NCBI RefSeq assembly: GCF_024721305.1
Contig: NZ_JAMXOD010000004.1
Span: 62,001-126,000, forward strand
Origin: Aequitasia blattaphilus
GTDB lineage: Bacteria; Bacillota; Clostridia; Lachnospirales; Lachnospiraceae
Length of the DNA stretch: 64,000 bases
Direction of reading: 5' to 3'
Shown here: piece after piece, positions 1 to 64,000 of the stretch
Position numbering within the stretch: the first letter of the stretch is position 1
Layout of the letters: each line of letters starts with the position of its first letter
Notes under the pieces: generated by a model
Told to the model about the DNA's origin: nothing
The model's input: only the letters and a program-made list of their open reading frames with translations
Databases searched by the model: none
Position numbers and translations under genes: made by a program

Positions 1-1
1 G

Positions 2-226
2 TTGTTGAAGCAAATTATCTTGACGAAAAGCATTCCGTTTGAAGTGAAAATGCCGTCTGGTTATTCAACATCGGAAGTAACTGAAGAAGTAAAAGCGTCT
101 ATGGCGATGGAGAATATGCCACTTACACAAGATGATATCAATTTACTAAAGACATATCAGATATCGACAGATTCTGAGAAGGAAAGCATTAGGAATCAGT
201 TAATAGCTGAACTTACGGAGGAGTAA
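2..226 (+). CDS. Fic-family antitoxin (VbhA-like), possibly 5' partial
   Basis: This small protein (74 aa from the TTG at base 2) is the likely inhibitor of the Fic enzyme encoded directly behind it. Residues 33-38 read SMAMEN, which fits the class I Fic antitoxin motif (S/T)xxxE(G/N). In that family the Glu reaches into the Fic ATP site and blocks AMP transfer. The window starts one base before the TTG, so the true start and its ribosome binding site may lie upstream. The stop codon TAA directly abuts the ATG of the Fic gene, so the two are translationally coupled, as expected of a toxin-antitoxin pair. The motif and the partner make the role likely; the exact N-terminus is unknown. Confidence 0.8.
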   Translation: MLKQIILTKSIPFEVKMPSGYSTSEVTEEVKASMAMENMPLTQDDINLLKTYQISTDSEKESIRNQLIAELTEE

Positions 227-796
227 ATGAGTGATAGAATTTATTGCTATCCAGAATCAAATGTTCTGATAAATAAATTGAATATTCATGAACTAGATAA
301 ACTTAATGAAGCGGAACGAAAGTTAACGCAACTTAGACTGAGTGATTTGATAACTTCACCAGTACGTGGAAGCTATGATTTGAAACATTTGCAGAAGATA
401 CACAGATATATTTTTCAGGATCTTTATGGATGGGCCGGTAAAATACGAACAGTGGAAATTGCTAAGTCAAATATGTTTTGTAAAGTTCAGTTTATTGAAA
501 CACAAGCTGATGAAATATTTAAGCAGTTAAGGGATGATGATTATTTGGCTGGCTTGCCAAAGGATATGTTTATCAAGAAGATTGCTTACTATTTTTCAGA
601 GATTAATGCCCTGCATCCATTCAGAGAGGGAAATGGGCGCTCGCAAAGAGAATTTATACGTCAATTAGCTATTCGGCAGGGATATACGGTTTGTTTTGCA
701 GGAATTTCAGCAGAAGAGATGTTGGAGGCTAGTTTGGATTCGTTTGTCTGTAAATATGGTAAGATGGAAGCTTTATTTGAAAAGATTTTACGATAA
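227..796 (+). CDS. fic: Fic domain toxin / protein AMPylase
   Basis: This is a Fic-fold enzyme of 189 aa that is expected to transfer AMP (or another nucleotide moiety) from ATP to hydroxyl side chains of target proteins. Residues 130-141 hold a complete HxFx(D/E)GNGRxxR motif (HPFREGNGRSQR), with catalytic His130 and the phosphate-binding GNGR loop intact. No N-terminal or C-terminal inhibitory helix is obvious inside the protein, which makes it class I, controlled by the separate antitoxin just upstream. The ATG follows the antitoxin stop with no gap, and the ribosome binding site (GGAGGAG) lies inside the antitoxin's last codons. The target cannot be read from the sequence. Confidence 0.9.
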   Translation: MSDRIYCYPESNVLINKLNIHELDKLNEAERKLTQLRLSDLITSPVRGSYDLKHLQKIHRYIFQDLYGWAGKIRTVEIAKSNMFCKVQFIETQADEIFKQLRDDDYLAGLPKDMFIKKIAYYFSEINALHPFREGNGRSQREFIRQLAIRQGYTVCFAGISAEEMLEASLDSFVCKYGKMEALFEKILR

Positions 797-911
797 TTGT
801 TTTTCAGTGATTATTGAATGGTGTCCTGAGTTGCCGTCAGATGTGGATAGTAGCACACATGCAACTCACAAATTCTAAAGGAATAGCGTAAATATAAGGT
901 TTATAAGGGCT

Positions 912-943
912 GCACCAACTTTTATAGTTGGTGCGTTTTTTTT
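912..943 (+). terminator. Rho-independent terminator of the Fic operon
   Basis: An 8-bp perfect stem (GCACCAAC at 912-919, GTTGGTGC at 927-934) with a 7-base loop is followed by G and eight T. It ends the toxin-antitoxin transcript shortly before the convergent regulator gene. Confidence 0.9.
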
Positions 944-946
944 CGT

Positions 947-1963
947 TTATTCTAAGGGTGGAGCAGTTGATGCGCGCAAAAGGAGCTTGGGTTGAACGAA
1001 GGAATGAGTTGCTTTGGTATCCTCCTGATCAATTAAACGGGTTAAGCGATTTAAACTCATCTTTGCAATCTCATCTATTGGCTGGACAACAGTGCTTAAT
1101 TCGGGACGAAAATAAATCCCTTCCTGTAATCCATCAAATCCCATTACGGAATACTGTTCTGGTACAGAAAATCCACGATCTTTTAAAAAGTTTATAAGAG
1201 AAAATGCGACTGGATCTGTTTGGGCAAAAAAAGCCGTACAATCACTTATTTTATCCCAGTTCATTTCAAGAGATTTGTAACCACTGGGATAAGTAAGGCC
1301 AGCATCGATAATCCAATCTGCATTAGAGGGAATCGAATTTTCCTCCAAGGCAGTTAAATATCCAGTGGTCCGTTCCGAGAAGTCAGAGCTCCCTACATTG
1401 GTTAAAGTTGCAATTCGTGTATGGCCCAGAGAAATCAAATGCTTTGTTGCAATTAAACCTCCTGCAAAATGATCCATATCAATAACATTTACACTTTTTT
1501 TCATGGGACGTGAAAAGTATTGAGTGTAGACACGGGGAATTTTACAAAGTCCCAAAGCCTCTTCAAGGGCTGCATTATAATCGTCATTAATAATGACAAC
1601 GCCTGCGGAAACTCCGGATTTTATCACAGATATTATGTGTTTCAATGCCTTTTCGCTACCATCATCAGACAGAATGATAGAGAAATAATTATGAGCTTCT
1701 GTTTGTTCGATGACGTGGTTGCATAAATGTTCAATATATAAATCAAGTACCTTGTTTTGCATTTTTTTTGCATTCAAAATAATGACGATTCCGCCATTAG
1801 AATGAGATGATTTTTTTTTGTTTTTCGTATACCCGTGAGCTTTGGCTAATTCTTGAATCTTATCCCGGGTTTCTTTCGATATATGCTGTGAGTTACTCAA
1901 GCTTCGTGAAACCGTTGATTGATTTACTCCAGCCAGTTCTGCTAATTCTTTTGTTGTAATCAT
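947..1963 (-). CDS. LacI-family transcriptional regulator
   Basis: This is a LacI/GalR-type DNA-binding regulator of 338 aa. An N-terminal helix-turn-helix (residues 3-25, ITTKELAELAGVNQSTVSRSL) and hinge helix are followed by a periplasmic-binding-protein-like effector domain. I placed the start at the ATG at 1963 because AGAGGTG lies just upstream and the protein then begins at the usual position for the family. A longer frame reaching 2035 begins inside the gene's own promoter and is rejected. The gene is divergent from the sugar/cyclitol importer at 2407, so it most likely controls that operon and itself through the TGCATA palindromes between them. The effector is probably an inositol-like compound, inferred from the neighbours only. 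Confidence 0.88.
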   Translation of the reverse strand: MITTKELAELAGVNQSTVSRSLSNSQHISKETRDKIQELAKAHGYTKNKKKSSHSNGGIVIILNAKKMQNKVLDLYIEHLCNHVIEQTEAHNYFSIILSDDGSEKALKHIISVIKSGVSAGVVIINDDYNAALEEALGLCKIPRVYTQYFSRPMKKSVNVIDMDHFAGGLIATKHLISLGHTRIATLTNVGSSDFSERTTGYLTALEENSIPSNADWIIDAGLTYPSGYKSLEMNWDKISDCTAFFAQTDPVAFSLINFLKDRGFSVPEQYSVMGFDGLQEGIYFRPELSTVVQPIDEIAKMSLNRLTRLIDQEDTKATHSFVQPKLLLRASTAPPLE

Positions 1964-2006
1964 AAACACCTCTAAAAAGCTTCTTCCTGATTTTCTTTCT
2001 GTATTC

Positions 2007-2035
2007 AGAATATAACAAATAGAAGAACTAGTCAA
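2007..2035 (-). promoter_or_regulatory. Putative promoter of the LacI-family gene
   Basis: On the minus strand TTGACT (2035-2030) is followed after 17 bases by TATTCT (2012-2007), about 45 bases before the start codon. It matches a housekeeping sigma-70-type promoter at 5/6 and 4/6 positions. Confidence 0.5.
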
Positions 2036-2088
2036 TTAAGAACGTAAAGAAATGATATCTTTTTGTGCATATTCATAATTAATAGTTG

Positions 2089-2383
2089 TGCATAAATTGT
2101 ATGCATAATATTTCGAAAAAATAAAAACGCAAATGCATTGATAAAAGAGTGGATTTTAATTGATTAAAGATTAAATTAAAAAGATTGACAATAAATAGTC
2201 AAGAATGAAAGAGTATGTGTAAATATATCACAAAAAAATCCATGGTAAAACTGTATAAAATATAAATTAAAATATATTTAAAATGACGATTTTATACAAT
2301 TGCATTGACAATTATGCATCATTGATGATAAAAACAATATAACAACAAAAACAATTGTGCATAAATAATCAAATTATGCATAA
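2089..2383. promoter_or_regulatory. Divergent control region with repeated TGCATA palindromes
   Basis: The 443-bp, very AT-rich space between the LacI-type gene and the importer has no credible gene. It carries repeated TGCAT/ATGCA half sites: a perfect inverted repeat TGCATA-N5-TATGCA at 2089-2105, TTGCATTGACAATTATGCA around 2300-2319, TGTGCATAA at 2357-2364, and a perfect 10-bp palindrome TTATGCATAA at 2374-2383. Further single copies lie near 2066 and 2134. These are candidate operators for the divergent LacI-family regulator. Roles are inferred from repetition and position. Confidence 0.5.
2305..2332 (+). promoter_or_regulatory. Putative promoter of the cyclitol/sugar importer operon
   Basis: TTGACA (2305-2310) is followed after 16 bases by GATAAA (2327-2332), about 75 bases before the binding-protein start. 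An ATGCAT half site lies in the spacer and another just before the -35 box, which fits repression by a LacI-type protein. Confidence 0.5.
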
Positions 2384-2406
2384 GCAAGAACAAGGAGGAA
2401 AGAGGT

Positions 2407-3444
2407 ATGAAAAAAAGTATTTTAGGTTTGTTACTGGTAGTTGTGATGTGTGCAGGATTATTACTTGGTTGCAGCAATGGAAAGAGTAAAACTGAAAGCA
2501 CGGATTCCGATGGAGGAGATTCGTCAAAGGATATTAATGTTACGTTGATTTTATCTGCAAGAGATGAATTTAATTCCATTATGTCTCGCGAAGCAGAGGC
2601 AACAGCAAAGGAGACAGGAGTAAACTTTACGGTACAGGATGCCACCAATGATGCGGCAAAGCAGATTCAGTTCGTAGAGACAGCGCGTAATAATGGAGAT
2701 CCAGTTGTAATTGTTTATTTAGTGGATCCATCTACTGCTGGAGAAATTGTGGAAAAAGCAGGAGATATGAAAGTTGTTTTTGTGAATCGTTATCCAACGG
2801 ATGATTCGGTAATTAAAGACAATGATAATGTAGTATACGTAGGCTCAAATGAAAGCCAAGGTGGAGAACAACAAGGAGAGGCTCTTGCAAATTTCTTTAA
2901 TGAAAAAGGTCAAAAAGAGATTAAATATGTGCTGATTCAGGGGATTTTAGGAAATGATTCCGTAATAAAGCGAACAGAAGCATGCTTGGCAAAACTTGAA
3001 GCAGAAGGAATTAAAGCGACAGAAGCAACTGCTCCGATAGCATGTGACTGGGACAGAGCAAAAGCAATTGATAAGTTTTCTCCAATTGTATCTGCTAATA
3101 CCGAGTTTGATTGTGTAATCTCGAATAATGATGCTATGGCAATCGGTGCAGTTGAGGTATTGAAAAATAATAATATCGATCCAAAAGAAGTACCGGTTGT
3201 TGGGCTGGACGGAACACCAGACGGTGTAAAGGCAGTTCAAAACGAGGAACTTTTGATGACTACCTTACAGGATGCAAAAGGACAAGGAAAAGGAATTATC
3301 ATGGCTACGATTAATTTGGTGGAAGGAAACCCAATTAACGACGGAACAGACTATGAATTAGATGAAAGCGGAAAAGTGGTATGGATTGCATTTGAAGCGA
3401 TTTACAAGGACAATGCAGAGGATTTTGTAGATTACTACAACTAA
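2407..3444 (+). CDS. Sugar/cyclitol ABC transporter substrate-binding lipoprotein
   Basis: This is the extracellular binding component (345 aa) of a ribose/galactose-type (CUT2) ABC importer. An N-terminal signal ends in the lipobox LLGC at residues 19-22, so the protein should be lipid-anchored on the outer face of the membrane. The rest is a periplasmic-binding-protein fold of the RbsB/IbpA type (Peripla_BP_4). A strong AAGGAGG site at 2392-2398 supports the ATG. The ATPase and permease follow, then inositol-type dehydrogenases and an inosose dehydratase, so inositol or a related cyclitol is the likely ligand; ribose- or galactose-like ligands cannot be excluded. Confidence 0.88.
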   Translation: MKKSILGLLLVVVMCAGLLLGCSNGKSKTESTDSDGGDSSKDINVTLILSARDEFNSIMSREAEATAKETGVNFTVQDATNDAAKQIQFVETARNNGDPVVIVYLVDPSTAGEIVEKAGDMKVVFVNRYPTDDSVIKDNDNVVYVGSNESQGGEQQGEALANFFNEKGQKEIKYVLIQGILGNDSVIKRTEACLAKLEAEGIKATEATAPIACDWDRAKAIDKFSPIVSANTEFDCVISNNDAMAIGAVEVLKNNNIDPKEVPVVGLDGTPDGVKAVQNEELLMTTLQDAKGQGKGIIMATINLVEGNPINDGTDYELDESGKVVWIAFEAIYKDNAEDFVDYYN

Positions 3445-3476
3445 GAAATCTCAAATTTTAGATTTTTATATTTTTA

Positions 3477-3507
3477 ATGGAGGGTATTGTAATTTAATAC
3501 CTTCCAT
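3477..3507 (+). other. Intercistronic stem-loop behind the binding-protein gene
   Basis: A 12-bp stem with one G-T pair (3477-3488 with 3496-3507, 7-base loop) lies between the binding protein and the ATPase gene. It has no T tract. Such hairpins often protect the 3' end of the binding-protein mRNA so that more of it is made than of the transporter core; that role here is inferred. Confidence 0.55.
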
Positions 3508-3541
3508 AGAAAGTATATAACAACAGGAAGGAGATTTAATA

Positions 3542-5044
3542 ATGAGTCAAGAGTTTATCCTTGAAATGAAGGATATTGTCAAGGAGTTCCCTGGGGTTAA
3601 AGCATTAAAAGGTGTAGAACTGAAAGTCCGGCCTGGAACAGTACACACTTTAATGGGGGAAAATGGCGCAGGGAAATCCACATTGATGAAATGCCTTATT
3701 GGTATCTACAAACAGACTTCTGGTCAAATTGTATTTGATGGAAAAGAAGTAAATTTTCAAAGTACACTTCAAGCGATGAATGCAGGAATATCCATGATTC
3801 ATCAGGAACTGTCTCCGGTTCCAGAAAGAAGTGTTTGTGAAAATGTATGGATGGGACGTGAACCACGTAAGGGAATCTGTGTAGACCACAAAAAAATGAG
3901 AACGGAATGCTTTAAACTATTTGAGAAACTAGGTTTAGATTTAGACCCCGATGAAAAGATGGGGAATTTGACCGTTGCGAAAATGCAGATGGTAGAGATT
4001 GCCAAAGCAGTATCATACGATTCAAAGATTGTTATTATGGACGAGCCAACATCGGCTCTTACTGAAGGGGAAGTTGAACATTTATTTCGAATCATTGAGG
4101 AGTTGAAGTCAAGAGATGTTGCGATTATCTATATCTCTCATAAGATGGCTGAGATTTTTCAAATTAGTGATGATATAACTGTCTATCGAGACGGAGAGTA
4201 TATTACAACAAAACCAGCTGAAGAATTAACTACAGACGAGGTAGTGTCCTTGATGGTAGGACGAGAAGTTACAGAGATGTTTCCGAAAGTAGAGTGTGAA
4301 ATAGGGGAGACGATATTAAAGGTTGAGAATCTTTCATCAGGAACTGCTTTTCAAAATGTATCTTTTGAATTGCATCGAGGTGAAATTTTAGGGTTTTCAG
4401 GATTAGTAGGTGCAGGCAGAACGGAAATTGTAGAGACCATATTTGGAGTCCGACGTAAAACAGGCGGCACCATATATAAAGATGGTAAAGAATTAAACAT
4501 TAAAAGTGCAGAAGATGCTATTTCAAACGGAATTGCATTGTTGACGGAAGACCGTAGAGAGAATGGAATCGTAGGCCTGTTAAGTATTAAGGAAAATGTG
4601 GGATTGGCAAACCTTAAGAGGTATGGCTTTCCATTGAATCATAAAAAAATGAATCAAGATGGGAACAAATATAAAGAAATGCTTAGTATAAAGGCACCAT
4701 CATTAGAAACTCCGGTAATGAATTTATCAGGAGGCAATCAACAAAAAGTTCTTGTGGGACGCTGGCTCTTAACAAATCCGGATATCCTAATTGTTGATGA
4801 GCCTACTCGAGGTATTGATGTAGGTGCAAAAGCTGAAATACATTCTATTATTACAAAGCTTGCAGGAGAAGGAAAAGCCATCATAATGATTTCTTCAGAA
4901 ATGCCAGAGGTAATGGGAATGTCAGATCGAGTGTTAATTATGCATGAAGGAAGGCAGACAGGAATACTAAACCGTGACGAAGCAACCAGTGAATTAATCA
5001 TGCAATATGCAACCATGGAACCACAAGATCAGAATGATAAATAG
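3542..5044 (+). CDS. Sugar ABC transporter, double ATP-binding protein (RbsA/MglA type)
   Basis: This 500-aa protein energises the importer and consists of two fused ATPase domains. Domain 1 has Walker A GENGAGKST at residues 39-47 and a Walker B VIMDEPTSAL; its signature is the family-typical TVAKMQMVEIAKA rather than LSGGQ. Domain 2 has a degenerate P-loop (GLVGAGRTE) and a canonical signature LSGGNQQK with DEPTRGIDVGAK. This asymmetry is normal for CUT2 ATPases, where only one site hydrolyses ATP well. The gene sits between the binding protein and the permease with a GGAAGGAG ribosome binding site. Confidence 0.93.
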   Translation: MSQEFILEMKDIVKEFPGVKALKGVELKVRPGTVHTLMGENGAGKSTLMKCLIGIYKQTSGQIVFDGKEVNFQSTLQAMNAGISMIHQELSPVPERSVCENVWMGREPRKGICVDHKKMRTECFKLFEKLGLDLDPDEKMGNLTVAKMQMVEIAKAVSYDSKIVIMDEPTSALTEGEVEHLFRIIEELKSRDVAIIYISHKMAEIFQISDDITVYRDGEYITTKPAEELTTDEVVSLMVGREVTEMFPKVECEIGETILKVENLSSGTAFQNVSFELHRGEILGFSGLVGAGRTEIVETIFGVRRKTGGTIYKDGKELNIKSAEDAISNGIALLTEDRRENGIVGLLSIKENVGLANLKRYGFPLNHKKMNQDGNKYKEMLSIKAPSLETPVMNLSGGNQQKVLVGRWLLTNPDILIVDEPTRGIDVGAKAEIHSIITKLAGEGKAIIMISSEMPEVMGMSDRVLIMHEGRQTGILNRDEATSELIMQYATMEPQDQNDK

Positions 5045-5065
5045 TAGAGGATAGAGGAGAGAAAG

Positions 5066-6055
5066 ATGAAAAGCAAAAGTTTTGATACAAAAAAATTCCT
5101 TTCCCAAAATGGTATATGGGGAGTTTTGATTGTAATGGTAATTTTACTAACGATTGTAAGACCGGTATTCATTTCCAGAATGAACCTGCAGACGCTCTTA
5201 GAGTCCGAATCAATCAAAGGTATTTTGGCCTTTGGAATTATGTGGGCAATCCTGTCAAAAGGTATTGATTTAGGGCCAGGTTCTGTTGTGGCATTAGTAT
5301 CTGCAGTTGTAGCTTCCCTGGTTCAGCAAACCGGTGTGACCGGCCGGCTGCTGGGAGAAAATGGATTGCATTTAAGTGCTCCTTTAGCAATGCTTGTGGG
5401 ACTACTTATTGGTGCAGTTGTAGGCTTGATAACTGGTGTGATAATAGCGTATACACAGATACCACCCTTTATTGCGACTTTAGGAACTCAGTTGATTTGT
5501 AGAGCTTTGGCGAAAATGTATACGGATCGTCCCGTATCAAATTTAGAGGATAGCTTCCGTTGGATAGCAAAAGGAAAAATTGGACCGGTACCGATGATTG
5601 TTGTCGTATTTATTATCATGTATATTTTAACAGCATTTTTATTAACCCAGACTCGATTCGGGAAGAATGTATATGCAATTGGCGGAAATTCTCAAGCAGC
5701 TCGTTTTGCTGGGATTAATGTTGAGAAAAATCTAGTGATGGTTTACATTATTTGTTCCGTTTGTGCAGCATTAGGTGGGATATTATTGGCTGCAAGAACG
5801 GGTTCAGCTGACCCGTCTTCAAATGGGTTAATGTATGAAACCGATGCAATTGCAGCTGCAACCGTAGGTGGAACATCTCATAGCGGAGGTATTTGCCGGG
5901 TTTCAGGTGTACTTTGTGGAATTTTGATTCTTGGAGTGATTAATAATGGGTTGGTACTTCTTGGGGTAGATGACAATATGACAAATGTAGTCCGTGGAGC
6001 CATCATCGTAGGTGCAGTTATACTTGATATGAGAAAAAATGTTAAGAAGGCATAG
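5066..6055 (+). CDS. Sugar ABC transporter permease (RbsC type)
   Basis: This is the membrane subunit (329 aa) of the CUT2 importer, of the BPD_transp_2 family. It is strongly hydrophobic with about eight to ten predicted membrane segments. It carries the family-typical stretches YAIGGNSQAARFAGI near residue 205 and AIAAATVGGTSHSGG near residue 260. The gene starts 21 bases after the ATPase stop with its own GAGGAGAG site. With the double ATPase and the binding protein it makes up a complete importer; substrate as argued for the binding protein. Confidence 0.92.
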   Translation: MKSKSFDTKKFLSQNGIWGVLIVMVILLTIVRPVFISRMNLQTLLESESIKGILAFGIMWAILSKGIDLGPGSVVALVSAVVASLVQQTGVTGRLLGENGLHLSAPLAMLVGLLIGAVVGLITGVIIAYTQIPPFIATLGTQLICRALAKMYTDRPVSNLEDSFRWIAKGKIGPVPMIVVVFIIMYILTAFLLTQTRFGKNVYAIGGNSQAARFAGINVEKNLVMVYIICSVCAALGGILLAARTGSADPSSNGLMYETDAIAAATVGGTSHSGGICRVSGVLCGILILGVINNGLVLLGVDDNMTNVVRGAIIVGAVILDMRKNVKKA

Positions 6056-6067
6056 GAGGATAAAGAG

Positions 6068-7078
6068 GTGAAAAACATTAGAGTGGGAATTGTTGGCTTA
6101 GGCAGACTGGGATATCATCATGCACAGGACTTAATGTTTCGTATTCCACAAGCGGAATTAGTTGCTGCGTGTAGCGTGATACCGGAAGAATTAGAAAAAG
6201 TACGTACATGGGGCTTGGAAAATGTATATACAGACTATTCTGAGATGATTAAAAACGCGAATTTAGAGGCGGTTGTTATTGTATCGTCCTCAGGGGCACA
6301 TGCAGAACAAATTATCGAGGCAATGGATGCAGGAATACATGTATTTAGTGAAAAACCTATGGGAGTAACTCTTGAAGAATGTGAAAAGGTTGAAAAGTGT
6401 GTAGAGTTGCATCCGGATTTAAAATTTCAGCTTGGGTTTATGAGACGTTTTGATGCATCTTATATGGCTGCAAAAGCAAAAGTTGATGCAGGAGAGTTGG
6501 GGAAACCATTTCTATTTAAATCAACCAGTAATGACCCCTTGGCAACAATAGACGGTTTCTTGGGATATGCACCTCATAGTGGTGGTCCATGGCTGGATAT
6601 GGCGGTTCATGACATTGATTTGGCTCTTTGGTTTCTGGGTGGGGAAGTGGAATCCGTATATGCCATTGGCGGAGGATATCTATATCCGGAGTTAGAAAAA
6701 ATAGGATGTGCAGATAATGCATGTGCACTCTTGAAATTTAAAGATGGAGCTATGGCTCAAATGCATGTTGGCTATTCTTCACCACATGGCTATCAAGTGG
6801 AAACAGAGATATTTGGTGAAGGAGAAAACATACGTATTTCGGCTGTTCCGGCAAAGAATAGACTGCAAACCTATAACAGGGAAGGGGTTCTTGTTGAGTG
6901 TGATGAATCATGGCCATATCGATTTAATGAAGCATTCTTTAATGAAAAGGTCGCATTCCTAAATTGTATTATCAATGATACAATACCAATAGCAGGAGCA
7001 AAAGATGGTACGGCAACAACAAAAGTTGCATTGGCTGCAACAAAAGCATTTGAAACAGGAGAAGTGGTACACATTTAA
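6068..7078 (+). CDS. Gfo/Idh/MocA oxidoreductase, inositol 2-dehydrogenase-like
   Basis: This NAD-dependent dehydrogenase (336 aa) probably oxidises an inositol or related sugar ring to the keto form in the cytoplasm. The Rossmann motif GIVGLGRLG lies at residues 7-15, the family motif EKP at 95-97, and the catalytic pair D177/H181 in WLDMAVHDIDLALW. The start is a GTG behind AGGAGGATAAAG. It differs enough from the second copy at 8056 to suggest a different stereoisomer, for example scyllo- versus myo-inositol. Family and reaction class are sure; the exact substrate is inferred from context. Confidence 0.85.
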   Translation: MKNIRVGIVGLGRLGYHHAQDLMFRIPQAELVAACSVIPEELEKVRTWGLENVYTDYSEMIKNANLEAVVIVSSSGAHAEQIIEAMDAGIHVFSEKPMGVTLEECEKVEKCVELHPDLKFQLGFMRRFDASYMAAKAKVDAGELGKPFLFKSTSNDPLATIDGFLGYAPHSGGPWLDMAVHDIDLALWFLGGEVESVYAIGGGYLYPELEKIGCADNACALLKFKDGAMAQMHVGYSSPHGYQVETEIFGEGENIRISAVPAKNRLQTYNREGVLVECDESWPYRFNEAFFNEKVAFLNCIINDTIPIAGAKDGTATTKVALAATKAFETGEVVHI

Positions 7079-7097
7079 CTTTGAAAAGGAGAAAAAG

Positions 7098-7997
7098 ATG
7101 TTAAAACGAGAAAATATCAAATTAGGTATTGCACCGATTGCATGGACAGAAGACGATATGCCTGAATATGGAAAAGAGGCGACATTTCTACAGACAATAA
7201 GTGAAATTGCCCTGACAGGATATGAAGGAACAGAAATAGGATGCAAATTTCCGCATGATGCTAAAATACTTCAGGAAGAACTGGGAAGAAGAAATTTAGA
7301 ATGTATCACACAGTGGTTTAGCTCTTATATTAATGAATTGCCATTTTGGCAGGTAGAAAGAGATTTTAAAGATCATATGTACTATTTGAAAGCAACTGGT
7401 GCAAAAATAATTAACGTATCGGATCAAAGCTTTTCGGTTCAACATAGATCAAGCACTTGTTTTACGGAAAAACCGATTTTGAATGAAGAACAGTTTAAGG
7501 AGCTTGGTGAAGGCTTAAACAAATTAGGAAAAATTGCAGTCGAGAATGATATGGAGATTGTATACCATCATCATATGACGACAACAGTTCAAACGGCGGC
7601 GGAAGTTGATAAATTGATGGAAGTTACTGATCCAAAGTATGTAAGTTTGATTTTTGATGCAGGACATATGGCTTTTTCCGGAGATGACCCAGTGGCAGTA
7701 CTGGAGAAGCATTTTGATCGTGTAAAACATATACATCTAAAAAATATTCGAAAAGATGTTGTAGATCGCTGCAGAGAAAAGAAACTCAGCTTCCTTCAAT
7801 CTGTATTAGAAGGTGCCTTTACAATTCCAGGAGATCCAGAAGGATCTGTTGATTTTCCGGCAATCTTTAAGATTTTAGAAGAAAGAGAGTACAAAGGTTG
7901 GTTGGTCGTAGAAGCGGAACAAGATCCTTATAAATATAACCCATTTGATTATGCAGTAAAAGCACGGAAATATGTAAAAGAGCAAACTGGAATCTAA
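7098..7997 (+). CDS. iolE: Inosose dehydratase-like TIM-barrel protein (IolE type)
   Basis: This 299-aa protein of the xylose-isomerase-like TIM-barrel superfamily resembles IolE, which dehydrates 2-keto-myo-inositol. The N-terminal stretch LGIAPIAWTEDDMPEYG is characteristic of IolE. Metal-ligand stretches are visible in YHHHMTT, FDAGHMAFSG, KHIHLKNIR and a C-terminal VVEAEQDP. I placed the start at the ATG at 7098 behind AAAAGGAG; an in-frame ATG at 7005 overlaps the previous gene and lacks a site. It lies between two inositol-type dehydrogenases, as expected for successive steps of cyclitol breakdown. An isomerase of the IolI type is a less likely alternative. Confidence 0.8.
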   Translation: MLKRENIKLGIAPIAWTEDDMPEYGKEATFLQTISEIALTGYEGTEIGCKFPHDAKILQEELGRRNLECITQWFSSYINELPFWQVERDFKDHMYYLKATGAKIINVSDQSFSVQHRSSTCFTEKPILNEEQFKELGEGLNKLGKIAVENDMEIVYHHHMTTTVQTAAEVDKLMEVTDPKYVSLIFDAGHMAFSGDDPVAVLEKHFDRVKHIHLKNIRKDVVDRCREKKLSFLQSVLEGAFTIPGDPEGSVDFPAIFKILEEREYKGWLVVEAEQDPYKYNPFDYAVKARKYVKEQTGI

Positions 7998-8006
7998 AAA
8001 CAGGAG

Positions 8007-8040
8007 GGAAGAGGGAAGTTTTCCTCTTCCTTTTCTTTTT
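8007..8040 (+). terminator. Putative internal terminator or attenuator after iolE
   Basis: GGAAGAGG (8007-8014) pairs perfectly with CCTCTTCC (8023-8030), followed by TTTTCTTTTT. It lies only 10 bases after the iolE stop and just ahead of the ribosome binding site of the second dehydrogenase, so it may lower or condition expression of that gene. Confidence 0.7.
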
Positions 8041-8055
8041 GATAGGAGAATAGTG

Positions 8056-9063
8056 ATGAAGGAATTAAAAGTTGGAGTAATTGGTTGTGGAGCAATTGGG
8101 AAAGCACATGTTCAAAGGCTCTCCAATGAAGTTGCAGGGGCAAAAGTTACAGCCGTTTCGGATTATGTACAGGATACGGCACGTGAAGTTGCAGAAGAAT
8201 ATGATGCACAATTTTTTGCAAGTGCAAAAGACTTAATTGCATGTGATGAAGTAGATGCAATATTAATTGCTTCCTCGGATCCCTCACATGCAGAATATAC
8301 ATTAGAATGTATTCGAAACAGGAAGCCTGTTCTTTGTGAAAAACCTTTGGCATTGACGGCATCAGACTGTGAAAAAATTCTTCATGAAGAGATGATGGCG
8401 GAGCGTCATCTTGTACAGGTAGGATTTATGAGGAGATATGATAGTGGATACGTTGAAATGAAAAAAGCAATTGAAAATGGGAGATTAGGAACGCCACTAA
8501 TGATTAATTGTGCCCATAGAAATTTTTATCAACCAGAGAATTTCAAAACAGATATGGCAATTACAAATGTTGCGATTCATGAATTGGATATTTCCAGATG
8601 GTTGCTCTCAGATGAATATGAAGATGCTCAGGTTTTAAAAGTTCGTCAAAACACAAAAACAAATAGTGACCATTTGAACCCACAACTGTGTATACTACAA
8701 ACTAAGGCAGGGGCACGGGTTATCATCGAAGTCCAGACGACGAATGCGTATGCTTACGATATACAGTGTCAGGTTGTCGGCGAGCTGGGGGTAATAAACT
8801 TGCCGGATCCATCCCGGGCATACATGCGTACAGAGGCGCATACAGAGACACCTTTAATGACGGATTGGTCGGAACGTTTTATAGATGCTTATACTGTAGA
8901 ACTGCAGGAATGGGTGAAAGGTGTCCATAAAAACTGTGTAGAGGGACCAAGTGCATGGGATGGTTATGCTGCTTGTGTGACAGCGGATGCGCTTATAACG
9001 TCCAGAAAAACAGGAAAACCTGAGAAGGTACTTACCATCGAAAAACCAGAATTCTATAAATAA
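8056..9063 (+). CDS. iolG: Inositol 2-dehydrogenase (Gfo/Idh/MocA family)
   Basis: This 335-aa NAD-dependent enzyme should oxidise myo-inositol to 2-keto-myo-inositol (scyllo-inosose). It has the Rossmann motif GVIGCGAIG (7-15), EKP at 95-97 and the IolG-like stretch around residues 150-183 (NCAHRN, TDMAITN, AIHELDISRWLL) with the probable catalytic His175 and Asp178. AGGAG at 8044-8048 lies 7 bases before the ATG at 8056, which I prefer to the in-frame GTG at 8053. It is the last gene of the cyclitol locus and is separated from iolE by a possible terminator, so it may be expressed differently. Confidence 0.85.
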   Translation: MKELKVGVIGCGAIGKAHVQRLSNEVAGAKVTAVSDYVQDTAREVAEEYDAQFFASAKDLIACDEVDAILIASSDPSHAEYTLECIRNRKPVLCEKPLALTASDCEKILHEEMMAERHLVQVGFMRRYDSGYVEMKKAIENGRLGTPLMINCAHRNFYQPENFKTDMAITNVAIHELDISRWLLSDEYEDAQVLKVRQNTKTNSDHLNPQLCILQTKAGARVIIEVQTTNAYAYDIQCQVVGELGVINLPDPSRAYMRTEAHTETPLMTDWSERFIDAYTVELQEWVKGVHKNCVEGPSAWDGYAACVTADALITSRKTGKPEKVLTIEKPEFYK

Positions 9064-9096
9064 CCTTTTTGACAAGGACGGATAACAATGATGGGG

Positions 9097-9136
9097 AAAA
9101 ACCGGGACAAGCAAGGTGCTTGTCCCGGAGTTGTTT
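9097..9136. terminator. Bidirectional terminator between iolG and the ytr-like operon
   Basis: An 11-bp perfect GC-rich stem (CCGGGACAAGC at 9102-9112, GCTTGTCCCGG at 9118-9128) has a 5-base loop. AAAAA at 9097-9101 gives a T tract directly after the stem on the minus strand. The + side has only a weak T stretch. It ends the minus-strand ABC operon and probably also the cyclitol operon. Confidence 0.85.
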
Positions 9137-9789
9137 TAAAATTCTTTTTTGTTCATAATTGCTACACTGATTTTATAGGAAAGCAAAAGCAACAATGTAC
9201 TGAGTATAAAAACGATAAAAAGTAATGTGCCGATTCCTAAAGTGGGAAGATTGTTCAAAAATGCAATGAAATCAATATTTGATGCCTGTGCAATTTTAGC
9301 AATCAGAAAACAAAGAATAAATATAATGCCTACCGTACCAATAATAGCAATGCGGCCTTTTTCACCACCGAATTTCAGTTGAAAGGGAAGCATAATAGCC
9401 AAAACAATGATGATAAGAGGCAGGATAACAAAAACAGCGACAAACAAATCTATGGTTAATGCATTGCTTTTAACGAGTTGAGAGATGGCTACCGCTATAG
9501 AAGACAATGCCCAAGAGCCTCCTCCTAAAATGATTCCAAAAACATATTTTTCTCTCACATAACCACGTCTTGTGATTGGCAATGAAAAGAGAAAAGCGTT
9601 GCCATTATCAAACTCATCATAGCTAATGGAGCTAAGAGTAAATAGTGTCATAACGAAAGACATGTAGCCCACAACAAATGTTGGATCATCAGAAAAAGCC
9701 AACTGTGCAACTGAGATAAAGACAATCAGAAGAAAAAAAGTTTTTTGTATTCTTAATAATTTAAAATCTTTAATTAATAATCCAGTCAT
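9136..9789 (-). CDS. ABC-2 type transporter permease
   Basis: This 217-aa integral membrane protein has about six hydrophobic segments and belongs to the ABC-2 permease group of small bacitracin/ytr-like exporters. A stretch near residue 60 (YDEFDNGNAFLFSLPITRR) is typical of that family. Its ATG overlaps the stop of the ATPase gene by one base (TAATG), so the two are made together. With the GntR-type regulator at the head of the operon, it looks like the YtrABC class of cell-envelope-linked ABC systems. The substrate is unknown. Confidence 0.85.
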   Translation of the reverse strand: MTGLLIKDFKLLRIQKTFFLLIVFISVAQLAFSDDPTFVVGYMSFVMTLFTLSSISYDEFDNGNAFLFSLPITRRGYVREKYVFGIILGGGSWALSSIAVAISQLVKSNALTIDLFVAVFVILPLIIIVLAIMLPFQLKFGGEKGRIAIIGTVGIIFILCFLIAKIAQASNIDFIAFLNNLPTLGIGTLLFIVFILSTLLLLLSYKISVAIMNKKEF

Positions 9790-10592
9790 TATTTTTCAAT
9801 CGCTATTTTCGGATAATTCTCCACGAAGTATTGGCGCTGGTTCGTGAGACAACGGTATCCGTAGCTTTCCCGTTTGTAGCGCTGTACATATTGTTTGTCA
9901 AGAGAAAGAAATTGTTCATCCGTTACTTTGAGCAGAGCATAGTCGCTCAAGAGTACGTCTGTATCTTCGTGAAAAACAATTTCGCCTTCATGAATCATAT
10001 AGAGGTCGTCACAAAGAGTCTCCAAATCACTTGAGATATGAGAGCTGATTAAAATAGCGTGGTTCTCATCCCTTTCCATAAAATCCCTTAGTATTCCAAG
10101 CAATTCATCTCTTGCAATTACGTCAAGTCCGGCAGTCGGTTCATCTAAAATCAATAGCTTTGCACCGTGGGAAATCGCAACCAAAACCTTTAATTTTGCT
10201 TTCATTCCCGTCGAGAACTCCTTGATTTCTTTGCTCAAAGGAAGTCCGAACTTTTTTGCTTGTTCTAAAAAGAAATCTTTATCAAAATGGTGAAAGAGAT
10301 GACTCAGGATGGGAATGGTATCCTTAATAGTTAGATGTCCACTAAAACCTGAGTTGGATAAAACAACGCCTAATTTCTCTTTATCCTTTGTATTAATGGC
10401 ACCAAGGTCTTTTCCTAAAAGGGTAACAGAACCACCGTCATTGGAAATTAATCCTAAAATAGCTTTAAACGTAGTACTTTTTCCAGCTCCATTTTGTCCG
10501 ATAAGTCCGGTGACACAGCCGGGGAGAACCTCAAGTGAGCAGTCTAAAGAAAATGAGTTGTAATTTTTCTTCAAATGATCAATTTTTAACAT
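9789..10592 (-). CDS. ABC transporter ATP-binding protein
   Basis: This cytoplasmic ATPase (267 aa) powers the ABC-2 permease encoded next to it. It has Walker A GQNGAGKST near residue 32-40, a signature FSTGMKAKLKV near 137 (a common variant of LSGGQ in this subfamily) and Walker B LLILDEPTAGLD near 155. The final 60 residues form a C-terminal extension typical of exporter ATPases. It starts 3 bases after the regulator's stop. The operon order regulator-ATPase-permease resembles the ytr operons of Firmicutes. Confidence 0.9.
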   Translation of the reverse strand: MLKIDHLKKNYNSFSLDCSLEVLPGCVTGLIGQNGAGKSTTFKAILGLISNDGGSVTLLGKDLGAINTKDKEKLGVVLSNSGFSGHLTIKDTIPILSHLFHHFDKDFFLEQAKKFGLPLSKEIKEFSTGMKAKLKVLVAISHGAKLLILDEPTAGLDVIARDELLGILRDFMERDENHAILISSHISSDLETLCDDLYMIHEGEIVFHEDTDVLLSDYALLKVTDEQFLSLDKQYVQRYKRESYGYRCLTNQRQYFVENYPKIAIEK

Positions 10593-10595
10593 GTT

Positions 10596-10967
10596 TTATC
10601 CCTCCATTATTAAGTCGAATAATTTTTTAATATCTTCATCATCAATCCCGATTCGTCGTCCCTTTTGAATCGCCATTTCCAAATCTTTCTCTACTTCTTT
10701 TTTCTGTTCTTCAAACAAAGCCTCTGTATTAGTGGGAGCAACATAAGTACCTTTGCCATGAACGGTAATGGTAAATCCTTCAGTTTCGAGAGTATCATAA
10801 GCTTTTTTTACGGTAAGAGCGCTGATTTTCAAATCTTTTGATAGGCTTCGCACCGAAGGTAAAACGCTATTTTCTTCTAATTTTCCGTCGCGGATCAAAG
10901 TCTTTATCTGCTCAACAATCTGCTCGTAAATCGGAACCATCAAGGAACTATTTACTATAATTTGCAT
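10596..10967 (-). CDS. GntR-family regulator, YtrA type
   Basis: This 123-aa regulator has an N-terminal winged helix (residues 11-75) with the typical LPSVRSLSKDLKISALTVKKAY recognition region and a short C-terminal helical tail instead of a large effector domain. That small size defines the YtrA subfamily, whose members control ABC-transporter operons and react to cell-wall-active compounds. It heads the operon with the ATPase and permease and is preceded by GGAGGATACTTC. The tandem repeat in its own promoter is the likely operator. Confidence 0.9.
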   Translation of the reverse strand: MQIIVNSSLMVPIYEQIVEQIKTLIRDGKLEENSVLPSVRSLSKDLKISALTVKKAYDTLETEGFTITVHGKGTYVAPTNTEALFEEQKKEVEKDLEMAIQKGRRIGIDDEDIKKLFDLIMEG

Positions 10968-11000
10968 TGAAGTATCCTCCTTTGTATAAACAGCATATAA

Positions 11001-11034
11001 CAGTACAGAACAGTACAGAACAGTACAGAACAGT
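11001..11034. repeat. 3.4 tandem copies of a 10-bp repeat in the ytr-like promoter
   Basis: CAGTACAGAA occurs three times in a row (11001-11030) followed by a partial copy CAGT. A related CAGCATATAA precedes it at 10991. The unit length of one helical turn would place a bound protein on one face of the DNA. The array fills the spacer and the -10 box of the minus-strand promoter, so it is a probable operator for the YtrA-type regulator. Confidence 0.8.
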
Positions 11035-11040
11035 TGTCAA
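11012..11040 (-). promoter_or_regulatory. Promoter of the ytr-like operon, embedded in tandem repeats
   Basis: On the minus strand TTGACA (11040-11035) is followed after 17 bases by TGTACT (11017-11012). The spacer and the -10 box are made of the CAGTACAGAA repeats, which suggests autorepression by steric exclusion of RNA polymerase. Confidence 0.6.
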
Positions 11041-11086
11041 GTGTTATATACTGTTTAGTGATAAAAAATAAAATAATGTGATGTAA

Positions 11087-11257
11087 TATCTAAATCAGGA
11101 CAATACCCAGAAGAAGAAAGTAAAAGATGCTATTTTTGAGTATGGAATTGGTGATATCCCCAATATCAGAGAGTCCAGATTGGCCTACAAGGCATTTGGA
11201 AAAGACTATTTATCCAAGTATGCAGATGTAAAAATTAAAGAGTCTTGGATTATTTAG
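11087..11257 (+). pseudogene. Unrecognised coding remnant before the trp leader
   Basis: An open frame without a start codon runs from 11087 to a TAG at 11255. It reads protein-like, with an even mix of charged and hydrophobic residues and a segment IRESRLAYKAFGKDYLSKYA. No ribosome binding site or in-frame ATG/GTG/TTG near its beginning is visible, so it looks like the 3' end of a decayed gene. I do not recognise the family. Chance cannot be excluded at this length. The remaining spacer (10968-11601) holds the ytr promoter and the trp promoter with its leader. Confidence 0.35.
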
Positions 11258-11259
11258 TG

Positions 11260-11288
11260 TTGACAATGGATTTTATTTCACGTATAAT
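11260..11288 (+). promoter_or_regulatory. Consensus promoter of the trp operon
   Basis: TTGACA (11260-11265), a 17-base spacer and TATAAT (11283-11288) match the housekeeping consensus at all 12 positions. Transcription should begin near 11295, just ahead of the T-box leader. Confidence 0.9.
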
Positions 11289-11294
11289 TGCAAA

Positions 11295-11572
11295 AAAGTT
11301 ATTAAAGTAAACCGATGAAGTGGAGATAACGTTACATAGAGCACTTACAGAGAGCTTGTGATGGTGGGAATCAAGCAGCAGCGATGTTTCAAATGGACCA
11401 CAGAGGGTGCGATCAAAGGGCATTTGCCTAAGTATTTCGCAACGCAGGAGACATGCGTTATTTGTCAAAGATATGATAGTATCTTATAAGTGTGTGATTT
11501 TCACAAACCAAGGTGGCACCACGGGTATACCAATACTCGCCCTTAGCAATTCTTTTGCTGAGGGCGTTTTTT
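11295..11572 (+). ncRNA. T-box riboswitch leader, tryptophan specific
   Basis: This leader senses uncharged tRNA-Trp and controls read-through into the trp operon. The specifier TGG lies at 11394-11396 in the context CAAATGGACCAC, as in Stem I of T-boxes. The T-box sequence AAGGTGGCACCACGGGT lies at 11510-11526. Its bulge TGGC (11514-11517) would pair with an acceptor end GCCA, which fits the G discriminator of bacterial tRNA-Trp. The competing terminator follows at 11538-11572. The leader start is estimated from the promoter. Confidence 0.93.
11538..11572 (+). terminator. T-box terminator of the trp leader
   Basis: A 12-bp stem (11538-11549 with 11555-11566, one G-T pair, 5-base loop) is followed by six T. 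It is the regulated terminator that forms when tRNA-Trp is charged. Confidence 0.92.
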
Positions 11573-11601
11573 AATACAAAAAAAGAAAGGAGTAAGACCA
11601 A

Positions 11602-13053
11602 ATGTCTCAAACCGTAAGCAAGGAATATAAACGTATTCCAATCAAAAGAGAAATATTTTCAGATACTGTAACCCCAATTCACCTGCTTCAAAAACTTTTA
11701 AATGTTAGCAAGCACTGCTTTTTACTAGAAAGTGCAGAGGATAATAAGGTTTGGGGCAGATATACATTTTTGGGCTATAATCCATTGCTTGAATTGTCCT
11801 GCAGGAATCATAAATTGACAATCAAAGGTATAGAGACGATGGAAATGGAAGTTGAACACCCGAAAGAAATCATCAAAAAAATATTGGAAGACTACAATGC
11901 ACCAAAGCTTCCAGATATGCCGCCTTTTACAGGAGGATTTGTAGGTTATTTCTCCTATGATTACATAAAATATGCAGAGCCGAGCCTTCACTTGGACAGC
12001 AAAGATGAAGAGGATTTTAAAGATGTGGATCTTATGCTTTTTCACAAGGTAATTGTGTTTGATCACTACAAGCAAAAGATTTTACTAATAACCAATATAG
12101 AGACAGAGAATCAGGAAGAAGCCTATCAAACAGGATTAAAAGAGCTGGATGAAATGGAGGAAATAATCCGTAATGGGAAACCCAGACCATCTCAGCGAGG
12201 AAGACTTTTATCTCCGGTTCGAACACTGTTTGATAAAGATGAATATTGTAAAAAGGTAGAATATATAAAAGAAAAAATAAGGGAAGGGGATCTCTTTCAA
12301 TTGGTACTGTCTAATCGCCTAGATGCAGACTTTAAAGGAGATTTATTGGATGTGTACCGTGTGCTGCGGACCCTTAATCCATCCCCTTACATGTTCTATT
12401 TTTCCAGCCCGGATATGGAGCTTGCAGGAGCTTCACCTGAGACGTTAGTAAAAGTAAGGGAAAATAAAATAACGACTTTTCCGTTAGCAGGAACGAGACC
12501 AAGAGGAAAAAACGAGAAAGAAGATTACCAACTAGAAGAAGATTTGCTCCAGGACGAAAAAGAACTGGCAGAGCATAACATGCTTGTAGATTTAAGCCGA
12601 AATGATCTTGGGCGCGTGTGTGAATTTGGCAGTGTGAAAGTTACAAGCTACCAAGATATCCTTAAATTTTCTCACGTAATGCACATCGGCTCTACGGTAG
12701 AAGGAGAACTTCGGAAGGACTGTGATGCAATGGATGGGATTGAGAGTGTTTTACCGGCAGGAACATTGTCCGGTGCACCGAAAATCAAGGCTTGTTCTTA
12801 CATTAACGAGATAGAAAACAACAAAAGAGGAGTATACGGTGGAGCCGTTGGTTATCTGGATTTCACTGGTAACATGGATACGTGTATTGGAATACGTCTT
12901 GCGTTTAAGAAGAACAATAAAATATTTATTCGGTCAGGAGCTGGAATCGTGGCAGATTCAATAGGTGAAAAAGAGTACGAAGAATGCATGAACAAAGCAC
13001 AAGCACTCTTAAGAGCTTTGAACCAGGTGGACAAAATGGAGGGAAGGTTATGA
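11602..13053 (+). CDS. trpE: Anthranilate synthase component I
   Basis: TrpE (483 aa) makes anthranilate from chorismate with ammonia supplied by TrpG, the first committed step to tryptophan. The N-terminal part carries the feedback site motif LLES followed by RYTFLG (near residues 42-56). The chorismate-binding domain shows FPLAGTRPRG near residue 295, DLSRNDLGR near 332 and the typical C-terminal GGAVGYLDFTGNMD and RSGAGIVADS. AAAGGAG precedes the ATG. It is the first gene behind the Trp T-box and overlaps trpG by ATGA. Confidence 0.97.
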   Translation: MSQTVSKEYKRIPIKREIFSDTVTPIHLLQKLLNVSKHCFLLESAEDNKVWGRYTFLGYNPLLELSCRNHKLTIKGIETMEMEVEHPKEIIKKILEDYNAPKLPDMPPFTGGFVGYFSYDYIKYAEPSLHLDSKDEEDFKDVDLMLFHKVIVFDHYKQKILLITNIETENQEEAYQTGLKELDEMEEIIRNGKPRPSQRGRLLSPVRTLFDKDEYCKKVEYIKEKIREGDLFQLVLSNRLDADFKGDLLDVYRVLRTLNPSPYMFYFSSPDMELAGASPETLVKVRENKITTFPLAGTRPRGKNEKEDYQLEEDLLQDEKELAEHNMLVDLSRNDLGRVCEFGSVKVTSYQDILKFSHVMHIGSTVEGELRKDCDAMDGIESVLPAGTLSGAPKIKACSYINEIENNKRGVYGGAVGYLDFTGNMDTCIGIRLAFKKNNKIFIRSGAGIVADSIGEKEYEECMNKAQALLRALNQVDKMEGRL

Positions 13054-13616
13054 TATTAATAATTGATAATTATGACAGCTTTACCTACAATTTATATCAA
13101 ATGATTGGAAAATACCAACCTGATATTAAGGTAATTCGAAATGACGATCTTACCGTTGAAGAAATAGAAGAACTGAATCCAGAAGGAATTGTTTTATCAC
13201 CAGGACCGGGAAGACCAGAAGATGCTGGAGTATGTGAGGCAGTGATTAAAAAGCTGGGAGGTAAAACAAAGATTTTAGGGATTTGTTTGGGTCATCAGGC
13301 CATCTGCGAAGCCTATGGCGGTAAAATTACATATGCAAAAAAACTGATGCATGGAAAGCAGGATACGACCATTATACAGAACAAAAGTGAGTTGTTTAAA
13401 GAAATGGATTCAGAAATAAAAACAGCAAGATACCATTCTTTAGTAGCAAAAAGAGAGAAAATTCCAATGGAGCTTATTGTGATTGGAAAATCAAAAGAAG
13501 ATGAAGTAATGGCAGTAGAACATGAAACATACCCTACATTTGGAATACAATTCCATCCGGAATCTATTTTAACACCAGAGGGAGAAAAAATAATACGAAA
13601 TTTTATGGAGGTATAA
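13050..13616 (+). CDS. trpG: Anthranilate synthase component II (glutamine amidotransferase)
   Basis: TrpG (188 aa) hydrolyses glutamine and passes ammonia to TrpE. The class I amidotransferase triad is visible: nucleophile Cys79 in LGICLGHQ, and the His-Glu pair in FHPES near residue 172. The ATG at 13050 overlaps the trpE stop (ATGA) behind GGAGGGAAGG; a longer in-frame reading inside trpE is not used. The protein may also serve p-aminobenzoate synthesis, since no pabA is seen here. Confidence 0.96.
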
Positions 13617-13620
13617 CAAG

Positions 13621-14640
13621 ATGATAAAGGAAGCAATCGTAAAGTTGACTAATAAAGAGGATTTAAGTTATGAAATGGCTGAGGAGGCAATGAATGAAAT
13701 TATGAGCGGTCAGGCCACACAGGTACAAATGTCCGCATTCTTGGTTGCCATGTCAATGAAAGGAGAAACCATTGAAGAAATCACAGCGTGTGCATCCGGT
13801 ATGCGTAAACACTGTATTCGTCTTCTTCATGGAAGGGATGTATTAGAGATTGTGGGTACAGGAGGAGATCGGGCAAATACCTTTAACATATCAACCACAT
13901 CTGCGCTGGTTATATCTGCAGCCGGAGTACCGGTAGCAAAACATGGAAATAGGGCAGCCTCTTCTAAAAGTGGTGCAGCAGATGTAATGGAAGCCCTCGG
14001 GGTAAATATTACCATTTCTCCAAAGAAGAGCCGCGAGATTCTTGATAAAATAGGAATTTGTTTTCTCTTTGCACAGAACTACCACCTCTCAATGAAGTAC
14101 GTGGCTCCAGTTCGAAAAGAACTAACGGTAAAGACGATATTTAATATTATAGGGCCTCTTACGAATCCCGCAGGTGCAAACATGGAGCTGATGGGAGTAT
14201 ATGACGAAAGTTTAGTTGAGCCTTTGGCTCATGTTTTAGCGAACCTTGGAGTAAAAAAAGGAATGGTAGTATACGGTCAGGACTGTCTTGATGAGATATC
14301 TATGAGTGCACCAACGACGGTATGCGAAATAAAAGATGGCAACTATTTGACCTATGAAATCACACCGGAACAGTTTGGAATGAAACGATGTAAAAAAGAA
14401 GATTTAGTAGGTGGAGATGCAGATGAAAATGCTAAGATAACGAGAAGTATCCTGGAGGGAGAAAAGGGGCCTAAAAGAAATGCTGTTGTACTAAATTCTG
14501 CGGCTGCCCTTCACATTGCGAAAGACATTACAATAGAAGAAGCAATTCGAGAGGTTGAGGAAGTAATTGATAGCAAAAAAGCATTAAGACAGCTGGAAGA
14601 ATTTATCCGTTTATCAAATGAAAAGGGGAATGAAATATGA
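13621..14640 (+). CDS. trpD: Anthranilate phosphoribosyltransferase
   Basis: TrpD (339 aa) joins anthranilate to phosphoribosyl pyrophosphate. The PRPP-binding loop [14 protein letters not shown] lies near residues 79-92, followed by [21 protein letters not shown]. Later stretches [12 protein letters not shown] and GVYDESL are typical of the family. It starts 4 bases after the trpG stop and overlaps trpC by ATGA. No fusion to trpG is present, unlike in enterobacteria. Confidence 0.97.
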
Positions 14641-15422
14641 TTTTAGATAAGCTGGCAAAAAGCACAAGAAAACGTGTGGAAGAAAAGAAGAAAATCAAAT
14701 CCTATAAAGAAATAGAAAGAGAAGCGCTGTCTCTGTCAATCAATCAAGACAAGTCTTTTTATGAGGCGATAAGAAAGGATGGGATATCCTTTATCTGTGA
14801 AATTAAACAAGCATCTCCATCAAAGGGTATTATTGCAGAGAATTTCCCTTATATGGATATCGCAATAGAGTACGAAGCAGTGGGAGCCTCTGCTATTTCG
14901 GTTTTAACAGAGCCGGAATATTTTAAAGGAAAAGATGAATACTTACTTCAGATATCAGAAAAGGTAAAAATACCTACACTGCGAAAAGATTTCACTGTTG
15001 ATCCTTACCAGATATATGAAGCAAAGCTGCTGGGAGCCTCTGCAATTCTTCTGATTTGTTCTCTTCTTACCCTTGAAGAGCTAAAAAGCTACAACAAAAT
15101 TACAAAGGAACTGGGGCTTTCTGCATTAATAGAAGCTCATGATGAAGAAGAAGTAAAAAAAGCGATAGAATGCGGCGGAGATATTATTGGGGTAAATAAT
15201 AGAAATTTGAAAGATTTTACTGTTGATCTCACAAACAGTATCCGATTAAGAGAACTTGTGCCAAAGGATATACTTTTTGTATCGGAAAGTGGGATTCAGA
15301 CTCCAGAGGATATTCAAAGGCTGCAGGCAAACAATGTAGATGCTGTACTAATTGGAGAAACCTTTATGAGGAGTGAAAACAAAAAGGAAATGATTCGAAA
15401 GCTCAGGGGTGACGAGATATGA
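14637..15422 (+). CDS. trpC: Indole-3-glycerol phosphate synthase
   Basis: TrpC (261 aa) closes the indole ring, turning CdRP into indole-3-glycerol phosphate. Visible family motifs are [11 protein letters not shown] near residue 53-63 with the catalytic Glu and Lys, [12 protein letters not shown] near 116, EAHDEEE near 163 and [11 protein letters not shown] near 185. It is a single-domain enzyme, not fused to TrpF. The start overlaps the trpD stop and the end overlaps the trpF start. Confidence 0.97.
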
Positions 15423-16024
15423 CAAAAATAAAAGTCTGTGGAATTAAGAGACTGGAAGATGTGGAGTATTTAAATGAATTAATGCCAGATTATGCAGGAT
15501 TTGTTTTTGCACAAAGCTCCAGACAAATTTCGAAAGAAGAAGGGAGTTTTCTGAGAAGTAGGCTGGATGGAATGATTCCTGTAGTGGGAGTATTTGTAAA
15601 TGAAAATCCAGAGGTGGTTTTAGACTGTGTGGAACAAGGTATTGTTCAAATGATACAGTTACACGGAGAAGAAGGGAATAACTACATTGATTTTCTACGC
15701 CGGTACAGCGCCGTACCAATCATTAAAAGTATTTCCATTACGAAAAAAGAGGATATGGATTCAGTGAGAGACAGCACAGCAGACTATGTTTTGTTGGACA
15801 ACAGAAGTCCAGGAAGTGGCAAGAAATTCAACTGGGATTTAGTTGAAAAGATTGAACGTCCATTCTTTCTGGCAGGAGGAATTTCAATTGATAATGTAGA
15901 AGAATCCATTCATCGTTTCAAACCTTATGGGGTAGATTCGAGTTCATCTCTGGAAACAGATGGAGTAAAGGATAAGAAAAAAATCAAAGAGTTTATTAGG
16001 AGGATAAAAAATGTCGAAAGGTAG
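15419..16024 (+). CDS. trpF: Phosphoribosylanthranilate isomerase
   Basis: TrpF (201 aa) isomerises phosphoribosylanthranilate to CdRP. The catalytic Cys lies in the N-terminal KVCGIKR (residues 5-11). QLHGEEG near residue 80, [17 protein letters not shown] near 122-138 with the general acid Asp, and [11 protein letters not shown] near 150 fit the TIM-barrel enzyme. It overlaps trpC by ATGA and trpB by 14 bases, so all these genes are translationally linked. Confidence 0.96.
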
Positions 16025-17195
16025 ATTTGGAATTCATGGGGGTCAGTACATACCGGAAACCTTGATGAATGAGGTGATTGTTTTAGAAGAGAAGTATGAG
16101 TATTACAAGAAGGATCCAGACTTTCAAAAGGAGCTAAGCACTCTTCTCAATGAATATGCAGGAAGACCATCCTTGCTTTATTTTGCAGAAAATATGACCA
16201 AGGATTTAGGGGGCGGAAAAATTTATTTGAAACGAGAAGATTTAAACCATACCGGAGCCCATAAAATCAATAATGTACTGGGACAGGTGCTTCTTGCGAA
16301 GAAAATGGGAAAAACAAGAGTAATTGCAGAAACAGGTGCAGGGCAGCACGGTGTGGCCTGTGCGACAGCGGCAGCACTCTTAGGTCTTGAGTGTGAAATA
16401 TTTATGGGAAAGGAAGATACAGACAGGCAAGCACTAAATGTGTATCGTATGAATCTTTTAGGAGCAAAGGTACATCCTGTAACGACAGGTACTATGACTT
16501 TGAAGGATGCAGTAAACGAAACCATGAGAGAATGGTCTTCAAGAGTCGAAGATACTCTGTATGTTTTGGGATCTGTTATGGGACCACATCCATTTCCAAC
16601 CATTGTAAGGGATTTTCAAGCTGTAATCAGCAAAGAGGCAAGAGAACAGATTTTAGAAAAGGAAGGAAAACTTCCGAAGAAAGTTTTTGCTTGTGTAGGG
16701 GGTGGAAGTAATGCAATGGGAATGTTCCATCATTTTATAGGAGACAAAGAGGTTGAACTAATCGGTTGTGAAGCGGCAGGGAAAGGCGTAGACACGAAAG
16801 AAACAGCAGCAACTCTGACTACAGGAAGCCTAGGGGTTTTTCATGGAATGAAATCCTATTTCTGTCAAGATGATTATGGACAAATTGCTCCGGTTTACTC
16901 GATATCTGCAGGCCTTGACTATCCGGGGATTGGGCCTGAGCACGCCTACCTTCGGGATACCAAAAGAGCAACTTATGTTCCGGTTACAGATGAGGAGGCG
17001 GTAAATGCCTTTGAATACATTGCAAAACAAGAGGGAATTATTGCAGCAATCGAAAGTTCTCATGCCTTAGCTTATGCAATGAAGGTAGTACCTACCATGT
17101 CAAAAGAGGACAGTGTAATTATTTGTGTGTCAGGAAGAGGAGATAAAGATGTGGCAGCCATTGCCAGATACAGAGGGGTGGACGTTTATGAGTAG
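16011..17195 (+). CDS. trpB: Tryptophan synthase beta subunit
   Basis: TrpB (394 aa) condenses indole with serine in a PLP-dependent reaction. The PLP lysine is Lys85 in HTGAHKINN, the catalytic Glu lies in AETGAGQHG near residue 108, and the phosphate loop is GGGSNAMG near 230. It starts inside the end of trpF and its last 8 bases overlap trpA. Length and motifs are normal for the TrpB1 type that works with an alpha subunit. Confidence 0.97.
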
Positions 17196-17958
17196 AATAA
17201 AGAATGCATTTCAAAATAAAAAAGCTTTTATACCATTTATAACTGCTGGAGATCCAGATATTGAAAGTACGAAGGAATTCATCTTAAAAATGGAAGAAGC
17301 CGGTGCGGATTTAATAGAAATCGGAATTCCATTTTCTGATCCAATTGCAGAAGGGCCGGTTATTCAAGCGGCGGATATTCGAGCGCTTGCTTCCGGAACG
17401 ACAACGGATAAGATATTTGATATGGTGGAAGAAGTAAGAGAAACAACACAAATACCTCTGGCCTTTATGACTTATCTAAATCCGGTATTTCATTATGGGT
17501 ATGATAAATTCTTCCAAAGATGCCAGGAGGTGAAGATTGATGGGGTGATTATTCCCGACTTGCCTTATGAGGAAAAGGAGGAAGTAAGAGGAGTTGCACT
17601 GAAGTATCAGGTGGAGGTTATATCCCTGATTGCACCTACGTCAGCAAACCGGGTGAAAAAGATTGCGAAAGATGCAGAAGGTTTTCTCTATACGGTCTCA
17701 TCTATGGGCGTTACGGGAGTACGAAATGAATTTAATCAGGGGTTAAAAGGCATGGTGGAGGATGTGCGAAAGGTTTCTGACATACCAGTGGCCATAGGCT
17801 TTGGCATCAGTACACCGGCTCAGGCGAAGGAAATGACAGAGATTGCAGATGGGGTTATTGTTGGAAGTGCTATTGTGAATATTGTTGCAAAAGAAGGTAA
17901 AAATGCAGGGGATTCACTCTTTAAATACGTAAAAGAGATGAAGGATGCTATTTCATAG
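17188..17958 (+). CDS. trpA: Tryptophan synthase alpha subunit
   Basis: TrpA (256 aa) cleaves indole-3-glycerol phosphate and channels indole to TrpB. The catalytic Glu44 lies in [11 protein letters not shown]. The residue matching E. coli Asp60 is Glu55 (in PIAEGP), a change I believe also occurs in other Firmicutes. Phosphate-binding GFGIS and VGSAIV near the C-terminus are present. I placed the start at the ATG at 17188, 8 bases inside trpB and behind AGAGGGGTGG; an earlier in-frame start lies deep in trpB. No clear terminator follows. Confidence 0.95.
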
Positions 17959-17961
17959 GGA

Positions 17962-17991
17962 TTGACAAAAAGCCTCTTTTGCCGTTAATAT
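17962..17991 (+). promoter_or_regulatory. Putative promoter of the branched-chain-type binding-protein gene
   Basis: TTGACA (17962-17967) is followed after 18 bases by TAATAT (17986-17991). It lies right behind trpA and about 35 bases ahead of the start codon. Confidence 0.6.
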
Positions 17992-18025
17992 GAACAGGTG
18001 TAGGAAAGAAAGGGAGGTATTAAAA

Positions 18026-19201
18026 GTGAAAAACCTAAAAAAAGTATTAGCATTACTTTTCGTAGCAGTGCTGCTTGTGTCAACGGTAGCTGGATGCGGA
18101 AAAAAAGAAGACTCTGATAACGGCGGAAGTGGATCATCCAGTGATGAATCTGTATTCAAAATTGGAGGAATCGGACCTCTTACAGGAGAAGCAGCGGTAT
18201 ACGGAGTTGCAGTTAAAAACGGTGCAGAGCTTGCAGTGAAAGAAATTAATGAAGCAGGTGGTATCGATGGAGTTCCAATTGAATTCAAAATGGAAGATGA
18301 TGTTCATGATGCAGAAAAATCAGTGAACGCATATAACACTCTTAAAGACTGGGGTATGCAGATGGTAATGGGTACGGTAACATCCGATCCATGTATCGCT
18401 GTACAGTCAGAAGCAGCAAATGACAATATTTTCTTATTGACTCCATCAGGAACAGCAGTCGATGCAATTAAAGGACCAAATGCATTTCGTGTTTGTTTCT
18501 CAGATCCAGATCAGGGAACAAAATCAGCAGAGTTTATTGCAGACCACGATTTAGGGAAAAAGATTGCGGTTATTTATGATAGCTCAATTACATATTCAAA
18601 AGGAATCTACGATAACTTTGTAAAAGAAGCAAAGAACCAAGGATTAGAAATCGTATCTGCAGAGGCTTATACAACAGATTCCAATAAAGACTTTAAAGTA
18701 CAGCTGCAAAAAGCAAAAGATAGTAATGCGGATTTATTGTTCCTTCCAATTTATTATCAAGAAGCATCTCTTATTTTAAAGCAAGCAGATGCTATGGGAT
18801 ACGCACCAAAAGTATTTGGCTGTGATGGATTAGATGGAATTTTAAACTTTGATGCAGAGGGAACAGAAGGCGTTATGTTATTAACACCATTCGTTGCAAA
18901 TGCAGATGATGAGTTGACAAAACATTTTGTGGAAAGTTACAAATCATCTTATAAAGAAACTCCAATCCAGTTTGCAGCAGATGCGTATGATGCTATCTAT
19001 GCGATTAAAGCAGCAGCAGAAGATGCTAAGATTACACCAGATATGAGTGCTTCAGACATCAGTGATAAGATGCAGGCATCTATGCTGAATATCGAGGTGG
19101 AAGGTTTGACTGGTACCATTCAATGGAAAGAAGATGGAGAGCCAAACAAAGAACCAAAAGCAGTTATTATTGAAGATGGAGAATATCAGTCACTGGATTA
19201 G
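18026..19201 (+). CDS. Branched-chain-type amino acid ABC transporter binding lipoprotein
   Basis: This extracellular binding protein (391 aa) of the LivJ/LivK class (Peripla_BP_6) captures the substrate for the transporter that follows. An N-terminal signal ends in the lipobox VAGC near residue 21, then comes a Ser/Asp/Gly-rich linker and the stretch IGGIGPLTGEAAVYG typical of the family. I chose the GTG at 18026 because GGGAGG lies 8 bases upstream and the signal peptide then begins correctly. Branched-chain amino acids are the usual ligands, but its position directly behind trp genes leaves room for aromatic ligands. Confidence 0.9.
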   Translation: MKNLKKVLALLFVAVLLVSTVAGCGKKEDSDNGGSGSSSDESVFKIGGIGPLTGEAAVYGVAVKNGAELAVKEINEAGGIDGVPIEFKMEDDVHDAEKSVNAYNTLKDWGMQMVMGTVTSDPCIAVQSEAANDNIFLLTPSGTAVDAIKGPNAFRVCFSDPDQGTKSAEFIADHDLGKKIAVIYDSSITYSKGIYDNFVKEAKNQGLEIVSAEAYTTDSNKDFKVQLQKAKDSNADLLFLPIYYQEASLILKQADAMGYAPKVFGCDGLDGILNFDAEGTEGVMLLTPFVANADDELTKHFVESYKSSYKETPIQFAADAYDAIYAIKAAAEDAKITPDMSASDISDKMQASMLNIEVEGLTGTIQWKEDGEPNKEPKAVIIEDGEYQSLD

Positions 19202-19214
19202 TGAAAAGATAAGG

Positions 19215-19242
19215 AAGAAGCCTGTTAAAGGGCTTCTTTTTT
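19215..19242 (+). terminator. Terminator or attenuator between binding protein and livH
   Basis: An 8-bp stem (AAGAAGCC at 19215-19222, GGCTTCTT at 19231-19238) is followed by a T-rich tail. It should let most transcripts stop after the binding-protein gene, giving excess binding protein over membrane components. Confidence 0.85.
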
Positions 19243-19264
19243 ATTGCACAGCATTTCTTATCTA

Positions 19265-19273
19265 TGGTATAAT
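19265..19273 (+). promoter_or_regulatory. Extended -10 promoter upstream of livH
   Basis: TGGTATAAT is a full extended -10 element (TGnTATAAT), with a weak TTGCAC 18 bases upstream. It lies between the terminator and livH and would give the membrane genes their own transcript. Confidence 0.6.
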
Positions 19274-19308
19274 GGCATTTGAAATAATTTTAGAAGGAGA
19301 CCATAAAT

Positions 19309-20193
19309 ATGAGTTTTATATCTTATTTAATTAATGGTATAAGTTTGGGGAGTATATACGCAATTATAGCCTTAGGATACACAATGGTATATGGAATTGC
19401 CAAGATGCTGAACTTTGCCCATGGAGATGTTATTATGATTGGAGCATTTGTCGTTCTTAACATGGTAACTTTAGCAGGAGTTAATCCGATTATAGCGGTT
19501 CTAATATCAATGGCCGTTTGTACCCTCTTAGGAATGGCAATTGAAAAAATTGCATACAAACCTCTGCGTAATGCAAGTTCCCCTTTAGCTGTGTTGATTA
19601 CGGCAATAGGAGTGAGCTATTTTCTACAAAATCTAGCATTGATTATCTTTGGTGCAGATGCAAAATCTTTTCCAAATCTTATTACTTTACCATCAATCTC
19701 TTTAGCAGATGGAAAATTAGTGATTACAGGTACAACAATTGCAACGATTATTACTTGTGTAATTATTTTGCTGGGTCTTACCTTCTTTGTAAATAAAACA
19801 AAACAAGGCAGAGCAATGAAGGCAGTTTCGGAGGATAAGGGAGCGGCAATGCTTATGGGCATTAATGTGAATGCAACCATATCTTTAACTTTTGCAATTG
19901 GTTCAGGACTTGCAGCCATTGCAGGTTTTTTACTGTGCTCAGCCTATCCTTCATTGACGCCATATACAGGGGCAATGCCAGGCATTAAGGCTTTTACAGC
20001 TGCAGTATTTGGAGGAATCGGCTCCATTCCCGGAGCGATGATAGGAGGAATTCTCCTTGGAGTCATTGAGATTCTTGGAAAAGCTTATATCTCTTCCCAA
20101 GTTGCGGATGCCATCGTATTTGCCGTTTTAATCATCGTGTTACTTGTTAAACCAACCGGATTATTCGGTAAAAATATTCAAGAGAAAGTTTAG
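19309..20193 (+). CDS. livH: Branched-chain amino acid ABC transporter permease
   Basis: This is the first membrane subunit (294 aa) of a LIV-I-type importer, a BPD_transp_2 protein with about eight hydrophobic segments. Typical stretches are SLGSIYAIIALGYTMVYGIAKMLNFAHGD near the N-terminus and FGGIGSIPGAMIGG near residue 240. AGAAGGAG precedes the ATG. It works with LivM, LivG and LivF encoded next to it in the order livH-livM-livG-livF. Confidence 0.93.
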   Translation: MSFISYLINGISLGSIYAIIALGYTMVYGIAKMLNFAHGDVIMIGAFVVLNMVTLAGVNPIIAVLISMAVCTLLGMAIEKIAYKPLRNASSPLAVLITAIGVSYFLQNLALIIFGADAKSFPNLITLPSISLADGKLVITGTTIATIITCVIILLGLTFFVNKTKQGRAMKAVSEDKGAAMLMGINVNATISLTFAIGSGLAAIAGFLLCSAYPSLTPYTGAMPGIKAFTAAVFGGIGSIPGAMIGGILLGVIEILGKAYISSQVADAIVFAVLIIVLLVKPTGLFGKNIQEKV

Positions 20194-20207
20194 GCAGGTG
20201 ACGATAA

Positions 20208-21248
20208 ATGAAAAAAAAGATTAGCAACAATATGATAACTTATGGCATGATCCTATTATTCTATGTGATTATGCAGGTGATGATTTCGACAGGAAGCATA
20301 TCCAGTTTATTACAAGGATTATTGGTACCATTGTGTATGTATGCGATTGCAGCGGTTTCATTGAATCTTGTGGTTGGCTTCTCAGGAGAATTAAGTCTTG
20401 GTCAAGCAGGATTTATGTGTGTGGGAGCTTATGCCAGTGCATTTTTTACAAAATTAACAGAAGAGACTCTTCCAGAGGGTCCAAGATTTTTGATTGCGAT
20501 TTTAATTGGAGCAGTAGTTGCAGCGATTTTTGGATTCTTAATTGGAATACCTGTATTACGGCTTCGTGGCGATTATCTTGCTATTGTAACCCTTGCATTT
20601 GGTGAGATTATTAAAAACCTAGTGAGCGTATTTCATGTAGGTGTAGATAAAAGTGGAATTCATTTTTCCGTGAAGGATGCGGCAAGCTTAAACCTGGACG
20701 AAGAAGGACGCGTTTTGATTGATGGGCCTTTAGGAATAACAGGTACGCCCAAAAATGCAAACTTTACCATAGGAATTATTTTACTTTTTCTCACGGTATT
20801 TATTGTTTTAAATTTGGTGAATTCAAGGTCGGGTCGTGCAATTACCGCAATTCGTGACAATAGAATTGCAGCGGAATCCATTGGATTGAACGTGACAAAA
20901 TATAAGTTGATGGCATTTGTTATATCAACAGCATTAGCTGGAGTTGCAGGAGTATTGTATTCTCACAACTTGTCCACTTTAAATGTAAAATTCTTTAATT
21001 ACAATACTTCAATATTAATTTTGGTATTTGTGGTGCTTGGAGGAATTGGTAATGTGAAAGGCTCTATTATTGCGGCGATACTATTGACGGCATTACCAGA
21101 GCTTTTAAGAGAGCTGCAGGATTACCGCATGCTGATTTATGCAATTTTATTGATTGGAATGATGCTGTTTAATTGGGCACCTTCTGCCATTGCATTTAGA
21201 GAGCGTGTGAAAGACAAGTTTAAATCCAACAAAAAGGAGGCCGCATAA
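20208..21248 (+). CDS. livM: Branched-chain amino acid ABC transporter permease
   Basis: This is the second membrane subunit (346 aa) of the LIV-type importer. Recognisable LivM stretches are VVGFSGELSLGQAGFMCVGAYA near residues 62-83, LRGDYLAIVTLAFGEI near 124, TGTPKNANF near 182, and LGGIGNVKGS near 280. The start follows a GGCAGGTGACGATAA leader and the stop abuts the livG start region. The protein ends in a charged tail (KSNKKEAA). Confidence 0.93.
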   Translation: MKKKISNNMITYGMILLFYVIMQVMISTGSISSLLQGLLVPLCMYAIAAVSLNLVVGFSGELSLGQAGFMCVGAYASAFFTKLTEETLPEGPRFLIAILIGAVVAAIFGFLIGIPVLRLRGDYLAIVTLAFGEIIKNLVSVFHVGVDKSGIHFSVKDAASLNLDEEGRVLIDGPLGITGTPKNANFTIGIILLFLTVFIVLNLVNSRSGRAITAIRDNRIAAESIGLNVTKYKLMAFVISTALAGVAGVLYSHNLSTLNVKFFNYNTSILILVFVVLGGIGNVKGSIIAAILLTALPELLRELQDYRMLIYAILLIGMMLFNWAPSAIAFRERVKDKFKSNKKEAA

Positions 21249-22007
21249 ATGAAAGCATTAGAAGTAAAAAACTTATGTATCTCTTTTGGAGGATTAAGGG
21301 CTGTACAAGGTTTTGATTTGAGCATCGAAAAGGGTGCACTCTATGGATTGATTGGCCCGAATGGAGCAGGAAAGACTACGGTTTTCAACCTTTTGACCGG
21401 TGTATACAAGCCGGATGAAGGAATTGTAAAGCTAGAGGGGAAAGACATTACAGGTCTTAAGACAACGGCAATCAATCGGGCTGGCGTGGCAAGAACCTTT
21501 CAAAACATTCGTCTGTTCAAGGATATGAGTGTGTTGGACAATGTAAAAGCTGCATTAACAGATATTTATAAATACTCAACTTTTGCGGGGATTTTCCGAT
21601 TACCCTCTTATTTCAAAACAGAGAAATTGATGAATGAAAAGGCAACGGAAATTCTTGAAGTATTTGATTTGGATAAAGAAAAAAATATTTTGGCAAGCAA
21701 CCTTCCTTATGGAAAGCAACGGAAATTAGAGATTGCAAGAGCTCTCGCGACAAATCCGAAGCTTCTTTTACTGGATGAGCCTGCGGCAGGTATGAACCCA
21801 AATGAAACCATAGAGCTAATGAATACCATTCGATTTGTCAGAGATCATTTTGATATTACGGTTCTGCTAATCGAACATGATATGAAATTAGTAAGTGGTA
21901 TTTGTGAGGAATTAACGGTATTAAACTTTGGAGAAGTTTTAACCAAAGGAAAAACCAGTAAAGTGTTAAATGAACCTGCTGTTATTACAGCATATCTAGG
22001 GGAATAA
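21249..22007 (+). CDS. livG: Branched-chain amino acid ABC transporter ATP-binding protein LivG
   Basis: This is one of the two ATPases (252 aa) of the LIV-type importer. Walker A is GPNGAGKTT near residue 35-43, Walker B LLLLDEPAAGMNPNE near 172, and the signature LPYGKQRKLEIARAL replaces LSGGQ, which is usual in LivG. The LivG-specific ARTFQNIRLF lies near residue 82. It starts at the base after the livM stop, behind an AAAAGGAGG site in livM's last codons. Confidence 0.94.
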   Translation: MKALEVKNLCISFGGLRAVQGFDLSIEKGALYGLIGPNGAGKTTVFNLLTGVYKPDEGIVKLEGKDITGLKTTAINRAGVARTFQNIRLFKDMSVLDNVKAALTDIYKYSTFAGIFRLPSYFKTEKLMNEKATEILEVFDLDKEKNILASNLPYGKQRKLEIARALATNPKLLLLDEPAAGMNPNETIELMNTIRFVRDHFDITVLLIEHDMKLVSGICEELTVLNFGEVLTKGKTSKVLNEPAVITAYLGE

Positions 22008-22027
22008 TGAAAGGATAGGTTTACGAA

Positions 22028-22738
22028 ATGGCAATGTTAAAGGTAGAAAACTTAGATGTTTACTATGGAATTATACAGGCCTTGCAAGGGGTTTCCTTTG
22101 AGGTTAATCAAGGAGAGGTTATTGCGCTGATTGGAGCAAATGGAGCAGGTAAAACTACGACACTTCATACCTTAACTGGTTTGATTCCATCAAAAAAAGG
22201 ACGAATTGTATTTGAGGATCAAGATATTACAAAGATACCTGCACATAAAATTGTTGAAATGGGAATTGCTCATGTTCCGGAAGGCAGACGTATTTTTGCA
22301 GACTTAAATGTATTGGAAAATCTTAAAATGGGTGCTTACACCAGAAAAGATAAAGGGGAAATTGAAGAGAGTATTGAACAGGTTTATAAACGTTTCCCAA
22401 GGTTGAAGGAAAGACAAAGTCAAAGAGCAGGAACCTTATCAGGAGGAGAGCAACAGATGCTGGCAATGGGCAGGGCATTAATGTCAAAGCCTAAAATGAT
22501 CGTGATGGATGAGCCCTCTATGGGGCTTTCGCCAATATTTGTAAATGAAATTTTCGATATTATACAGGAAGTAAGTGCTGCTGGAACGACCGTTTTATTG
22601 GTGGAACAAAATGCTAAAAAAGCATTGTCAATTGCCAATCGGGCATATGTGCTGGAGACGGGTAAGATTGTTCTATCAGGAGATGCAGACGATTTATTGA
22701 ATGATGATTCAATTAAAAAAGCTTACTTAGGTGAGTAG
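22028..22738 (+). CDS. livF: Branched-chain amino acid ABC transporter ATP-binding protein LivF
   Basis: This is the second ATPase (236 aa) of the importer. Walker A GANGAGKTT lies near residues 38-46, LivF-specific IAHVPEGRRIFADLNVLENL near 84, signature LSGGEQQML near 143 and Walker B MIVMDEPSMGLSP near 160. Together with LivG, LivH, LivM and the binding protein it completes the transporter. The next gene starts 11 bases later, so the transcript probably continues. Confidence 0.94.
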   Translation: MAMLKVENLDVYYGIIQALQGVSFEVNQGEVIALIGANGAGKTTTLHTLTGLIPSKKGRIVFEDQDITKIPAHKIVEMGIAHVPEGRRIFADLNVLENLKMGAYTRKDKGEIEESIEQVYKRFPRLKERQSQRAGTLSGGEQQMLAMGRALMSKPKMIVMDEPSMGLSPIFVNEIFDIIQEVSAAGTTVLLVEQNAKKALSIANRAYVLETGKIVLSGDADDLLNDDSIKKAYLGE

Positions 22739-22749
22739 GAGGTGTTTTT

Positions 22750-23379
22750 GTGGAAAATATTGTGATTACAATAGCAAGACAATATGGAAGTGGTGGAAGA
22801 ACCGTCGGTAAAATGGTGGCAGAAAAATTAAACATCCCTTTTTACGATCGGGAAATTCTAAGAATGGCATCCGATGAAAGTGGTATTAATGAGAGTTTGT
22901 TTAACCAGGTAGACGAAAAACTGGAAAAAAACAGTCTTTTTCGAATCTCAAAGGATTTATATGATGGAAAAATAATCCCTCCAGACTCAGATGATTATAC
23001 TTCTACAAAAAACTTGTTTAACTTTCAGGCAAAAATTATTAAGGAGCTTGCAGAGTCTGAAAGCTGTGTAATTGTTGGAAGAGCAGCGGATTTTGTTTTA
23101 AAGGATTATGAGAATGTGATGAGCGTATTCGTTCATGCAGATGAAAAATTTTGCCTGGAAAGAGCTATGGAGCGAAACTCTATGACTGAAGAAGAGATGC
23201 TTCGTTATATGCTAAAGAGAGACAAATTCCGTGGTGATTATTACAAACATTATACAGGACAAGAATGGTGGGATGCCCGAAACTATGATTTGTGTCTGAA
23301 TAGTGGAAAACTTGGGTTTGAAAAATGCATGGATGAAATTTTAGCCTATCGAAACATCCGTTTTGATTTGGAAAAATAA
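22750..23379 (+). CDS. Cytidylate kinase-like protein
   Basis: This 209-aa protein belongs to the cytidylate-kinase-like family (AAA_26). A P-loop-like segment ITIARQYGSGGRTVG lies at residues 6-20, with YDREIL near 35 and a conserved IVGRAADFVL near 100; the end is basic and aromatic. Members are widespread in Clostridia, and their substrate is not established; true CMP kinase is a different, related family. The start is a GTG behind GTAGGAGGTG, 11 bases after livF. Its presence in the liv transcript is unexplained. Confidence 0.75.
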   Translation: MENIVITIARQYGSGGRTVGKMVAEKLNIPFYDREILRMASDESGINESLFNQVDEKLEKNSLFRISKDLYDGKIIPPDSDDYTSTKNLFNFQAKIIKELAESESCVIVGRAADFVLKDYENVMSVFVHADEKFCLERAMERNSMTEEEMLRYMLKRDKFRGDYYKHYTGQEWWDARNYDLCLNSGKLGFEKCMDEILAYRNIRFDLEK

Positions 23380-23391
23380 GGGGGGATTTCC

Positions 23392-24243
23392 ATGATTGAA
23401 ACTTATGGAGTTGAGACATATCTGGATAAGATTAAGGATAGAGATGATTATTTCAGATTGAAGGTTGCTTTTGAAAATACGAAAAACAGTAAGATCGAGC
23501 TGCTGGAACACAGCGTGGCAGGAGTTCTCCTGATTCCACAGAAAGAAGAGCTTTTGGAGCGGGAGATTTATATTGGTTATCATGTTACCCGTGACAATTT
23601 TGTTTTGATTGGGGATGATGAGGATTTGCTAAAAATGTCTCAGGTTCTGGAACAAATCAAAGAGGCCAATGAAACCAATACAATGAACATGCTGTTCTGG
23701 CTTATGGAGTATATTATTAAAGATGATTTTGAATATTTGCAAGATTTCGAAGCCCGTCTAAATGACCTTGAAGAGATGCTTTTAGAGCGCGAGTCGAAAA
23801 ATTTTGATAAAGATGTTTTGACGATTCGAAAAGAATTGCTGCGGCTCCAGTTTTACTATCAGCAGCTTATTGATATTGCAGATACATTGGTAGAAAACCA
23901 TAATCTTATCATTAATGATGTTCAGACCCGGTTGTTTGATTTGTACTCACGAAGAGTAGATCGGCTTTTTGATACGGTAAATCGTTTAAAAGAATATACG
24001 ATACAGCTTCGTGAACTATATCAGTCACAAATTGATTTGCGTCAAAATGAAATCATGAAGGTTCTAACAGTTGTCACATCTCTAATCATGCCATTGACTT
24101 TGATTACAGGGTGGTATGGAATGAATTTTAGAAATATGCCAGAACTGGAGAACCAACATGGATATTTCACAATTATTGTTCTTTCACTTGTTATAATCGT
24201 AATTGAAATATTGATTTTCAAATTTAAAAACTGGTTTAAATAG
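23392..24243 (+). CDS. CorA-like Mg2+/divalent cation channel
   Basis: This 283-aa membrane protein is a CorA-type divalent cation channel. It has a long helical cytoplasmic domain with heptad-like spacing (about residues 95-220). Two C-terminal membrane helices are joined by the family-defining GMN motif in GWYGMNF near residue 240, followed by a charged loop NMPELENQ. It ends in a basic tail. Mg2+ is the likely ion, but Co2+ or Zn2+ transport is possible. Its last 8 bases overlap the convergent luxS gene. Confidence 0.88.
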   Translation: MIETYGVETYLDKIKDRDDYFRLKVAFENTKNSKIELLEHSVAGVLLIPQKEELLEREIYIGYHVTRDNFVLIGDDEDLLKMSQVLEQIKEANETNTMNMLFWLMEYIIKDDFEYLQDFEARLNDLEEMLLERESKNFDKDVLTIRKELLRLQFYYQQLIDIADTLVENHNLIINDVQTRLFDLYSRRVDRLFDTVNRLKEYTIQLRELYQSQIDLRQNEIMKVLTVVTSLIMPLTLITGWYGMNFRNMPELENQHGYFTIIVLSLVIIVIEILIFKFKNWFK

Positions 24244-24715
24244 GATAAATAAGTTGACTTTCTGTGGGACTGTTCAAAACCTGTCTTCGGTATTTACCAG
24301 CAAGATATTTTGCCATGGGAAGATTGAGATCAAGATGGTTTCCGCAATCCTTTGAGGATGCGCCAGGAATATCACCTTCATAGTTTTCAATAAATTCAAA
24401 TAAATCTTTCATGAGAGGTAAAATATCAGTGGACTTATATTCTCCAGACAACAGAAGATAGAATCCGGTGCGACACCCCATAGGGCCAAAATATACGACT
24501 TTCTCTTTGAACTCAGTATTATTTCGAAGGAAAGTTGCTCCCAGGTGTTCGATGGCATGGATTTCAGCGGTATTCATGACCGGTTCATCATTTGGACTGG
24601 TCATTCTTATATCAAAAGTTGTAATCGGATGTTCTGAAAAATAGTCGACACGAGATACGTACAAACCCACTCCCAGCTTATTGTGATCGATGGTAAAGCT
24701 TTTTATTTTTTCCAT
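24236..24715 (-). CDS. luxS: S-ribosylhomocysteine lyase
   Basis: LuxS (159 aa) cleaves S-ribosylhomocysteine to homocysteine and DPD, the precursor of autoinducer-2, in the activated methyl cycle. The metal-binding motif HAIEHLGATFLRN (His52 and His56 region) and the catalytic Cys in FGPMGCRTGFYLLL near residue 83 are intact. AAGGAG on the minus strand (24730-24725) precedes the ATG. No pfs gene lies beside it. It is divergent from the phosphatase gene at 24806 and overlaps the end of the CorA-like gene tail to tail. Confidence 0.97.
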   Translation of the reverse strand: MEKIKSFTIDHNKLGVGLYVSRVDYFSEHPITTFDIRMTSPNDEPVMNTAEIHAIEHLGATFLRNNTEFKEKVVYFGPMGCRTGFYLLLSGEYKSTDILPLMKDLFEFIENYEGDIPGASSKDCGNHLDLNLPMAKYLAGKYRRQVLNSPTESQLIYPI

Positions 24716-24742
24716 TGAGTTTTACTCCTTAGTTTTTTGCAT

Positions 24743-24775
24743 ATTATAGCAGATACAATAGAAATATGCTATACT
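24743..24775. promoter_or_regulatory. Divergent extended -10 promoters of luxS and the phosphatase gene
   Basis: On the minus strand TGCTATAAT (24751-24743) precedes luxS. On the + strand TGCTATACT (24767-24775) precedes the phosphatase gene. Both have the TGn extension and lack a strong -35 box. Confidence 0.55.
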
Positions 24776-24805
24776 AAGTGAGGCTTTGAAAGGAAGGTAA
24801 TTTTT

Positions 24806-25441
24806 GTGAAAGTATATTTCGTTCGTCATGGCGAGACAAATTGGAATAAAGAAAAGAAGATACAGGGTCAGGTTGATATTCCGTTGAATGATTTTGGAAT
24901 CCATTTGGCTCAAAAAACAAAGGACGGATTAAAGGATGTTATCTTTGATTGTTGTTTTACAAGTCCGTTGAGCAGGGCATATCAAACAGCCCAGATTATT
25001 TTAGAGGGAAGAGAAGTTCCAATTATTAAGGAAGAATGTATTGAGGAAATGTCTTTTGGAGAATACGAAGGAAAATGTATTTTAAAAAAGAAGGGTGAAA
25101 TACCAGACTCTTTTGAGGATTTCTTTATCGCTCCTGGAAAATACGTTCCTCCAAAGGGCGGGGAATCAATTAGGCATTTAGTTGACCGAACAGAGAAATT
25201 CATAGAGCGAATCAAAAAGGATAAGGAGCTTCAAGATAAAACCATTCTTGTAACAACTCATGGAGCGGCACTGGGAGCAATGCTCTATTCCATAAAGCAA
25301 GAATCAATGGAAAATTTTTGGGGGACGGGAGTTCATAAAAATTGTGCAGTTACAGAAGTGGAATTTTATGGTGATCGTACAAACATTGTTTTTGAAAATA
25401 AGGTTTATTATGATGATAAAATAGAACCATGGGAAAGGTAA
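24806..25441 (+). CDS. Histidine phosphatase family protein (phosphoglycerate mutase-like)
   Basis: This 211-aa enzyme belongs to the histidine phosphatase superfamily. The phospho-accepting His lies in the N-terminal RHG motif VRHGETNWNKEKKIQGQ at residues 6-22. A second Arg lies in TSPLSRAYQTA near residue 54, the acidic Glu in EMSFGEYEG near 86, and the second catalytic His in TTHGAALGAM near 151. The order fits a small-molecule phosphatase of the PhoE/CobC type better than a glycolytic mutase. The start is a GTG behind GAAAGGAAGG. It lies just ahead of trpS. Substrate unknown. Confidence 0.85.
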   Translation: MKVYFVRHGETNWNKEKKIQGQVDIPLNDFGIHLAQKTKDGLKDVIFDCCFTSPLSRAYQTAQIILEGREVPIIKEECIEEMSFGEYEGKCILKKKGEIPDSFEDFFIAPGKYVPPKGGESIRHLVDRTEKFIERIKKDKELQDKTILVTTHGAALGAMLYSIKQESMENFWGTGVHKNCAVTEVEFYGDRTNIVFENKVYYDDKIEPWER

Positions 25442-25451
25442 GGATGTTGAT

Positions 25452-26456
25452 ATGTTAAATGATAAGAAAATACTCTATAGTGGAATGCAGGCAACAGGAA
25501 ATTTGACAATTGGAAATTATTTGGGTGCATTAAAAAATTGGATTAGCTTAAGTGATGAATACGAATGTTTTTATGGAGTTGTAGACATGCACTCAATCAC
25601 AGTGCGGCAAGACCCCAGTGTTTTAAGAAAAAGAGCGAGAGCCCTTCTCACATTATACATAGGTGCAGGTCTTGATCCTGAGAAAAATTGTATCTATTAC
25701 CAATCACACGTAAGTGGCCACGCAGAGCTTGCATGGATTTTAAACTGTTACACCTATATGGGAGAGCTAAACCGTATGACTCAGTTTAAAGATAAATCAG
25801 CAAAGCATGCAGATAATATCAATGCAGGACTTTTTACGTATCCTGTTTTAATGGCGGCGGATATTTTATTGTACCAGGCAGATGTGGTTCCGGTCGGAAT
25901 CGACCAGATGCAGCATTTGGAGCTTACAAGAGATGTGGCGCTTCGATTTAACAATATATACGGAGATGTATTTACGGTACCAGAACCATATATCGGAAAG
26001 ACTGGAGCCAAAATAATGAGTCTTCAGGAACCTAGTAAGAAGATGTCAAAATCAGATGAGAATCCAAATGCCAGTGTTTACCTGATGGATACACCAGATG
26101 TGATTATGAAGAAATTCAAAAGAGCAGTAACAGACAGTGAAGCCAGTGTCATCTATCGTGATGAACAGCCGGGCATTAAAAATTTGATTGATATTTATAG
26201 CGTATGTACAAATAAAACGCCAAAAGACGTGGAAAAAGAATTTGATGGAAAAGGATATGGCGACTTTAAAATGGCGGTTGGAGAAGCTGTGGTCAGTGTT
26301 TTAAAACCTCTCCAGGAAGAAGTGGCACGTCTGGAAAAAGACAAAGGATATATCGATGGAATCATAAAAGAAAATGCAGAGAAGGCGAATTACTTTGCTG
26401 AGAAAACTCTTCGTAAGGTGAAAAAGAAGATTGGGTATCCTGAAAGAGTGAGATAA
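25452..26456 (+). CDS. trpS: Tryptophanyl-tRNA synthetase
   Basis: TrpS (334 aa) charges tRNA-Trp. The class I nucleotide-binding motif appears as TIGNYLGAL near residues 19-27 and the KMSKS loop as KKMSKSDENP near 197. Its length and the GMQATGNLT N-terminus are typical of bacterial TrpRS. It starts 10 bases after the phosphatase gene and has no T-box of its own, unlike the trp operon 14 kb upstream. A long bidirectional terminator follows. Confidence 0.96.
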   Translation: MLNDKKILYSGMQATGNLTIGNYLGALKNWISLSDEYECFYGVVDMHSITVRQDPSVLRKRARALLTLYIGAGLDPEKNCIYYQSHVSGHAELAWILNCYTYMGELNRMTQFKDKSAKHADNINAGLFTYPVLMAADILLYQADVVPVGIDQMQHLELTRDVALRFNNIYGDVFTVPEPYIGKTGAKIMSLQEPSKKMSKSDENPNASVYLMDTPDVIMKKFKRAVTDSEASVIYRDEQPGIKNLIDIYSVCTNKTPKDVEKEFDGKGYGDFKMAVGEAVVSVLKPLQEEVARLEKDKGYIDGIIKENAEKANYFAEKTLRKVKKKIGYPERVR

Positions 26457-26484
26457 GCACAAAATTTTAAAAAGTATATATAAG

Positions 26485-26546
26485 AGTAAAAAATCATCCC
26501 AACTGATGCCTGCAACGCCTTAGTATCAGTTGGGATGATTTTTACT
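26485..26546. terminator. Bidirectional terminator between trpS and the ABC-F gene
   Basis: A near-perfect 22-bp stem (26485-26507 with 26525-26546, one bulged A) has an A-rich left and a T-rich right foot, so it can stop transcription from both sides. The genes are convergent. Confidence 0.93.
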
Positions 26547-26568
26547 TTTTACTATGTATACCGTAAAA

Positions 26569-28206
26569 CTATTGATAGTCCTCTTCGGTTTGGACAGTGT
26601 ATTTCTGTCTCTTTCTTGCCGTTTCATCGCTTTCCAGATATTCATCATAGGTTGTCATCTTGTCGATGAGATGTCCTCCTGGTAAAATTTCCATAATACG
26701 ATTGGCTGTTGTTTCTACGATTTGATGGTCGTGGGAGGTAAAGATTACAACTCCATTAAAGTTGGTCAGGCCTTTATTCAGTGCAGTGATGGATTCCATG
26801 TCCAGGTGGTTGGTTGGTTCATCTAAAAGTAAAACATTTGCACCAGAAATCATCATTTTGGAAAGAAGACAACGTACTTTTTCTCCTCCAGACAATACTT
26901 TCACTTTTTTAATACCATCGTCACCAGAGAAGAGCATTCTTCCAAGGAAACCACGTACATAGGTTACATCTTTCTCATCAGAATACTGCATCAACCAATC
27001 TACGATAGAGTAGTCATTATCGAATTCACGGCTTCCATCCAATGGGAAGTAGGCAAAGGTAGTCGTAACCCCCCATTTGTAGGTGCCTTCATCCGGTTCC
27101 ATTTCTCCGGATAAAATTTTAAAGAGAGTTGTTTTTGCAAGTTCATTACTACCAACCAAAGCAACTTTGTCTTCCCGATTTAAGTTAAAAGAAATATTAT
27201 CTAATACTTTTTCACCGTCAATCGTCTTGCTCAAATTTTCAACGGACAACACTTCGTTACCAATTTCCCGATTCGGTTTAAAATCGATATAAGGATACTT
27301 TCTGCTGGAAGGAACAATGTTATCCAGCTCAATCTTTTCCAGGGCTCTTTTTCTTGAAGTAGCCTGTTTGGATTTTGAAGCATTGGCGCTAAATCGGGAA
27401 ATAAAGTCTTGCAATTCCTTGATTTTATCTTCTTTTTTCTTATTTGCTTCCTTCATTTGACGGATGATTAACTGGCTTGATTCATACCAGAAATCATAGT
27501 TTCCGGCATAAAGTTTGATTTTTCCGTAATCGATGTCTGCAATTTGTGTACATACCTTATTTAAGAAATAGCGGTCATGAGATACTACGATTACAGTATT
27601 TTCAAAGCCAATCAAGAATTCCTCCAACCATGCAATCGCATCTAAGTCTAAATGGTTAGTGGGCTCATCAAGAAGTAAAATATCCGGATTTCCAAATAAA
27701 GCCTGAGCCAATAGTACCTTTACCTTTTCCGGGCCAGGTAAGTCTTTTACAAAAGAGTAGTGAAGCTCTGTGGAAATACCAAGTCCATTTAATAAGTTTG
27801 CAGCATCAGATTCCGCTTCCCATCCATTCATGGTAGCGAATTCTCCCTCTAACTCACTGGCTTTAATTCCATCTTCTTCAGAGAAGTCTTCTTTTGCATA
27901 AAGAGCTTCTTTTTCCTTCATGATTTCATAGAGACGTGCATTTCCCATCATAACGGTGTCAAGAACAGGAAATTCATCATATTTAAAATGATCCTGCTGC
28001 AGGAAAGACAGCCTTTCTCCCGGGGTGATAATAACCTCGCCTTTAGTAGGCTCCAGCTGACCGGATAATATTCTTAAAAATGTGGATTTACCAGCTCCAT
28101 TTGCGCCGATCATCCCATAGCAATTTCCTTGTGTGAATTTAATGTTTACATCTTCAAAGAGAGCCTTTTTCCCGACTCTTAAAGTGATATTACTTGTACT
28201 TATCAT
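26569..28206 (-). CDS. ABC-F family ATPase, YbiT/YkpA type
   Basis: This soluble double-ATPase (545 aa) belongs to the ABC-F family, whose members bind the ribosomal E site and affect translation or antibiotic tolerance. Domain 1 has Walker A GANGAGKST (34-42) and Walker B ILLLDEPTNHLDLD; its signature is LPGPE (156-160) instead of LSGGE. A charged linker (about 245-295) carries the interdomain arm. Domain 2 has GSNELAKTT (353-361) as Walker A and signature LSGGEKVR. The ELAKTT form is, as I recall, usual in Firmicutes YkpA-like proteins. AAAGGAG precedes the ATG on the minus strand. It is not one of the known resistance-type ABC-F proteins as far as I can tell. Confidence 0.88.
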   Translation of the reverse strand: MISTSNITLRVGKKALFEDVNIKFTQGNCYGMIGANGAGKSTFLRILSGQLEPTKGEVIITPGERLSFLQQDHFKYDEFPVLDTVMMGNARLYEIMKEKEALYAKEDFSEEDGIKASELEGEFATMNGWEAESDAANLLNGLGISTELHYSFVKDLPGPEKVKVLLAQALFGNPDILLLDEPTNHLDLDAIAWLEEFLIGFENTVIVVSHDRYFLNKVCTQIADIDYGKIKLYAGNYDFWYESSQLIIRQMKEANKKKEDKIKELQDFISRFSANASKSKQATSRKRALEKIELDNIVPSSRKYPYIDFKPNREIGNEVLSVENLSKTIDGEKVLDNISFNLNREDKVALVGSNELAKTTLFKILSGEMEPDEGTYKWGVTTTFAYFPLDGSREFDNDYSIVDWLMQYSDEKDVTYVRGFLGRMLFSGDDGIKKVKVLSGGEKVRCLLSKMMISGANVLLLDEPTNHLDMESITALNKGLTNFNGVVIFTSHDHQIVETTANRIMEILPGGHLIDKMTTYDEYLESDETARKRQKYTVQTEEDYQ

Positions 28207-28324
28207 TTTTCTAAAACTCCTTTTTTGGGTTCATATACCTTGCATATCTTACCAAATTCGGTAGCAAAAGGCAAGGGAAAGGTTTATAATAGGTAAGAAC
28301 AAAAAAGTGACAAAGGAGAAAATT

Positions 28325-29179
28325 ATGTATCAGGCGACAATTATTTTAGAAGGCGGAGCCAACAGAGGAATATTTACTTCTGGTGTTTTAGATTATTTGA
28401 TGGAAAAAGACATCTATTTTTCCGATGTTATTGGAGTATCCATGGGATCATGTAATGGAATCGATTACGTATCCAAACAACCGAAAAGAACGAAAGACTG
28501 CATTATTCACGAAGAGGATAAAAGAGCAAATTTTAACAATCCAATTCGAATGATTAAGAATAAAAGTTTGATGGATATGGACCTGATTTTTGAAGAGTTT
28601 CCAAGAAAAGTGTACCCTTTTGATTTTGAAACGTTTTTCAAGTCGGATATAAATTGTGAAATCGTAACAACCAATTGTTCGACGGGAGAAGCTGAATATA
28701 TGACAGAACAATCAGATAGGGAACGATTAATGACTATTACAAGAGCTTCCTGCAGTATGCCACTGGTATCACCTATGGTAGATGTAGATGGGACACTATA
28801 TTTGGATGGAGGATTAGCTGATTCCATTCCGATAAAGAGAGCAGTTGAAATTGGCAATCGAAAAATTGTAATTGTGTTAACCAGAAATAAAGGGTATCGA
28901 AAAAAACCAATTAAAAAAGCAATTGCAGGTGCGTATCGTAAAATGTATAAAGACTATCCAGAGCTTTTAGATACGTTGTTGAAAAGGAATCTGCGATACA
29001 ACCAAACAATAAATAAAATTGAAGAATTGGAAGAAGAAGGAAAAATTGTAGTGATCCGACCAGAAATGAAGACCATTTCAAGATTGGAAACGAAAACAGA
29101 AAAACTGGAAGAATTTTACTTCCATGGATATCACAAAATGGAAGAAGAGTTAGATAAAATTACAGGATACCTCCTTTAG
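28325..29179 (+). CDS. Patatin-like phospholipase family protein
   Basis: This 284-aa protein is a patatin-type Ser-Asp lipid acyl hydrolase. The oxyanion loop EGGANRGIFTSGVL lies at residues 8-21, the nucleophile Ser in GVSMGSCNG near 39-47, and the catalytic Asp in YLDGGLAD near 160. All family elements are present. I chose the ATG at 28325 with AAGGAG 6 bases ahead over the in-frame GTG at 28307. TATAAT at 28285-28290 may be its -10 box. The natural lipid is unknown. Its stop overlaps the convergent truA-like gene by four bases. Confidence 0.85.
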   Translation: MYQATIILEGGANRGIFTSGVLDYLMEKDIYFSDVIGVSMGSCNGIDYVSKQPKRTKDCIIHEEDKRANFNNPIRMIKNKSLMDMDLIFEEFPRKVYPFDFETFFKSDINCEIVTTNCSTGEAEYMTEQSDRERLMTITRASCSMPLVSPMVDVDGTLYLDGGLADSIPIKRAVEIGNRKIVIVLTRNKGYRKKPIKKAIAGAYRKMYKDYPELLDTLLKRNLRYNQTINKIEELEEEGKIVVIRPEMKTISRLETKTEKLEEFYFHGYHKMEEELDKITGYLL

Positions 29180-29913
29180 TAGGAGATATCCTGTAAAAAT
29201 AGTCCCTTTGAATCACAGGGAGTACTTGGTTTTGCTGTTCCGCTGAAAATCTTCGTGATATCCTCTTTTTTTCTTGTGCCAAATCCGATTTCCAACAAAG
29301 TTCCAATAATAATGCGTACCATATTATAAAGGAAATCATCTGCATGAATTAAAATCTGGAGCTCTTCATTATCTCCATAAATCTCAATCTCAAATATTTC
29401 TTTTATCGTCGCTTTATTGGATTTTCCAGTAGAAAAATTTTGAAAATCATGTTGACCAACCAGTAACATAGAAGCTTCTTTCATAGCAAGCTGATCAGGC
29501 TCTTTAAAACAGTAGAATGTATGTTTTCGGTCAAAGACACTAGGGACGTCACTAATTGTCATTCGGTATAGATAGGTTTTGGAACGGGCATTTAATTTTG
29601 CGTGAAATCTTTCGGGAACTTCTTTTACGTTTACAATTGCAATATCCATAGGAAGATATTTGTTCATATAATGTTTCATATCCGCGATTACCATCGTGGA
29701 ACAAGTTTTGAAATTTGCATATTGAGAATAGGCGTGTACGCCAACTTCTGTACGAATTCCACCGTATAATTCTACATCTGTTTCATCTGTCATCTTTTTT
29801 ATTACTTCGATTATTTTATGAGAAATAGTGTTGGTGGAGACTTCACTTCCGTGACGTGACCAGCCCTGGTATCTACTTCCATCGTATTCAATTTTTAATA
29901 ATATATTTCGCAT
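29176..29913 (-). CDS. truA: TruA-type tRNA pseudouridine synthase with Asp-to-Glu change at the catalytic site
   Basis: This 245-aa protein has the whole TruA fold: EYDGSRYQGW at residues 9-18, RFHAKLNARSKTYLYRM near 103-119, and DDFLYNMVRIIIGTLLEIG near 207-225. TruA makes pseudouridine at positions 38-40 of tRNA anticodon arms. The catalytic motif, normally GRTDAGVHA, reads IRTEVGVHA (54-62), so the nucleophilic Asp is replaced by Glu56 (GAA, codon 29748-29746). The enzyme may be inactive, may use Glu, or may be a paralogue with a changed role, with the true TruA outside this window. The start ATG lies behind AAAGAGGTAA. Confidence 0.85.
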   Translation of the reverse strand: MRNILLKIEYDGSRYQGWSRHGSEVSTNTISHKIIEVIKKMTDETDVELYGGIRTEVGVHAYSQYANFKTCSTMVIADMKHYMNKYLPMDIAIVNVKEVPERFHAKLNARSKTYLYRMTISDVPSVFDRKHTFYCFKEPDQLAMKEASMLLVGQHDFQNFSTGKSNKATIKEIFEIEIYGDNEELQILIHADDFLYNMVRIIIGTLLEIGFGTRKKEDITKIFSGTAKPSTPCDSKGLFLQDISY

Positions 29914-29958
29914 TACATTTACCTCTTTGCAAGTTTAGTAACAGTATAACAAATCTTA

Positions 29959-29967
29959 TGTTACAAT
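29959..29967 (+). promoter_or_regulatory. Extended -10 element upstream of the thioesterase gene
   Basis: TGTTACAAT fits TGnTATAAT at one mismatch and lies 45 bases before the thioesterase start. No clear -35 box is visible. Confidence 0.45.
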
Positions 29968-30011
29968 GAAAGGGACAAAGATTACCAAAAATTTAATGGA
30001 GAGACAAATCA

Positions 30012-30488
30012 ATGAATGAAAAGACTAGAACAGTAGCAGACTCTTTAGTTGAAACCGTGCATTTTGTGAGATTAAATCACCTAAATGGGGCGGGTAGACT
30101 TTTTGGAGGAGTATTAATACAATGGATTGATGAGGTGGCTGCTCTTGTAGGCAGACGCCATGCAAAAACCAATGTTATTACTGCGTCGGTAGATCATCTT
30201 GACTTTATACAGTCTGCCCATCAGAATGATGTGATTGTTGTGATTGGCAAAGCAACCCATACAGGAAATACATCTATGGAAGTGCGAGTAGATACCTTTG
30301 TAGAGCTTATGGATGGTTCCAGAAAAAAAATCAACAGAGCTTTTTTTACAATGGTTGCATTAGATGAAAATGACAAACCCACACCACTGCCAAAACTGGA
30401 AATTCAGACAAAAGAGGAAGAAGAAGAGTGGGAAAGAGCAAATCAAAGAAAGGCCGAGCGAAAGAGACGAAAGGAGATTGGATTTTAA
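30012..30488 (+). CDS. Acyl-CoA thioesterase, hotdog fold (YciA/BACH type)
   Basis: This 158-aa protein is a single-hotdog acyl-CoA thioester hydrolase. Typical features are the N-terminal LNHLNGAGRLFGGVLIQWIDEVAAL (near residues 21-45) with the catalytic Asp/Glu region, the helix VDHLDFIQSAHQNDVI near 66-81 and TGNTSMEVRV near 90. The C-terminus is highly charged (many Glu, Lys and Arg). AATGGAGAG precedes the ATG. It probably controls acyl-CoA pools; substrate chain length cannot be read. Confidence 0.85.
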   Translation: MNEKTRTVADSLVETVHFVRLNHLNGAGRLFGGVLIQWIDEVAALVGRRHAKTNVITASVDHLDFIQSAHQNDVIVVIGKATHTGNTSMEVRVDTFVELMDGSRKKINRAFFTMVALDENDKPTPLPKLEIQTKEEEEEWERANQRKAERKRRKEIGF

Positions 30489-30517
30489 CACGTGACCTAC
30501 ACTTTTGACTTCACAAA

Positions 30518-30526
30518 TGTTATAAT
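30518..30526 (+). promoter_or_regulatory. Extended -10 promoter upstream of the DUF1538 gene
   Basis: TGTTATAAT is a complete extended -10 element 33 bases ahead of the TTG start. A TTGACT lies only 10 bases upstream, too close to serve as its -35 box. Confidence 0.55.
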
Positions 30527-30558
30527 AGCAAAGAATATATGAAAGTGAGGATGATTGT

Positions 30559-32094
30559 TTGAAGAAACTGTTTAAAGAAAAGATGAAAGAGTCCATTGCC
30601 TCGGTATTGCCGATCACCCTCATTGTTTTGCTTCTCAGTGTTACCTTAGTTCCTTTAGAAACTGGAGTTATGGTATTGTTTTTATTTGGAGCGGTGCTTC
30701 TGATTATGGGGATGTGCTTTTTTACCTTAGGAGTAGATATGTCCATGACACCCATGGGCGAAGGTATTGGTATACAGATGAGTAAAGCAAAGCATATGAT
30801 TGGTCCGGTTGTTATTTGTTTTATACTGGGTGTAATTATTACTTTGGCGGAGCCGGATTTACAGGTACTTGCGAATCAAATACCTTCGGTGCCCAATCTG
30901 GTTTTGATTATTGCTGTTTCAATCGGTGTTGGTGTGTTTTTAGTTGTTGCATTATTACGTATCTTATTTAAAATCAGGTTATCAGTTCTTCTTGTTGTGT
31001 TCTATGCAATCGCACTAGTTGTTTCGATGTTTGCTCCCCAAGATTTCGTGCCTGCAGCTTTTGATTCAGGCGGAGTTACCACAGGACCCATTACGGTTCC
31101 GTTTATTATGGCTTTTGGTATTGGTTTGGCGACCCTGCGTAGTGATAAGGATTCCGGGGATGACAGCTTTGGATTGATTGCCCTTTGTAGTATTGGTCCG
31201 ATTTTAGCCGTTTTGCTATTGGGAATCTTCTATAATCCAGAACCGGCAGCTCAGGAGACCAGTATCGTAAGTGTGGCAACAACAATGGAAGCAATGCACG
31301 CGTTTCGATCAGAAACGCCTCATTACTTGAAAGAAATATCTCTGGCACTTCTGCCTATTGCTGTTATTTTCGCACTATTTCAGATGATATATCGTAGATT
31401 CCACAAGGCGAAGCTTTTGAAGGTTGTGATAGGATATTTGTTTACCTATGTGGGTCTGGTTATCTTTTTGACGGGAGTAAATGTTGGGTTTATGCCAACA
31501 GGACAGTTGATTGGCGAACGATTGGCAGGAGGTGGGTTTAAGTATCTGCTGATTCCAATCGGTATGATAGTTGGGTACTTCATTGTTGCTGCAGAGCCGG
31601 CAGTACACGTGCTGAAAGCTCAGGTTGAAGAAATATCCAATGGGTTAATTTCTCAAAGTGCCATTCAATACAGTCTTTCCATTGGAGTTGCATTTTCAGT
31701 TGGACTTTCCATGGTGCGAATTTTATTCGACCTTCCCCTTTTCTTATTTTTGTTACCAGGATATCTTATTGCATTAACCCTAAGCTTTTTTGTACCACCT
31801 ATTTATACCGGTGTTGCATTTGACTCCGGTGGTGTTGCCAGTGGACCTATGACAGCAACATTCTTGCTGCCTCTTGCCATGGGTGCCTGCCAGGCTGTTG
31901 GAGGGAATATTATGACCAATGCATTTGGTATTGTAGCAATGGTTGCCATGACTCCACTGATTACGATTCAGGTTTTAGGTTTCCGAGCAGAGTTAAAAAG
32001 AAAAGCAGTCAGAAGAAAACTGCGAAGACGATTGGAAGCTATGGAAGATACAATGGTATATTATGATGATACAAACAATGAGGTAAATGAATAA
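30559..32094 (+). CDS. DUF1538 family integral membrane protein
   Basis: This 511-aa protein of unknown function has about fourteen hydrophobic segments arranged as two homologous halves. The repeat is visible in GVDMSMTPMGEGIG and GVNVGFMPTGQLIG, and in AFDSGGVTTGPITVPF (near 168) and AFDSGGVASGPMTATF (near 420). Such paired, glycine-rich re-entrant-like stretches are typical of secondary transporters. The start is a TTG with GTGAGG 8 bases upstream. The stop overlaps the start of a PII-like gene by one base (TAATG), so the two proteins are made together. Transport is inferred. Confidence 0.85.
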   Translation: MKKLFKEKMKESIASVLPITLIVLLLSVTLVPLETGVMVLFLFGAVLLIMGMCFFTLGVDMSMTPMGEGIGIQMSKAKHMIGPVVICFILGVIITLAEPDLQVLANQIPSVPNLVLIIAVSIGVGVFLVVALLRILFKIRLSVLLVVFYAIALVVSMFAPQDFVPAAFDSGGVTTGPITVPFIMAFGIGLATLRSDKDSGDDSFGLIALCSIGPILAVLLLGIFYNPEPAAQETSIVSVATTMEAMHAFRSETPHYLKEISLALLPIAVIFALFQMIYRRFHKAKLLKVVIGYLFTYVGLVIFLTGVNVGFMPTGQLIGERLAGGGFKYLLIPIGMIVGYFIVAAEPAVHVLKAQVEEISNGLISQSAIQYSLSIGVAFSVGLSMVRILFDLPLFLFLLPGYLIALTLSFFVPPIYTGVAFDSGGVASGPMTATFLLPLAMGACQAVGGNIMTNAFGIVAMVAMTPLITIQVLGFRAELKRKAVRRKLRRRLEAMEDTMVYYDDTNNEVNE

Positions 32095-32792
32095 TGGCAG
32101 AAAAAAATAAACAATGCAAACAAAGGATGTCCCTTTTGATTTCGATTGTGGACAGAGGTAGGGGCAATTCAACTATAAAACTTTATATGGAACATAATTT
32201 ATTTTGCCATACCTTCGTTGCAGGAGAAGGAACCGCATCGGCAAAAATGATGGATATGCTTGGACTTGATGTGCAGGAGAAGGATTTAATTATCAGCATC
32301 GGTTCAACAAAACTAATCCAGTGTATTCTGGATGAATTTGGAAATGATCGTGTAAGTCGTAAGATAAAAAGCAGTGGTATTGTTTTTTCTATGGGATTAG
32401 ATGCGTTAAATTCTCTGGTGGCCATTGTAATTAATGAACCTGTAATTAAAGAAAATTATTGTGGGGTGAGATATATGGATAAAGATAAAAAGAACAACAG
32501 TTTAATTGTTGTCTCAATAAACCAAGGATATACAGATGAGATGATGAAAGCAGCGAGAAAAGCAGGAGCCAGAGGTGGAACGATTGTCAGAGGCCGATGG
32601 GCCGATGGGGAGCATTTGGAACAATATCATGGAATTACATTGCAAGATGAAAGGGAAATGGTATTTATTCTTACGACATCGGAAAAGAAAAACGAAATAA
32701 TGGACACGATTAATCAGGATTTTGGACTTATGTCTGATGCAAACGGGATTATTTGTAGTGTACCTGTAGAAGCAGCTGTTAAATTGAATTAA
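32094..32792 (+). CDS. Tandem PII-like signalling protein coupled to DUF1538
   Basis: This 232-aa protein appears to consist of two GlnB/PII-like domains in one chain. The first (about residues 10-115) has SLLISIVDRGRGN and GEGTASAKMMDMLGLD. The second (about 130-232) has SLIVVSINQG, the strongly PII-like GARGGTIVRGRW, and the closing GIICSVPVEAAVKL. PII proteins sense nucleotides and carbon/nitrogen state and often control membrane transporters by direct binding. The one-base overlap with the DUF1538 gene suggests that it regulates that protein. Ligand and partner are inferred. Confidence 0.75.
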   Translation: MAEKNKQCKQRMSLLISIVDRGRGNSTIKLYMEHNLFCHTFVAGEGTASAKMMDMLGLDVQEKDLIISIGSTKLIQCILDEFGNDRVSRKIKSSGIVFSMGLDALNSLVAIVINEPVIKENYCGVRYMDKDKKNNSLIVVSINQGYTDEMMKAARKAGARGGTIVRGRWADGEHLEQYHGITLQDEREMVFILTTSEKKNEIMDTINQDFGLMSDANGIICSVPVEAAVKLN

Positions 32793-32794
32793 TC

Positions 32795-32828
32795 AAGCGC
32801 TGTCAAGAAAAAACACTTGACAGCGCTT
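32795..32828. repeat. 13-bp perfect inverted repeat overlapping the ylxM-ffh promoter
   Basis: AAGCGCTGTCAAG (32795-32807) and CTTGACAGCGCTT (32816-32828) are perfect complements with an 8-base spacer. No T tract follows. The right arm contains the -35 box TTGACA, so it may be an operator, and as RNA it may also protect or end the upstream transcript. Confidence 0.8.
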
Positions 32829-32845
32829 CGAGTCTGTACTATGAT
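32817..32845 (+). promoter_or_regulatory. Promoter of the ylxM-ffh operon
   Basis: TTGACA (32817-32822), a 17-base spacer and TATGAT (32840-32845) match the consensus at 11 of 12 positions, 16 bases ahead of the ylxM ATG. The leader is therefore very short. Confidence 0.8.
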
Positions 32846-32861
32846 TACGTAGGTGATAGTT

Positions 32862-33176
32862 ATGAATCGAATTTTAGAACAAAATTTATTATATGATTTC
32901 TACGGAGAATTGCTGACGAAGAAGCAAAAGGATGTATATGAACGTTTCGTTATTGAAGATTTTTCATTAAGTGAGATTGCAGAAGAGATGGAAATATCGA
33001 GACAAGGTGTCCATGACATGGTGAATCGAAGCTTAAAGACTTTGAAAGATTATGAAGAAAAATTACATCTGGTAGAAAAATTTTTATACATGAAAGAAAA
33101 ATTAATTGAAATTAACCACAGTAATGAATTGAAAGAAATCAAGATGATTTCGGAAGAATTATTAAGGGAGTTATAA
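32862..33176 (+). CDS. ylxM: YlxM/p13-like DNA-binding protein
   Basis: This 104-aa protein of the YlxM family has a sigma-70 region-4-like helix-turn-helix (LSEIAEEMEISRQGVHDMVNRSLKTL, about residues 38-63) and a helical C-terminal tail. It is almost always encoded beside ffh and has been linked to the signal recognition particle. I chose the ATG at 32862 with TAGGTG 6 bases upstream rather than the GTG at 32853. Its stop lies one base before the ffh start. Its exact role is not settled. Confidence 0.88.
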   Translation: MNRILEQNLLYDFYGELLTKKQKDVYERFVIEDFSLSEIAEEMEISRQGVHDMVNRSLKTLKDYEEKLHLVEKFLYMKEKLIEINHSNELKEIKMISEELLREL

Positions 33177-33177
33177 T

Positions 33178-34530
33178 ATGGCATTTGATAGTTTGACTGA
33201 AAAACTACAAAATATATTTAAAAACCTAAAAAGCAAAGGACGTTTGACAGAAGCGGATGTAAAAGAAGCGTTAAAAGAGATTAAAAGAGCATTACTTGCA
33301 GCTGATGTTAACTTTAAAATCGTTAAAGACTTTGTAAAAAAGGTTGAAGAAAGAGCAATTGGCCAAGATGTTATGACGGGTCTAAACCCGGGACAAATGG
33401 TGATAAAGATTGTAAACGAAGAGCTGGTTGATTTAATGGGTGCTGAGACAACCGAGATTAAGTTTGAACCAGGAAGCGCGATCACAGTTATTATGATGGC
33501 CGGTTTACAGGGTGCAGGTAAAACGACTACCACTGCAAAGCTGGCAGGCAAGTTTAAGTTAAAGGGCAAGAAACCTCTCTTGGTTGCTTGTGACGTGTAT
33601 CGACCGGCAGCAATCAAACAATTGCAAGTAAATGGTGAAAAGCAGGGCGTAGATGTGTTTTCAATGGGAGAGAATCACAAACCATGGGACATTGCCAAAG
33701 CTTCCATTGAGTATGCAAAGAAAAACGGAAATAATCTTGTGATTTTAGATACGGCTGGACGTCTTCATATCGATGAGGACATGATGGATGAATTGATAAA
33801 AATCAAAGATGAAGTTAGTGTCCATCAGACGATTTTAGTGATTGATGCAATGACAGGTCAGGATGCCGTTAATGTTGCGAAAGAATTTAATGATAAAATT
33901 GGTATTGATGGTGTAATCGTCACGAAATTAGATGGTGATACCAGAGGTGGTGCGGCTCTTTCTGTTAAAGCAGTTACCGGAAAACCAATTCTTTATGTTG
34001 GTATGGGGGAAAAGCTTTCGGATTTGGAACAATTTTATCCGGATCGCATGGCCTCACGAATACTCGGTATGGGAGATGTACTTTCTCTTATTGAGAAGGC
34101 AGAAGCTCAAATAGATGAGGATAAAGCAAGAGAAATGGGAGAGAAGATGAAAAAAGCTTCCTTCGATTACAATGACTTCCTCGAAGCTACAAAGCAGATG
34201 AAAAATTTGGGTGGACTTGGCAGTATTATGAATATGCTACCTGGAATGGGAGGCGGGGCTCTTGGTAAAATGAAAGGGCTTTCTGACGACCAAACCGATG
34301 AAGCCGAAAAAAACATGGCTAGAATGGAAGCAATGATTTATTCTATGACTCCCCACGAAAGAGAGAATCCAGACGTTCTTAATCCCTCTAGAAAACATAG
34401 AATTGCCAGAGGAGCAGGGGTAGATATTAGTGAAGTAAACCGTATGAATAAGCAGTTTAATGAAATGAAGAAAATGATGAAAAGTGTGACCAAAGGTGGT
34501 AAAAGAGGAAAGTTCAAACTTCCCTTTTAA
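33178..34530 (+). CDS. ffh: Signal recognition particle protein Ffh
   Basis: Ffh (450 aa) binds signal peptides and the 4.5S/6S SRP RNA and targets ribosomes to the membrane through FtsY. The N domain is followed by the GTPase domain with G1 GLQGAGKTTTTAKLA near residue 107, G3 DTAGRLH near 190 and G4 TKLDGDTRGG near 245. The methionine-rich M domain contains LPGMGGGALGKM and the RNA-binding SRKHRIARGAG near 400. The start ATG follows GGGAG. It is part of a ribosome and secretion cluster. Confidence 0.97.
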   Translation: MAFDSLTEKLQNIFKNLKSKGRLTEADVKEALKEIKRALLAADVNFKIVKDFVKKVEERAIGQDVMTGLNPGQMVIKIVNEELVDLMGAETTEIKFEPGSAITVIMMAGLQGAGKTTTTAKLAGKFKLKGKKPLLVACDVYRPAAIKQLQVNGEKQGVDVFSMGENHKPWDIAKASIEYAKKNGNNLVILDTAGRLHIDEDMMDELIKIKDEVSVHQTILVIDAMTGQDAVNVAKEFNDKIGIDGVIVTKLDGDTRGGAALSVKAVTGKPILYVGMGEKLSDLEQFYPDRMASRILGMGDVLSLIEKAEAQIDEDKAREMGEKMKKASFDYNDFLEATKQMKNLGGLGSIMNMLPGMGGGALGKMKGLSDDQTDEAEKNMARMEAMIYSMTPHERENPDVLNPSRKHRIARGAGVDISEVNRMNKQFNEMKKMMKSVTKGGKRGKFKLPF

Positions 34531-34562
34531 CATAAATTAAGTATTATGGAGGTGAAAGCAAG

Positions 34563-34808
34563 ATGGCAGTAAAAATCAGATTGAAGAGAATGGGACAAAA
34601 GAAAGCTCCTTTTTATAGAATTATCGTAGCAGATTCTAGAGCCCCAAGAGATGGTAGATTTATCGAAGAAATCGGTACATACGATCCAACCAAAGATCCA
34701 AGCGAATTCCATGTAAACGAAGAAGCTGCAAAGAAATGGTTGAACAACGGTGCATTACCAACTGAAACCGTAGGAAAGCTATTTAAAGCCGCTGGGATTG
34801 AGAAATAA
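34563..34808 (+). CDS. rpsP: 30S ribosomal protein bS16
   Basis: This 81-aa protein is ribosomal protein S16, needed for assembly of the small subunit. The N-terminal [20 protein letters not shown] and the central [15 protein letters not shown] are characteristic. GGAGGTG precedes the ATG. It lies between ffh and khpA, the normal order in Firmicutes. Confidence 0.98.
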
Positions 34809-34824
34809 GCAGGAGGTGTAGGAA

Positions 34825-35055
34825 ATGAAAGAATTGATTCTTACAATCACCAAAGCATTAGTTGATCAGCCAGATCAAGTGGTCGTAAACGAAAAAGAAG
34901 ACGATGGTGCAACCGTTTATGAAATACGCGTTGCGGAGTCTGATATGGGTAAGGTTATCGGAAAGCAAGGTAGAATTGCAAAAGCAATTCGTGCAGTTGT
35001 AAAAGCGGCAGCCAGCAAGGAAGACAAAAAAGTCATTGTTGATATTTTGGATTAA
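34825..35055 (+). CDS. khpA: KH-domain RNA-binding protein KhpA (YlqC)
   Basis: This 76-aa protein is a single KH domain with the GxxG loop in GKVIGKQGRIAKAIR near residues 42-56. KhpA pairs with KhpB (Jag) in other Firmicutes and binds RNA linked to cell division and elongation. AGGAGGTG precedes the ATG. It follows rpsP and comes before a short hairpin and rimM. Confidence 0.95.
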   Translation: MKELILTITKALVDQPDQVVVNEKEDDGATVYEIRVAESDMGKVIGKQGRIAKAIRAVVKAAASKEDKKVIVDILD

Positions 35056-35079
35056 AAAAAGGGGTTAACCCTTTTTTTT
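35054..35079 (+). terminator. Putative intra-operon terminator before rimM
   Basis: A7GGG, TTAA loop region and CCCT8 form a self-complementary hairpin at the khpA stop. It probably reduces read-through from rpsP-khpA into rimM-trmD; complete termination would need a promoter for rimM that I do not see clearly. Confidence 0.6.
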
Positions 35080-35096
35080 ACTATAGGGAGATATAT

Positions 35097-35600
35097 ATGG
35101 AAGAATTGTTAAGAGTGGGAGTAATTGCATCTACCCATGGTTTAAAGGGAGAAGCAAAGATATTTGCAACTACAGATGACAAAGAAAGATTTCTGGATAT
35201 TAAAGAGGTCCTGCTTCAAACAAAAAACGAACAAATTCCCCTTCATATACAGGGAGTGAAGTTCTTCAAGAAATTTGTGATTTTAAAATTCAAAGGCATT
35301 GATGATATTAATGATATTGAGAAGTATAAAGGGTGCGAGCTCTACGTAAATAGGGAAAATGCAACACCTCTCTCCAAGGATGAGTATTATTATGGTGATT
35401 TGATTGGCATGAAAGTATATACGAATGAAGAATATTTTGGTGAAATAAAGGACATTCTGGAAACTGGAGCCAATGATGTATACGTTATTACCACAGAAGA
35501 ACAAGGAGAAATATTACTGCCAGCAATAAAAGAGTGTATTTTAGCTGTTAATATATCTGAAAATAAGATGGATGTCCATATTATGGACGGCTTGTTATAG
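35097..35600 (+). CDS. rimM: 16S rRNA processing protein RimM
   Basis: RimM (167 aa) helps mature the 3' domain of 16S rRNA and binds ribosomal protein S19. The N-terminal RVGVIASTHGLKGEAKIF and the C-terminal PRC-barrel stretch YYYGDLIGMKVYTNEEYFGEI (near 100-120) with ILLPAIKECILAVN are typical. It is followed by trmD after 11 bases, its usual partner. Confidence 0.95.
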   Translation: MEELLRVGVIASTHGLKGEAKIFATTDDKERFLDIKEVLLQTKNEQIPLHIQGVKFFKKFVILKFKGIDDINDIEKYKGCELYVNRENATPLSKDEYYYGDLIGMKVYTNEEYFGEIKDILETGANDVYVITTEEQGEILLPAIKECILAVNISENKMDVHIMDGLL

Positions 35601-35611
35601 GAGGGAACTGG

Positions 35612-36355
35612 ATGAACTTCAAAGTACTGACGTTGTTTCCTGATATGATTCTGAATACACTTAAAACAAGTATCACGGGAAGAGCGATGGAAAGCGGGTG
35701 CTTAAACGTATCTGCCTACGATATCCGGGACTATGCTTTTAATAAGCATAAAAGTGTGGATGATTATCCCTACGGTGGTGGTGCAGGCATGCTGATGCAG
35801 GCGGAACCGATTTTTCAGGCGTACCAGGATATTACGAAGGAATCAAAGGAAAAGCCAAGGTGTATTTATCTGACACCCCAAGGACAAACCTTCACTCAAA
35901 AAATGGCAGAGGAATTTGCTCAAGAAGAGGAACTTGTTTTGTTGTGTGGGCATTATGAAGGAATTGATGAAAGAGTTTTGGAAGAAGTGGTTACGGATTA
36001 CGTTTCCATTGGTGATTACGTATTGACTGGTGGAGAATTGCCGGCAATGATACTTATTGACGCGGTTTCCCGCTTGATTCCAGGAGTTTTGCACAATGAT
36101 GCTTCAGCAGAATTTGAAAGTTTTCAAGAGAACTTGCTGGAATATCCACATTATTCAAGACCAGAAGAATGGAGAGGTAAGAAAGTTCCTGAGGTACTAC
36201 TTTCCGGTCATCATCTGAGGATTGAGGAGTGGAGAAGAGAACAGTCTATCCTACGAACGGCTCTTCGTCGTCCAGACTTACTGGAAAAAGCGGATTTAAG
36301 CGAAAAAGAACAGGAATTCCTGGGAAAAAACCTTGCATCAAGAGATGAATTATGA
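35612..36355 (+). CDS. trmD: tRNA (guanine37-N1)-methyltransferase
   Basis: TrmD (247 aa) methylates G37 next to the anticodon and prevents frameshifts. The trefoil-knot SAM site is seen in LLCGHYEGIDERVLEE near residues 108-123 and SIGDYVLTGGELPAM near 131-145. Catalytic-region motifs YGGGAGMLM and DDYPYGG are present near the N-terminus. GGAGGGAAC precedes the ATG. Between its stop and rplS lie 89 bases that could hold a ribosomal-protein leader, but I cannot fold it convincingly. Confidence 0.97.
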   Translation: MNFKVLTLFPDMILNTLKTSITGRAMESGCLNVSAYDIRDYAFNKHKSVDDYPYGGGAGMLMQAEPIFQAYQDITKESKEKPRCIYLTPQGQTFTQKMAEEFAQEEELVLLCGHYEGIDERVLEEVVTDYVSIGDYVLTGGELPAMILIDAVSRLIPGVLHNDASAEFESFQENLLEYPHYSRPEEWRGKKVPEVLLSGHHLRIEEWRREQSILRTALRRPDLLEKADLSEKEQEFLGKNLASRDEL

Positions 36356-36444
36356 TATTATACAATATGTTGTGAATGTAAGAGATGGTCCTCTGGTACA
36401 AAAGAGTATTAAGAACGTCCAAATATTAAGGAGGCACAAAAGCA

Positions 36445-36792
36445 ATGAATGAAATTTTAAGAAATATTGAAAAAGAACAATTAAAGGAAAACAAGCCAGA
36501 ATTTAACGTAGGTGATACGGTTAAAGTTTACGGAAAAATTAAAGAAGGAAACCGTGAAAGAATTCAGGTTTTCGAAGGAACTGTTTTAAAGAAACAAGGT
36601 GGAAGTACAAAAGAAACCTTTACAGTTCGTAAAAACTCTAATGGAGTTGGCGTAGAGAAAACATGGCCAGTTCATTCTCCAAATGTTGAAAGAGTTGAAG
36701 TGATAAGAAGAGGTAAAGTAAGAAGAGCGAAATTATTCTACTTAAGAGATAGAGTAGGTAAGAGAGCTAAGGTAAAAGAATTAGTAAAATAG
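36445..36792 (+). CDS. rplS: 50S ribosomal protein bL19
   Basis: This 115-aa protein is ribosomal protein L19, at the interface of the subunits. Typical stretches are [29 protein letters not shown] near residues 20-48 and [23 protein letters not shown] near the C-terminus. TTAAGGAGG precedes the ATG. A terminator follows at once. Confidence 0.98.
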
Positions 36793-36800
36793 GAAAAAAG

Positions 36801-36835
36801 AAAGGACAAATACATTGTGTGTTTCGTCCTTTTTT
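36801..36835 (+). terminator. Terminator after rplS
   Basis: AAAGGAC (36801-36807) pairs with GTCCTTT (36826-36832) and a run of six T overlaps the right foot. The long loop can pair further, so a longer imperfect stem is possible. Confidence 0.7.
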
Positions 36836-36855
36836 CACTCTTATAGAGGAAAATT

Positions 36856-37431
36856 ATGAAGGTTAAGAGAAGAAAAAAGAAGTTACAGTTTGATGTATCT
36901 TATATTTCCCTGATTGCAAAATGGATCTTTAAAATTTTTGTCACCCTTCTATTTGCTTTCGTGTTTGTTTGGTACTTTGGACAAAGGGTCAGTGTGGTTG
37001 GTGATTCAATGAATCCTATCTTGCATAATGGTGATATTACCATGGTGAATCGTATTGTTTATAATGCGATGAGTCCAAAGCGAGGAGATATTATAGCGTT
37101 TAAACCAAAAGGAAACGAAGACGCTCATTATTATATTAAGAGAATTGTAGGACTCCCTGGAGAGACTATAGAAGTAATCGAAAGTAAAATATATGTAGAT
37201 GGTAAAAAGATAAATGAAAGTTATGAACCATCACCGATTGAAGAGGCGGGGGTACTGTCGGAAAAGGTGCGGCTGGGAAATGATGAATATTTTGTTTTAG
37301 GTGATAATCGTAACAACAGTGAAGATAGTCGAAGTGCAGATATAGGAAATGTGAAGCGAGATTACATTTATGGAAAAGTGTGGTTCATTGCTTCGCCTAG
37401 TAAGCATTTTGGTTTCGTAAGGAGTAAATAG
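36856..37431 (+). CDS. lepB: Type I signal peptidase (first copy)
   Basis: This 191-aa membrane protease removes signal peptides from exported proteins. A basic N-terminus precedes one membrane helix (about residues 20-47). The catalytic Ser lies in GDSMNPIL near residue 54 and the general-base Lys in YIKRIVGLPGE near 96. GDNRNNSEDSR near 152 is the conserved box E. A second, different copy lies downstream of rbgA. The start ATG is preceded by AGAGGA. Confidence 0.95.
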   Translation: MKVKRRKKKLQFDVSYISLIAKWIFKIFVTLLFAFVFVWYFGQRVSVVGDSMNPILHNGDITMVNRIVYNAMSPKRGDIIAFKPKGNEDAHYYIKRIVGLPGETIEVIESKIYVDGKKINESYEPSPIEEAGVLSEKVRLGNDEYFVLGDNRNNSEDSRSADIGNVKRDYIYGKVWFIASPSKHFGFVRSK

Positions 37432-37432
37432 T

Positions 37433-38281
37433 ATGCATTTTCAATGGTATCCAGGTCATATGACAAAAGCAAAACGTATGATGCAGGAGAATATAAAATT
37501 AATTGATTTGGTAATCGAACTTGTAGACGCAAGGGTTCCTCTTAGCAGCCGTAATCCAGATATAGATGAGCTGGGGAAAAACAAATCAAGGCTGATTGTT
37601 TTAAACAAGGCAGATTTAGCAGATGAAAAGAAGAACGATTTGTGGTATGAGCATTTTACAAGCCAAGGATTTATGGTGGTATCGGTTAATTCAAAAAAAG
37701 GTTCTGGCATTAAAATGGTGGAACAAGGGATTCAAAATGCCTGTAAAGAGAAGATGGAAAAAGATAGAAAACGAGGCATATTAAATAGACCTGTACGTGC
37801 AATGGTGGTTGGGATTCCTAATGTGGGAAAATCCACATTTATTAATGCATTGGCCAAGAAATCGGTAACGAAGACCGGTAATAAACCAGGAGTCACGAAG
37901 GGGAAACAATGGATACGTTTAAACAAAAATGTAGAGCTCTTAGATACACCTGGGATTTTGTGGCCCAAATTTGAAGATCAACAAGTTGGGTTAGACTTGG
38001 CTTTTATCGGTTCGATTAAGGATGAAATCTTACAGACAGAAGAGCTGGCCTACCATCTGATTGATTTTATAACTGCAAATTATAGTGGTGTATTAGCAAA
38101 AAAATATGAAATAAAAGAAGAAGGAAAATCTTATGAGATATTAGAACAGATAGCGGTGAACAGACACGCCCTTCTTCGTGGAAATGAATTAGATATAAGG
38201 AAGGCTGCAATGCTTCTTTTAGATGATTTCCGGAACGGAAGACTTGGTAGAATAACACTAGAAGTTCCAGAAGTAGTATGA
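37433..38281 (+). CDS. rbgA: Ribosome biogenesis GTPase RbgA (YlqF)
   Basis: RbgA (282 aa) is a circularly permuted GTPase that helps late assembly of the large ribosomal subunit. The G4 motif LNKADLA (about 57-63) comes first, then G1 GIPNVGKST (about 126-134), a G2 threonine region and G3 DTPG (about 172-175), the order that defines the family. The C-terminal ANTAR-like helical region is present. It begins one base after the lepB stop. Confidence 0.96.
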   Translation: MHFQWYPGHMTKAKRMMQENIKLIDLVIELVDARVPLSSRNPDIDELGKNKSRLIVLNKADLADEKKNDLWYEHFTSQGFMVVSVNSKKGSGIKMVEQGIQNACKEKMEKDRKRGILNRPVRAMVVGIPNVGKSTFINALAKKSVTKTGNKPGVTKGKQWIRLNKNVELLDTPGILWPKFEDQQVGLDLAFIGSIKDEILQTEELAYHLIDFITANYSGVLAKKYEIKEEGKSYEILEQIAVNRHALLRGNELDIRKAAMLLLDDFRNGRLGRITLEVPEVV

Positions 38282-38313
38282 TAATATAGAGAAGCAAAAC
38301 GAGGTGAAAATTC

Positions 38314-38868
38314 ATGAGTGAAAAGAAGAAAAAATCTGTTATGCGAGAGCTTTTAGGGTGGATTATTTACGTGGGTATTATTATAGTCATTACGTATTTA
38401 ATAATTACTTTTGTCGGAGTACGAACAAGAGTAAGTGGGCATTCGATGGAAACGACTTTAAGCGATGGAGACAATTTGATCGTTGATAAAATCAGCTATC
38501 GGTTCCGAGATCCCAGCCGTTTCGATATCATCGTTTTTCCATATCCACAAGATAAAAAGATTCATTATATCAAACGTATCGTAGGATTACCTGGAGAGAC
38601 AATTCAGATTATTGATGGAGAGACTTATATTAATAATCAACGTTTAGAGAGTGATATTTACGGATATGAAAAAATGACTTTTGCAGGAACAGCAGAGGAC
38701 GGGATTACTCTTGGAGAAGATGAGTATTTTGTATTGGGAGATAATCGCAACCACAGTGCAGATAGCCGGTATCCTAACGTTGGTGTATTGCACAAGGAAG
38801 ATATGACAGGAAAAGCGTGGATTCGAATTTATCCATTTAACAAATTCGGAGTAATAAAGCATGAATAA
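38314..38868 (+). CDS. lepB: Type I signal peptidase (second copy)
   Basis: This is the second signal peptidase (184 aa). After one membrane helix (about residues 14-33) the catalytic Ser lies in SGHSMETTL near 44 and the Lys in YIKRIVGLPGE near 90; GDNRNHSADSR near 145 is box E. It shares the fold of the copy at 36856 but differs along most of its length, so the pair is an old duplication. It overlaps rnhB by 8 bases. GAGGTGA precedes the ATG. Confidence 0.95.
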   Translation: MSEKKKKSVMRELLGWIIYVGIIIVITYLIITFVGVRTRVSGHSMETTLSDGDNLIVDKISYRFRDPSRFDIIVFPYPQDKKIHYIKRIVGLPGETIQIIDGETYINNQRLESDIYGYEKMTFAGTAEDGITLGEDEYFVLGDNRNHSADSRYPNVGVLHKEDMTGKAWIRIYPFNKFGVIKHE

Positions 38869-39496
38869 GAAAGAAGAAAAAATCAGACTTGAAAAATTAC
38901 GTTTAAAAGAGATGTGTTGCTATGAAGAGGAGTATGCATCTCTTCCTTATATATGTGGAATTGATGAGGTGGGAAGAGGACCATTGGCTGGTCCTGTTGT
39001 AGCTGCCGCAGTCATATTACCGAAAGATGTAGAAATATTATATTTAAATGATTCAAAAAAGGTTTCAGAAAAGAAAAGAAACCTTTTATATGATGAAATT
39101 TGTGAAAAAGCAGTTGCTTTCGGGATTGGTATAGTTGGACCTGCTAAAATTGATGAAATCAATATTTTACAAGCTACCTATGAGGCAATGCGACAGGCAA
39201 TCGACAAGCTGAGTGTTCGGCCGGATATTCTTTTAAATGATGCGGTGACAATTCCGGGAGTGGACATTAAGCAAGTTCCGATTATTAAGGGAGATGGAAA
39301 AAGTGTTTCTATAGCCGCTGCCAGTATCTTAGCGAAAGTTACGAGAGATCGCATGATGATAGAATATGATGCTATTATTCCAGGCTATGATTTTGCAAGT
39401 AATAAAGGTTATGGAACAAAAAAACACATTGAAGGCTTAAAAGAGCTGGGAAAATCACCAATTCACAGAGAAACGTTTATTAAGAAATTTGTATAG
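38861..39496 (+). CDS. rnhB: Ribonuclease HII
   Basis: RNase HII (211 aa) cuts RNA in RNA-DNA hybrids, including single ribonucleotides in DNA. The active-site motif GIDEVGRGPLAGPVVAAAV lies at residues 29-47 and the second acidic cluster at LLNDAV near 122. KGDGKSVSIAAASILAKVTRDR near 143 is highly typical. The ATG lies 8 bases inside the preceding lepB. Confidence 0.97.
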   Translation: MNKKEEKIRLEKLRLKEMCCYEEEYASLPYICGIDEVGRGPLAGPVVAAAVILPKDVEILYLNDSKKVSEKKRNLLYDEICEKAVAFGIGIVGPAKIDEINILQATYEAMRQAIDKLSVRPDILLNDAVTIPGVDIKQVPIIKGDGKSVSIAAASILAKVTRDRMMIEYDAIIPGYDFASNKGYGTKKHIEGLKELGKSPIHRETFIKKFV

Positions 39497-39507
39497 GAAA
39501 TTTGAAG

Positions 39508-39861
39508 ATGAATAATAGAGCAAAAGGGACTTACTTCGAACAAAAAGCCGGTAATTTTCTGCATAAACTGGGGTATAAAATTGTAGAGTTTAACTACAGG
39601 TGTCCGATTGGAGAGGTGGATATTATTGCTTTTGATGATGAATGCTTGGTTTTTGTAGAGGTTAAGTATCGAAAGGGCTTGGAATATGGAAGCGGTTTAG
39701 AGGCAGTAGACTATCGTAAACAGAAGAAACTTTCGAAATGTTTGCTTTATTATTTAGCACAAAACAAGATGGAAAATATTTCCTGTAGATTTGATGTGAT
39801 AGGTATTCATGATGAGGAGATATCTCTTATTCAGGATGCCTTTCATTTTTGGGGAAATTAA
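39508..39861 (+). CDS. yraN: YraN family endonuclease-like protein
   Basis: This 117-aa protein belongs to the YraN (UPF0102) family with a restriction-endonuclease-like fold. The acidic/Lys active-site pattern is seen in CPIGEVDIIAFDDECLVFVEVKYRK near residues 35-59. I prefer the ATG at 39508, 7 bases after AGGAAA, to the TTG at 39502. A role in natural uptake or repair of DNA has been proposed for the family but is not proven. Confidence 0.88.
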   Translation: MNNRAKGTYFEQKAGNFLHKLGYKIVEFNYRCPIGEVDIIAFDDECLVFVEVKYRKGLEYGSGLEAVDYRKQKKLSKCLLYYLAQNKMENISCRFDVIGIHDEEISLIQDAFHFWGN

Positions 39862-39871
39862 GAGGAAGATA

Positions 39872-40708
39872 ATGATGGATTTGAATTTGAAAAAGAAGAA
39901 CGCAGCTAATGTATTTGAGGAAGTGGTATCGGAAGGTGTTCCTTACCTTCGTTTCACAGCATTAAAAAGAACAGGTCTGGTAACAGATGGTTTTACAACA
40001 AGGTATGGTGGCGTAAGTATAGGCGATTGTAAATCTATGAATATCAGTACCACAAGAGGGGATACAAAAGAAGCTGTTTTGGAGAACATTAACCGGCTGG
40101 GAAAAGCGTTGGGTATCGATGGTAAAAAATTCACCTATACAGATCAGCAGCATACAACCAATGTAGCCGTGGTTCAAAAGGGAGATGTAGGAAAGGTGTT
40201 TTCAAATACGGATGGAATGGTAACGAATGTACCAGAAATTCCATTGGTTACTTTTTACGCAGACTGTGTTCCTTTATATTTTTTGGATCCCATTAAGAAA
40301 GCAATAGGTCTTAGTCATTCGGGATGGAAGGGGACCGTTTGCCATATGGGTGCTCAAACTGTGAAGGTTATGGAGAAAGCATACCAAACCAGACCGGAAG
40401 ACTTGATTGCTTGTATTGGACCATCCATTTGTCAGGATTGTTATGAAGTAAGCGAAGATGTGATTGAAGAATTCAAAGCTGCTTTTCCGCCAGAAAGCTA
40501 TAATGAGTTATTTTATTTGAAAGAAAATGGAAAATATCAGTTGAATTTATGGCGGGCAAATGAATTGATTTTAGTGAATGCAGGAATCAGACAAGAAAAT
40601 ATATATACAACAAATATCTGCACGTGCTGTAATTCAGACGCGTTATTTTCTCATCGTGGATCAAAAGGTAAGAGAGGCAATTTAAGTGCCATATTAATGC
40701 TTAAATAA
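39872..40708 (+). CDS. pgeF: Peptidoglycan editing factor PgeF / laccase-domain protein (YfiH)
   Basis: This 278-aa protein belongs to the YfiH/YlmD family (Cu-oxidase_4, DUF152), whose members act on purine nucleosides and, in E. coli, affect peptidoglycan composition. Metal ligands are visible in the ADCVPLYF stretch near 116, SHSGWKGTV near 135 and IGPSICQDCYEVSEDV near 172. I chose the ATG at 39872 behind AGAGGAAG, since earlier in-frame starts lie inside yraN. Function in this organism is not certain. Confidence 0.85.
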   Translation: MMDLNLKKKNAANVFEEVVSEGVPYLRFTALKRTGLVTDGFTTRYGGVSIGDCKSMNISTTRGDTKEAVLENINRLGKALGIDGKKFTYTDQQHTTNVAVVQKGDVGKVFSNTDGMVTNVPEIPLVTFYADCVPLYFLDPIKKAIGLSHSGWKGTVCHMGAQTVKVMEKAYQTRPEDLIACIGPSICQDCYEVSEDVIEEFKAAFPPESYNELFYLKENGKYQLNLWRANELILVNAGIRQENIYTTNICTCCNSDALFSHRGSKGKRGNLSAILMLK

Positions 40709-40722
40709 TAGGAGTATATAAC

Positions 40723-41601
40723 ATGGAAGAAGGAATCAAGGAAACAACAGAAGAAGTAGTAGAAAAGACAAATCACGTTGTAACATACCTTACAAATCAT
40801 ATCCCGGATTTTTTGAATTTTGGAATAAAGGTTGTCTTGGCTATTTTAGTTTTTATTATTGGAAGATGGCTAATCGGATTGATTGTGAAAATCGTAAATC
40901 GATCCTTAATGAAAGCAAAAGTGGACAAGGGTGTGATTCAGTTTGCCAGATCTTTTGTACAGTACGGTCTGTATATTCTATTGGTTATTCTGATTATTAC
41001 CCAATTTGGTATTGATACGACTTCAATAGCCGCGGTTATAGCATCTTTAGGAGTAGGGATAGGTCTTGCTCTTCAAGGAAGTTTGTCAAACTTCGCAGGT
41101 GGTGTACTAATCTTGTTGCTGCGTCCTTTTGTTGTAGGGGATTACATTAAAGAAGATACAAACAAAAACGAAGGTACCGTAAAAGAAATTCAGCTTTTTT
41201 ACACAAAGCTTACGACAATCGATAATCGAACAGTTCTGATTCCAAATGGGATGCTGACGAACAATAGTTTAACCAATGCTTCTGCAATGAATGAGAGGCA
41301 GCTGGATATACGCATAGACATATCTTATGAATCCGATGTACGTCTTGCAAAATCTATTTTGGAAAATCTGTTAGATCAAAAGAAAACCATCCTGTCAGAT
41401 GAAGAACGAAGAGTGTTCGTGGATGATTTGGGAGACAGCTCTGTTGTGCTAGGAATCAGAGCCTGGACAAAGAATGAAGATTACTTAACCACTAAATGGG
41501 AATTATTAGAGGAGATAAAGCATTCATTCGATGAAAAGCAGATTCTGATTCCTTATCCGCAGTTAGAGATTCACATGGATTCTTCAGGTAAAACTAAATA
41601 G
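40723..41601 (+). CDS. mscS: Small-conductance mechanosensitive channel (MscS family)
   Basis: This 292-aa protein relieves hypo-osmotic pressure. Three membrane helices are followed by the pore-lining helix ASLGVGIGLALQGSLSNFAGGVLILLLRPF (about residues 107-136), the family signature. The cytoplasmic beta domain shows FYTKLTTIDNRTVLIPNG near 160. AATAGGAG precedes the ATG. Its last 31 bases overlap the convergent degV gene. Confidence 0.94.
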   Translation: MEEGIKETTEEVVEKTNHVVTYLTNHIPDFLNFGIKVVLAILVFIIGRWLIGLIVKIVNRSLMKAKVDKGVIQFARSFVQYGLYILLVILIITQFGIDTTSIAAVIASLGVGIGLALQGSLSNFAGGVLILLLRPFVVGDYIKEDTNKNEGTVKEIQLFYTKLTTIDNRTVLIPNGMLTNNSLTNASAMNERQLDIRIDISYESDVRLAKSILENLLDQKKTILSDEERRVFVDDLGDSSVVLGIRAWTKNEDYLTTKWELLEEIKHSFDEKQILIPYPQLEIHMDSSGKTK

Positions 41602-42446
41602 CAGATACCGATTGCTCCTGGTCCGGCGTGTGTACCAATACTGGGACTAATATCATTGATAATCACCTCGGCATCAGGATAAGTCTCTGCAACTAAAGAA
41701 GCGACAAACTGGGCATCCTCTATTGCTTTTGCATGGACGATGCCTACTCTTTTACATCTTGTTTCAGAGGTAATATGATCTCCCATATTTTTTACAAGGG
41801 CAGACAAAGAGCGCTTTCTTCCTCTGATGGTACCTTTTGAAGCAAGCTTTCCTTCGGGAGTTAAGTATAGTAATGGTTTAATGTTCACAATGCCAAGAAC
41901 AATAGAGGTTGTTTTCGATATACGCCCTCCACGGTACAAATGATTTACATCATCAACTGTGAATTCTACATGGGAATTTTGCCGGTTATTTTCAAGCCAA
42001 AGTTTTATTTGATCCATGGTTTGATTAGATTTCTTTCGGTCGATTGCCTCCATAACAAAAAAAGCTTCTCCAAGAGATACGTTTAATGTGTCTACTACGG
42101 AGATAGTAGAATCTTTATATTCCTCCATGAGTTCCTTTGCAATCATTACAACGTTGTTATAACTTCCGCTCAGTGTAGAGGAAAATGCAATATGAAGAAT
42201 ATCTTTATCTTCTTGAAGAATTTTTTCGAATTTGTCACGTATAACAGCAGGATTATTAGCCATCGAAGTGGGTAAATCACCTTTTTCCATCATTGTGTAA
42301 AATTCCTCAGGGGTTAAGTTCCTTTCATCACCATATACAACATCGCCAAAGGCATAATACTGTGGAATAATAGTAAGTTGATGTTCCTTTATAAAATCAG
42401 CAGGTAAATCAGCGTTCGAATCAGTTGTAATAATAAAATCTCTCAT
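41571..42446 (-). CDS. DegV family fatty-acid-binding protein
   Basis: This 291-aa protein of the DegV family binds fatty acids; in Firmicutes such proteins (FakB) present them to a FakA kinase. The N-terminal ITTDSNADLP and IAFSSTLSGSYNN near residue 90 (lipid carboxylate-binding) are typical, as is the C-terminal IGTHAGPGAIGICYL. I placed the start at the ATG at 42446 behind GAGGAGGAC; an upstream frame extension is not needed. Ligand unknown. Confidence 0.92.
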   Translation of the reverse strand: MRDFIITTDSNADLPADFIKEHQLTIIPQYYAFGDVVYGDERNLTPEEFYTMMEKGDLPTSMANNPAVIRDKFEKILQEDKDILHIAFSSTLSGSYNNVVMIAKELMEEYKDSTISVVDTLNVSLGEAFFVMEAIDRKKSNQTMDQIKLWLENNRQNSHVEFTVDDVNHLYRGGRISKTTSIVLGIVNIKPLLYLTPEGKLASKGTIRGRKRSLSALVKNMGDHITSETRCKRVGIVHAKAIEDAQFVASLVAETYPDAEVIINDISPSIGTHAGPGAIGICYLVLPEESM

Positions 42447-42515
42447 ATACGTCCTCCTCAAATTAATTTGACTCTCAAAGTATATTTCAAAACCAGTAAA
42501 TTGTCAATAAAACAC

Positions 42516-42545
42516 TTGCATTTCCGAGGAAAATGTATATAATAA
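42516..42545 (+). promoter_or_regulatory. Putative promoter of tRNA-Thr
   Basis: TTGCAT (42516-42521) is followed after 18 bases by TATAAA (42540-42545), 8 bases before the tRNA. The region is a run of alternating TA, so the exact -10 is uncertain. Confidence 0.5.
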
Positions 42546-42553
42546 AATATGCG

Positions 42554-42626
<73 letters not shown>

Positions 42627-42659
42627 TTTTAAGAGGAAGTGCTTTGTACTTCCTCTTAA
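42627..42659 (+). terminator. Hairpin directly behind tRNA-Thr
   Basis: A 13-bp perfect stem (42627-42639 with 42647-42659, 7-base loop) starts right after the discriminator base. Only short T stretches follow, so it may terminate weakly or serve as a 3' processing stop before queH. Confidence 0.65.
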
Positions 42660-42683
42660 ATTCTATATAAAGGATTAATAACG

Positions 42684-43298
42684 ATGAATTGTAATTATGG
42701 AAAGGTATTAGAGGATACTCTGAATAATATAAAAAAACAAAATAAAGTACCAAATCTTTTGTTACACAGTTGCTGTGCACCCTGTAGTAGTTATGTTCTG
42801 GAATATTTAAGCGGTTATTTTAATATAACCGTTTTATTTTATAATCCAAACATTTTTCCAGAAGAGGAATTTAAAAAGCGGGAAGAAGAAGAACGAAATT
42901 TCATCGGGAAACTGAAGCCCCAAAATCCCATTACATTTATGGGAGGACCATACGAAAGCGAAAAGTTTTATCAGATGGCACAGGGATTGGAAGATGTAAG
43001 AGAAGGGGGCGTTCGTTGTGAAAAATGCTTTCGTTTAAGATTGACTTTTGCAGCAGAAACAGCAAAAAAATTAGAGATGGATTATTTCACAACAACCTTA
43101 AGCATTAGTCCGTTAAAAAATGCAAGATTATTAAATGAAATAGGCAAAGAACTTGAAAAAGAGTATGAAATACCATACCTATATTCGGATTTCAAAAAAA
43201 AGGATGGATATAAAAGAAGTATTGAACTTTCCAGAGAATATGGGCTTTACAGACAAGATTATTGTGGATGTGAGTTTTCAAAAAATGGAAGGAAATAA
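42684..43298 (+). CDS. queH: Epoxyqueuosine reductase QueH
   Basis: QueH (204 aa, DUF208) reduces epoxyqueuosine to queuosine in tRNA anticodons, replacing the cobalamin enzyme QueG. The N-terminal LLHSCCAPCSSYVLEYL (near residues 26-42) and the later RCEKCFRLRL (near 112) and DYCGCEFS (C-terminus) supply the cysteines of the iron-sulfur and metal sites. No other queuosine gene is in the window, so the cell may salvage its precursor. It follows a tRNA gene, though not one that carries queuosine. Confidence 0.92.
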   Translation: MNCNYGKVLEDTLNNIKKQNKVPNLLLHSCCAPCSSYVLEYLSGYFNITVLFYNPNIFPEEEFKKREEEERNFIGKLKPQNPITFMGGPYESEKFYQMAQGLEDVREGGVRCEKCFRLRLTFAAETAKKLEMDYFTTTLSISPLKNARLLNEIGKELEKEYEIPYLYSDFKKKDGYKRSIELSREYGLYRQDYCGCEFSKNGRK

Positions 43299-43372
43299 GA
43301 ATAGGTGTTGTAATGTATCACTGTGATGTGATAAAATCTATTGATATATCAATGAAGAAAGGAAGTATAAAC

Positions 43373-44755
43373 ATGGCACAGCTATGGGGTGGAAGGTTTA
43401 CAAAAAAGACAGATCAGATGGTTTATGATTTTAATGCGTCTATTAATTTTGACAAACGCTTATATAAGCAAGACATTGCAGGGAGCATTGCTCACGTAAC
43501 AATGCTTGCAAAGCAAGGGATATTAACCATTCAGGAAAAAGAGGAAATTATCAAAGGCTTAGAAGGTATTCTGTCGGATGTTGAGGCACAAAAGCTAGAG
43601 ATCACATCAGAATACGAAGACATACATAGTTTTGTTGAAGCGACATTGATTGACCGTATTGGTGAGCCGGGGAAAAAGCTTCATACTGGTAGAAGCAGGA
43701 ATGACCAGGTGGCTCTTGATATGAAACTATATGTCCGGGAAGAGGTAGTAGAAATCAATACCTTATTAAAAGAACTGTTGAACATTCTTCTCGTAACGAT
43801 GGAAGGAAATCTAAATACCTATATGCCAGGATTTACCCATTTGCAGAAGGCACAGCCTATTACTTTGGCTCATCATATGGGGGCCTACTTTGAGATGTTT
43901 AAGGAAGATCACGAAAGACTTTTAGATGTTAAAAAAAGACTTAGAACCTGTCCTTTAGGAAGTGGAGCTCTTGCGGGAACGACGTATCCTTTGGATCGGG
44001 ATTATACAGCCTCTTTGCTTGGTTTTGAAGGTCCAACCTTAAATAGCATGGATGGTGTATCGAATCGAGATTATATCATCGAGCTATTATCAGCACTTTC
44101 AACGATTATGATGCATTTAAGCAGGTTTTCAGAAGAAGTAATTATATGGAATTCGAATGAATACCAATTTGTGGAAATCGACGACGCTTTTAGCACAGGA
44201 AGTAGCATTATGCCTCAGAAAAAGAATCCAGACATTGCGGAACTTGTAAGAGGAAAAACAGGACGAGTGTATGGAACATTGATGGCATTTCTTTCTACTA
44301 TGAAGAGCATTCCTTTGGCGTACAATAAAGATATGCAAGAGGATAAAGAAGGTGTTTTTGATGCAATCGACACAGTGAAAAGCTGTTTGATACTTTTTAG
44401 TGGTATGTTGGAAACCATGAAATACAACAAAGACCGAATGGCAATTAGTGCCAAAAAAGGATTTACAAATGCTACAGATGCCGCTGATTACCTGGTGAAA
44501 AATGGAGTTCCTTTTCGAGATGCCCATGGATATGTGGGGCAATTGGTTCTTCTTTGTATTGAGAAAGGAATTTCACTCGATGAACTTTCTTTAGAGGAAT
44601 ACCAGGGTATATGTCCGGTATTTAAAGAAGATATTTATCAGGAAATCAGTCTGGAGACTTGTGTGAACAAACGAATTACAACGGGGGCTCCTGGTGAGGA
44701 AGCAATGAGACATGCAATTGAATATTATAAGGAATACATAAATAAATACGAATAA
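43373..44755 (+). CDS. argH: Argininosuccinate lyase
   Basis: ArgH (460 aa) splits argininosuccinate into arginine and fumarate, the last step of arginine synthesis. The N-terminal LWGGRFTKKTDQMVYDFNAS and the fumarase-superfamily signature GSSIMPQKKNPD (near residue 281) are intact, and the catalytic His region TGRSRNDQV lies near 110. I chose the ATG at 43373 behind AAGAAAGGAAG; an earlier in-frame ATG at 43313 lacks a site. No argG is next to it. Confidence 0.97.
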   Translation: MAQLWGGRFTKKTDQMVYDFNASINFDKRLYKQDIAGSIAHVTMLAKQGILTIQEKEEIIKGLEGILSDVEAQKLEITSEYEDIHSFVEATLIDRIGEPGKKLHTGRSRNDQVALDMKLYVREEVVEINTLLKELLNILLVTMEGNLNTYMPGFTHLQKAQPITLAHHMGAYFEMFKEDHERLLDVKKRLRTCPLGSGALAGTTYPLDRDYTASLLGFEGPTLNSMDGVSNRDYIIELLSALSTIMMHLSRFSEEVIIWNSNEYQFVEIDDAFSTGSSIMPQKKNPDIAELVRGKTGRVYGTLMAFLSTMKSIPLAYNKDMQEDKEGVFDAIDTVKSCLILFSGMLETMKYNKDRMAISAKKGFTNATDAADYLVKNGVPFRDAHGYVGQLVLLCIEKGISLDELSLEEYQGICPVFKEDIYQEISLETCVNKRITTGAPGEEAMRHAIEYYKEYINKYE

Positions 44756-44769
44756 AAGGAGATGTTAAA

Positions 44770-45855
44770 ATGGATAAAAAGTTAAGAGTAGGTATATTAG
44801 GAGCAACAGGTATGGTTGGACAAAGATTCATCTCTTTATTGGAGAACCATCCATGGTATGAAGTGTGCACTTTGGCAGCCAGCCAACGCTCGGCAGGAAA
44901 AACATATGAAGAGGCAGTGGGAGAGCGCTGGAAACTTGAAACACCAATGCCTGAAAATGTAAAGAAACTAGTGGTATTAAATGTAAATGAAGTGGAAAAA
45001 GTTGCTGAGACTGTAGACTTTGTTTTTAGTGCGGTAGATATGTCTAAGGATGAAATCAAGGCAATTGAAGAAGCATATGCAAAAACAGAAACACCTGTGG
45101 TATCAAATAATAGTGCTCACAGATGGACAAAGGATGTTCCAATGGTAGTTCCTGAAATCAATGATCAGCATTTTGAGTTGATTCAAACACAAAAGGAAAG
45201 ACTAGGAACAACAAAAGGATTTATTGCAGTGAAGCCAAATTGTTCGATTCAAAGCTATACACCGTGTCTTGCAGCATGGGCTGAGTTTGAACCGACTGAG
45301 GTTGTTGCAACAACTTATCAGGCTATTTCAGGTGCCGGTAAAAACTTTACAGATTGGCCAGAAATGGTTGGAAATATCATTCCATTTATTGGTGGAGAAG
45401 AAGAAAAGAGTGAAAAAGAACCTCTCCGCGTACTTGGTGAATTAAAGGACGGAGAAATTGTACTTGCGTCAGAACCAAGAATTACAACACAGTGTATACG
45501 GGTACCGGTTTTGAATGGACATACGGCGGCAGTGTTTGTGAATTTCAAGAAAAAGCCAACGAAAGAACAATTAATTGAAAAACTGGAAAATTTTAAAGGT
45601 TATCCTCAAGAAGAGTCACTTCCAAGTGCTCCTAAGCGGTTCATTCAATATTTAACAGAGGACAACCGCCCTCAAGTAACAATGGATGTAGACTACGAAA
45701 ACGGTATGGGTGTATCCATTGGACGTTTAAGAGAAGATAGTATTTATGATTTTAAATTTGTCGGTCTTTCTCATAATACACTAAGAGGTGCGGCAGGTGG
45801 TGCTGTCCTTTGTGCAGAAACACTTACAAAAAAAGGATTTATTCAAGGGAAATAG
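44770..45855 (+). CDS. asd: Aspartate-semialdehyde dehydrogenase (archaeal/fungal-type)
   Basis: Asd (361 aa) reduces aspartyl phosphate to the semialdehyde, at the branch to lysine, threonine and methionine. The NADP-binding GILGATGMVGQRF lies at residues 8-20 and the nucleophilic Cys in KPNCSIQSYTP near 157. The length and the stretch SQRSAGKTYEEAVGERW match the archaeal/fungal-like type rather than the classical bacterial form. AAAGGAG precedes the ATG. A hairpin terminator follows. Confidence 0.95.
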   Translation: MDKKLRVGILGATGMVGQRFISLLENHPWYEVCTLAASQRSAGKTYEEAVGERWKLETPMPENVKKLVVLNVNEVEKVAETVDFVFSAVDMSKDEIKAIEEAYAKTETPVVSNNSAHRWTKDVPMVVPEINDQHFELIQTQKERLGTTKGFIAVKPNCSIQSYTPCLAAWAEFEPTEVVATTYQAISGAGKNFTDWPEMVGNIIPFIGGEEEKSEKEPLRVLGELKDGEIVLASEPRITTQCIRVPVLNGHTAAVFVNFKKKPTKEQLIEKLENFKGYPQEESLPSAPKRFIQYLTEDNRPQVTMDVDYENGMGVSIGRLREDSIYDFKFVGLSHNTLRGAAGGAVLCAETLTKKGFIQGK

Positions 45856-45858
45856 GAC

Positions 45859-45890
45859 AACGGAGTTTGCATAGCGCAAACTCCGTTCTT
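45859..45890 (+). terminator. Terminator between asd and ppk1
   Basis: A 12-bp perfect stem (AACGGAGTTTGC at 45859-45870, GCAAACTCCGTT at 45876-45887) with a 5-base loop is followed by a short CTT tail. Strong hairpin, weak T tract. Confidence 0.75.
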
Positions 45891-45891
45891 A

Positions 45892-45900
45892 TGTTAAAAT
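45892..45900 (+). promoter_or_regulatory. Putative extended -10 of ppk1
   Basis: TGTTAAAAT resembles TGnTATAAT with one mismatch and lies just past the asd terminator, 37 bases ahead of ppk1. No -35 box is clear. Confidence 0.4.
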
Positions 45901-45936
45901 AGAATACGAAAAAGAAAACGGAAAGGATGATGGCAG

Positions 45937-48063
45937 ATGAATAAAGAGCTATTAGAATATACACAGAACCGTGAGCTTTCATGGTTACGTTTTAATCAGC
46001 GCGTATTGCAAGAAGCACAAGATGATACGGTCCCCTTATTTGAAAGAATGAAATTTGTTGCGATTTTCACCAGCAACTTGGATGAATTTTTCATGATACG
46101 AGTGGGAAGTCTCTTTGATATTGCCCATGTTAACAATGAGACGGTTGACAGTCGTTCCGGTATGACGCCAAAAGAGCAGCTGAATCGAATTTTTGATTTA
46201 GTTGCACCATTGTATAAAGAAAGAGATCAAACTTATATAAAAATAAAAAAGCAATTAAATCCTTATGGAATACTAGGGCTGGACTATAAGGAGCTCACGG
46301 AAAGTGAGAAGAAGTATGTCAAAAAGTATTTTAAGGATCAGGTGCTTCCCGTTCTATCTCCTCAAATTGTGGATGCAAATCATCCGTTTCCCCATCTCTT
46401 AAACAAGGAGATATATGTAACAGCTACTTTGAAAGATGAGACAATGTCCCGGCTGGGAATTGTACCGGTTCCTCAGTACATTTCAGATATTCTTTATTTA
46501 CCAGGACAGAAAACCAGATACATTCGTATGGAAAAAGTGATGCTTGAATACCTTGATATAATCTTCGGAAAATACGAGGTGAGTGAAAGGAATTATATAT
46601 GTGTCACAAGGAATGCAGATATTTCCCCTCAAGATGAAGGATTAGAGCTGACAGAAGATTTCCGATATCTTATGGAGCAAACGATCAGTAAGAGAAAAAG
46701 AATGGCTGTAGTAAGACTTGAAACAGCAGAAAAGCTTTCTCCAGAGCAGGAGAAATTTTTTTGTAAGAAATTCGATATTGCACCGAATCAAATTTTCCGT
46801 ACAAAAATGCCCATGAAGCTGTCTTATATATTTGATATGATTGGCAAGCTTCCAGAAGGCGTACAGCAAACCCTTACCTACAGGCCATTTGCACCACAAA
46901 ATTCACCCCGTATAAAAGAGGGTAATGTTACAAATCAGATTAAGAAAAAGGATATTCTTTTGTTTTATCCCTTTGAGAGTATGAATCCTTTTTTAAGCTT
47001 AATAAAGGAAGCCTCTACAGATACCAGTGTTTTAACAATTAAAATCACAATTTACCGCTTAGCCAGCAGAGCACGCCTTGTGGAATATTTATGTGCTGCA
47101 GCTGAAAACGGGAAAGAGGTCACGGTGCTCATCGAATTGCGTGCAAGATTTGATGAAGAAAATAATATACGCTGGTCCAAAAGATTAGAGGAGGCCGGGT
47201 GCCGTGTGATTTATGGTTTTGATGATTACAAAGTACATTCGAAGGTTTGCTTAATTACTTATCGTACAAAAACGGGATTTGAATACATTACCCAGGTAGG
47301 TACAGGAAACTACAACGAGAAAACAGCAGCTATGTACACAGACTTGTCCTTAATGACTGCCAATAAAAGGATTGGTGAAGATGCGAATAACTTTTTCAAG
47401 AATATGAGCATTGGAAACTTAAATGGTATTTATGAAGAATTAATTGTTGCCCCTTACACGCTGAAACAAACCGTACTGCATTTAATAGATGAAGAAACGA
47501 AAAAGGGGAGCGACGGAAGAATTATCATGAAAATGAATTCCCTGACAGATGTGGATTTTATTGAACGCATTCATAGAGCATCGAATGCTGGTGTAAAAAT
47601 CGATTTGCAAGTGCGTGGAATTTGTTGTCTTTTGCCTGGGGTGGAAGGTGCCACAGAAAATGTAAGAGTAACCAGTGTGGTGGGCAGATATTTGGAGCAT
47701 CCAAGAATCTTCAGTTTCGGAAAAGGCGACGAGCAAAAAATTTATATTGGTTCAGCGGATATGATGACTCGTAATACAGAAAAGAGAGTGGAGGTTGCCC
47801 TTCCGGTATTGGATCAGGACATAAAAGAACAAATCAATCACTATTTAGATGTTTTGTTAAAGGATAATGTAAAAGGGCGGGTTTTAACCCAAAATGGTTT
47901 GTATGAAAAGCCCGAACAAGTAGAACCCTTTATTGATGCACAAAAGGTATTTATGAAGGAAGCATTATTTGCGAAAAAACAGCAAAATCAGGAGAAACAA
48001 CAGGGGGGATTCCTTTCCTGGATTAAAGGTATCCTGAAGAAAAATCAGGAGATAAATTATTAG
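45937..48063 (+). CDS. ppk1: Polyphosphate kinase 1
   Basis: PPK1 (708 aa) makes polyphosphate from ATP. The N-terminal NRELSWLRFNQRVLQEA and the catalytic region with VHSKVCLITYRTKTGF (phospho-accepting His near residue 435) and HPRIFSFGKGDEQKIYIGSADMM (second His near 588) are intact. All domains are present at normal length. AAAGGATGATGG precedes the ATG. The topB gene begins at the base after its stop. Confidence 0.96.
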   Translation: MNKELLEYTQNRELSWLRFNQRVLQEAQDDTVPLFERMKFVAIFTSNLDEFFMIRVGSLFDIAHVNNETVDSRSGMTPKEQLNRIFDLVAPLYKERDQTYIKIKKQLNPYGILGLDYKELTESEKKYVKKYFKDQVLPVLSPQIVDANHPFPHLLNKEIYVTATLKDETMSRLGIVPVPQYISDILYLPGQKTRYIRMEKVMLEYLDIIFGKYEVSERNYICVTRNADISPQDEGLELTEDFRYLMEQTISKRKRMAVVRLETAEKLSPEQEKFFCKKFDIAPNQIFRTKMPMKLSYIFDMIGKLPEGVQQTLTYRPFAPQNSPRIKEGNVTNQIKKKDILLFYPFESMNPFLSLIKEASTDTSVLTIKITIYRLASRARLVEYLCAAAENGKEVTVLIELRARFDEENNIRWSKRLEEAGCRVIYGFDDYKVHSKVCLITYRTKTGFEYITQVGTGNYNEKTAAMYTDLSLMTANKRIGEDANNFFKNMSIGNLNGIYEELIVAPYTLKQTVLHLIDEETKKGSDGRIIMKMNSLTDVDFIERIHRASNAGVKIDLQVRGICCLLPGVEGATENVRVTSVVGRYLEHPRIFSFGKGDEQKIYIGSADMMTRNTEKRVEVALPVLDQDIKEQINHYLDVLLKDNVKGRVLTQNGLYEKPEQVEPFIDAQKVFMKEALFAKKQQNQEKQQGGFLSWIKGILKKNQEINY

Positions 48064-50022
48064 ATGAAATCATTATATATAGCGGAAAAGCCAAGTGTAG
48101 CCAGAGAATTTGCCAAGGCTCTCCACATGAACACCAAGAATAAAGATGGTTATATGGAAGGAGATGAAGCAGTAATCACATGGTGTGTAGGACATCTTGT
48201 GACCATGAGCTATCCTGAAAAATATGATACAAAGCTAAAAAGGTGGAGCTTAGAAACACTCCCTTTCTTACCAGAGAGTTTTAAATATGAGGTGATTCCC
48301 CAAGTTTCAAAACAGTTTAATATTGTAAAAGAGCTTCTGAATCGTAAAGATGTGGACACCATCTATGTCTGTACAGACTCCGGACGAGAGGGAGAATATA
48401 TCTATCGACTGGTGGAACAGATGGCACTGATGGAAAAAAAAGAAAGAAAAAGAGTTTGGATTGATTCTCAGACAGAAGAAGAAATTTTAAGAGGTATAAA
48501 AAATGCCAAAAGCTTAGAAGAATATGATAACTTATCCTCTTCGGCCTATCTTCGTGCGAAAGAAGATTATCTCATGGGAATAAACTTTTCAAGGCTTCTA
48601 ACTCTTAAATATGCAAATACTTTATCTGCCTTTCTCAATGAAGAGAGAGTTGTAATCTCAGTTGGAAGAGTCATGACCTGTGTATTGGGTATGGTGGTTC
48701 GCAGAGAAAGAGAAATTCGAGATTTTGTAGAGACACCCTTCTATAAAATAGCAGCAGCTTTTGGAGAAGAGATGAAGATTGAAGGAGAATGGAAAGCCGT
48801 TGAAGGGTCTCCTTATTTCCAATCTCATATGCTTTACAATGAAGGTGGATTTAAAGCCAGAGAGGATGCAGAAGCCTTTGTAAGCTCCCTGCTTGCAGAG
48901 GAGCCAGTAAAAGGAATTGTAGCAGAAGTAAAGAAGACACAGGAAAAGCAAAAAGCACCTTTACTGTTCAATCTTGCAGAGCTTCAAAATGAATGTTCGA
49001 AGCGCTATAAGATTAGTCCGGATGAAACATTAAAAATCACACAGGAATTATATGAAAAGAAAATTGTTACTTATCCCCGTACCGATGCCCGGGTACTTTC
49101 AAAAGCCGTGGCAAAGGAAATACATAAAAACCTAAATGGTCTTATGAGTTATGAACCAGCAAAAGTATTTTTAAAAGACATCTTGGAAATGAAGTCTTAC
49201 AAGAGCTTGGATAAGACCAAATACGTTAATGACAAAAAGATTACGGATCACTATGCCATCATTCCTACCGGACAAGGCTTAGGGGCATTAAACAGTTTGA
49301 GTGAAACAGGGAAAAAAATATTTAACTTGATTTTATATCGGTTTTTAAGTATATTTTATCCGGAAGCTGTATACCAAAAGGTGGCACTTCGCATTCATAT
49401 AAAGGGAGAAGCTTTCTTTTCAAACTTTAAAGTTTTAAAGGATGAAGGATATTTTAAAGTGGCAGGAAGACCTAAGAGTCAGGAAAATCCTGAAACAGAG
49501 AATTCTTTTTTTGAATTTGTCAAAGAACTAAAAAAAGGTACCGAATTAACAGTGGATGGGATACAGATAAAAGAAGGGAAAACCTCGCCTCCAAAACGCT
49601 ATAGCTCTGGTTCGTTGATTCTGGCTATGGAGAATGCAGGAAAGTTGATTGAAGATGAGGACTTAAGGTCTCAAATTCAAGGGAGTGGTATTGGAACCAG
49701 TGCCACCAGAGGTGAAATACTGAAAAAGCTGTTTACAATAAAATACTTGAAGCTGAACAAAAAAACACAGATTGTCACGCCGGACTTAAAAGGTGAAATG
49801 GTCTATGATGTGGTGAACAGTTCTCTGCCGTCTATGTTAAACCCTGAGTTAACAGCCAGCTGGGAAAAAGGACTCACCCAGGTTGCAGAAGGTCAAATCA
49901 GTGAGAAGATTTATATGGAAAAATTAAATCAGTATATTCTTCGCCGTACAAATGGAGTAAAAGGGTTGAATAATCAAGGTGTAATTAAAGAAAGTTATCA
50001 GAATATCAGAAACGAATATTAG
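48064..50022 (+). CDS. topB: DNA topoisomerase III-like type IA topoisomerase
   Basis: This 652-aa type IA topoisomerase passes one DNA strand through another and resolves linked intermediates. The N-terminal TOPRIM domain has YIAEKPSVAREFA and CTDSGREGEYIYR (near residue 102), and the catalytic Tyr lies in VTYPRTDARVLS near 343. There is no C-terminal zinc-finger region, which fits topoisomerase III rather than topoisomerase I. It directly follows ppk1 with GGAG in the ppk1 end as ribosome binding site. Confidence 0.93.
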   Translation: MKSLYIAEKPSVAREFAKALHMNTKNKDGYMEGDEAVITWCVGHLVTMSYPEKYDTKLKRWSLETLPFLPESFKYEVIPQVSKQFNIVKELLNRKDVDTIYVCTDSGREGEYIYRLVEQMALMEKKERKRVWIDSQTEEEILRGIKNAKSLEEYDNLSSSAYLRAKEDYLMGINFSRLLTLKYANTLSAFLNEERVVISVGRVMTCVLGMVVRREREIRDFVETPFYKIAAAFGEEMKIEGEWKAVEGSPYFQSHMLYNEGGFKAREDAEAFVSSLLAEEPVKGIVAEVKKTQEKQKAPLLFNLAELQNECSKRYKISPDETLKITQELYEKKIVTYPRTDARVLSKAVAKEIHKNLNGLMSYEPAKVFLKDILEMKSYKSLDKTKYVNDKKITDHYAIIPTGQGLGALNSLSETGKKIFNLILYRFLSIFYPEAVYQKVALRIHIKGEAFFSNFKVLKDEGYFKVAGRPKSQENPETENSFFEFVKELKKGTELTVDGIQIKEGKTSPPKRYSSGSLILAMENAGKLIEDEDLRSQIQGSGIGTSATRGEILKKLFTIKYLKLNKKTQIVTPDLKGEMVYDVVNSSLPSMLNPELTASWEKGLTQVAEGQISEKIYMEKLNQYILRRTNGVKGLNNQGVIKESYQNIRNEY

Positions 50023-50032
50023 GAGGATACAC

Positions 50033-50698
50033 ATGAAGGAATTGGAAATCAAAGCACTTTATAATTTAAACGAAACAATTGCAGCAAAGATTTTTGAAGG
50101 AGTTACCTACCCATGGGAGGTGTTACCCAAGATTAGCGATTTTATCATTGAGCTTGGAAAAGCATTACCCAAAGAGACTTATGATGAAGTAAAGGAAAAT
50201 GTATGGGTGGCAAAGTCTGCCAAGGTATTTGATTCTGCCTATATAGCGGGTCCAGTTATTATTGGTGAACAAGCAGAGGTGCGCCACTGTGCCTTCATTA
50301 GAGGGAATGCTATTATTGGCAATAATGCTGTAGTTGGAAATTCAACAGAGCTTAAAAATGTTATCTTGTTTAACCGCGTACAAGTACCACATTATAATTA
50401 TGTAGGAGATTCTATTTTAGGATATAAAGCACATATGGGTGCTGGTTCTATTACCTCAAATGTAAAGTCAGATAAGACATTAGTAGTAGTAAAAGGAAAA
50501 GATGGAACAATTGAGACAGGTCTTAAAAAATTTGGTGCAATGATTGGGGATGAAGTAGAGGTTGGATGTGGGAGCATTTTAAACCCAGGCTCTGTTATTG
50601 GAAAAAATTCGAATATCTATCCCCTTTCCAGTGTACGTTCTTACATAGATGAAGGCAGTATTTATAAAAAGCAAGGTGAAATAGTACAAAAGAATTAG
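50033..50698 (+). CDS. Left-handed beta-helix acyltransferase-like protein
   Basis: This 221-aa protein has hexapeptide repeats of the left-handed beta-helix fold (about residues 60-205: VWVAKSAKVFDSAYIAGPVIIG, AIIGNNAVVGN, AMIGDEVEVGCGSILNPGSVIGKN). It resembles the C-terminal acetyltransferase part of GlmU-like UDP-N-acetylglucosamine pyrophosphorylases without a nucleotidyltransferase domain. AGGAGG precedes the ATG. Such proteins acylate sugar nucleotides or amino sugars, but this one's substrate is not known. Confidence 0.75.
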   Translation: MKELEIKALYNLNETIAAKIFEGVTYPWEVLPKISDFIIELGKALPKETYDEVKENVWVAKSAKVFDSAYIAGPVIIGEQAEVRHCAFIRGNAIIGNNAVVGNSTELKNVILFNRVQVPHYNYVGDSILGYKAHMGAGSITSNVKSDKTLVVVKGKDGTIETGLKKFGAMIGDEVEVGCGSILNPGSVIGKNSNIYPLSSVRSYIDEGSIYKKQGEIVQKN

Positions 50699-50708
50699 GA
50701 GGAAAAGT

Positions 50709-51185
50709 ATGTTAAAAGAAAATTATGTATCATTTGAGATTGGAAAGACAAAGAAAATTGCTCTTGTTGCTCATGATGGAAAAAAGAAGGAGCTTGTAGA
50801 ATGGTGTGATCGTAACAAGGAGGAGTTAAGCAAACACTTCCTTTGTGGAACGGGAACAACGGCCAGACTCATTACTGAGAGGACAGGACTTCCTGTCAAA
50901 GGATATAATAGTGGCCCTTTAGGCGGAGACCAGCAAATTGGAGCTAAAATTGTAGAAGGACAAATTGATTTTATGATTTTTTTGTGGGATCCGTTAGAAG
51001 CACAGCCTCATGATCCAGATGTAAAAGCATTGCTTCGTATTGCTGTGGTTTATGATATTCCCATTGCAAACAACCTGGCAACAGCAGACTTTATGCTTCA
51101 TTCTCAGTACATGGGAGAAGTTTATTCGAGAAAAGTTGAAAACTTTAATAAAACCATTCAAGACAGAGTGGAGAAAATGAAATAA
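50709..51185 (+). CDS. mgsA: Methylglyoxal synthase
   Basis: MgsA (158 aa) converts dihydroxyacetone phosphate to methylglyoxal, bypassing lower glycolysis. ALVAHDGKKKELVEWC near residues 18-33, catalytic Asp in GPLGGDQQIGAKI near 76, and DPLEAQPHDPDVKALLRIA near 98 are typical of the family. AGGAGG precedes the ATG 11 bases after the upstream gene. Phosphate-responsive regulation is common for MgsA but not visible here. Confidence 0.95.
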   Translation: MLKENYVSFEIGKTKKIALVAHDGKKKELVEWCDRNKEELSKHFLCGTGTTARLITERTGLPVKGYNSGPLGGDQQIGAKIVEGQIDFMIFLWDPLEAQPHDPDVKALLRIAVVYDIPIANNLATADFMLHSQYMGEVYSRKVENFNKTIQDRVEKMK

Positions 51186-51191
51186 ATTCAT

Positions 51192-51220
51192 TTGACAGAC
51201 TATTATTCCTATGCTATGAT
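51192..51220 (+). promoter_or_regulatory. Promoter of the sodium/solute symporter gene
   Basis: TTGACA (51192-51197), a 17-base spacer and TATGAT (51215-51220) preceded by TG form a near-consensus extended promoter, 61 bases ahead of the start codon. A small GCGCATTAATGCGT hairpin lies in the leader near 51235-51248. Confidence 0.8.
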
Positions 51221-51281
51221 TGCTCTTAGCTTTAGCGCATTAATGCGTAACGGTTTAAAGCAAAAAAAGGAGAGTAAAGAC

Positions 51282-52805
51282 ATGGGAATTAAAATCAGTA
51301 TGCTGATTGTCTTTTTTTTAATCATGGTTTTGGTTGGAATTTATGCAAGAAAGCACACAAAAAGTGTTGATGGATTTGTGTTGGGGGGAAGAAGTGCGGG
51401 ACCGTGGCTAACGGCCTTTGCCTATGGAACCTCTTATTTTTCGGCAGTAGTGTTTATTGGATATGCCGGACAATTTGGCTGGAAATATGGTGTTGCATCT
51501 ACTTGGATTGGAATTGGAAATGCACTGATTGGTAGTTTATTGGCCTGGGTTATTCTGGGGAGAAGAACGAAGATTATGTCCCGACATTTAAATTCAAGAA
51601 CAATGCCGGAATTTTTTGAAGGAAGATATGGAAGCAAAGCACTTAAAATTGCTGCATCAGGAATTTGCTTTATATTTTTGGTGCCTTATACGGCATCTAT
51701 TTACAATGGACTTTCCAGACTTTTTGAAATGGCATTCCATATTCCCTATCACTACTGCGTAATAGGAATGGCGGTCTTTACTGGAATATATGTTATTCTG
51801 GGAGGCTATATGGCAACTGCAATTAATGATTTTATTCAAGGAATTATTATGCTGTTTGGTATTGTAGTAATTATTGCTGCAACATTAAATACTCAAGGTG
51901 GATTTATGGAGGCAATAAAAACACTGTCAACAATTGACAGTGAAGCTTCAGCTACACTGGGACAAGCAGGGGCATACACCTCCTTTTTTGGTCCAGACCC
52001 TATCAATCTCTTAGGAGTTGTAGTATTAACATCTCTTGGAACCTGGGGATTGCCACAGATGATTAGTAAGTTCTATGCAATCAAAGATGAGAAGGCAATT
52101 AATACAGGAACTGTTATTTCTACTGTATTTGCATTTGTAGTAGCAGGTGGTTCCTATTTTCTGGGAGGCTTCGGACGCTTGTTTGATGGTCCGGAGATAA
52201 AAGATGAAATGGGAAATGTTGTCTATGATAGCGTGATGCCTCATATGCTTTCCGGTCTGCCAGATATTTTGATCGGTATTGTTGTGATATTAGTACTGTC
52301 TGCATCTATGTCAACTCTTGCATCTTTAGTACTGACCTCTAGCTCTACCTTAACTCTGGATTTTTTAAAGGGCTTTGTATTTAAAAAGATGTCAGAAAAG
52401 AAACAAGTTTTAATTATGCAGATATTAATTGTAGTATTTATTGTAATATCCGTTTTACTGGCTTTAAATCCAAGTACATTTATTGCTCAGCTGATGGGAG
52501 TGTCCTGGGGGGCATTGGCAGGATCTTTTCTGGCACCATTCTTATATGGACTCTATTGGAAAGGGGCAACAAAAGCTGCTGTGTGGGTAAGTTTTTTCTG
52601 TGGAACAGGAATTACAGTATCAAATCTTATTTTTAAGTATATTGAATCACCAATTAATGCTGGTGCGCTGGCTATGATATGTGGTCTTATCATTCTTCCG
52701 ATTGTCAGTCTCATAACACCACGCCCAGACAAAGAGACAGTCGATAAAATGTTTGCAGTATACGACACCAAAGTAGAACAAATTCAAAAGCGTACACTAA
52801 AATAA
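51282..52805 (+). CDS. Sodium:solute symporter family protein
   Basis: This 507-aa membrane protein belongs to the SSS family (PutP/PanF class). About thirteen hydrophobic segments are present. The family-typical DGFVLGGRSAGPWLTAFAYGTSYFSAVVFIGYAG (residues 26-59) and NDFIQGIIMLFG, GTWGLPQMISKFYAIKD, and SASMSTLASLVLTSSSTLTLDF are easy to see. I chose the ATG at 51282 behind AAAAGGAGAG; the in-frame upstream stretch is the promoter. Proline, pantothenate or another organic solute may be the cargo. Confidence 0.9.
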   Translation: MGIKISMLIVFFLIMVLVGIYARKHTKSVDGFVLGGRSAGPWLTAFAYGTSYFSAVVFIGYAGQFGWKYGVASTWIGIGNALIGSLLAWVILGRRTKIMSRHLNSRTMPEFFEGRYGSKALKIAASGICFIFLVPYTASIYNGLSRLFEMAFHIPYHYCVIGMAVFTGIYVILGGYMATAINDFIQGIIMLFGIVVIIAATLNTQGGFMEAIKTLSTIDSEASATLGQAGAYTSFFGPDPINLLGVVVLTSLGTWGLPQMISKFYAIKDEKAINTGTVISTVFAFVVAGGSYFLGGFGRLFDGPEIKDEMGNVVYDSVMPHMLSGLPDILIGIVVILVLSASMSTLASLVLTSSSTLTLDFLKGFVFKKMSEKKQVLIMQILIVVFIVISVLLALNPSTFIAQLMGVSWGALAGSFLAPFLYGLYWKGATKAAVWVSFFCGTGITVSNLIFKYIESPINAGALAMICGLIILPIVSLITPRPDKETVDKMFAVYDTKVEQIQKRTLK

Positions 52806-52834
52806 AAAATTATTGACGTGAGCGCAAATTGCAT

Positions 52835-52884
52835 GATATCTTAAGGTCATCAGGAAGACGTATGACTTTAAGATATCTTTTTTT
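52835..52884 (+). terminator. Terminator after the symporter gene
   Basis: A 16-bp stem with one G-T pair (52835-52850 with 52862-52877) is followed by seven T. It separates the symporter from recA. Confidence 0.92.
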
Positions 52885-52922
52885 ATCGACTGTAATTCTT
52901 ACAGAAATTTTCCCAAGATTAC

Positions 52923-52951
52923 TTGACATTTTAGGAAGGATATAATAGAAT
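52923..52951 (+). promoter_or_regulatory. Promoter of recA-recX
   Basis: TTGACA (52923-52928), a 17-base spacer and TAGAAT (52946-52951) lie upstream of recA. The nearby TATAAT at 52941 has only a 12-base spacer and is less likely. Confidence 0.75.
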
Positions 52952-52963
52952 TTAACCATTGAA

Positions 52964-52977
52964 CGAACAAACGTTCT
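52964..52977. promoter_or_regulatory. LexA (SOS) box upstream of recA
   Basis: CGAACAAACGTTCT matches the Gram-positive LexA box CGAACRNRYGTTYC at 13 of 14 positions. It lies just downstream of the -10 box, where bound LexA would block recA transcription until DNA damage. Confidence 0.88.
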
Positions 52978-52992
52978 TAAAGGAGAAAAAAC

Positions 52993-54018
52993 ATGGTGAG
53001 TGAAAATAAGAAAAAAGCATTGGATGCAGCAATTGCAAAACTTGAAAAAGATTTCGGGAAAGGAACCGTTATGAAGCTGGGTGATCCAGAGGCCAGAGCG
53101 GCAGTGGAAACAGTTCCCACCGGTTCAATAAGCTTAGACTTAGCTTTAGGTCTCGGTGGATTTCCCCGAGGAAGAGTGATTGAAATATATGGTCCAGAAT
53201 CAAGCGGTAAGACAACCGTTGCACTTCATGCAATAGCAGAAGTACAAAAAAGAGGAGGAATTGCAGGATTTGTAGATGCAGAGCATGCACTTGACCCTAA
53301 ATATGCAAAAAATATTGGTGTGGATATTGACGAGCTTTACATCTCACAACCAGACAGTGGAGATCAGGCACTTGAAATCGCGGAAACGATGGTTCGTTCC
53401 GGCGCAATTGATATTATCGTAATTGACTCCGTAGCAGCTCTTGTTCCCAGACAAGAGATTGAAGGCGATATGGGGGATAGTCACGTGGGATTGCAAGCGA
53501 GACTTATGTCTCAAGCTCTGCGTAAACTAACTCCAGTCATTAGTAAATCAAACTGTATCGTAATTTTCATCAATCAATTGAGAGAGAAAGTCGGTGTAAT
53601 GTTTGGAAATCCAGAAACCACCTCTGGAGGTAGAGCATTGAAATTTTATGCTTCTGTTCGACTGGATGTTCGTAGAATTGAAACATTAAAACAAGCCGGT
53701 GAGATGGTAGGAAACAGGACAAGAGTAAAGGTTGTAAAGAATAAAATTGCACCGCCATTCCAAGAAGCGGAATTTGATATTATGTTCGGCAAAGGAATTT
53801 CGAAGGAAGGAGATATCCTTGATTTGGCAACGAAACTTGATTTGGTTCAAAAAAGCGGGGCATGGTTTGCTTATAATAATGAAAAAATTGGACAAGGCAG
53901 AGAAAATGCAAAAGCTTATTTAATGGAACATCCCGAAGTTTTGGAAACATTAGAGGAACAAATCCGAGAAAGTTATCAAATTGATGAGGGTGGTGAAGAG
54001 ACGGAGAACAAAGAATGA
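52993..54018 (+). CDS. recA: Recombinase RecA
   Basis: RecA (341 aa) pairs homologous DNA strands and activates LexA cleavage. Walker [10 protein letters not shown] lies at residues 67-75. [48 protein letters not shown] (137-172 region, Walker B and loop 1) and [28 protein letters not shown] (loop 2) are complete. AAAGGAG precedes the ATG. It overlaps recX by ATGA. Confidence 0.98.
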
Positions 54019-54617
54019 TTGTCACCAAAATCGAAAAAATAAAATCTACTTATTTTAAAGTATATATAGACGAGGAGTTTGCCTTTCGCTTAACGAAAGG
54101 TGAGCTTTCTCGCTTTTTTATTGAGGAAAACAAGGAAATTTCTCAAGAGAAACTTCATGAGATTCAAAGTGCAGTTACAAAAAGAGCAAAAAAGTATATT
54201 CTACATCTCCTTGAAGATATGGATCGAACAGAAGAGCAGCTGCGTACAAAATTAAAAGATAAGGACTATACAAAGGAAACGTCAGATGCTGCTATTTCTT
54301 ATGCAAAGGGATTTGGATACATCAATGATGCGAACTTTGCACTACGTTTTCTGGAAAGTAAAAAGCATCAAAAGAGTAAGAAAGAGCTTTATTATCTTAT
54401 GCTTCAAAAAGGCTTTGATAAAGAAGATATTTCTGCTGCGTTTTCCAGTGGCTATCAAGAGGATGTTGATGAAGAAATTGCACTGGAAAATTTGATGCAT
54501 AAAAGAAAATTTACTCGGGAAGATCAAAATGAAAAAGAAATAAAAAAGGCCCAAGCTTATTTTCTGCGCAAGGGATTTTCTTATGATATTGTCAAACGCC
54601 TTTTTCTTGACAGATAG
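54015..54617 (+). CDS. recX: Regulatory protein RecX
   Basis: RecX (200 aa) binds RecA filaments and limits their activity. The protein is highly charged and helical, with the repeated three-helix units of the family ([20 protein letters not shown] near residue 67; [23 protein letters not shown] near 113; [19 protein letters not shown] at the C-terminus). It overlaps recA by four bases (ATGA), the normal arrangement for co-translation. Confidence 0.93.
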
Positions 54618-54682
54618 GCAAAAGAAGGTTAAAATTGAAGTGTTGTATTTGTACAATGAAAATCAAATAAGGAGGTGCTCCT

Positions 54683-56236
54683 GTGCCAATAGGAATCGGA
54701 ATTGCTGCAATTATTGTAGTTGCCATTCTGGCTGCGCTAATTAGTCGTGTTCTAACGATTTCAAGCTTAAAAAGTAATGCTGAAAGCAAAATCGGAAATG
54801 CAGAAACAAAAGCGAGAGAAATCATTGATGAAGCGGTTAAAACAGCGGAGGCCAAAAAGAAGGAGTCTCTATTAGAAGTAAAGGAAGAGTCCATAAAGAC
54901 GAAGAATGAGCTTGAAAAGGAGACAAAGGAACGGCGCGCAGAATTACAGCGTTATGAAAAAAGAGTACTGTCTAAGGAAGAAACTTTGGAAAAACGCTCT
55001 GATGCATTAGAAAAACGTGAAAATAGTTTTTCTACCAAAGAAGAGCAGTTAAAGAGTAAAGAAGCAAAAGTTGAGGAGCTTAGCAGGCAAAGGGTACAGG
55101 AACTAGAGAGAATCTCAGGATTAACCTCTGAACAAGCAAAAGAGTATTTGTTAAAAACTGTTGAAGATGATGTAAAACATGATGCTGCGAAATTAGTTAA
55201 AGAATTAGAAACACAAGCAAAGGAAGAAGCTGACAAAAAAGCGAAGGAATATGTGATTACTGCGATACAAAGGTGTTCAGCTGATCACGTAGCAGAGACA
55301 ACGATTTCCGTTGTGCAACTTCCAAGCGATGAGATGAAGGGTAGAATTATAGGACGAGAAGGTCGTAACATTAGAGCTCTCGAAACCTTAACTGGAGTGG
55401 AATTAATTATCGATGATACACCAGAAGCTGTGGTATTATCAGGATTTGATCCAATCCGAAGAGAAGTAGCTAAGATCGCTCTTGAAAAACTAATTGTAGA
55501 CGGAAGAATTCATCCGGCTCGAATAGAAGAGATGGTCGAAAAAGCACAAAAAGAAGTAGAAGTAATGATTCGTGAAGAAGGTGAAGAAGCCGCTCTGGAA
55601 GTAGGAGTACATGGCATTCATCCGGAATTGATTAAATTATTGGGACGAATGAGATTTCGTACCAGTTACGGTCAAAATGCACTGAAACATTCGATTGAAG
55701 TGGCACATCTTGCCGGATTACTGGCAGGTGAAATTGGACTTGATGTTCGAATTGCCAAAAGAGCAGGTTTATTACATGACATTGGAAAATCCATCGATCA
55801 TGATGTGGAAGGTTCGCATATACAAATAGGCGTTGATTTGTGCCGTAAGTACAAAGAATCGGCAGTTGTAATCAATGCAGTTGAAGCCCATCATGGAGAT
55901 GTTGAGCCCACGTCGTTAATAGCAGTGATTGTTCAAGCAGCTGATACAATTTCTGCAGCTAGGCCGGGCGCTAGAAGAGAAACATTAGAAACATACACAA
56001 ACAGATTGAAACAATTAGAAGATATTACAAATCAATTCAAGGGAGTTGATAAATCTTTTGCGATTCAGGCAGGTAGAGAGGTTCGAATTATGGTAGTTCC
56101 TGAACAAGTATCTGACGCCGACATGGTATTGATGGCCAGAGATATTGCGAAGCAAATCGAGTATGAATTAGAATATCCTGGACAAATAAAGGTAAATGTG
56201 ATTCGTGAATCACGAGTGACAGACTTTGCGAAATAG
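54683..56236 (+). CDS. rny: Ribonuclease Y
   Basis: RNase Y (517 aa) is a membrane-anchored endoribonuclease that starts mRNA decay in many Firmicutes. One N-terminal membrane helix (about 4-24) is followed by a long coiled coil (about 30-200), a KH domain ([17 protein letters not shown] near 215) and an HD domain with [16 protein letters not shown] and [15 protein letters not shown] (near 340-375). The start is a GTG behind AAGGAGGTGCTC. A terminator follows. Confidence 0.97.
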
Positions 56237-56243
56237 TAAAATG

Positions 56244-56273
56244 AGAGAATCGAGTAATCGATTCTCTTTTTTT
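56244..56273 (+). terminator. Terminator after rny
   Basis: A 10-bp perfect stem (AGAGAATCGA at 56244-56253, TCGATTCTCT at 56258-56267) with a GTAA loop is followed by a run of T. Confidence 0.93.
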
Positions 56274-56394
56274 ATCCATACTTTAATACGATGCATTTTA
56301 TGAAGGATGCATTGTATGCTCTTGCATAATATTTAGAGAACAAGGATAAATACGTATACAAAACTCCGAAAATAGAATATACCAGTAATTAATC

Positions 56395-56423
56395 TTGCAT
56401 TTTCTCGATAAAAGAGATATAAT
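56395..56423 (+). promoter_or_regulatory. Promoter of the aminotransferase gene
   Basis: TTGCAT (56395-56400), a 17-base spacer and TATAAT (56418-56423) precede the aminotransferase by about 43 bases. Two direct copies of GATGCATT lie upstream near 56290 and 56307; no role is known. Confidence 0.75.
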
Positions 56424-56466
56424 TCCATTAGTGATTAAAATTTCAAAAGTAAGGTAGGTAAATAAG

Positions 56467-57666
56467 ATGTCATTAGCGTTATCAGAAAAAGCACTGAAAG
56501 TAAAGCCGTCATCAACTTTAGCAATTACGGCCAAAGCAAAAAAATTAAAAGAAAAAGGTGTGGATGTTGTAGGGTTCGGAGCAGGAGAACCAGACTTTGA
56601 CACTCCTATAAATATAAAGGATGCAGCATCAGATGCTATTAATTCAGGGTTTACAAAGTATACTCCGGCATCAGGAACAGACGAGCTAAAACTTGCTATC
56701 TCAAAAAAATTCAAAGAGTTCAACGGATTAAACTACGAAAAAAATCAAATCGTGGTAAGTAATGGAGGAAAGCACTCTCTTACAAATATATTTGAAGCTA
56801 TTATGAATCCAGGGGATGAGGTAATCATTCCAGCACCTTATTGGCTGACCTACCCTGAGATTGTGAAGCTTTGTGATGGTGTTCCTGTATACTTATATGG
56901 AGACAAAAAAACAGGATATAAAATCACAGCAGAGCAAGTACAGGATGCCATAACTCCAAAGACAAAAGCACTTATTTTAAATACACCCAGCAATCCAACT
57001 GGGATGATTTATTCGGAAGAAGAGCTAAAAGCAATTGCAGATGTTGTTGTTAAAAATGATATCTACGTTGTCGCAGATGAAATGTATGAATATCTAATTT
57101 ATGGAGATAAAAAACATGTAAGCATCGCTTCATTAGGAGACGAAATCTATAAAAGAACCATTACCTGCAGTGGTGTATCTAAAAGCTATGCTATGACAGG
57201 ATGGAGAATTGGTTATACAGGATCAAGTGTTGAAATTGCTAAACTGATGTCAAGCATTCAAAGTCATCAAACTTCTAACCCTTGCTCCATTGCTCAAAAA
57301 GCAGCCACGGAAGCTATCAACGGTTGTCAAAATACGGTTGGTGAGATGAAAAAGGAATTTGATGAAAGACGTAAATTCATGTCTGACCGAATTCAAGCAA
57401 TGCCTCTTGTGGACACCTTAGAGCCAGAAGGCGCTTTCTATGTGTTTGTAGATTGCAGTGAATTAATTGGACGTAGCTACAAAGAAAGAAAAATCGAGAG
57501 TGCAAACTGTATCGCGAATATACTGATAGAAGATTATAATGTCGCTGTTGTTCCATGTGAAGATTTTGGGTTTGACAAACACATACGCTTGTCCTATGCT
57601 ATATCAATGAAAGCAATTACGAAGGGGTTAGATCGTATCGAGGATTTTTTAAACACCCTTTCATAG
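56467..57666 (+). CDS. aspB: Class I aminotransferase, aspartate aminotransferase-like
   Basis: This 399-aa PLP enzyme transfers amino groups, probably between aspartate and 2-oxoglutarate. NTPSNPTG near residue 176, DEMYEYLIY near 206 and the PLP lysine in SGVSKSYAMTGWRIGY near 239 are intact, as is the C-terminal RLSYAIS with the carboxylate-binding Arg. The N-terminal LSEKALKVKPSSTLAITAKAK matches the Bacillus-type AspAT I-beta subgroup. AAGGTAGG precedes the ATG. Other acidic or aromatic substrates are possible. Confidence 0.9.
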   Translation: MSLALSEKALKVKPSSTLAITAKAKKLKEKGVDVVGFGAGEPDFDTPINIKDAASDAINSGFTKYTPASGTDELKLAISKKFKEFNGLNYEKNQIVVSNGGKHSLTNIFEAIMNPGDEVIIPAPYWLTYPEIVKLCDGVPVYLYGDKKTGYKITAEQVQDAITPKTKALILNTPSNPTGMIYSEEELKAIADVVVKNDIYVVADEMYEYLIYGDKKHVSIASLGDEIYKRTITCSGVSKSYAMTGWRIGYTGSSVEIAKLMSSIQSHQTSNPCSIAQKAATEAINGCQNTVGEMKKEFDERRKFMSDRIQAMPLVDTLEPEGAFYVFVDCSELIGRSYKERKIESANCIANILIEDYNVAVVPCEDFGFDKHIRLSYAISMKAITKGLDRIEDFLNTLS

Positions 57667-57681
57667 CAAAGGAGATAAGAC

Positions 57682-58230
57682 ATGAGCAACGAAGTTAAAC
57701 GAGTGAAGCGTGAAGAAGTGTATAAGGGGCGGATTTTAACCCTTTACAAGGACTATATGAAATTCGAAAATGGTAATACTTCCCAATGGGATTTTATACA
57801 CCATGACGGTGCAACCGCTGTTCTGCCTGTCTTAGAGGATGGAAAAATTGTGATGGTAAGACAATATCGCAATGCATTAGAGCGAGACACCTTAGAGATT
57901 CCAGCTGGAAAGTTGGATTCTCCTGATGAGGATCCGATCAAATGCGCCCAAAGAGAATTGGAAGAGGAGACGGGATATCGTAGCGAAAAATGGTCCCACT
58001 TACTGACAATTAAAACCACAGTTGCCTTTTGTGATGAAAACATTGAGGTTTACTTGGCAGAGAATTTAATTTCCGGCACTCCCCATCTGGATGAAAATGA
58101 ATATGTCGAAATCGAGAAATTTACTTTAGAAGAATTGAAGAAAAAAATATTTGACTGTGAAATTCAAGATTCTAAGACAGTAGCTGCTATACTGGCTTAT
58201 GAATCGAAATATAAAAGCTCTATCTCTTAA
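57682..58230 (+). CDS. nudF: ADP-ribose pyrophosphatase, NUDIX family
   Basis: This 182-aa NUDIX hydrolase most likely splits ADP-ribose into AMP and ribose phosphate. The Nudix box (GKLDSPDEDPIKCAQREL then EEETGY, about residues 75-98) is complete, and VRQYRNALERDTLEIPAG before it is characteristic of ADP-ribose pyrophosphatases. AAAGGAG precedes the ATG, 15 bases after the aminotransferase gene, so both share a transcript. Confidence 0.9.
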   Translation: MSNEVKRVKREEVYKGRILTLYKDYMKFENGNTSQWDFIHHDGATAVLPVLEDGKIVMVRQYRNALERDTLEIPAGKLDSPDEDPIKCAQRELEEETGYRSEKWSHLLTIKTTVAFCDENIEVYLAENLISGTPHLDENEYVEIEKFTLEELKKKIFDCEIQDSKTVAAILAYESKYKSSIS

Positions 58231-58266
58231 CTGAGGTGGAGTTTTTGTATTTTATGAAATACAATA

Positions 58267-58295
58267 TTGACATTCTTAATTCCTAGTATTAAACT
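58267..58295 (+). promoter_or_regulatory. Putative promoter of the isc operon
   Basis: TTGACA (58267-58272), a 17-base spacer and TAAACT (58290-58295) lie ahead of iscR. The -10 box falls inside the palindrome at 58282-58298. Confidence 0.65.
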
Positions 58296-58298
58296 AGG
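58282..58298. promoter_or_regulatory. Palindromic operator candidate for the Rrf2/IscR-type regulator
   Basis: CCTAGT-ATTAA-ACTAGG is a perfect 6-bp inverted repeat with a 5-base centre, overlapping the -10 box. Its place directly ahead of an Rrf2-type regulator gene suggests autoregulation. Confidence 0.65.
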
Positions 58299-58317
58299 GA
58301 TTAAAGAGGTGATGATA

Positions 58318-58779
58318 TTGAAGCTTTCAACAAAAGGAAGATATGGATTAAGAGCAATGATTGACCTTGCACGCTTCAGCCAAAACGAGCCCGTTTCAAT
58401 TAATAGTATTGCTACCAGACAAAATATCTCTGAGGGATACCTTGAACAAATCGTATCCCGCCTAAAAAAAGCTGGTTTAGTGGATAGCTTAAGAGGTGCA
58501 AGTGGCGGATATTTTCTTGGAAAAGATGCCAGCCACATATCGGTAGGCGATGTTTTACGTGCTTTAGAGGGTGATTTGGATCCTGTAAAGTGTACTGGTT
58601 TTGATGAAGACGAGGGATGCAGCGCATCGAAGGGATGTGTAACAAAGTATGTATGGCAGAAAATAAATGATAGCATCAATCAAACAGTAGACCAAATTAT
58701 GCTCTCGGAATTAGTGGAAGAAAGTATTGAAATAGATCCCACAGGTGAACTAGACGCATCAATGTGTAAGGGAAAGTAG
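58318..58779 (+). CDS. iscR: Rrf2-family iron-sulfur regulator (IscR-like)
   Basis: This 153-aa regulator should sense iron-sulfur cluster status and control the isc genes behind it. A winged helix (residues 1-70, MKLSTKGRYGLRAMIDLA and NISEGYLEQIVSRLKKAGLVDSLRGASGGY) is followed by a cluster-binding region with Cys92, Cys101 and Cys107 (C-x8-C-x5-C; E. coli IscR has C-x5-C-x5-C). The strong AAAGAGGTGAT sequence fixes the start at the TTG at 58318 rather than the ATG or GTG inside the site. CymR-type cysteine regulation is a less likely alternative. Confidence 0.88.
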   Translation: MKLSTKGRYGLRAMIDLARFSQNEPVSINSIATRQNISEGYLEQIVSRLKKAGLVDSLRGASGGYFLGKDASHISVGDVLRALEGDLDPVKCTGFDEDEGCSASKGCVTKYVWQKINDSINQTVDQIMLSELVEESIEIDPTGELDASMCKGK

Positions 58780-58788
58780 GAGGTTCTT

Positions 58789-59970
58789 ATGAATAAATTG
58801 ATTTATTTAGACAATGCAGCAACAACAAAGACAGATCCCAGAGTTGTGGAAGAGATGCTGCCGTATTTTTCGGAGAAATTCGGAAACCCATCCAGTATAT
58901 ACAGTTTTGCAGCTGCAAATAAGGAAGTGGAAACAAAACAAAGAGATAGAATCGCAAAAAGTCTTGGAGCAAAAAGCAATGAAATATACTTTACAGCTGG
59001 TGGTTCGGAGTCGGATAATTGGGCATTAAAGGCAACAGCTGAGGCCTATAAAGAGAAAGGCAATCACATTATTACTACAAAAATTGAGCATCATGCAATT
59101 TTGCATAGTGCAGATTATTTGGAAAAACATGGGATTGAAGTAACGTATTTAGATGTAGACGAATATGGACTTATTGATTTAGACGAACTAGAAAATGCGA
59201 TTCGTCCTACAACGATTCTGATATCTATCATGTTTGCAAATAATGAGATTGGAACAATTGAACCAATTAAGGAGATTGGGGAAATTGCAAAGAAGCACAA
59301 CATTCTCTTTCATACGGATGCTGTACAAGCTTATGGTCATGTACCAATCCATGTAGATGAGATGAATATCGATATGTTAAGTGCCAGCGGACACAAGTTT
59401 AATGGACCAAAAGGAATTGGTTTTTTATACATACGCAAAGGGGTTAAGATTCGCTCTTTCATACACGGTGGAGCGCAGGAGAGAAAGAGGCGGGCAGGAA
59501 CGGAAAATGTACCGGGTATTGTAGGAATGGGAGCAGCAGCAAAGCTTGCAGAGGATTCCATGGCTGAACGGGCAAAACAAGAAAGTGATTTGAGAGATTA
59601 TCTTATTAACCGTGTCTTAAAGGAGATTCCTTATTCCAGATTAAACGGGCATCCCACGAAACGATTACCTAATAATGCAAATTTCTGCTTTCGTTTCATT
59701 GAAGGAGAAGGAATGTTGATTCGTTTGGATATGAAGGGCATATGTGCATCCAGTGGATCTGCCTGTACTTCGGGCTCACTTGATCCTTCTCACGTGCTTC
59801 TGGCAATTGGGCTTCCCCATGAAATTGCCCATGGTTCCCTTCGATTGACTTTAGGTGAAGATACTACAAAAGAAGATATTGATTACGTAGTTGATAACTT
59901 AAAAGAAATCGTAAAAGGGATTCGGGAAATGTCACCTTTATATGAAGATTTTTTAAAGAAAAACAAATAG
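58789..59970 (+). CDS. iscS: Cysteine desulfurase IscS/NifS
   Basis: IscS (393 aa) removes sulfur from cysteine for iron-sulfur clusters and thiolated tRNA. YLDNAATTKTDP starts the PLP fold, the PLP lysine is Lys203 in SASGHKFNGPKG, and the persulfide Cys326 lies in SSGSACTSGSLDPS. It follows iscR after 9 bases and precedes iscU, so the operon builds clusters under IscR control. It also supplies sulfur to MnmA encoded two genes on. Confidence 0.96.
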   Translation: MNKLIYLDNAATTKTDPRVVEEMLPYFSEKFGNPSSIYSFAAANKEVETKQRDRIAKSLGAKSNEIYFTAGGSESDNWALKATAEAYKEKGNHIITTKIEHHAILHSADYLEKHGIEVTYLDVDEYGLIDLDELENAIRPTTILISIMFANNEIGTIEPIKEIGEIAKKHNILFHTDAVQAYGHVPIHVDEMNIDMLSASGHKFNGPKGIGFLYIRKGVKIRSFIHGGAQERKRRAGTENVPGIVGMGAAAKLAEDSMAERAKQESDLRDYLINRVLKEIPYSRLNGHPTKRLPNNANFCFRFIEGEGMLIRLDMKGICASSGSACTSGSLDPSHVLLAIGLPHEIAHGSLRLTLGEDTTKEDIDYVVDNLKEIVKGIREMSPLYEDFLKKNK

Positions 59971-59986
59971 AGTTGGAGGAAGAGCT

Positions 59987-60427
59987 ATGTATTCAGAAAA
60001 AGTAATGGACCATTTTGAAAATCCTAGAAATGTTGGAGAGATCGAAAATCCCAGTGGTGTAGGCACAGTAGGAAATGCAAAGTGTGGCGATATCATGAGA
60101 ATGTATTTAGACATTGATGAAAATCATGTTATAAAAGATGTTAAATTTAAAACCTTTGGCTGTGGTGCTGCTGTTGCAACCAGTTCAATGGCAACAGAAT
60201 TGGTAAAAGGAAAAACAGTAGAAGAAGCTTTAAAAGTAACCAATAAAGCCGTTATGGATGCCTTGGATGGACTGCCACCGGTGAAGGTGCACTGCTCCCT
60301 ATTGGCAGAAGAATCAATACATGCCGCTCTCTGGGATTATGCTGAAAAGAAGGGGTTGACAATTGAAGGACTTAAGAAGCCGAAATCAGATATTCATGAG
60401 GATGAAGAAGAGGAAGAAGAGTATTAA
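59987..60427 (+). CDS. iscU: Iron-sulfur cluster scaffold IscU/NifU
   Basis: IscU (146 aa) is the scaffold on which iron-sulfur clusters are built. Cluster ligands Cys33 (AKCGD, with Asp35), Cys59 (FGCGAAVATSSM) and Cys103 (VHCSLLAEES) are present. After the normal fold there is a C-terminal tail ending in a run of Asp/Glu (DEEEEEEY). It overlaps mnmA by one base (TAATG). Single-domain form, without the Nif-type ferredoxin part. Confidence 0.95.
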   Translation: MYSEKVMDHFENPRNVGEIENPSGVGTVGNAKCGDIMRMYLDIDENHVIKDVKFKTFGCGAAVATSSMATELVKGKTVEEALKVTNKAVMDALDGLPPVKVHCSLLAEESIHAALWDYAEKKGLTIEGLKKPKSDIHEDEEEEEEY

Positions 60428-61512
60428 TGGAAAAGAAAAAGGTTGTAGTAGGTATGTCAGGAGGAGTTGACTCCTCTGTGGCTGCCTATCTTTTACAAAA
60501 AGAAGGATATGATGTGATTGGTGTTACCATGCAGATCTGGCAGGATGAAGATGAAATAAAAGTGCAAGAACAGGGTGGTTGTTGTGGTTTAAGTGCTGTT
60601 GACGATGCCAGGAGAGTTGCAGCCTCTCTTGGCATTCCTTACTATGTTATGAACTTTAAAGAGGATTTTAAAAATTCTGTAATCGATTATTTTATCAATG
60701 AATATCTGGATGGAAAAACACCGAATCCATGTATTGCGTGTAATCGATTTGTAAAATGGGAATCTTTATTAAAGCGTAGTATGGATATTGGTGCAGATTA
60801 TATTGCAACGGGGCATTATGCAAAAGTACATTGCTTAGAGAATGGACGTCTTACTTTAAAAAGAGCAAAAACCCTGGCAAAGGATCAAACTTATGCGCTC
60901 TATAATCTAACCCAGGAACAACTCAAGAAAACCCTTATGCCAGTAGGCGATTATAGTAAAGAAGAGGTGCGGGAAATTGCAGAAAAAATAAATCTGCAAA
61001 TCGCCAGCAAACCGGATAGCCAGGACATTTGTTTTGTAGAAGATGGTGATTACGCAAAATTTATTCAGGAAAATACAGACAAAGAAATCAAATCCGGCAA
61101 TTTTGTTACTTCCAAAGGTGAGGTAATCGGACAACACAAAGGCATTATACACTACACAGTAGGACAAAGAAAAGGATTAGGACTTGCTCTTGGTTATCCT
61201 GTGTTTGTACTTGAGATTCGCCCAGACACAAATGAGATTGTGGTTGGAAGTGATGAAGAATCAAAGTCTTACTATGTTCGTGCAAATCATGTAAATTTTA
61301 TGGGAGCAGAAGACATTGATGAAGAGGAAGAAGTATTTGCTAAAATAAGATATAACCATCGCGGTGCCATGTGTCGTGTGAAAAGAACTGGTGAAGACGA
61401 AATACTCTGTGTTTTCCAAGAAGCTCAAAGAGCCATTACACCTGGACAGGCTATTGTTTTATACCGAGAGGACTATATTCTTATGGGAGGAACAATCATT
61501 GGAAACAAATAA
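60427..61512 (+). CDS. mnmA: tRNA-specific 2-thiouridylase MnmA
   Basis: MnmA (361 aa) thiolates U34 of Lys, Glu and Gln tRNAs using sulfur passed on from IscS. The PP-loop GMSGGVDSSVAAYLL lies at residues 9-23, the first catalytic Cys in CIACNRFVKW near 104 and the second in SQDICFVED near 200. FTVGQRKGLG-like (HYTVGQRKGLGLALG near 241) is typical. It shares the isc transcript, a common arrangement in Clostridia. Confidence 0.97.
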   Translation: MEKKKVVVGMSGGVDSSVAAYLLQKEGYDVIGVTMQIWQDEDEIKVQEQGGCCGLSAVDDARRVAASLGIPYYVMNFKEDFKNSVIDYFINEYLDGKTPNPCIACNRFVKWESLLKRSMDIGADYIATGHYAKVHCLENGRLTLKRAKTLAKDQTYALYNLTQEQLKKTLMPVGDYSKEEVREIAEKINLQIASKPDSQDICFVEDGDYAKFIQENTDKEIKSGNFVTSKGEVIGQHKGIIHYTVGQRKGLGLALGYPVFVLEIRPDTNEIVVGSDEESKSYYVRANHVNFMGAEDIDEEEEVFAKIRYNHRGAMCRVKRTGEDEILCVFQEAQRAITPGQAIVLYREDYILMGGTIIGNK

Positions 61513-62317
61513 CATTAAAGCGGATTATCACTTGCATTCCTGCTTTTCATTTGATTCAAAAGAAACTCCAGAAAATGTGGTACTGGAAGGAATAAATAGA
61601 GGCTTTACTCATATAAGTATGACAGATCATCACGACATAAAATGTTTGGAATATCCAGAAGATACAGTTTTTGATGAAAAGGAATACTTTCATGAAATTG
61701 GAAAGCTAAAAGAGCGCTACAAAGATAAAATTCATATTAATGCAGGGATTGAAATTGGACTTCAACCTCAGTTGGTAGAATATTATCGTCATTATTTCGA
61801 AAAACACCAGTTTGACTTTATTATAGGTTCAGTGCATGTTATGAACGGCAGGGATCCTTATTTGAAAAACGTATTCAAAGGAAAAAGAGATCAAGAGGTA
61901 TATCGTGCTTATCTTGAAGCAGTGCTTGAAAATGTTCGGCTCCATGATGAATACCATGTGTTAGGTCATTTGGACTATGTGGTACGTTATGGTAATGACA
62001 TGGATAAAAATTATAATGTCGAAAAAGATTTTGATTTGATTGATTCGATATTAAAAACAATTATTGAAAAAGGTAAAGGTATTGAGATCAATAGTGCTGG
62101 AATCAGAAAGGGATTAAAAGGTCCCCATCCTTCTATAGAAATTATCAGAAGGTATAAAGAATTGGGTGGCGAAATACTAACCATTGGTTCAGACGCACAT
62201 ATCGCTTCGGATGTTGGCAGTGGTTTTTCTGTCATACGAGACATTTTAATGGCGCTGGATATACATTATTACACAATATTTTTGGACGGAAACAAAAAAT
62301 TTTATAAAGTTTCCTAG
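61499..62317 (+). CDS. PHP-domain phosphatase, histidinol-phosphatase (HisJ/K)-like
   Basis: This 272-aa metal-dependent phosphoesterase belongs to the PHP family. Metal ligands are visible in DYHLHSCFSFDSKETPE (residues 7-23), TDHHD near 41, GIEIG near 84, GSVHVMN near 113, HLDYVVRY near 156 and SDAH near 233. The start TTG lies 14 bases inside mnmA behind a good GGGAGG. The sequence fits histidinol phosphatase of the HisJ type, but no other his gene is near, so another phosphate substrate is possible. Confidence 0.8.
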   Translation: METNNIKADYHLHSCFSFDSKETPENVVLEGINRGFTHISMTDHHDIKCLEYPEDTVFDEKEYFHEIGKLKERYKDKIHINAGIEIGLQPQLVEYYRHYFEKHQFDFIIGSVHVMNGRDPYLKNVFKGKRDQEVYRAYLEAVLENVRLHDEYHVLGHLDYVVRYGNDMDKNYNVEKDFDLIDSILKTIIEKGKGIEINSAGIRKGLKGPHPSIEIIRRYKELGGEILTIGSDAHIASDVGSGFSVIRDILMALDIHYYTIFLDGNKKFYKVS

Positions 62318-62343
62318 TTTTTCACAAATAACACGCAAAACCC

Positions 62344-62372
62344 TTGAAATATTGTATGCGTTTTAGTACAAT
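62344..62372 (+). promoter_or_regulatory. Promoter of gap
   Basis: TTGAAA (62344-62349), a 17-base spacer and TACAAT (62367-62372) precede gap by 88 bases. Confidence 0.75.
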
Positions 62373-62460
62373 AAACAGTGGTTGATGTTTCTTTAACGAA
62401 GTTAAAGGGATTCACAAATAATGACTGATAACAGTTAAATTACTTAGGAGGAAATTAAAG

Positions 62461-63474
62461 ATGGCAGTTAAAGTAGCGATTAATGGATTTGGACGTATTG
62501 GACGTCTTGCATTCAGACAAATGTTTGTAGCAGAAGGATATGAGGTAGTAGCAATCAATGACCTTACATCACCAAAGATGCTTGCTCACTTATTAAAATA
62601 TGATACAACTCAAGGAAAATTTGAATTGTATGATAAAGTAACAAACACAGATGATTCTATCATTATTGATGGACATGAAATTAGAATTTATGCTGAAGCG
62701 GATGCTTCAAAACTTCCATGGGGAGACTTAGACGTAGACGTTGTTCTTGAATGTACTGGATTCTATACATCTAAAGCTGCTGCATCAGCACACATTACAG
62801 CAGGAGCTAAAAAGGTTGTTATTTCTGCACCAGCAGGAAATGATTTGCCAACAATCGTTTACAATGTAAACCACAAAATTTTAAAACCAGAAGATACAGT
62901 TATTTCTGCTGCTTCTTGTACAACAAACTGTTTAGCACCTATGGCTGACACTTTAAACAAATTGGCTCCAATCAAAGGTGGAATCATGGCTACAATCCAT
63001 GCTTACACAGGAGATCAAATGCCTCTTGACGGACCTCAAAAGAAGGGTGATTTAAGAAGATCTCGTGCTGCTGCTGAAAACATCGTACCAAACAGTACAG
63101 GTGCTGCAAAAGCAATCGGTCTTGTTATTCCAGAGTTAAACGGAAAATTAATCGGAGCTGCTCAAAGAGTTCCTACACCAACAGGATCTACAACACTTCT
63201 TATGGCAGTAGTTGAAGGTGAAGTTACAGCTGATCAGATTAATGATGCTATGAAAGCAGCTGCAAATGAATCTTTCGGATATAACACAGACGAAATCGTT
63301 TCTTCTGATATCGTAGGTATCAAATATGGTTCATTATTTGATGCGACTCAAACAATGGCTATGCCTTTAGGTGATGGAACAACAGAAGTACAGGTTGTTT
63401 CTTGGTATGATAATGAAAATTCATACACAAGCCAAATGGTTCGTACAATTAAGTATTTAGCTGAATTAAACTAA
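62461..63474 (+). CDS. gap: Glyceraldehyde-3-phosphate dehydrogenase
   Basis: Gap (337 aa) oxidises glyceraldehyde 3-phosphate in glycolysis. The Rossmann motif [13 protein letters not shown] lies at residues 8-20, the catalytic Cys in [14 protein letters not shown] near 155, and SWYDNENSY near the C-terminus is intact. Codon use is more biased toward a few codons (many GCT/GCA, CTT, ATC) than in its neighbours, as expected of a highly expressed gene. TAGGAGG precedes the ATG. pgk follows after a hairpin. Confidence 0.98.
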
Positions 63475-63499
63475 TATAAGTAGACTCAAAAAAGAATGG

Positions 63500-63523
63500 G
63501 GTCCGGTCTATCCAGACCGGACC
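63500..63523 (+). terminator. Intercistronic hairpin between gap and pgk
   Basis: GGTCCGGTCT (63500-63509) pairs perfectly with AGACCGGACC (63514-63523) around an ATCC loop; the tail TCTTTAATT is a poor T tract. It may attenuate pgk relative to gap or stabilise the gap mRNA. Confidence 0.7.
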
Positions 63524-63549
63524 TCTTTAATTATGTAAGGAGGAAATAC

Positions 63550-64000
63550 ATGCTAAACAAAAAATCAGTTGATGATATTAATGTAAAAGGGAAAAGAGTT
63601 TTGGTTCGTTGTGATTTTAATGTTCCTTTAATCGATGGAAAAATTACAGATGAAAATAGATTAGTTGCAGCACTTCCAACCATAAAGAAATTAATTGCTG
63701 ATGGCGGAAGAGTAATTCTTTGTTCTCATCTTGGAAAACCAAAAGGAGAGCCAGTTCCTGCGTTATCACTTGCGCCAGTTGCAGCTCGCTTAAGTGAACT
63801 ACTGGGACAAGACGTGAAATTTGCAGCTGACAAGGAAGTGGTTGGCGAAAACGCAAAAAATGCAGTCCAAAATATGAACGATGGAGATGTAATTCTTCTT
63901 GAAAACACAAGATATCGTAGCGAAGAGACGAAAAACGGCGAAGCATTTTCAAAGGATTTGGCTTCACTTGCAGATATTTTTGTAAACGACGCTTTCGGTA
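63550..64000 (+). CDS. pgk: Phosphoglycerate kinase, 3' end cut by the window
   Basis: The first 150 codons of Pgk are present; the gene runs off the end of the window. Pgk passes phosphate from 1,3-bisphosphoglycerate to ADP. Typical N-terminal motifs are [23 protein letters not shown] (residues 17-39), SHLGKPKG near 59 and [14 protein letters not shown] near 117, followed by FVNDAFG at the edge. AAGGAGG precedes the ATG at 63550. Confidence 0.97.

Follow-up and report, generated by a model that had tools for sequence, protein, structure and literature searches.

A DUF1538 membrane protein with a near-obligatory PII-fold partner: a probable PII-gated cation/proton antiporter

The window, a stretch of 64,000 nucleotides from Aequitasia blattaphilus, encodes a DUF1538 membrane protein and, behind it, a tandem PII-fold protein (Table 1). 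We consider it probable that this pair is a cation/H+ antiporter of the DUF1538 (UmpAB) family that is gated from the cytosol by its divergent tandem PII protein. Direct observation covers the two genes, their folds, their pairing, the fusion of an A and a B domain in the transporter and the changed ligand residues of the PII protein. A reading made from the sequence alone (hereafter the sequence-only reading) had described a twofold DUF1538 protein whose stop codon overlaps the next start, and this was confirmed: there are two DUF1538 domains, and the overlap is one base long. No Rfam match was found in positions 29900-33200, and the counts of promoter-like and terminator-like motifs are close to chance level.

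Table 1. Features of the DUF1538-PII locus in the window
Feature	Position	Strand	Basis
DUF1538 protein, 511 aa	30559..32094	+	PF07556 matched twice, E 2.7e-137
UmpA-type domain (about residues 1-225) and UmpB-type domain (about residues 242-494) of the 511-aa DUF1538 protein			placement in the DUF1538 tree
A-half motif AFDSGGVTTGP	31057..31089	+	sequence
B-half motif AFDSGGVASGP	31816..31848	+	sequence
K/R-rich stretch K480-R491, 3' of the last B-half TM, predicted cytosolic	31996..32031	+	translation; prediction from the positive-inside rule
TAATG, overlap of DUF1538 stop and PII start by one base	32092..32096	+	sequence
Tandem PII-fold protein, 232 aa	32094..32792	+	structure model and fold matches; P-II 22.2 bits on C half only
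PII-fold domain 1, residues 11-118, diverged copy	32124..32447	+	
PII-fold domain 2, residues 133-232, groups with single-PII relatives	32490..32789	+	

DUF1538 and this PII subfamily are almost always found together. In a sample of 398 genomes from the phylum, 139 contain DUF1538, 141 the PII subfamily (matches to profile A6 at E <= 1e-8) and 137 both (Fisher p 2e-99, kinship among the genomes being ignored). DUF1538 occurs without PII in two of the 398 genomes: G205, and G453, where it sits at the end of a contig. In the GTDB family sample of 150 genomes, PII is present in 46, DUF1538 in 46 and both in 45; by their listed coordinates, the two genes are at most about 0.4 kb apart in all 45. 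Furthermore, PII lies behind DUF1538 in 79 of 80 loci from a contig search with a DUF1538 query, the 80th being cut by the contig end; these are the best 80 of 555 loci, mostly Clostridia and close to the Clostridia query. We also fetched regions among the DUF1538 places listed in the 398-genome search, and here all 99 DUF1538-to-PII junctions are on one strand (95 when hand-picked regions are left aside). The two genes overlap at 76 of the 99 junctions, a count based on the first possible start of each ORF, which inflates overlaps as well as N-terminal tails. The sequence-only reading had proposed a transporter with a dedicated partner and had asked if the two genes are neighbours in other genomes. 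The co-inherited PII-fold protein and the rarity with which the genes are found apart agree with both points. A natural fusion of DUF1538 and PII was not found among 316 DUF1538-bearing ORFs, in which overlapping loci are counted more than once.

The family membership of the transporter is clear, as the window protein matches PF07556 in two stretches with 455.3 bits (cut-off 22.6). In Halomonas zhaodongensis, two DUF1538 proteins, UmpA and UmpB, are reported to form a Na+(Li+,K+)/H+ antiporter that rescues E. coli KNabc, a strain without major Na+/H+ antiporters, when both are expressed jointly, either one alone being inactive (PMC5484666). The sequence-only reading knew of no assigned substrate; the UmpAB pair now gives the family one, although the window protein itself stays under the UmpA and UmpB cut-offs. 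Against the curated equivalogs NF041627 and NF041628 it reaches 168.3 and 141 bits, with cut-offs of 490 and 500, and five relatives are also under the cut-offs of these models. By homology we infer that the window protein exchanges Na+, Li+ or K+ for H+; as its scores are far under the cut-offs, the substrate, which we take from the family, may differ. The likeness to UmpAB extends to the requirement for both an A and a B domain and to seven predicted transmembrane segments (TM) in each, and the published umpA and umpB genes share one overlapping base (PMC5484666). In the window, by contrast, A and B form a single chain with a PII gene behind it. The Halomonas clone that was active in E. coli is a fragment that ends after umpB, and activity was thus seen without any PII gene from the donor. 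PII is thus dispensable for activity, and could be an inhibitor or act otherwise. The words PII and P-II are absent from the text of the UmpAB paper, and they were not found in a cable-bacteria paper which names UmpAB (PMC12093952) or in a machine-learning study that lists DUF1538 (PMC13255231).

Within the transporter, both repeated motifs are strongly conserved. In 75 aligned sequences, residues F168, D169, G171, G172, T174, T175 and G176 of the A motif and A420, F421, D422, G424, G425, V426, S428 and G429 of the B motif are invariant. Each half has two invariant acidic residues (E98/D169 in A, E346/D422 in B), and these presumably have a functional role. The structure model of the DUF1538 protein has a pLDDT of 92.7 and a pTM of 0.90. 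A PDB search with this model (Foldseek, VIA-align) gave no confident match; the query was the two-domain model searched whole, and we do not claim a new fold.

For the second protein, the structure model and its fold matches give a PII ferredoxin-like fold. The sequence-only reading had seen two PII domains in the 232-aa protein and had expected two profile matches. Both halves indeed have the PII/CutA fold, the first half being assigned by structure and relatives only, whereas the profile part of the expectation held for one half: PF00543 matches the C half with 22.2 bits (the Pfam cut-off of 25 is not reached), and the first half has no match in Pfam, NCBIfam, PDB phmmer or A6 profile searches. 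All 23 A6 domains, including the window C half, match P-II at E<=0.1, with the first member above the cut-off, and 63 of 76 tandem proteins match P-II at E<=0.01. A PDB search with a single-PII profile reaches PII chains, of which 9p1x_H is the best (E 2.8e-7).

To compare ligand residues, we aligned 163 DUF1538-linked PII domains (MAFFT columns) with a classical-looking PII domain of the same genome, which is part of a 570-aa gene that joins an AmtB-like protein to PII. Several positions are widely kept in the 163 domains: T29 in 149, G35 in 159, G89 in 158, F92 in 154 and K or R at position 58 in 162. Q39, which we take to be a Mg/2-OG contact of classical PII, is found in a single domain. 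Positions 90, 101 and 103 are presumably the phosphate-binding basic residues of classical PII; K or R occurs there in 0, 1 and 21 domains, respectively, the sole basic residue at 101 being the K of the window second domain. The T-loop is also reduced in the DUF1538-linked PIIs, by about five residues relative to classical PII. The window first domain has C and A in place of G27 and G37. The second has W and D in place of G35 and G37 and I at 90, and it ends before 103; with the departures at G35 and G37, it may have lost ligand binding. Since Q39 and K90 are gone, the classical ATP/2-OG switch is unlikely. This speaks against part of the sequence-only reading, in which the PII protein would sense ADP/ATP, cAMP or 2-oxoglutarate; AMP-like or cAMP-like ligands, other nucleotides or metals would be possible for the DUF1538-linked PIIs.

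These residues also bear on the cargo. The true cargo could be ammonium, an organic ion or another substrate in place of Na+, Li+ and K+, with the PII protein reporting nitrogen or carbon status. Such a report is what classical PII proteins give, and the unmet UmpA/UmpB equivalog cut-offs leave room for another cargo. We nevertheless regard this as unlikely, given that the classical ATP/2-OG residues are missing and that the window genome already encodes a classical-looking PII in one chain with an AmtB-like protein. In addition, we found no characterised DUF1538 members other than the UmpAB pair, an antiporter of Na+, Li+ and K+ against H+ (PMC5484666), and a machine-learning study of optimal growth pH places DUF1538 among its top 20 genes (PMC13255231).

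It is improbable that the PII-fold protein is instead a metal or redox sensor of the CutA or PII-NG kind, which would act against cation stress and not as a direct gate. A comparable known arrangement is PII-NG with CzcABC (Geobacter GSU2134), where a non-classical PII is likewise encoded beside a proton/cation antiporter. There, however, the transporter belongs to another class (RND) and one PII domain is described. Histidine does replace Q39 in all 21 single PIIs beside A-B pairs. Among the fused forms, in contrast, His39 is present in 28 of 44 second domains, with another residue at the window column, and a C-terminal His in 2 of 44. The near-obligate link to one transporter family also argues for a direct partner.

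To describe the architectures, we denote a DUF1538 domain as D and a PII domain as P, followed by the number of domains per gene. In the phylum sample, the following complete units were counted: D2-P2 (39), D2-P1-P1 (1), D1-D1-P2 (16), D1-D1-P1-P1 (7), D1-D1-P1 (21) and D1-P1 (6). The counts exclude six hand-picked family loci (L245-L250) of the 100 regions L151-L250, which also hold second places of three genomes (L242, L243, L244), and L158, L168, L204, L207, L228, L235, L244 and L156 were left out as cut or odd. In L156, an A-B-P1-P1 unit is preceded by a partial match of 100 aa, located 2.4 kb upstream. Eight further lone D1-P1 units were fetched, so that there are 14 in total, including close kin (four from genus g289, two from g322). 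For 11 of the 14 genomes, no second DUF1538 match is among the matches listed; one of these 11, G447, consists of one contig and is given as 99% complete.

Two PII domains are present in all 40 fused units with adjacent PII, in 23 of 44 split pairs and in none of the 14 lone genes. The association between fusion and PII copy number has a Fisher p of 6.6e-8 without the hand-picked regions (40:0 vs 23:21) and of 4.8e-8 with them (43:0 vs 24:21). We set this correlation aside as evidence of function because the fusion arose only once. The proposal of the sequence-only reading that a duplicated PII matches a duplicated channel thus holds for the fused units and fails for the split pairs, which carry one PII (21) or two (23) about equally often. 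Together with the single origin of the fusion, this means that the match may be one of ancestry.

The single origin is seen in a tree of 184 DUF1538 domains (quick IQ-TREE search, midpoint root, support by SH-aLRT and not by bootstrap). A branch with support 99 separates the A domains and the lone domains from the B domains. All 44 fused first halves fall into the A clade and all 44 fused second halves into the B clade, where they form clades of 45 rows with support 98 and 99; the sole split row in each is L248, a fused gene with an in-frame stop that is counted as split in the trees and the charge table. As the window halves are in the A and B clades and the fused rows are in single clades, the A-B fusion has one origin. 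The trees and the charge table include the hand-picked loci L247-L250 (8 of the 195 domains in the charge table). We provisionally equate A with UmpA and B with UmpB from gene order and family, in a tree that holds no Halomonas sequence. The PII tree comprises 163 domains with few columns and many open forks (quick IQ-TREE without bootstrap). In this tree, 2 label changes suffice for the first-of-two domains, and the single PIIs cluster with the second-of-two domains, a pattern that would fit an old PII duplication whose first copy later diverged or was lost.

To predict the membrane orientation, we aligned 195 DUF1538 domains and set the loop borders from the window A half. The charge score is the number of K and R in the N-tail, L2, L4 and L6 minus that in L1, L3, L5 and the C-tail, with tails cut to 16 residues. 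The A domains have a mean of +6.7 in fused genes (44/44 above 0) and +3.7 in split genes (45/46 above 0), and the B domains of -5.3 (44/44 below 0) and -4.5 (44/47 below 0). A exceeds B in all 90 A-B pairs, and A is above and B below zero in 86 of these; the numbers without the hand-picked loci are 86 of 86 and 82 of 86. Among the 70 possible splits of the loops into four and four, the alternating division separates A from B best (10.0 vs next 8.9). After TM7 of the window B half, nine K and R are counted. By the positive-inside rule, we thus strongly infer that A has its N terminus inside and B outside. With opposite orientation and seven segments per domain, the fused chain would be an inverted repeat. 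The sequence-only reading had called the protein an internally duplicated channel; its halves instead are the old UmpA and UmpB lineages, which were joined once and for which the loop charges predict opposite orientation.

The 14 lone DUF1538 genes are close to neutral, with a mean of +0.7 and a range from -1 to +5 (L208 at +5) when tails are cut to 16 residues, and their scores are distinct from those of the A domains (Mann-Whitney p 2e-7) and of the B domains (p 1e-8), kinship being ignored in both tests. With whole tails, A and B still separate, and the lone mean rises to +2.4 (9/14 above 0) because the N-terminal extensions of some lone ORFs are doubtful; for the inner loops alone it is +0.07. 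As N-terminal starts are uncertain, the neutrality of the lone genes depends on using 16-residue tails or inner loops alone. The lone genes look like dual-topology homodimers, and DUF1538 is predicted to show the series of singleton, pair and fusion that is typical of a dual-topology family. Fluc, EmrE and other dual-topology families likewise comprise singletons, pairs of opposite charge and fused inverted repeats; unlike these, DUF1538 has seven TM per domain and the gene of a soluble regulator attached. Owing to the seven TM, the fusion needs no extra linker helix. Searches of an open-licence library gave no description of dual topology for DUF1538, and the words topology, antiparallel and inverted are absent from the UmpAB paper (PMC5484666).

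The orientation also bears on how the tandem PII might dock. If a duplicated PII placed one domain on each half of a duplicated channel, the two duplications should match, as they do in the 40 complete fused units with two PII domains and the 14 lone genes with one. We consider such docking quite improbable. Split A-B pairs are the same transporter in the form of two separate chains, and of 44 such pairs 21 have one PII and 23 have two; the fused class counts as one evolutionary event. Moreover, with halves that are predicted to be inverted, the cytosolic face would present different surfaces of A and B, so that the PII could not dock to both by simple symmetry.

That the operon is one of convenience and the PII acts elsewhere in the cell is highly improbable: a CitMHS-type transporter and not DUF1538 adjoins the PII subfamily in three genomes, a 7-kb region around one PII contains no DUF1538 ORF that we could find (L264, genome G251) and 4 of the 398 genomes (G150, G198, G354, G516) have PII without DUF1538, but the two genes co-occur across many families of the phylum, are adjacent on the same strand, and their linkage outlives gene fusions and fissions on both sides. 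In one further genome (G367), a fused DUF1538 gene (L204) has no adjoining PII, and a tandem PII is located on another contig.

We return to the probable PII-gated cation/H+ antiporter, for which docking of PII on DUF1538, inhibition and ligand control are proposed by analogy only. The transporter would combine two domains of seven TM each, one UmpA-type and one UmpB-type, inserted in opposite orientation to form a single-chain inverted-repeat antiporter. The tandem PII would sit on the cytosolic face, where its T-loops may close or open the antiporter. A small molecule or an ion bound between PII subunits would be the trigger, as for SbtB on SbtA and GlnK on AmtB, so that PII would reduce or permit cation/H+ exchange according to a cytosolic signal. 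SbtB is positioned on the cytosolic side of SbtA and places its T-loop into the inter-domain cleft, much as GlnK does with AmtB (PMC8352866).

Both systems differ from the window pair. SbtA, a Na+/bicarbonate symporter, belongs to another family with 5+5 TM, and its PII-like partner SbtB has one domain, whereas the expected partner in the window is a cation/H+ antiporter. AmtB-GlnK is alike in combining PII with a channel and offers the T-loop plug as a model mechanism; DUF1538, however, is not an Amt protein, the window-type PIIs are without the classical Q39 and K90, and the joined AmtB-like/PII gene of the window genome is separate from the DUF1538-PII pair.

The signals for which PII proteins are chiefly known are nitrogen, carbon and energy status. 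A subfamily with altered classical ligand residues that acts on a monovalent cation/proton antiporter would, if true, extend these roles to ion and pH homeostasis, and the DUF1538-PII unit is present in about a third of the sampled phylum genomes (139/398). DUF1538 would also be one of the few families to document cleanly how an inverted-repeat transporter originates, with single, paired and fused forms and an odd TM number, and nearly all of its forms retain the same soluble partner. We tentatively suggest a wider scheme, which is possible and not yet probable. A dual-topology homodimer with one PII, an antiparallel A/B heterodimer with one or two PIIs and a fused 7+7 inverted repeat with a tandem PII would all be extant. 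By binding to one face, PII might break the near-symmetry and make the antiporter directional or controllable, and it might form a new class, not based on ATP/2-OG, for monovalent cation and pH homeostasis. An antiparallel pair would offer two faces that are almost the same, and as PII could reach only one of them, the pair would acquire a direction.

The unit is also found on plasmids and outside the phylum sample. Plasmid records of Peptoclostridium, Paraclostridium and Vescimonas contain the DUF1538-PII unit, and two plasmid records of the Alphaproteobacteria Methylocystis and Chelativorans contain split DUF1538 genes with a single PII. We also considered c-di-AMP as a PII ligand. DarA/PstA is PII-like, and K+ transport is a recurrent theme of c-di-AMP; to our knowledge, c-di-AMP is not usual in Alphaproteobacteria, and as the unit is present there we do not favour it. 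In the plasmid records, the second gene is annotated as 'P-II family nitrogen regulator', and the first DUF1538 gene of Chelativorans is annotated as a 90-aa piece.

Members of the DUF1538-linked PII subfamily were also detected beside a different type of transporter. In three genomes (G516, G495 and G466), a gene for a CitMHS/ArsB-like transporter lies 123-218 bases downstream of such a PII gene, and the adjoining transporters are 442-445 aa long. The PIIs at these loci lack three residues at the apex of the T-loop, the loop proposed to gate the DUF1538 transporter (GRGTAV---KLLLGI compared to GRGTGIHEQKKLLGI). This gap in the aligned proteins suggests that T-loops are partner-specific.

Features located in the window, in its genome and in other genomes
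Feature	Location	Strand or position	Genome
PII and CitMHS/ArsB-like transporter	L251 3158-5092	same strand	G516
PII and CitMHS/ArsB-like transporter	L252 3494-5358	same strand	G495
PII and CitMHS/ArsB-like transporter	L253 1828-3705	same strand	G466
Single PII, DUF1538-linked subfamily	L264 3203-3550		G251
570-aa ORF, AmtB-like part and PII domain in one chain	L003 (G000:C2:7003-7317)	minus	window's own
Perfect 13-bp inverted repeat, AAGCGCTGTCAAG / CTTGACAGCGCTT	32795-32828	3' of PII gene	window

For the single PII of G251, no DUF1538 ORF was found within the 7-kb region; upstream of it lies an 837-aa ORF whose sequence resembles the beta subunit of a proton-translocating transhydrogenase, with C-terminal domains that are repeated. 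The PII domain joined to a protein that we take to be AmtB-like, in the window's own genome, looks classical.

Some genomes carry repeated units. The fused DUF1538 gene with its tandem PII occurs twice in a row in G225, and the split DUF1538 pair with a single PII does so in G286 and G252, all units being complete, while in G524 the fused unit directly follows a lone DUF1538 with a single PII. Fragments were seen at two hand-picked loci, of a PII without DUF1538 (L245, G013) and of a DUF1538 without PII (L246, G010); these are possibly remnants of the system.

Lastly, the inverted repeat that follows the PII gene of the window shares bases with the TTGACA element of a promoter-like site (TTGACA-17-TATGAT) preceding genes that we assume to be ylxM-like and ffh. 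The repeat could be an operator or a shared hairpin.
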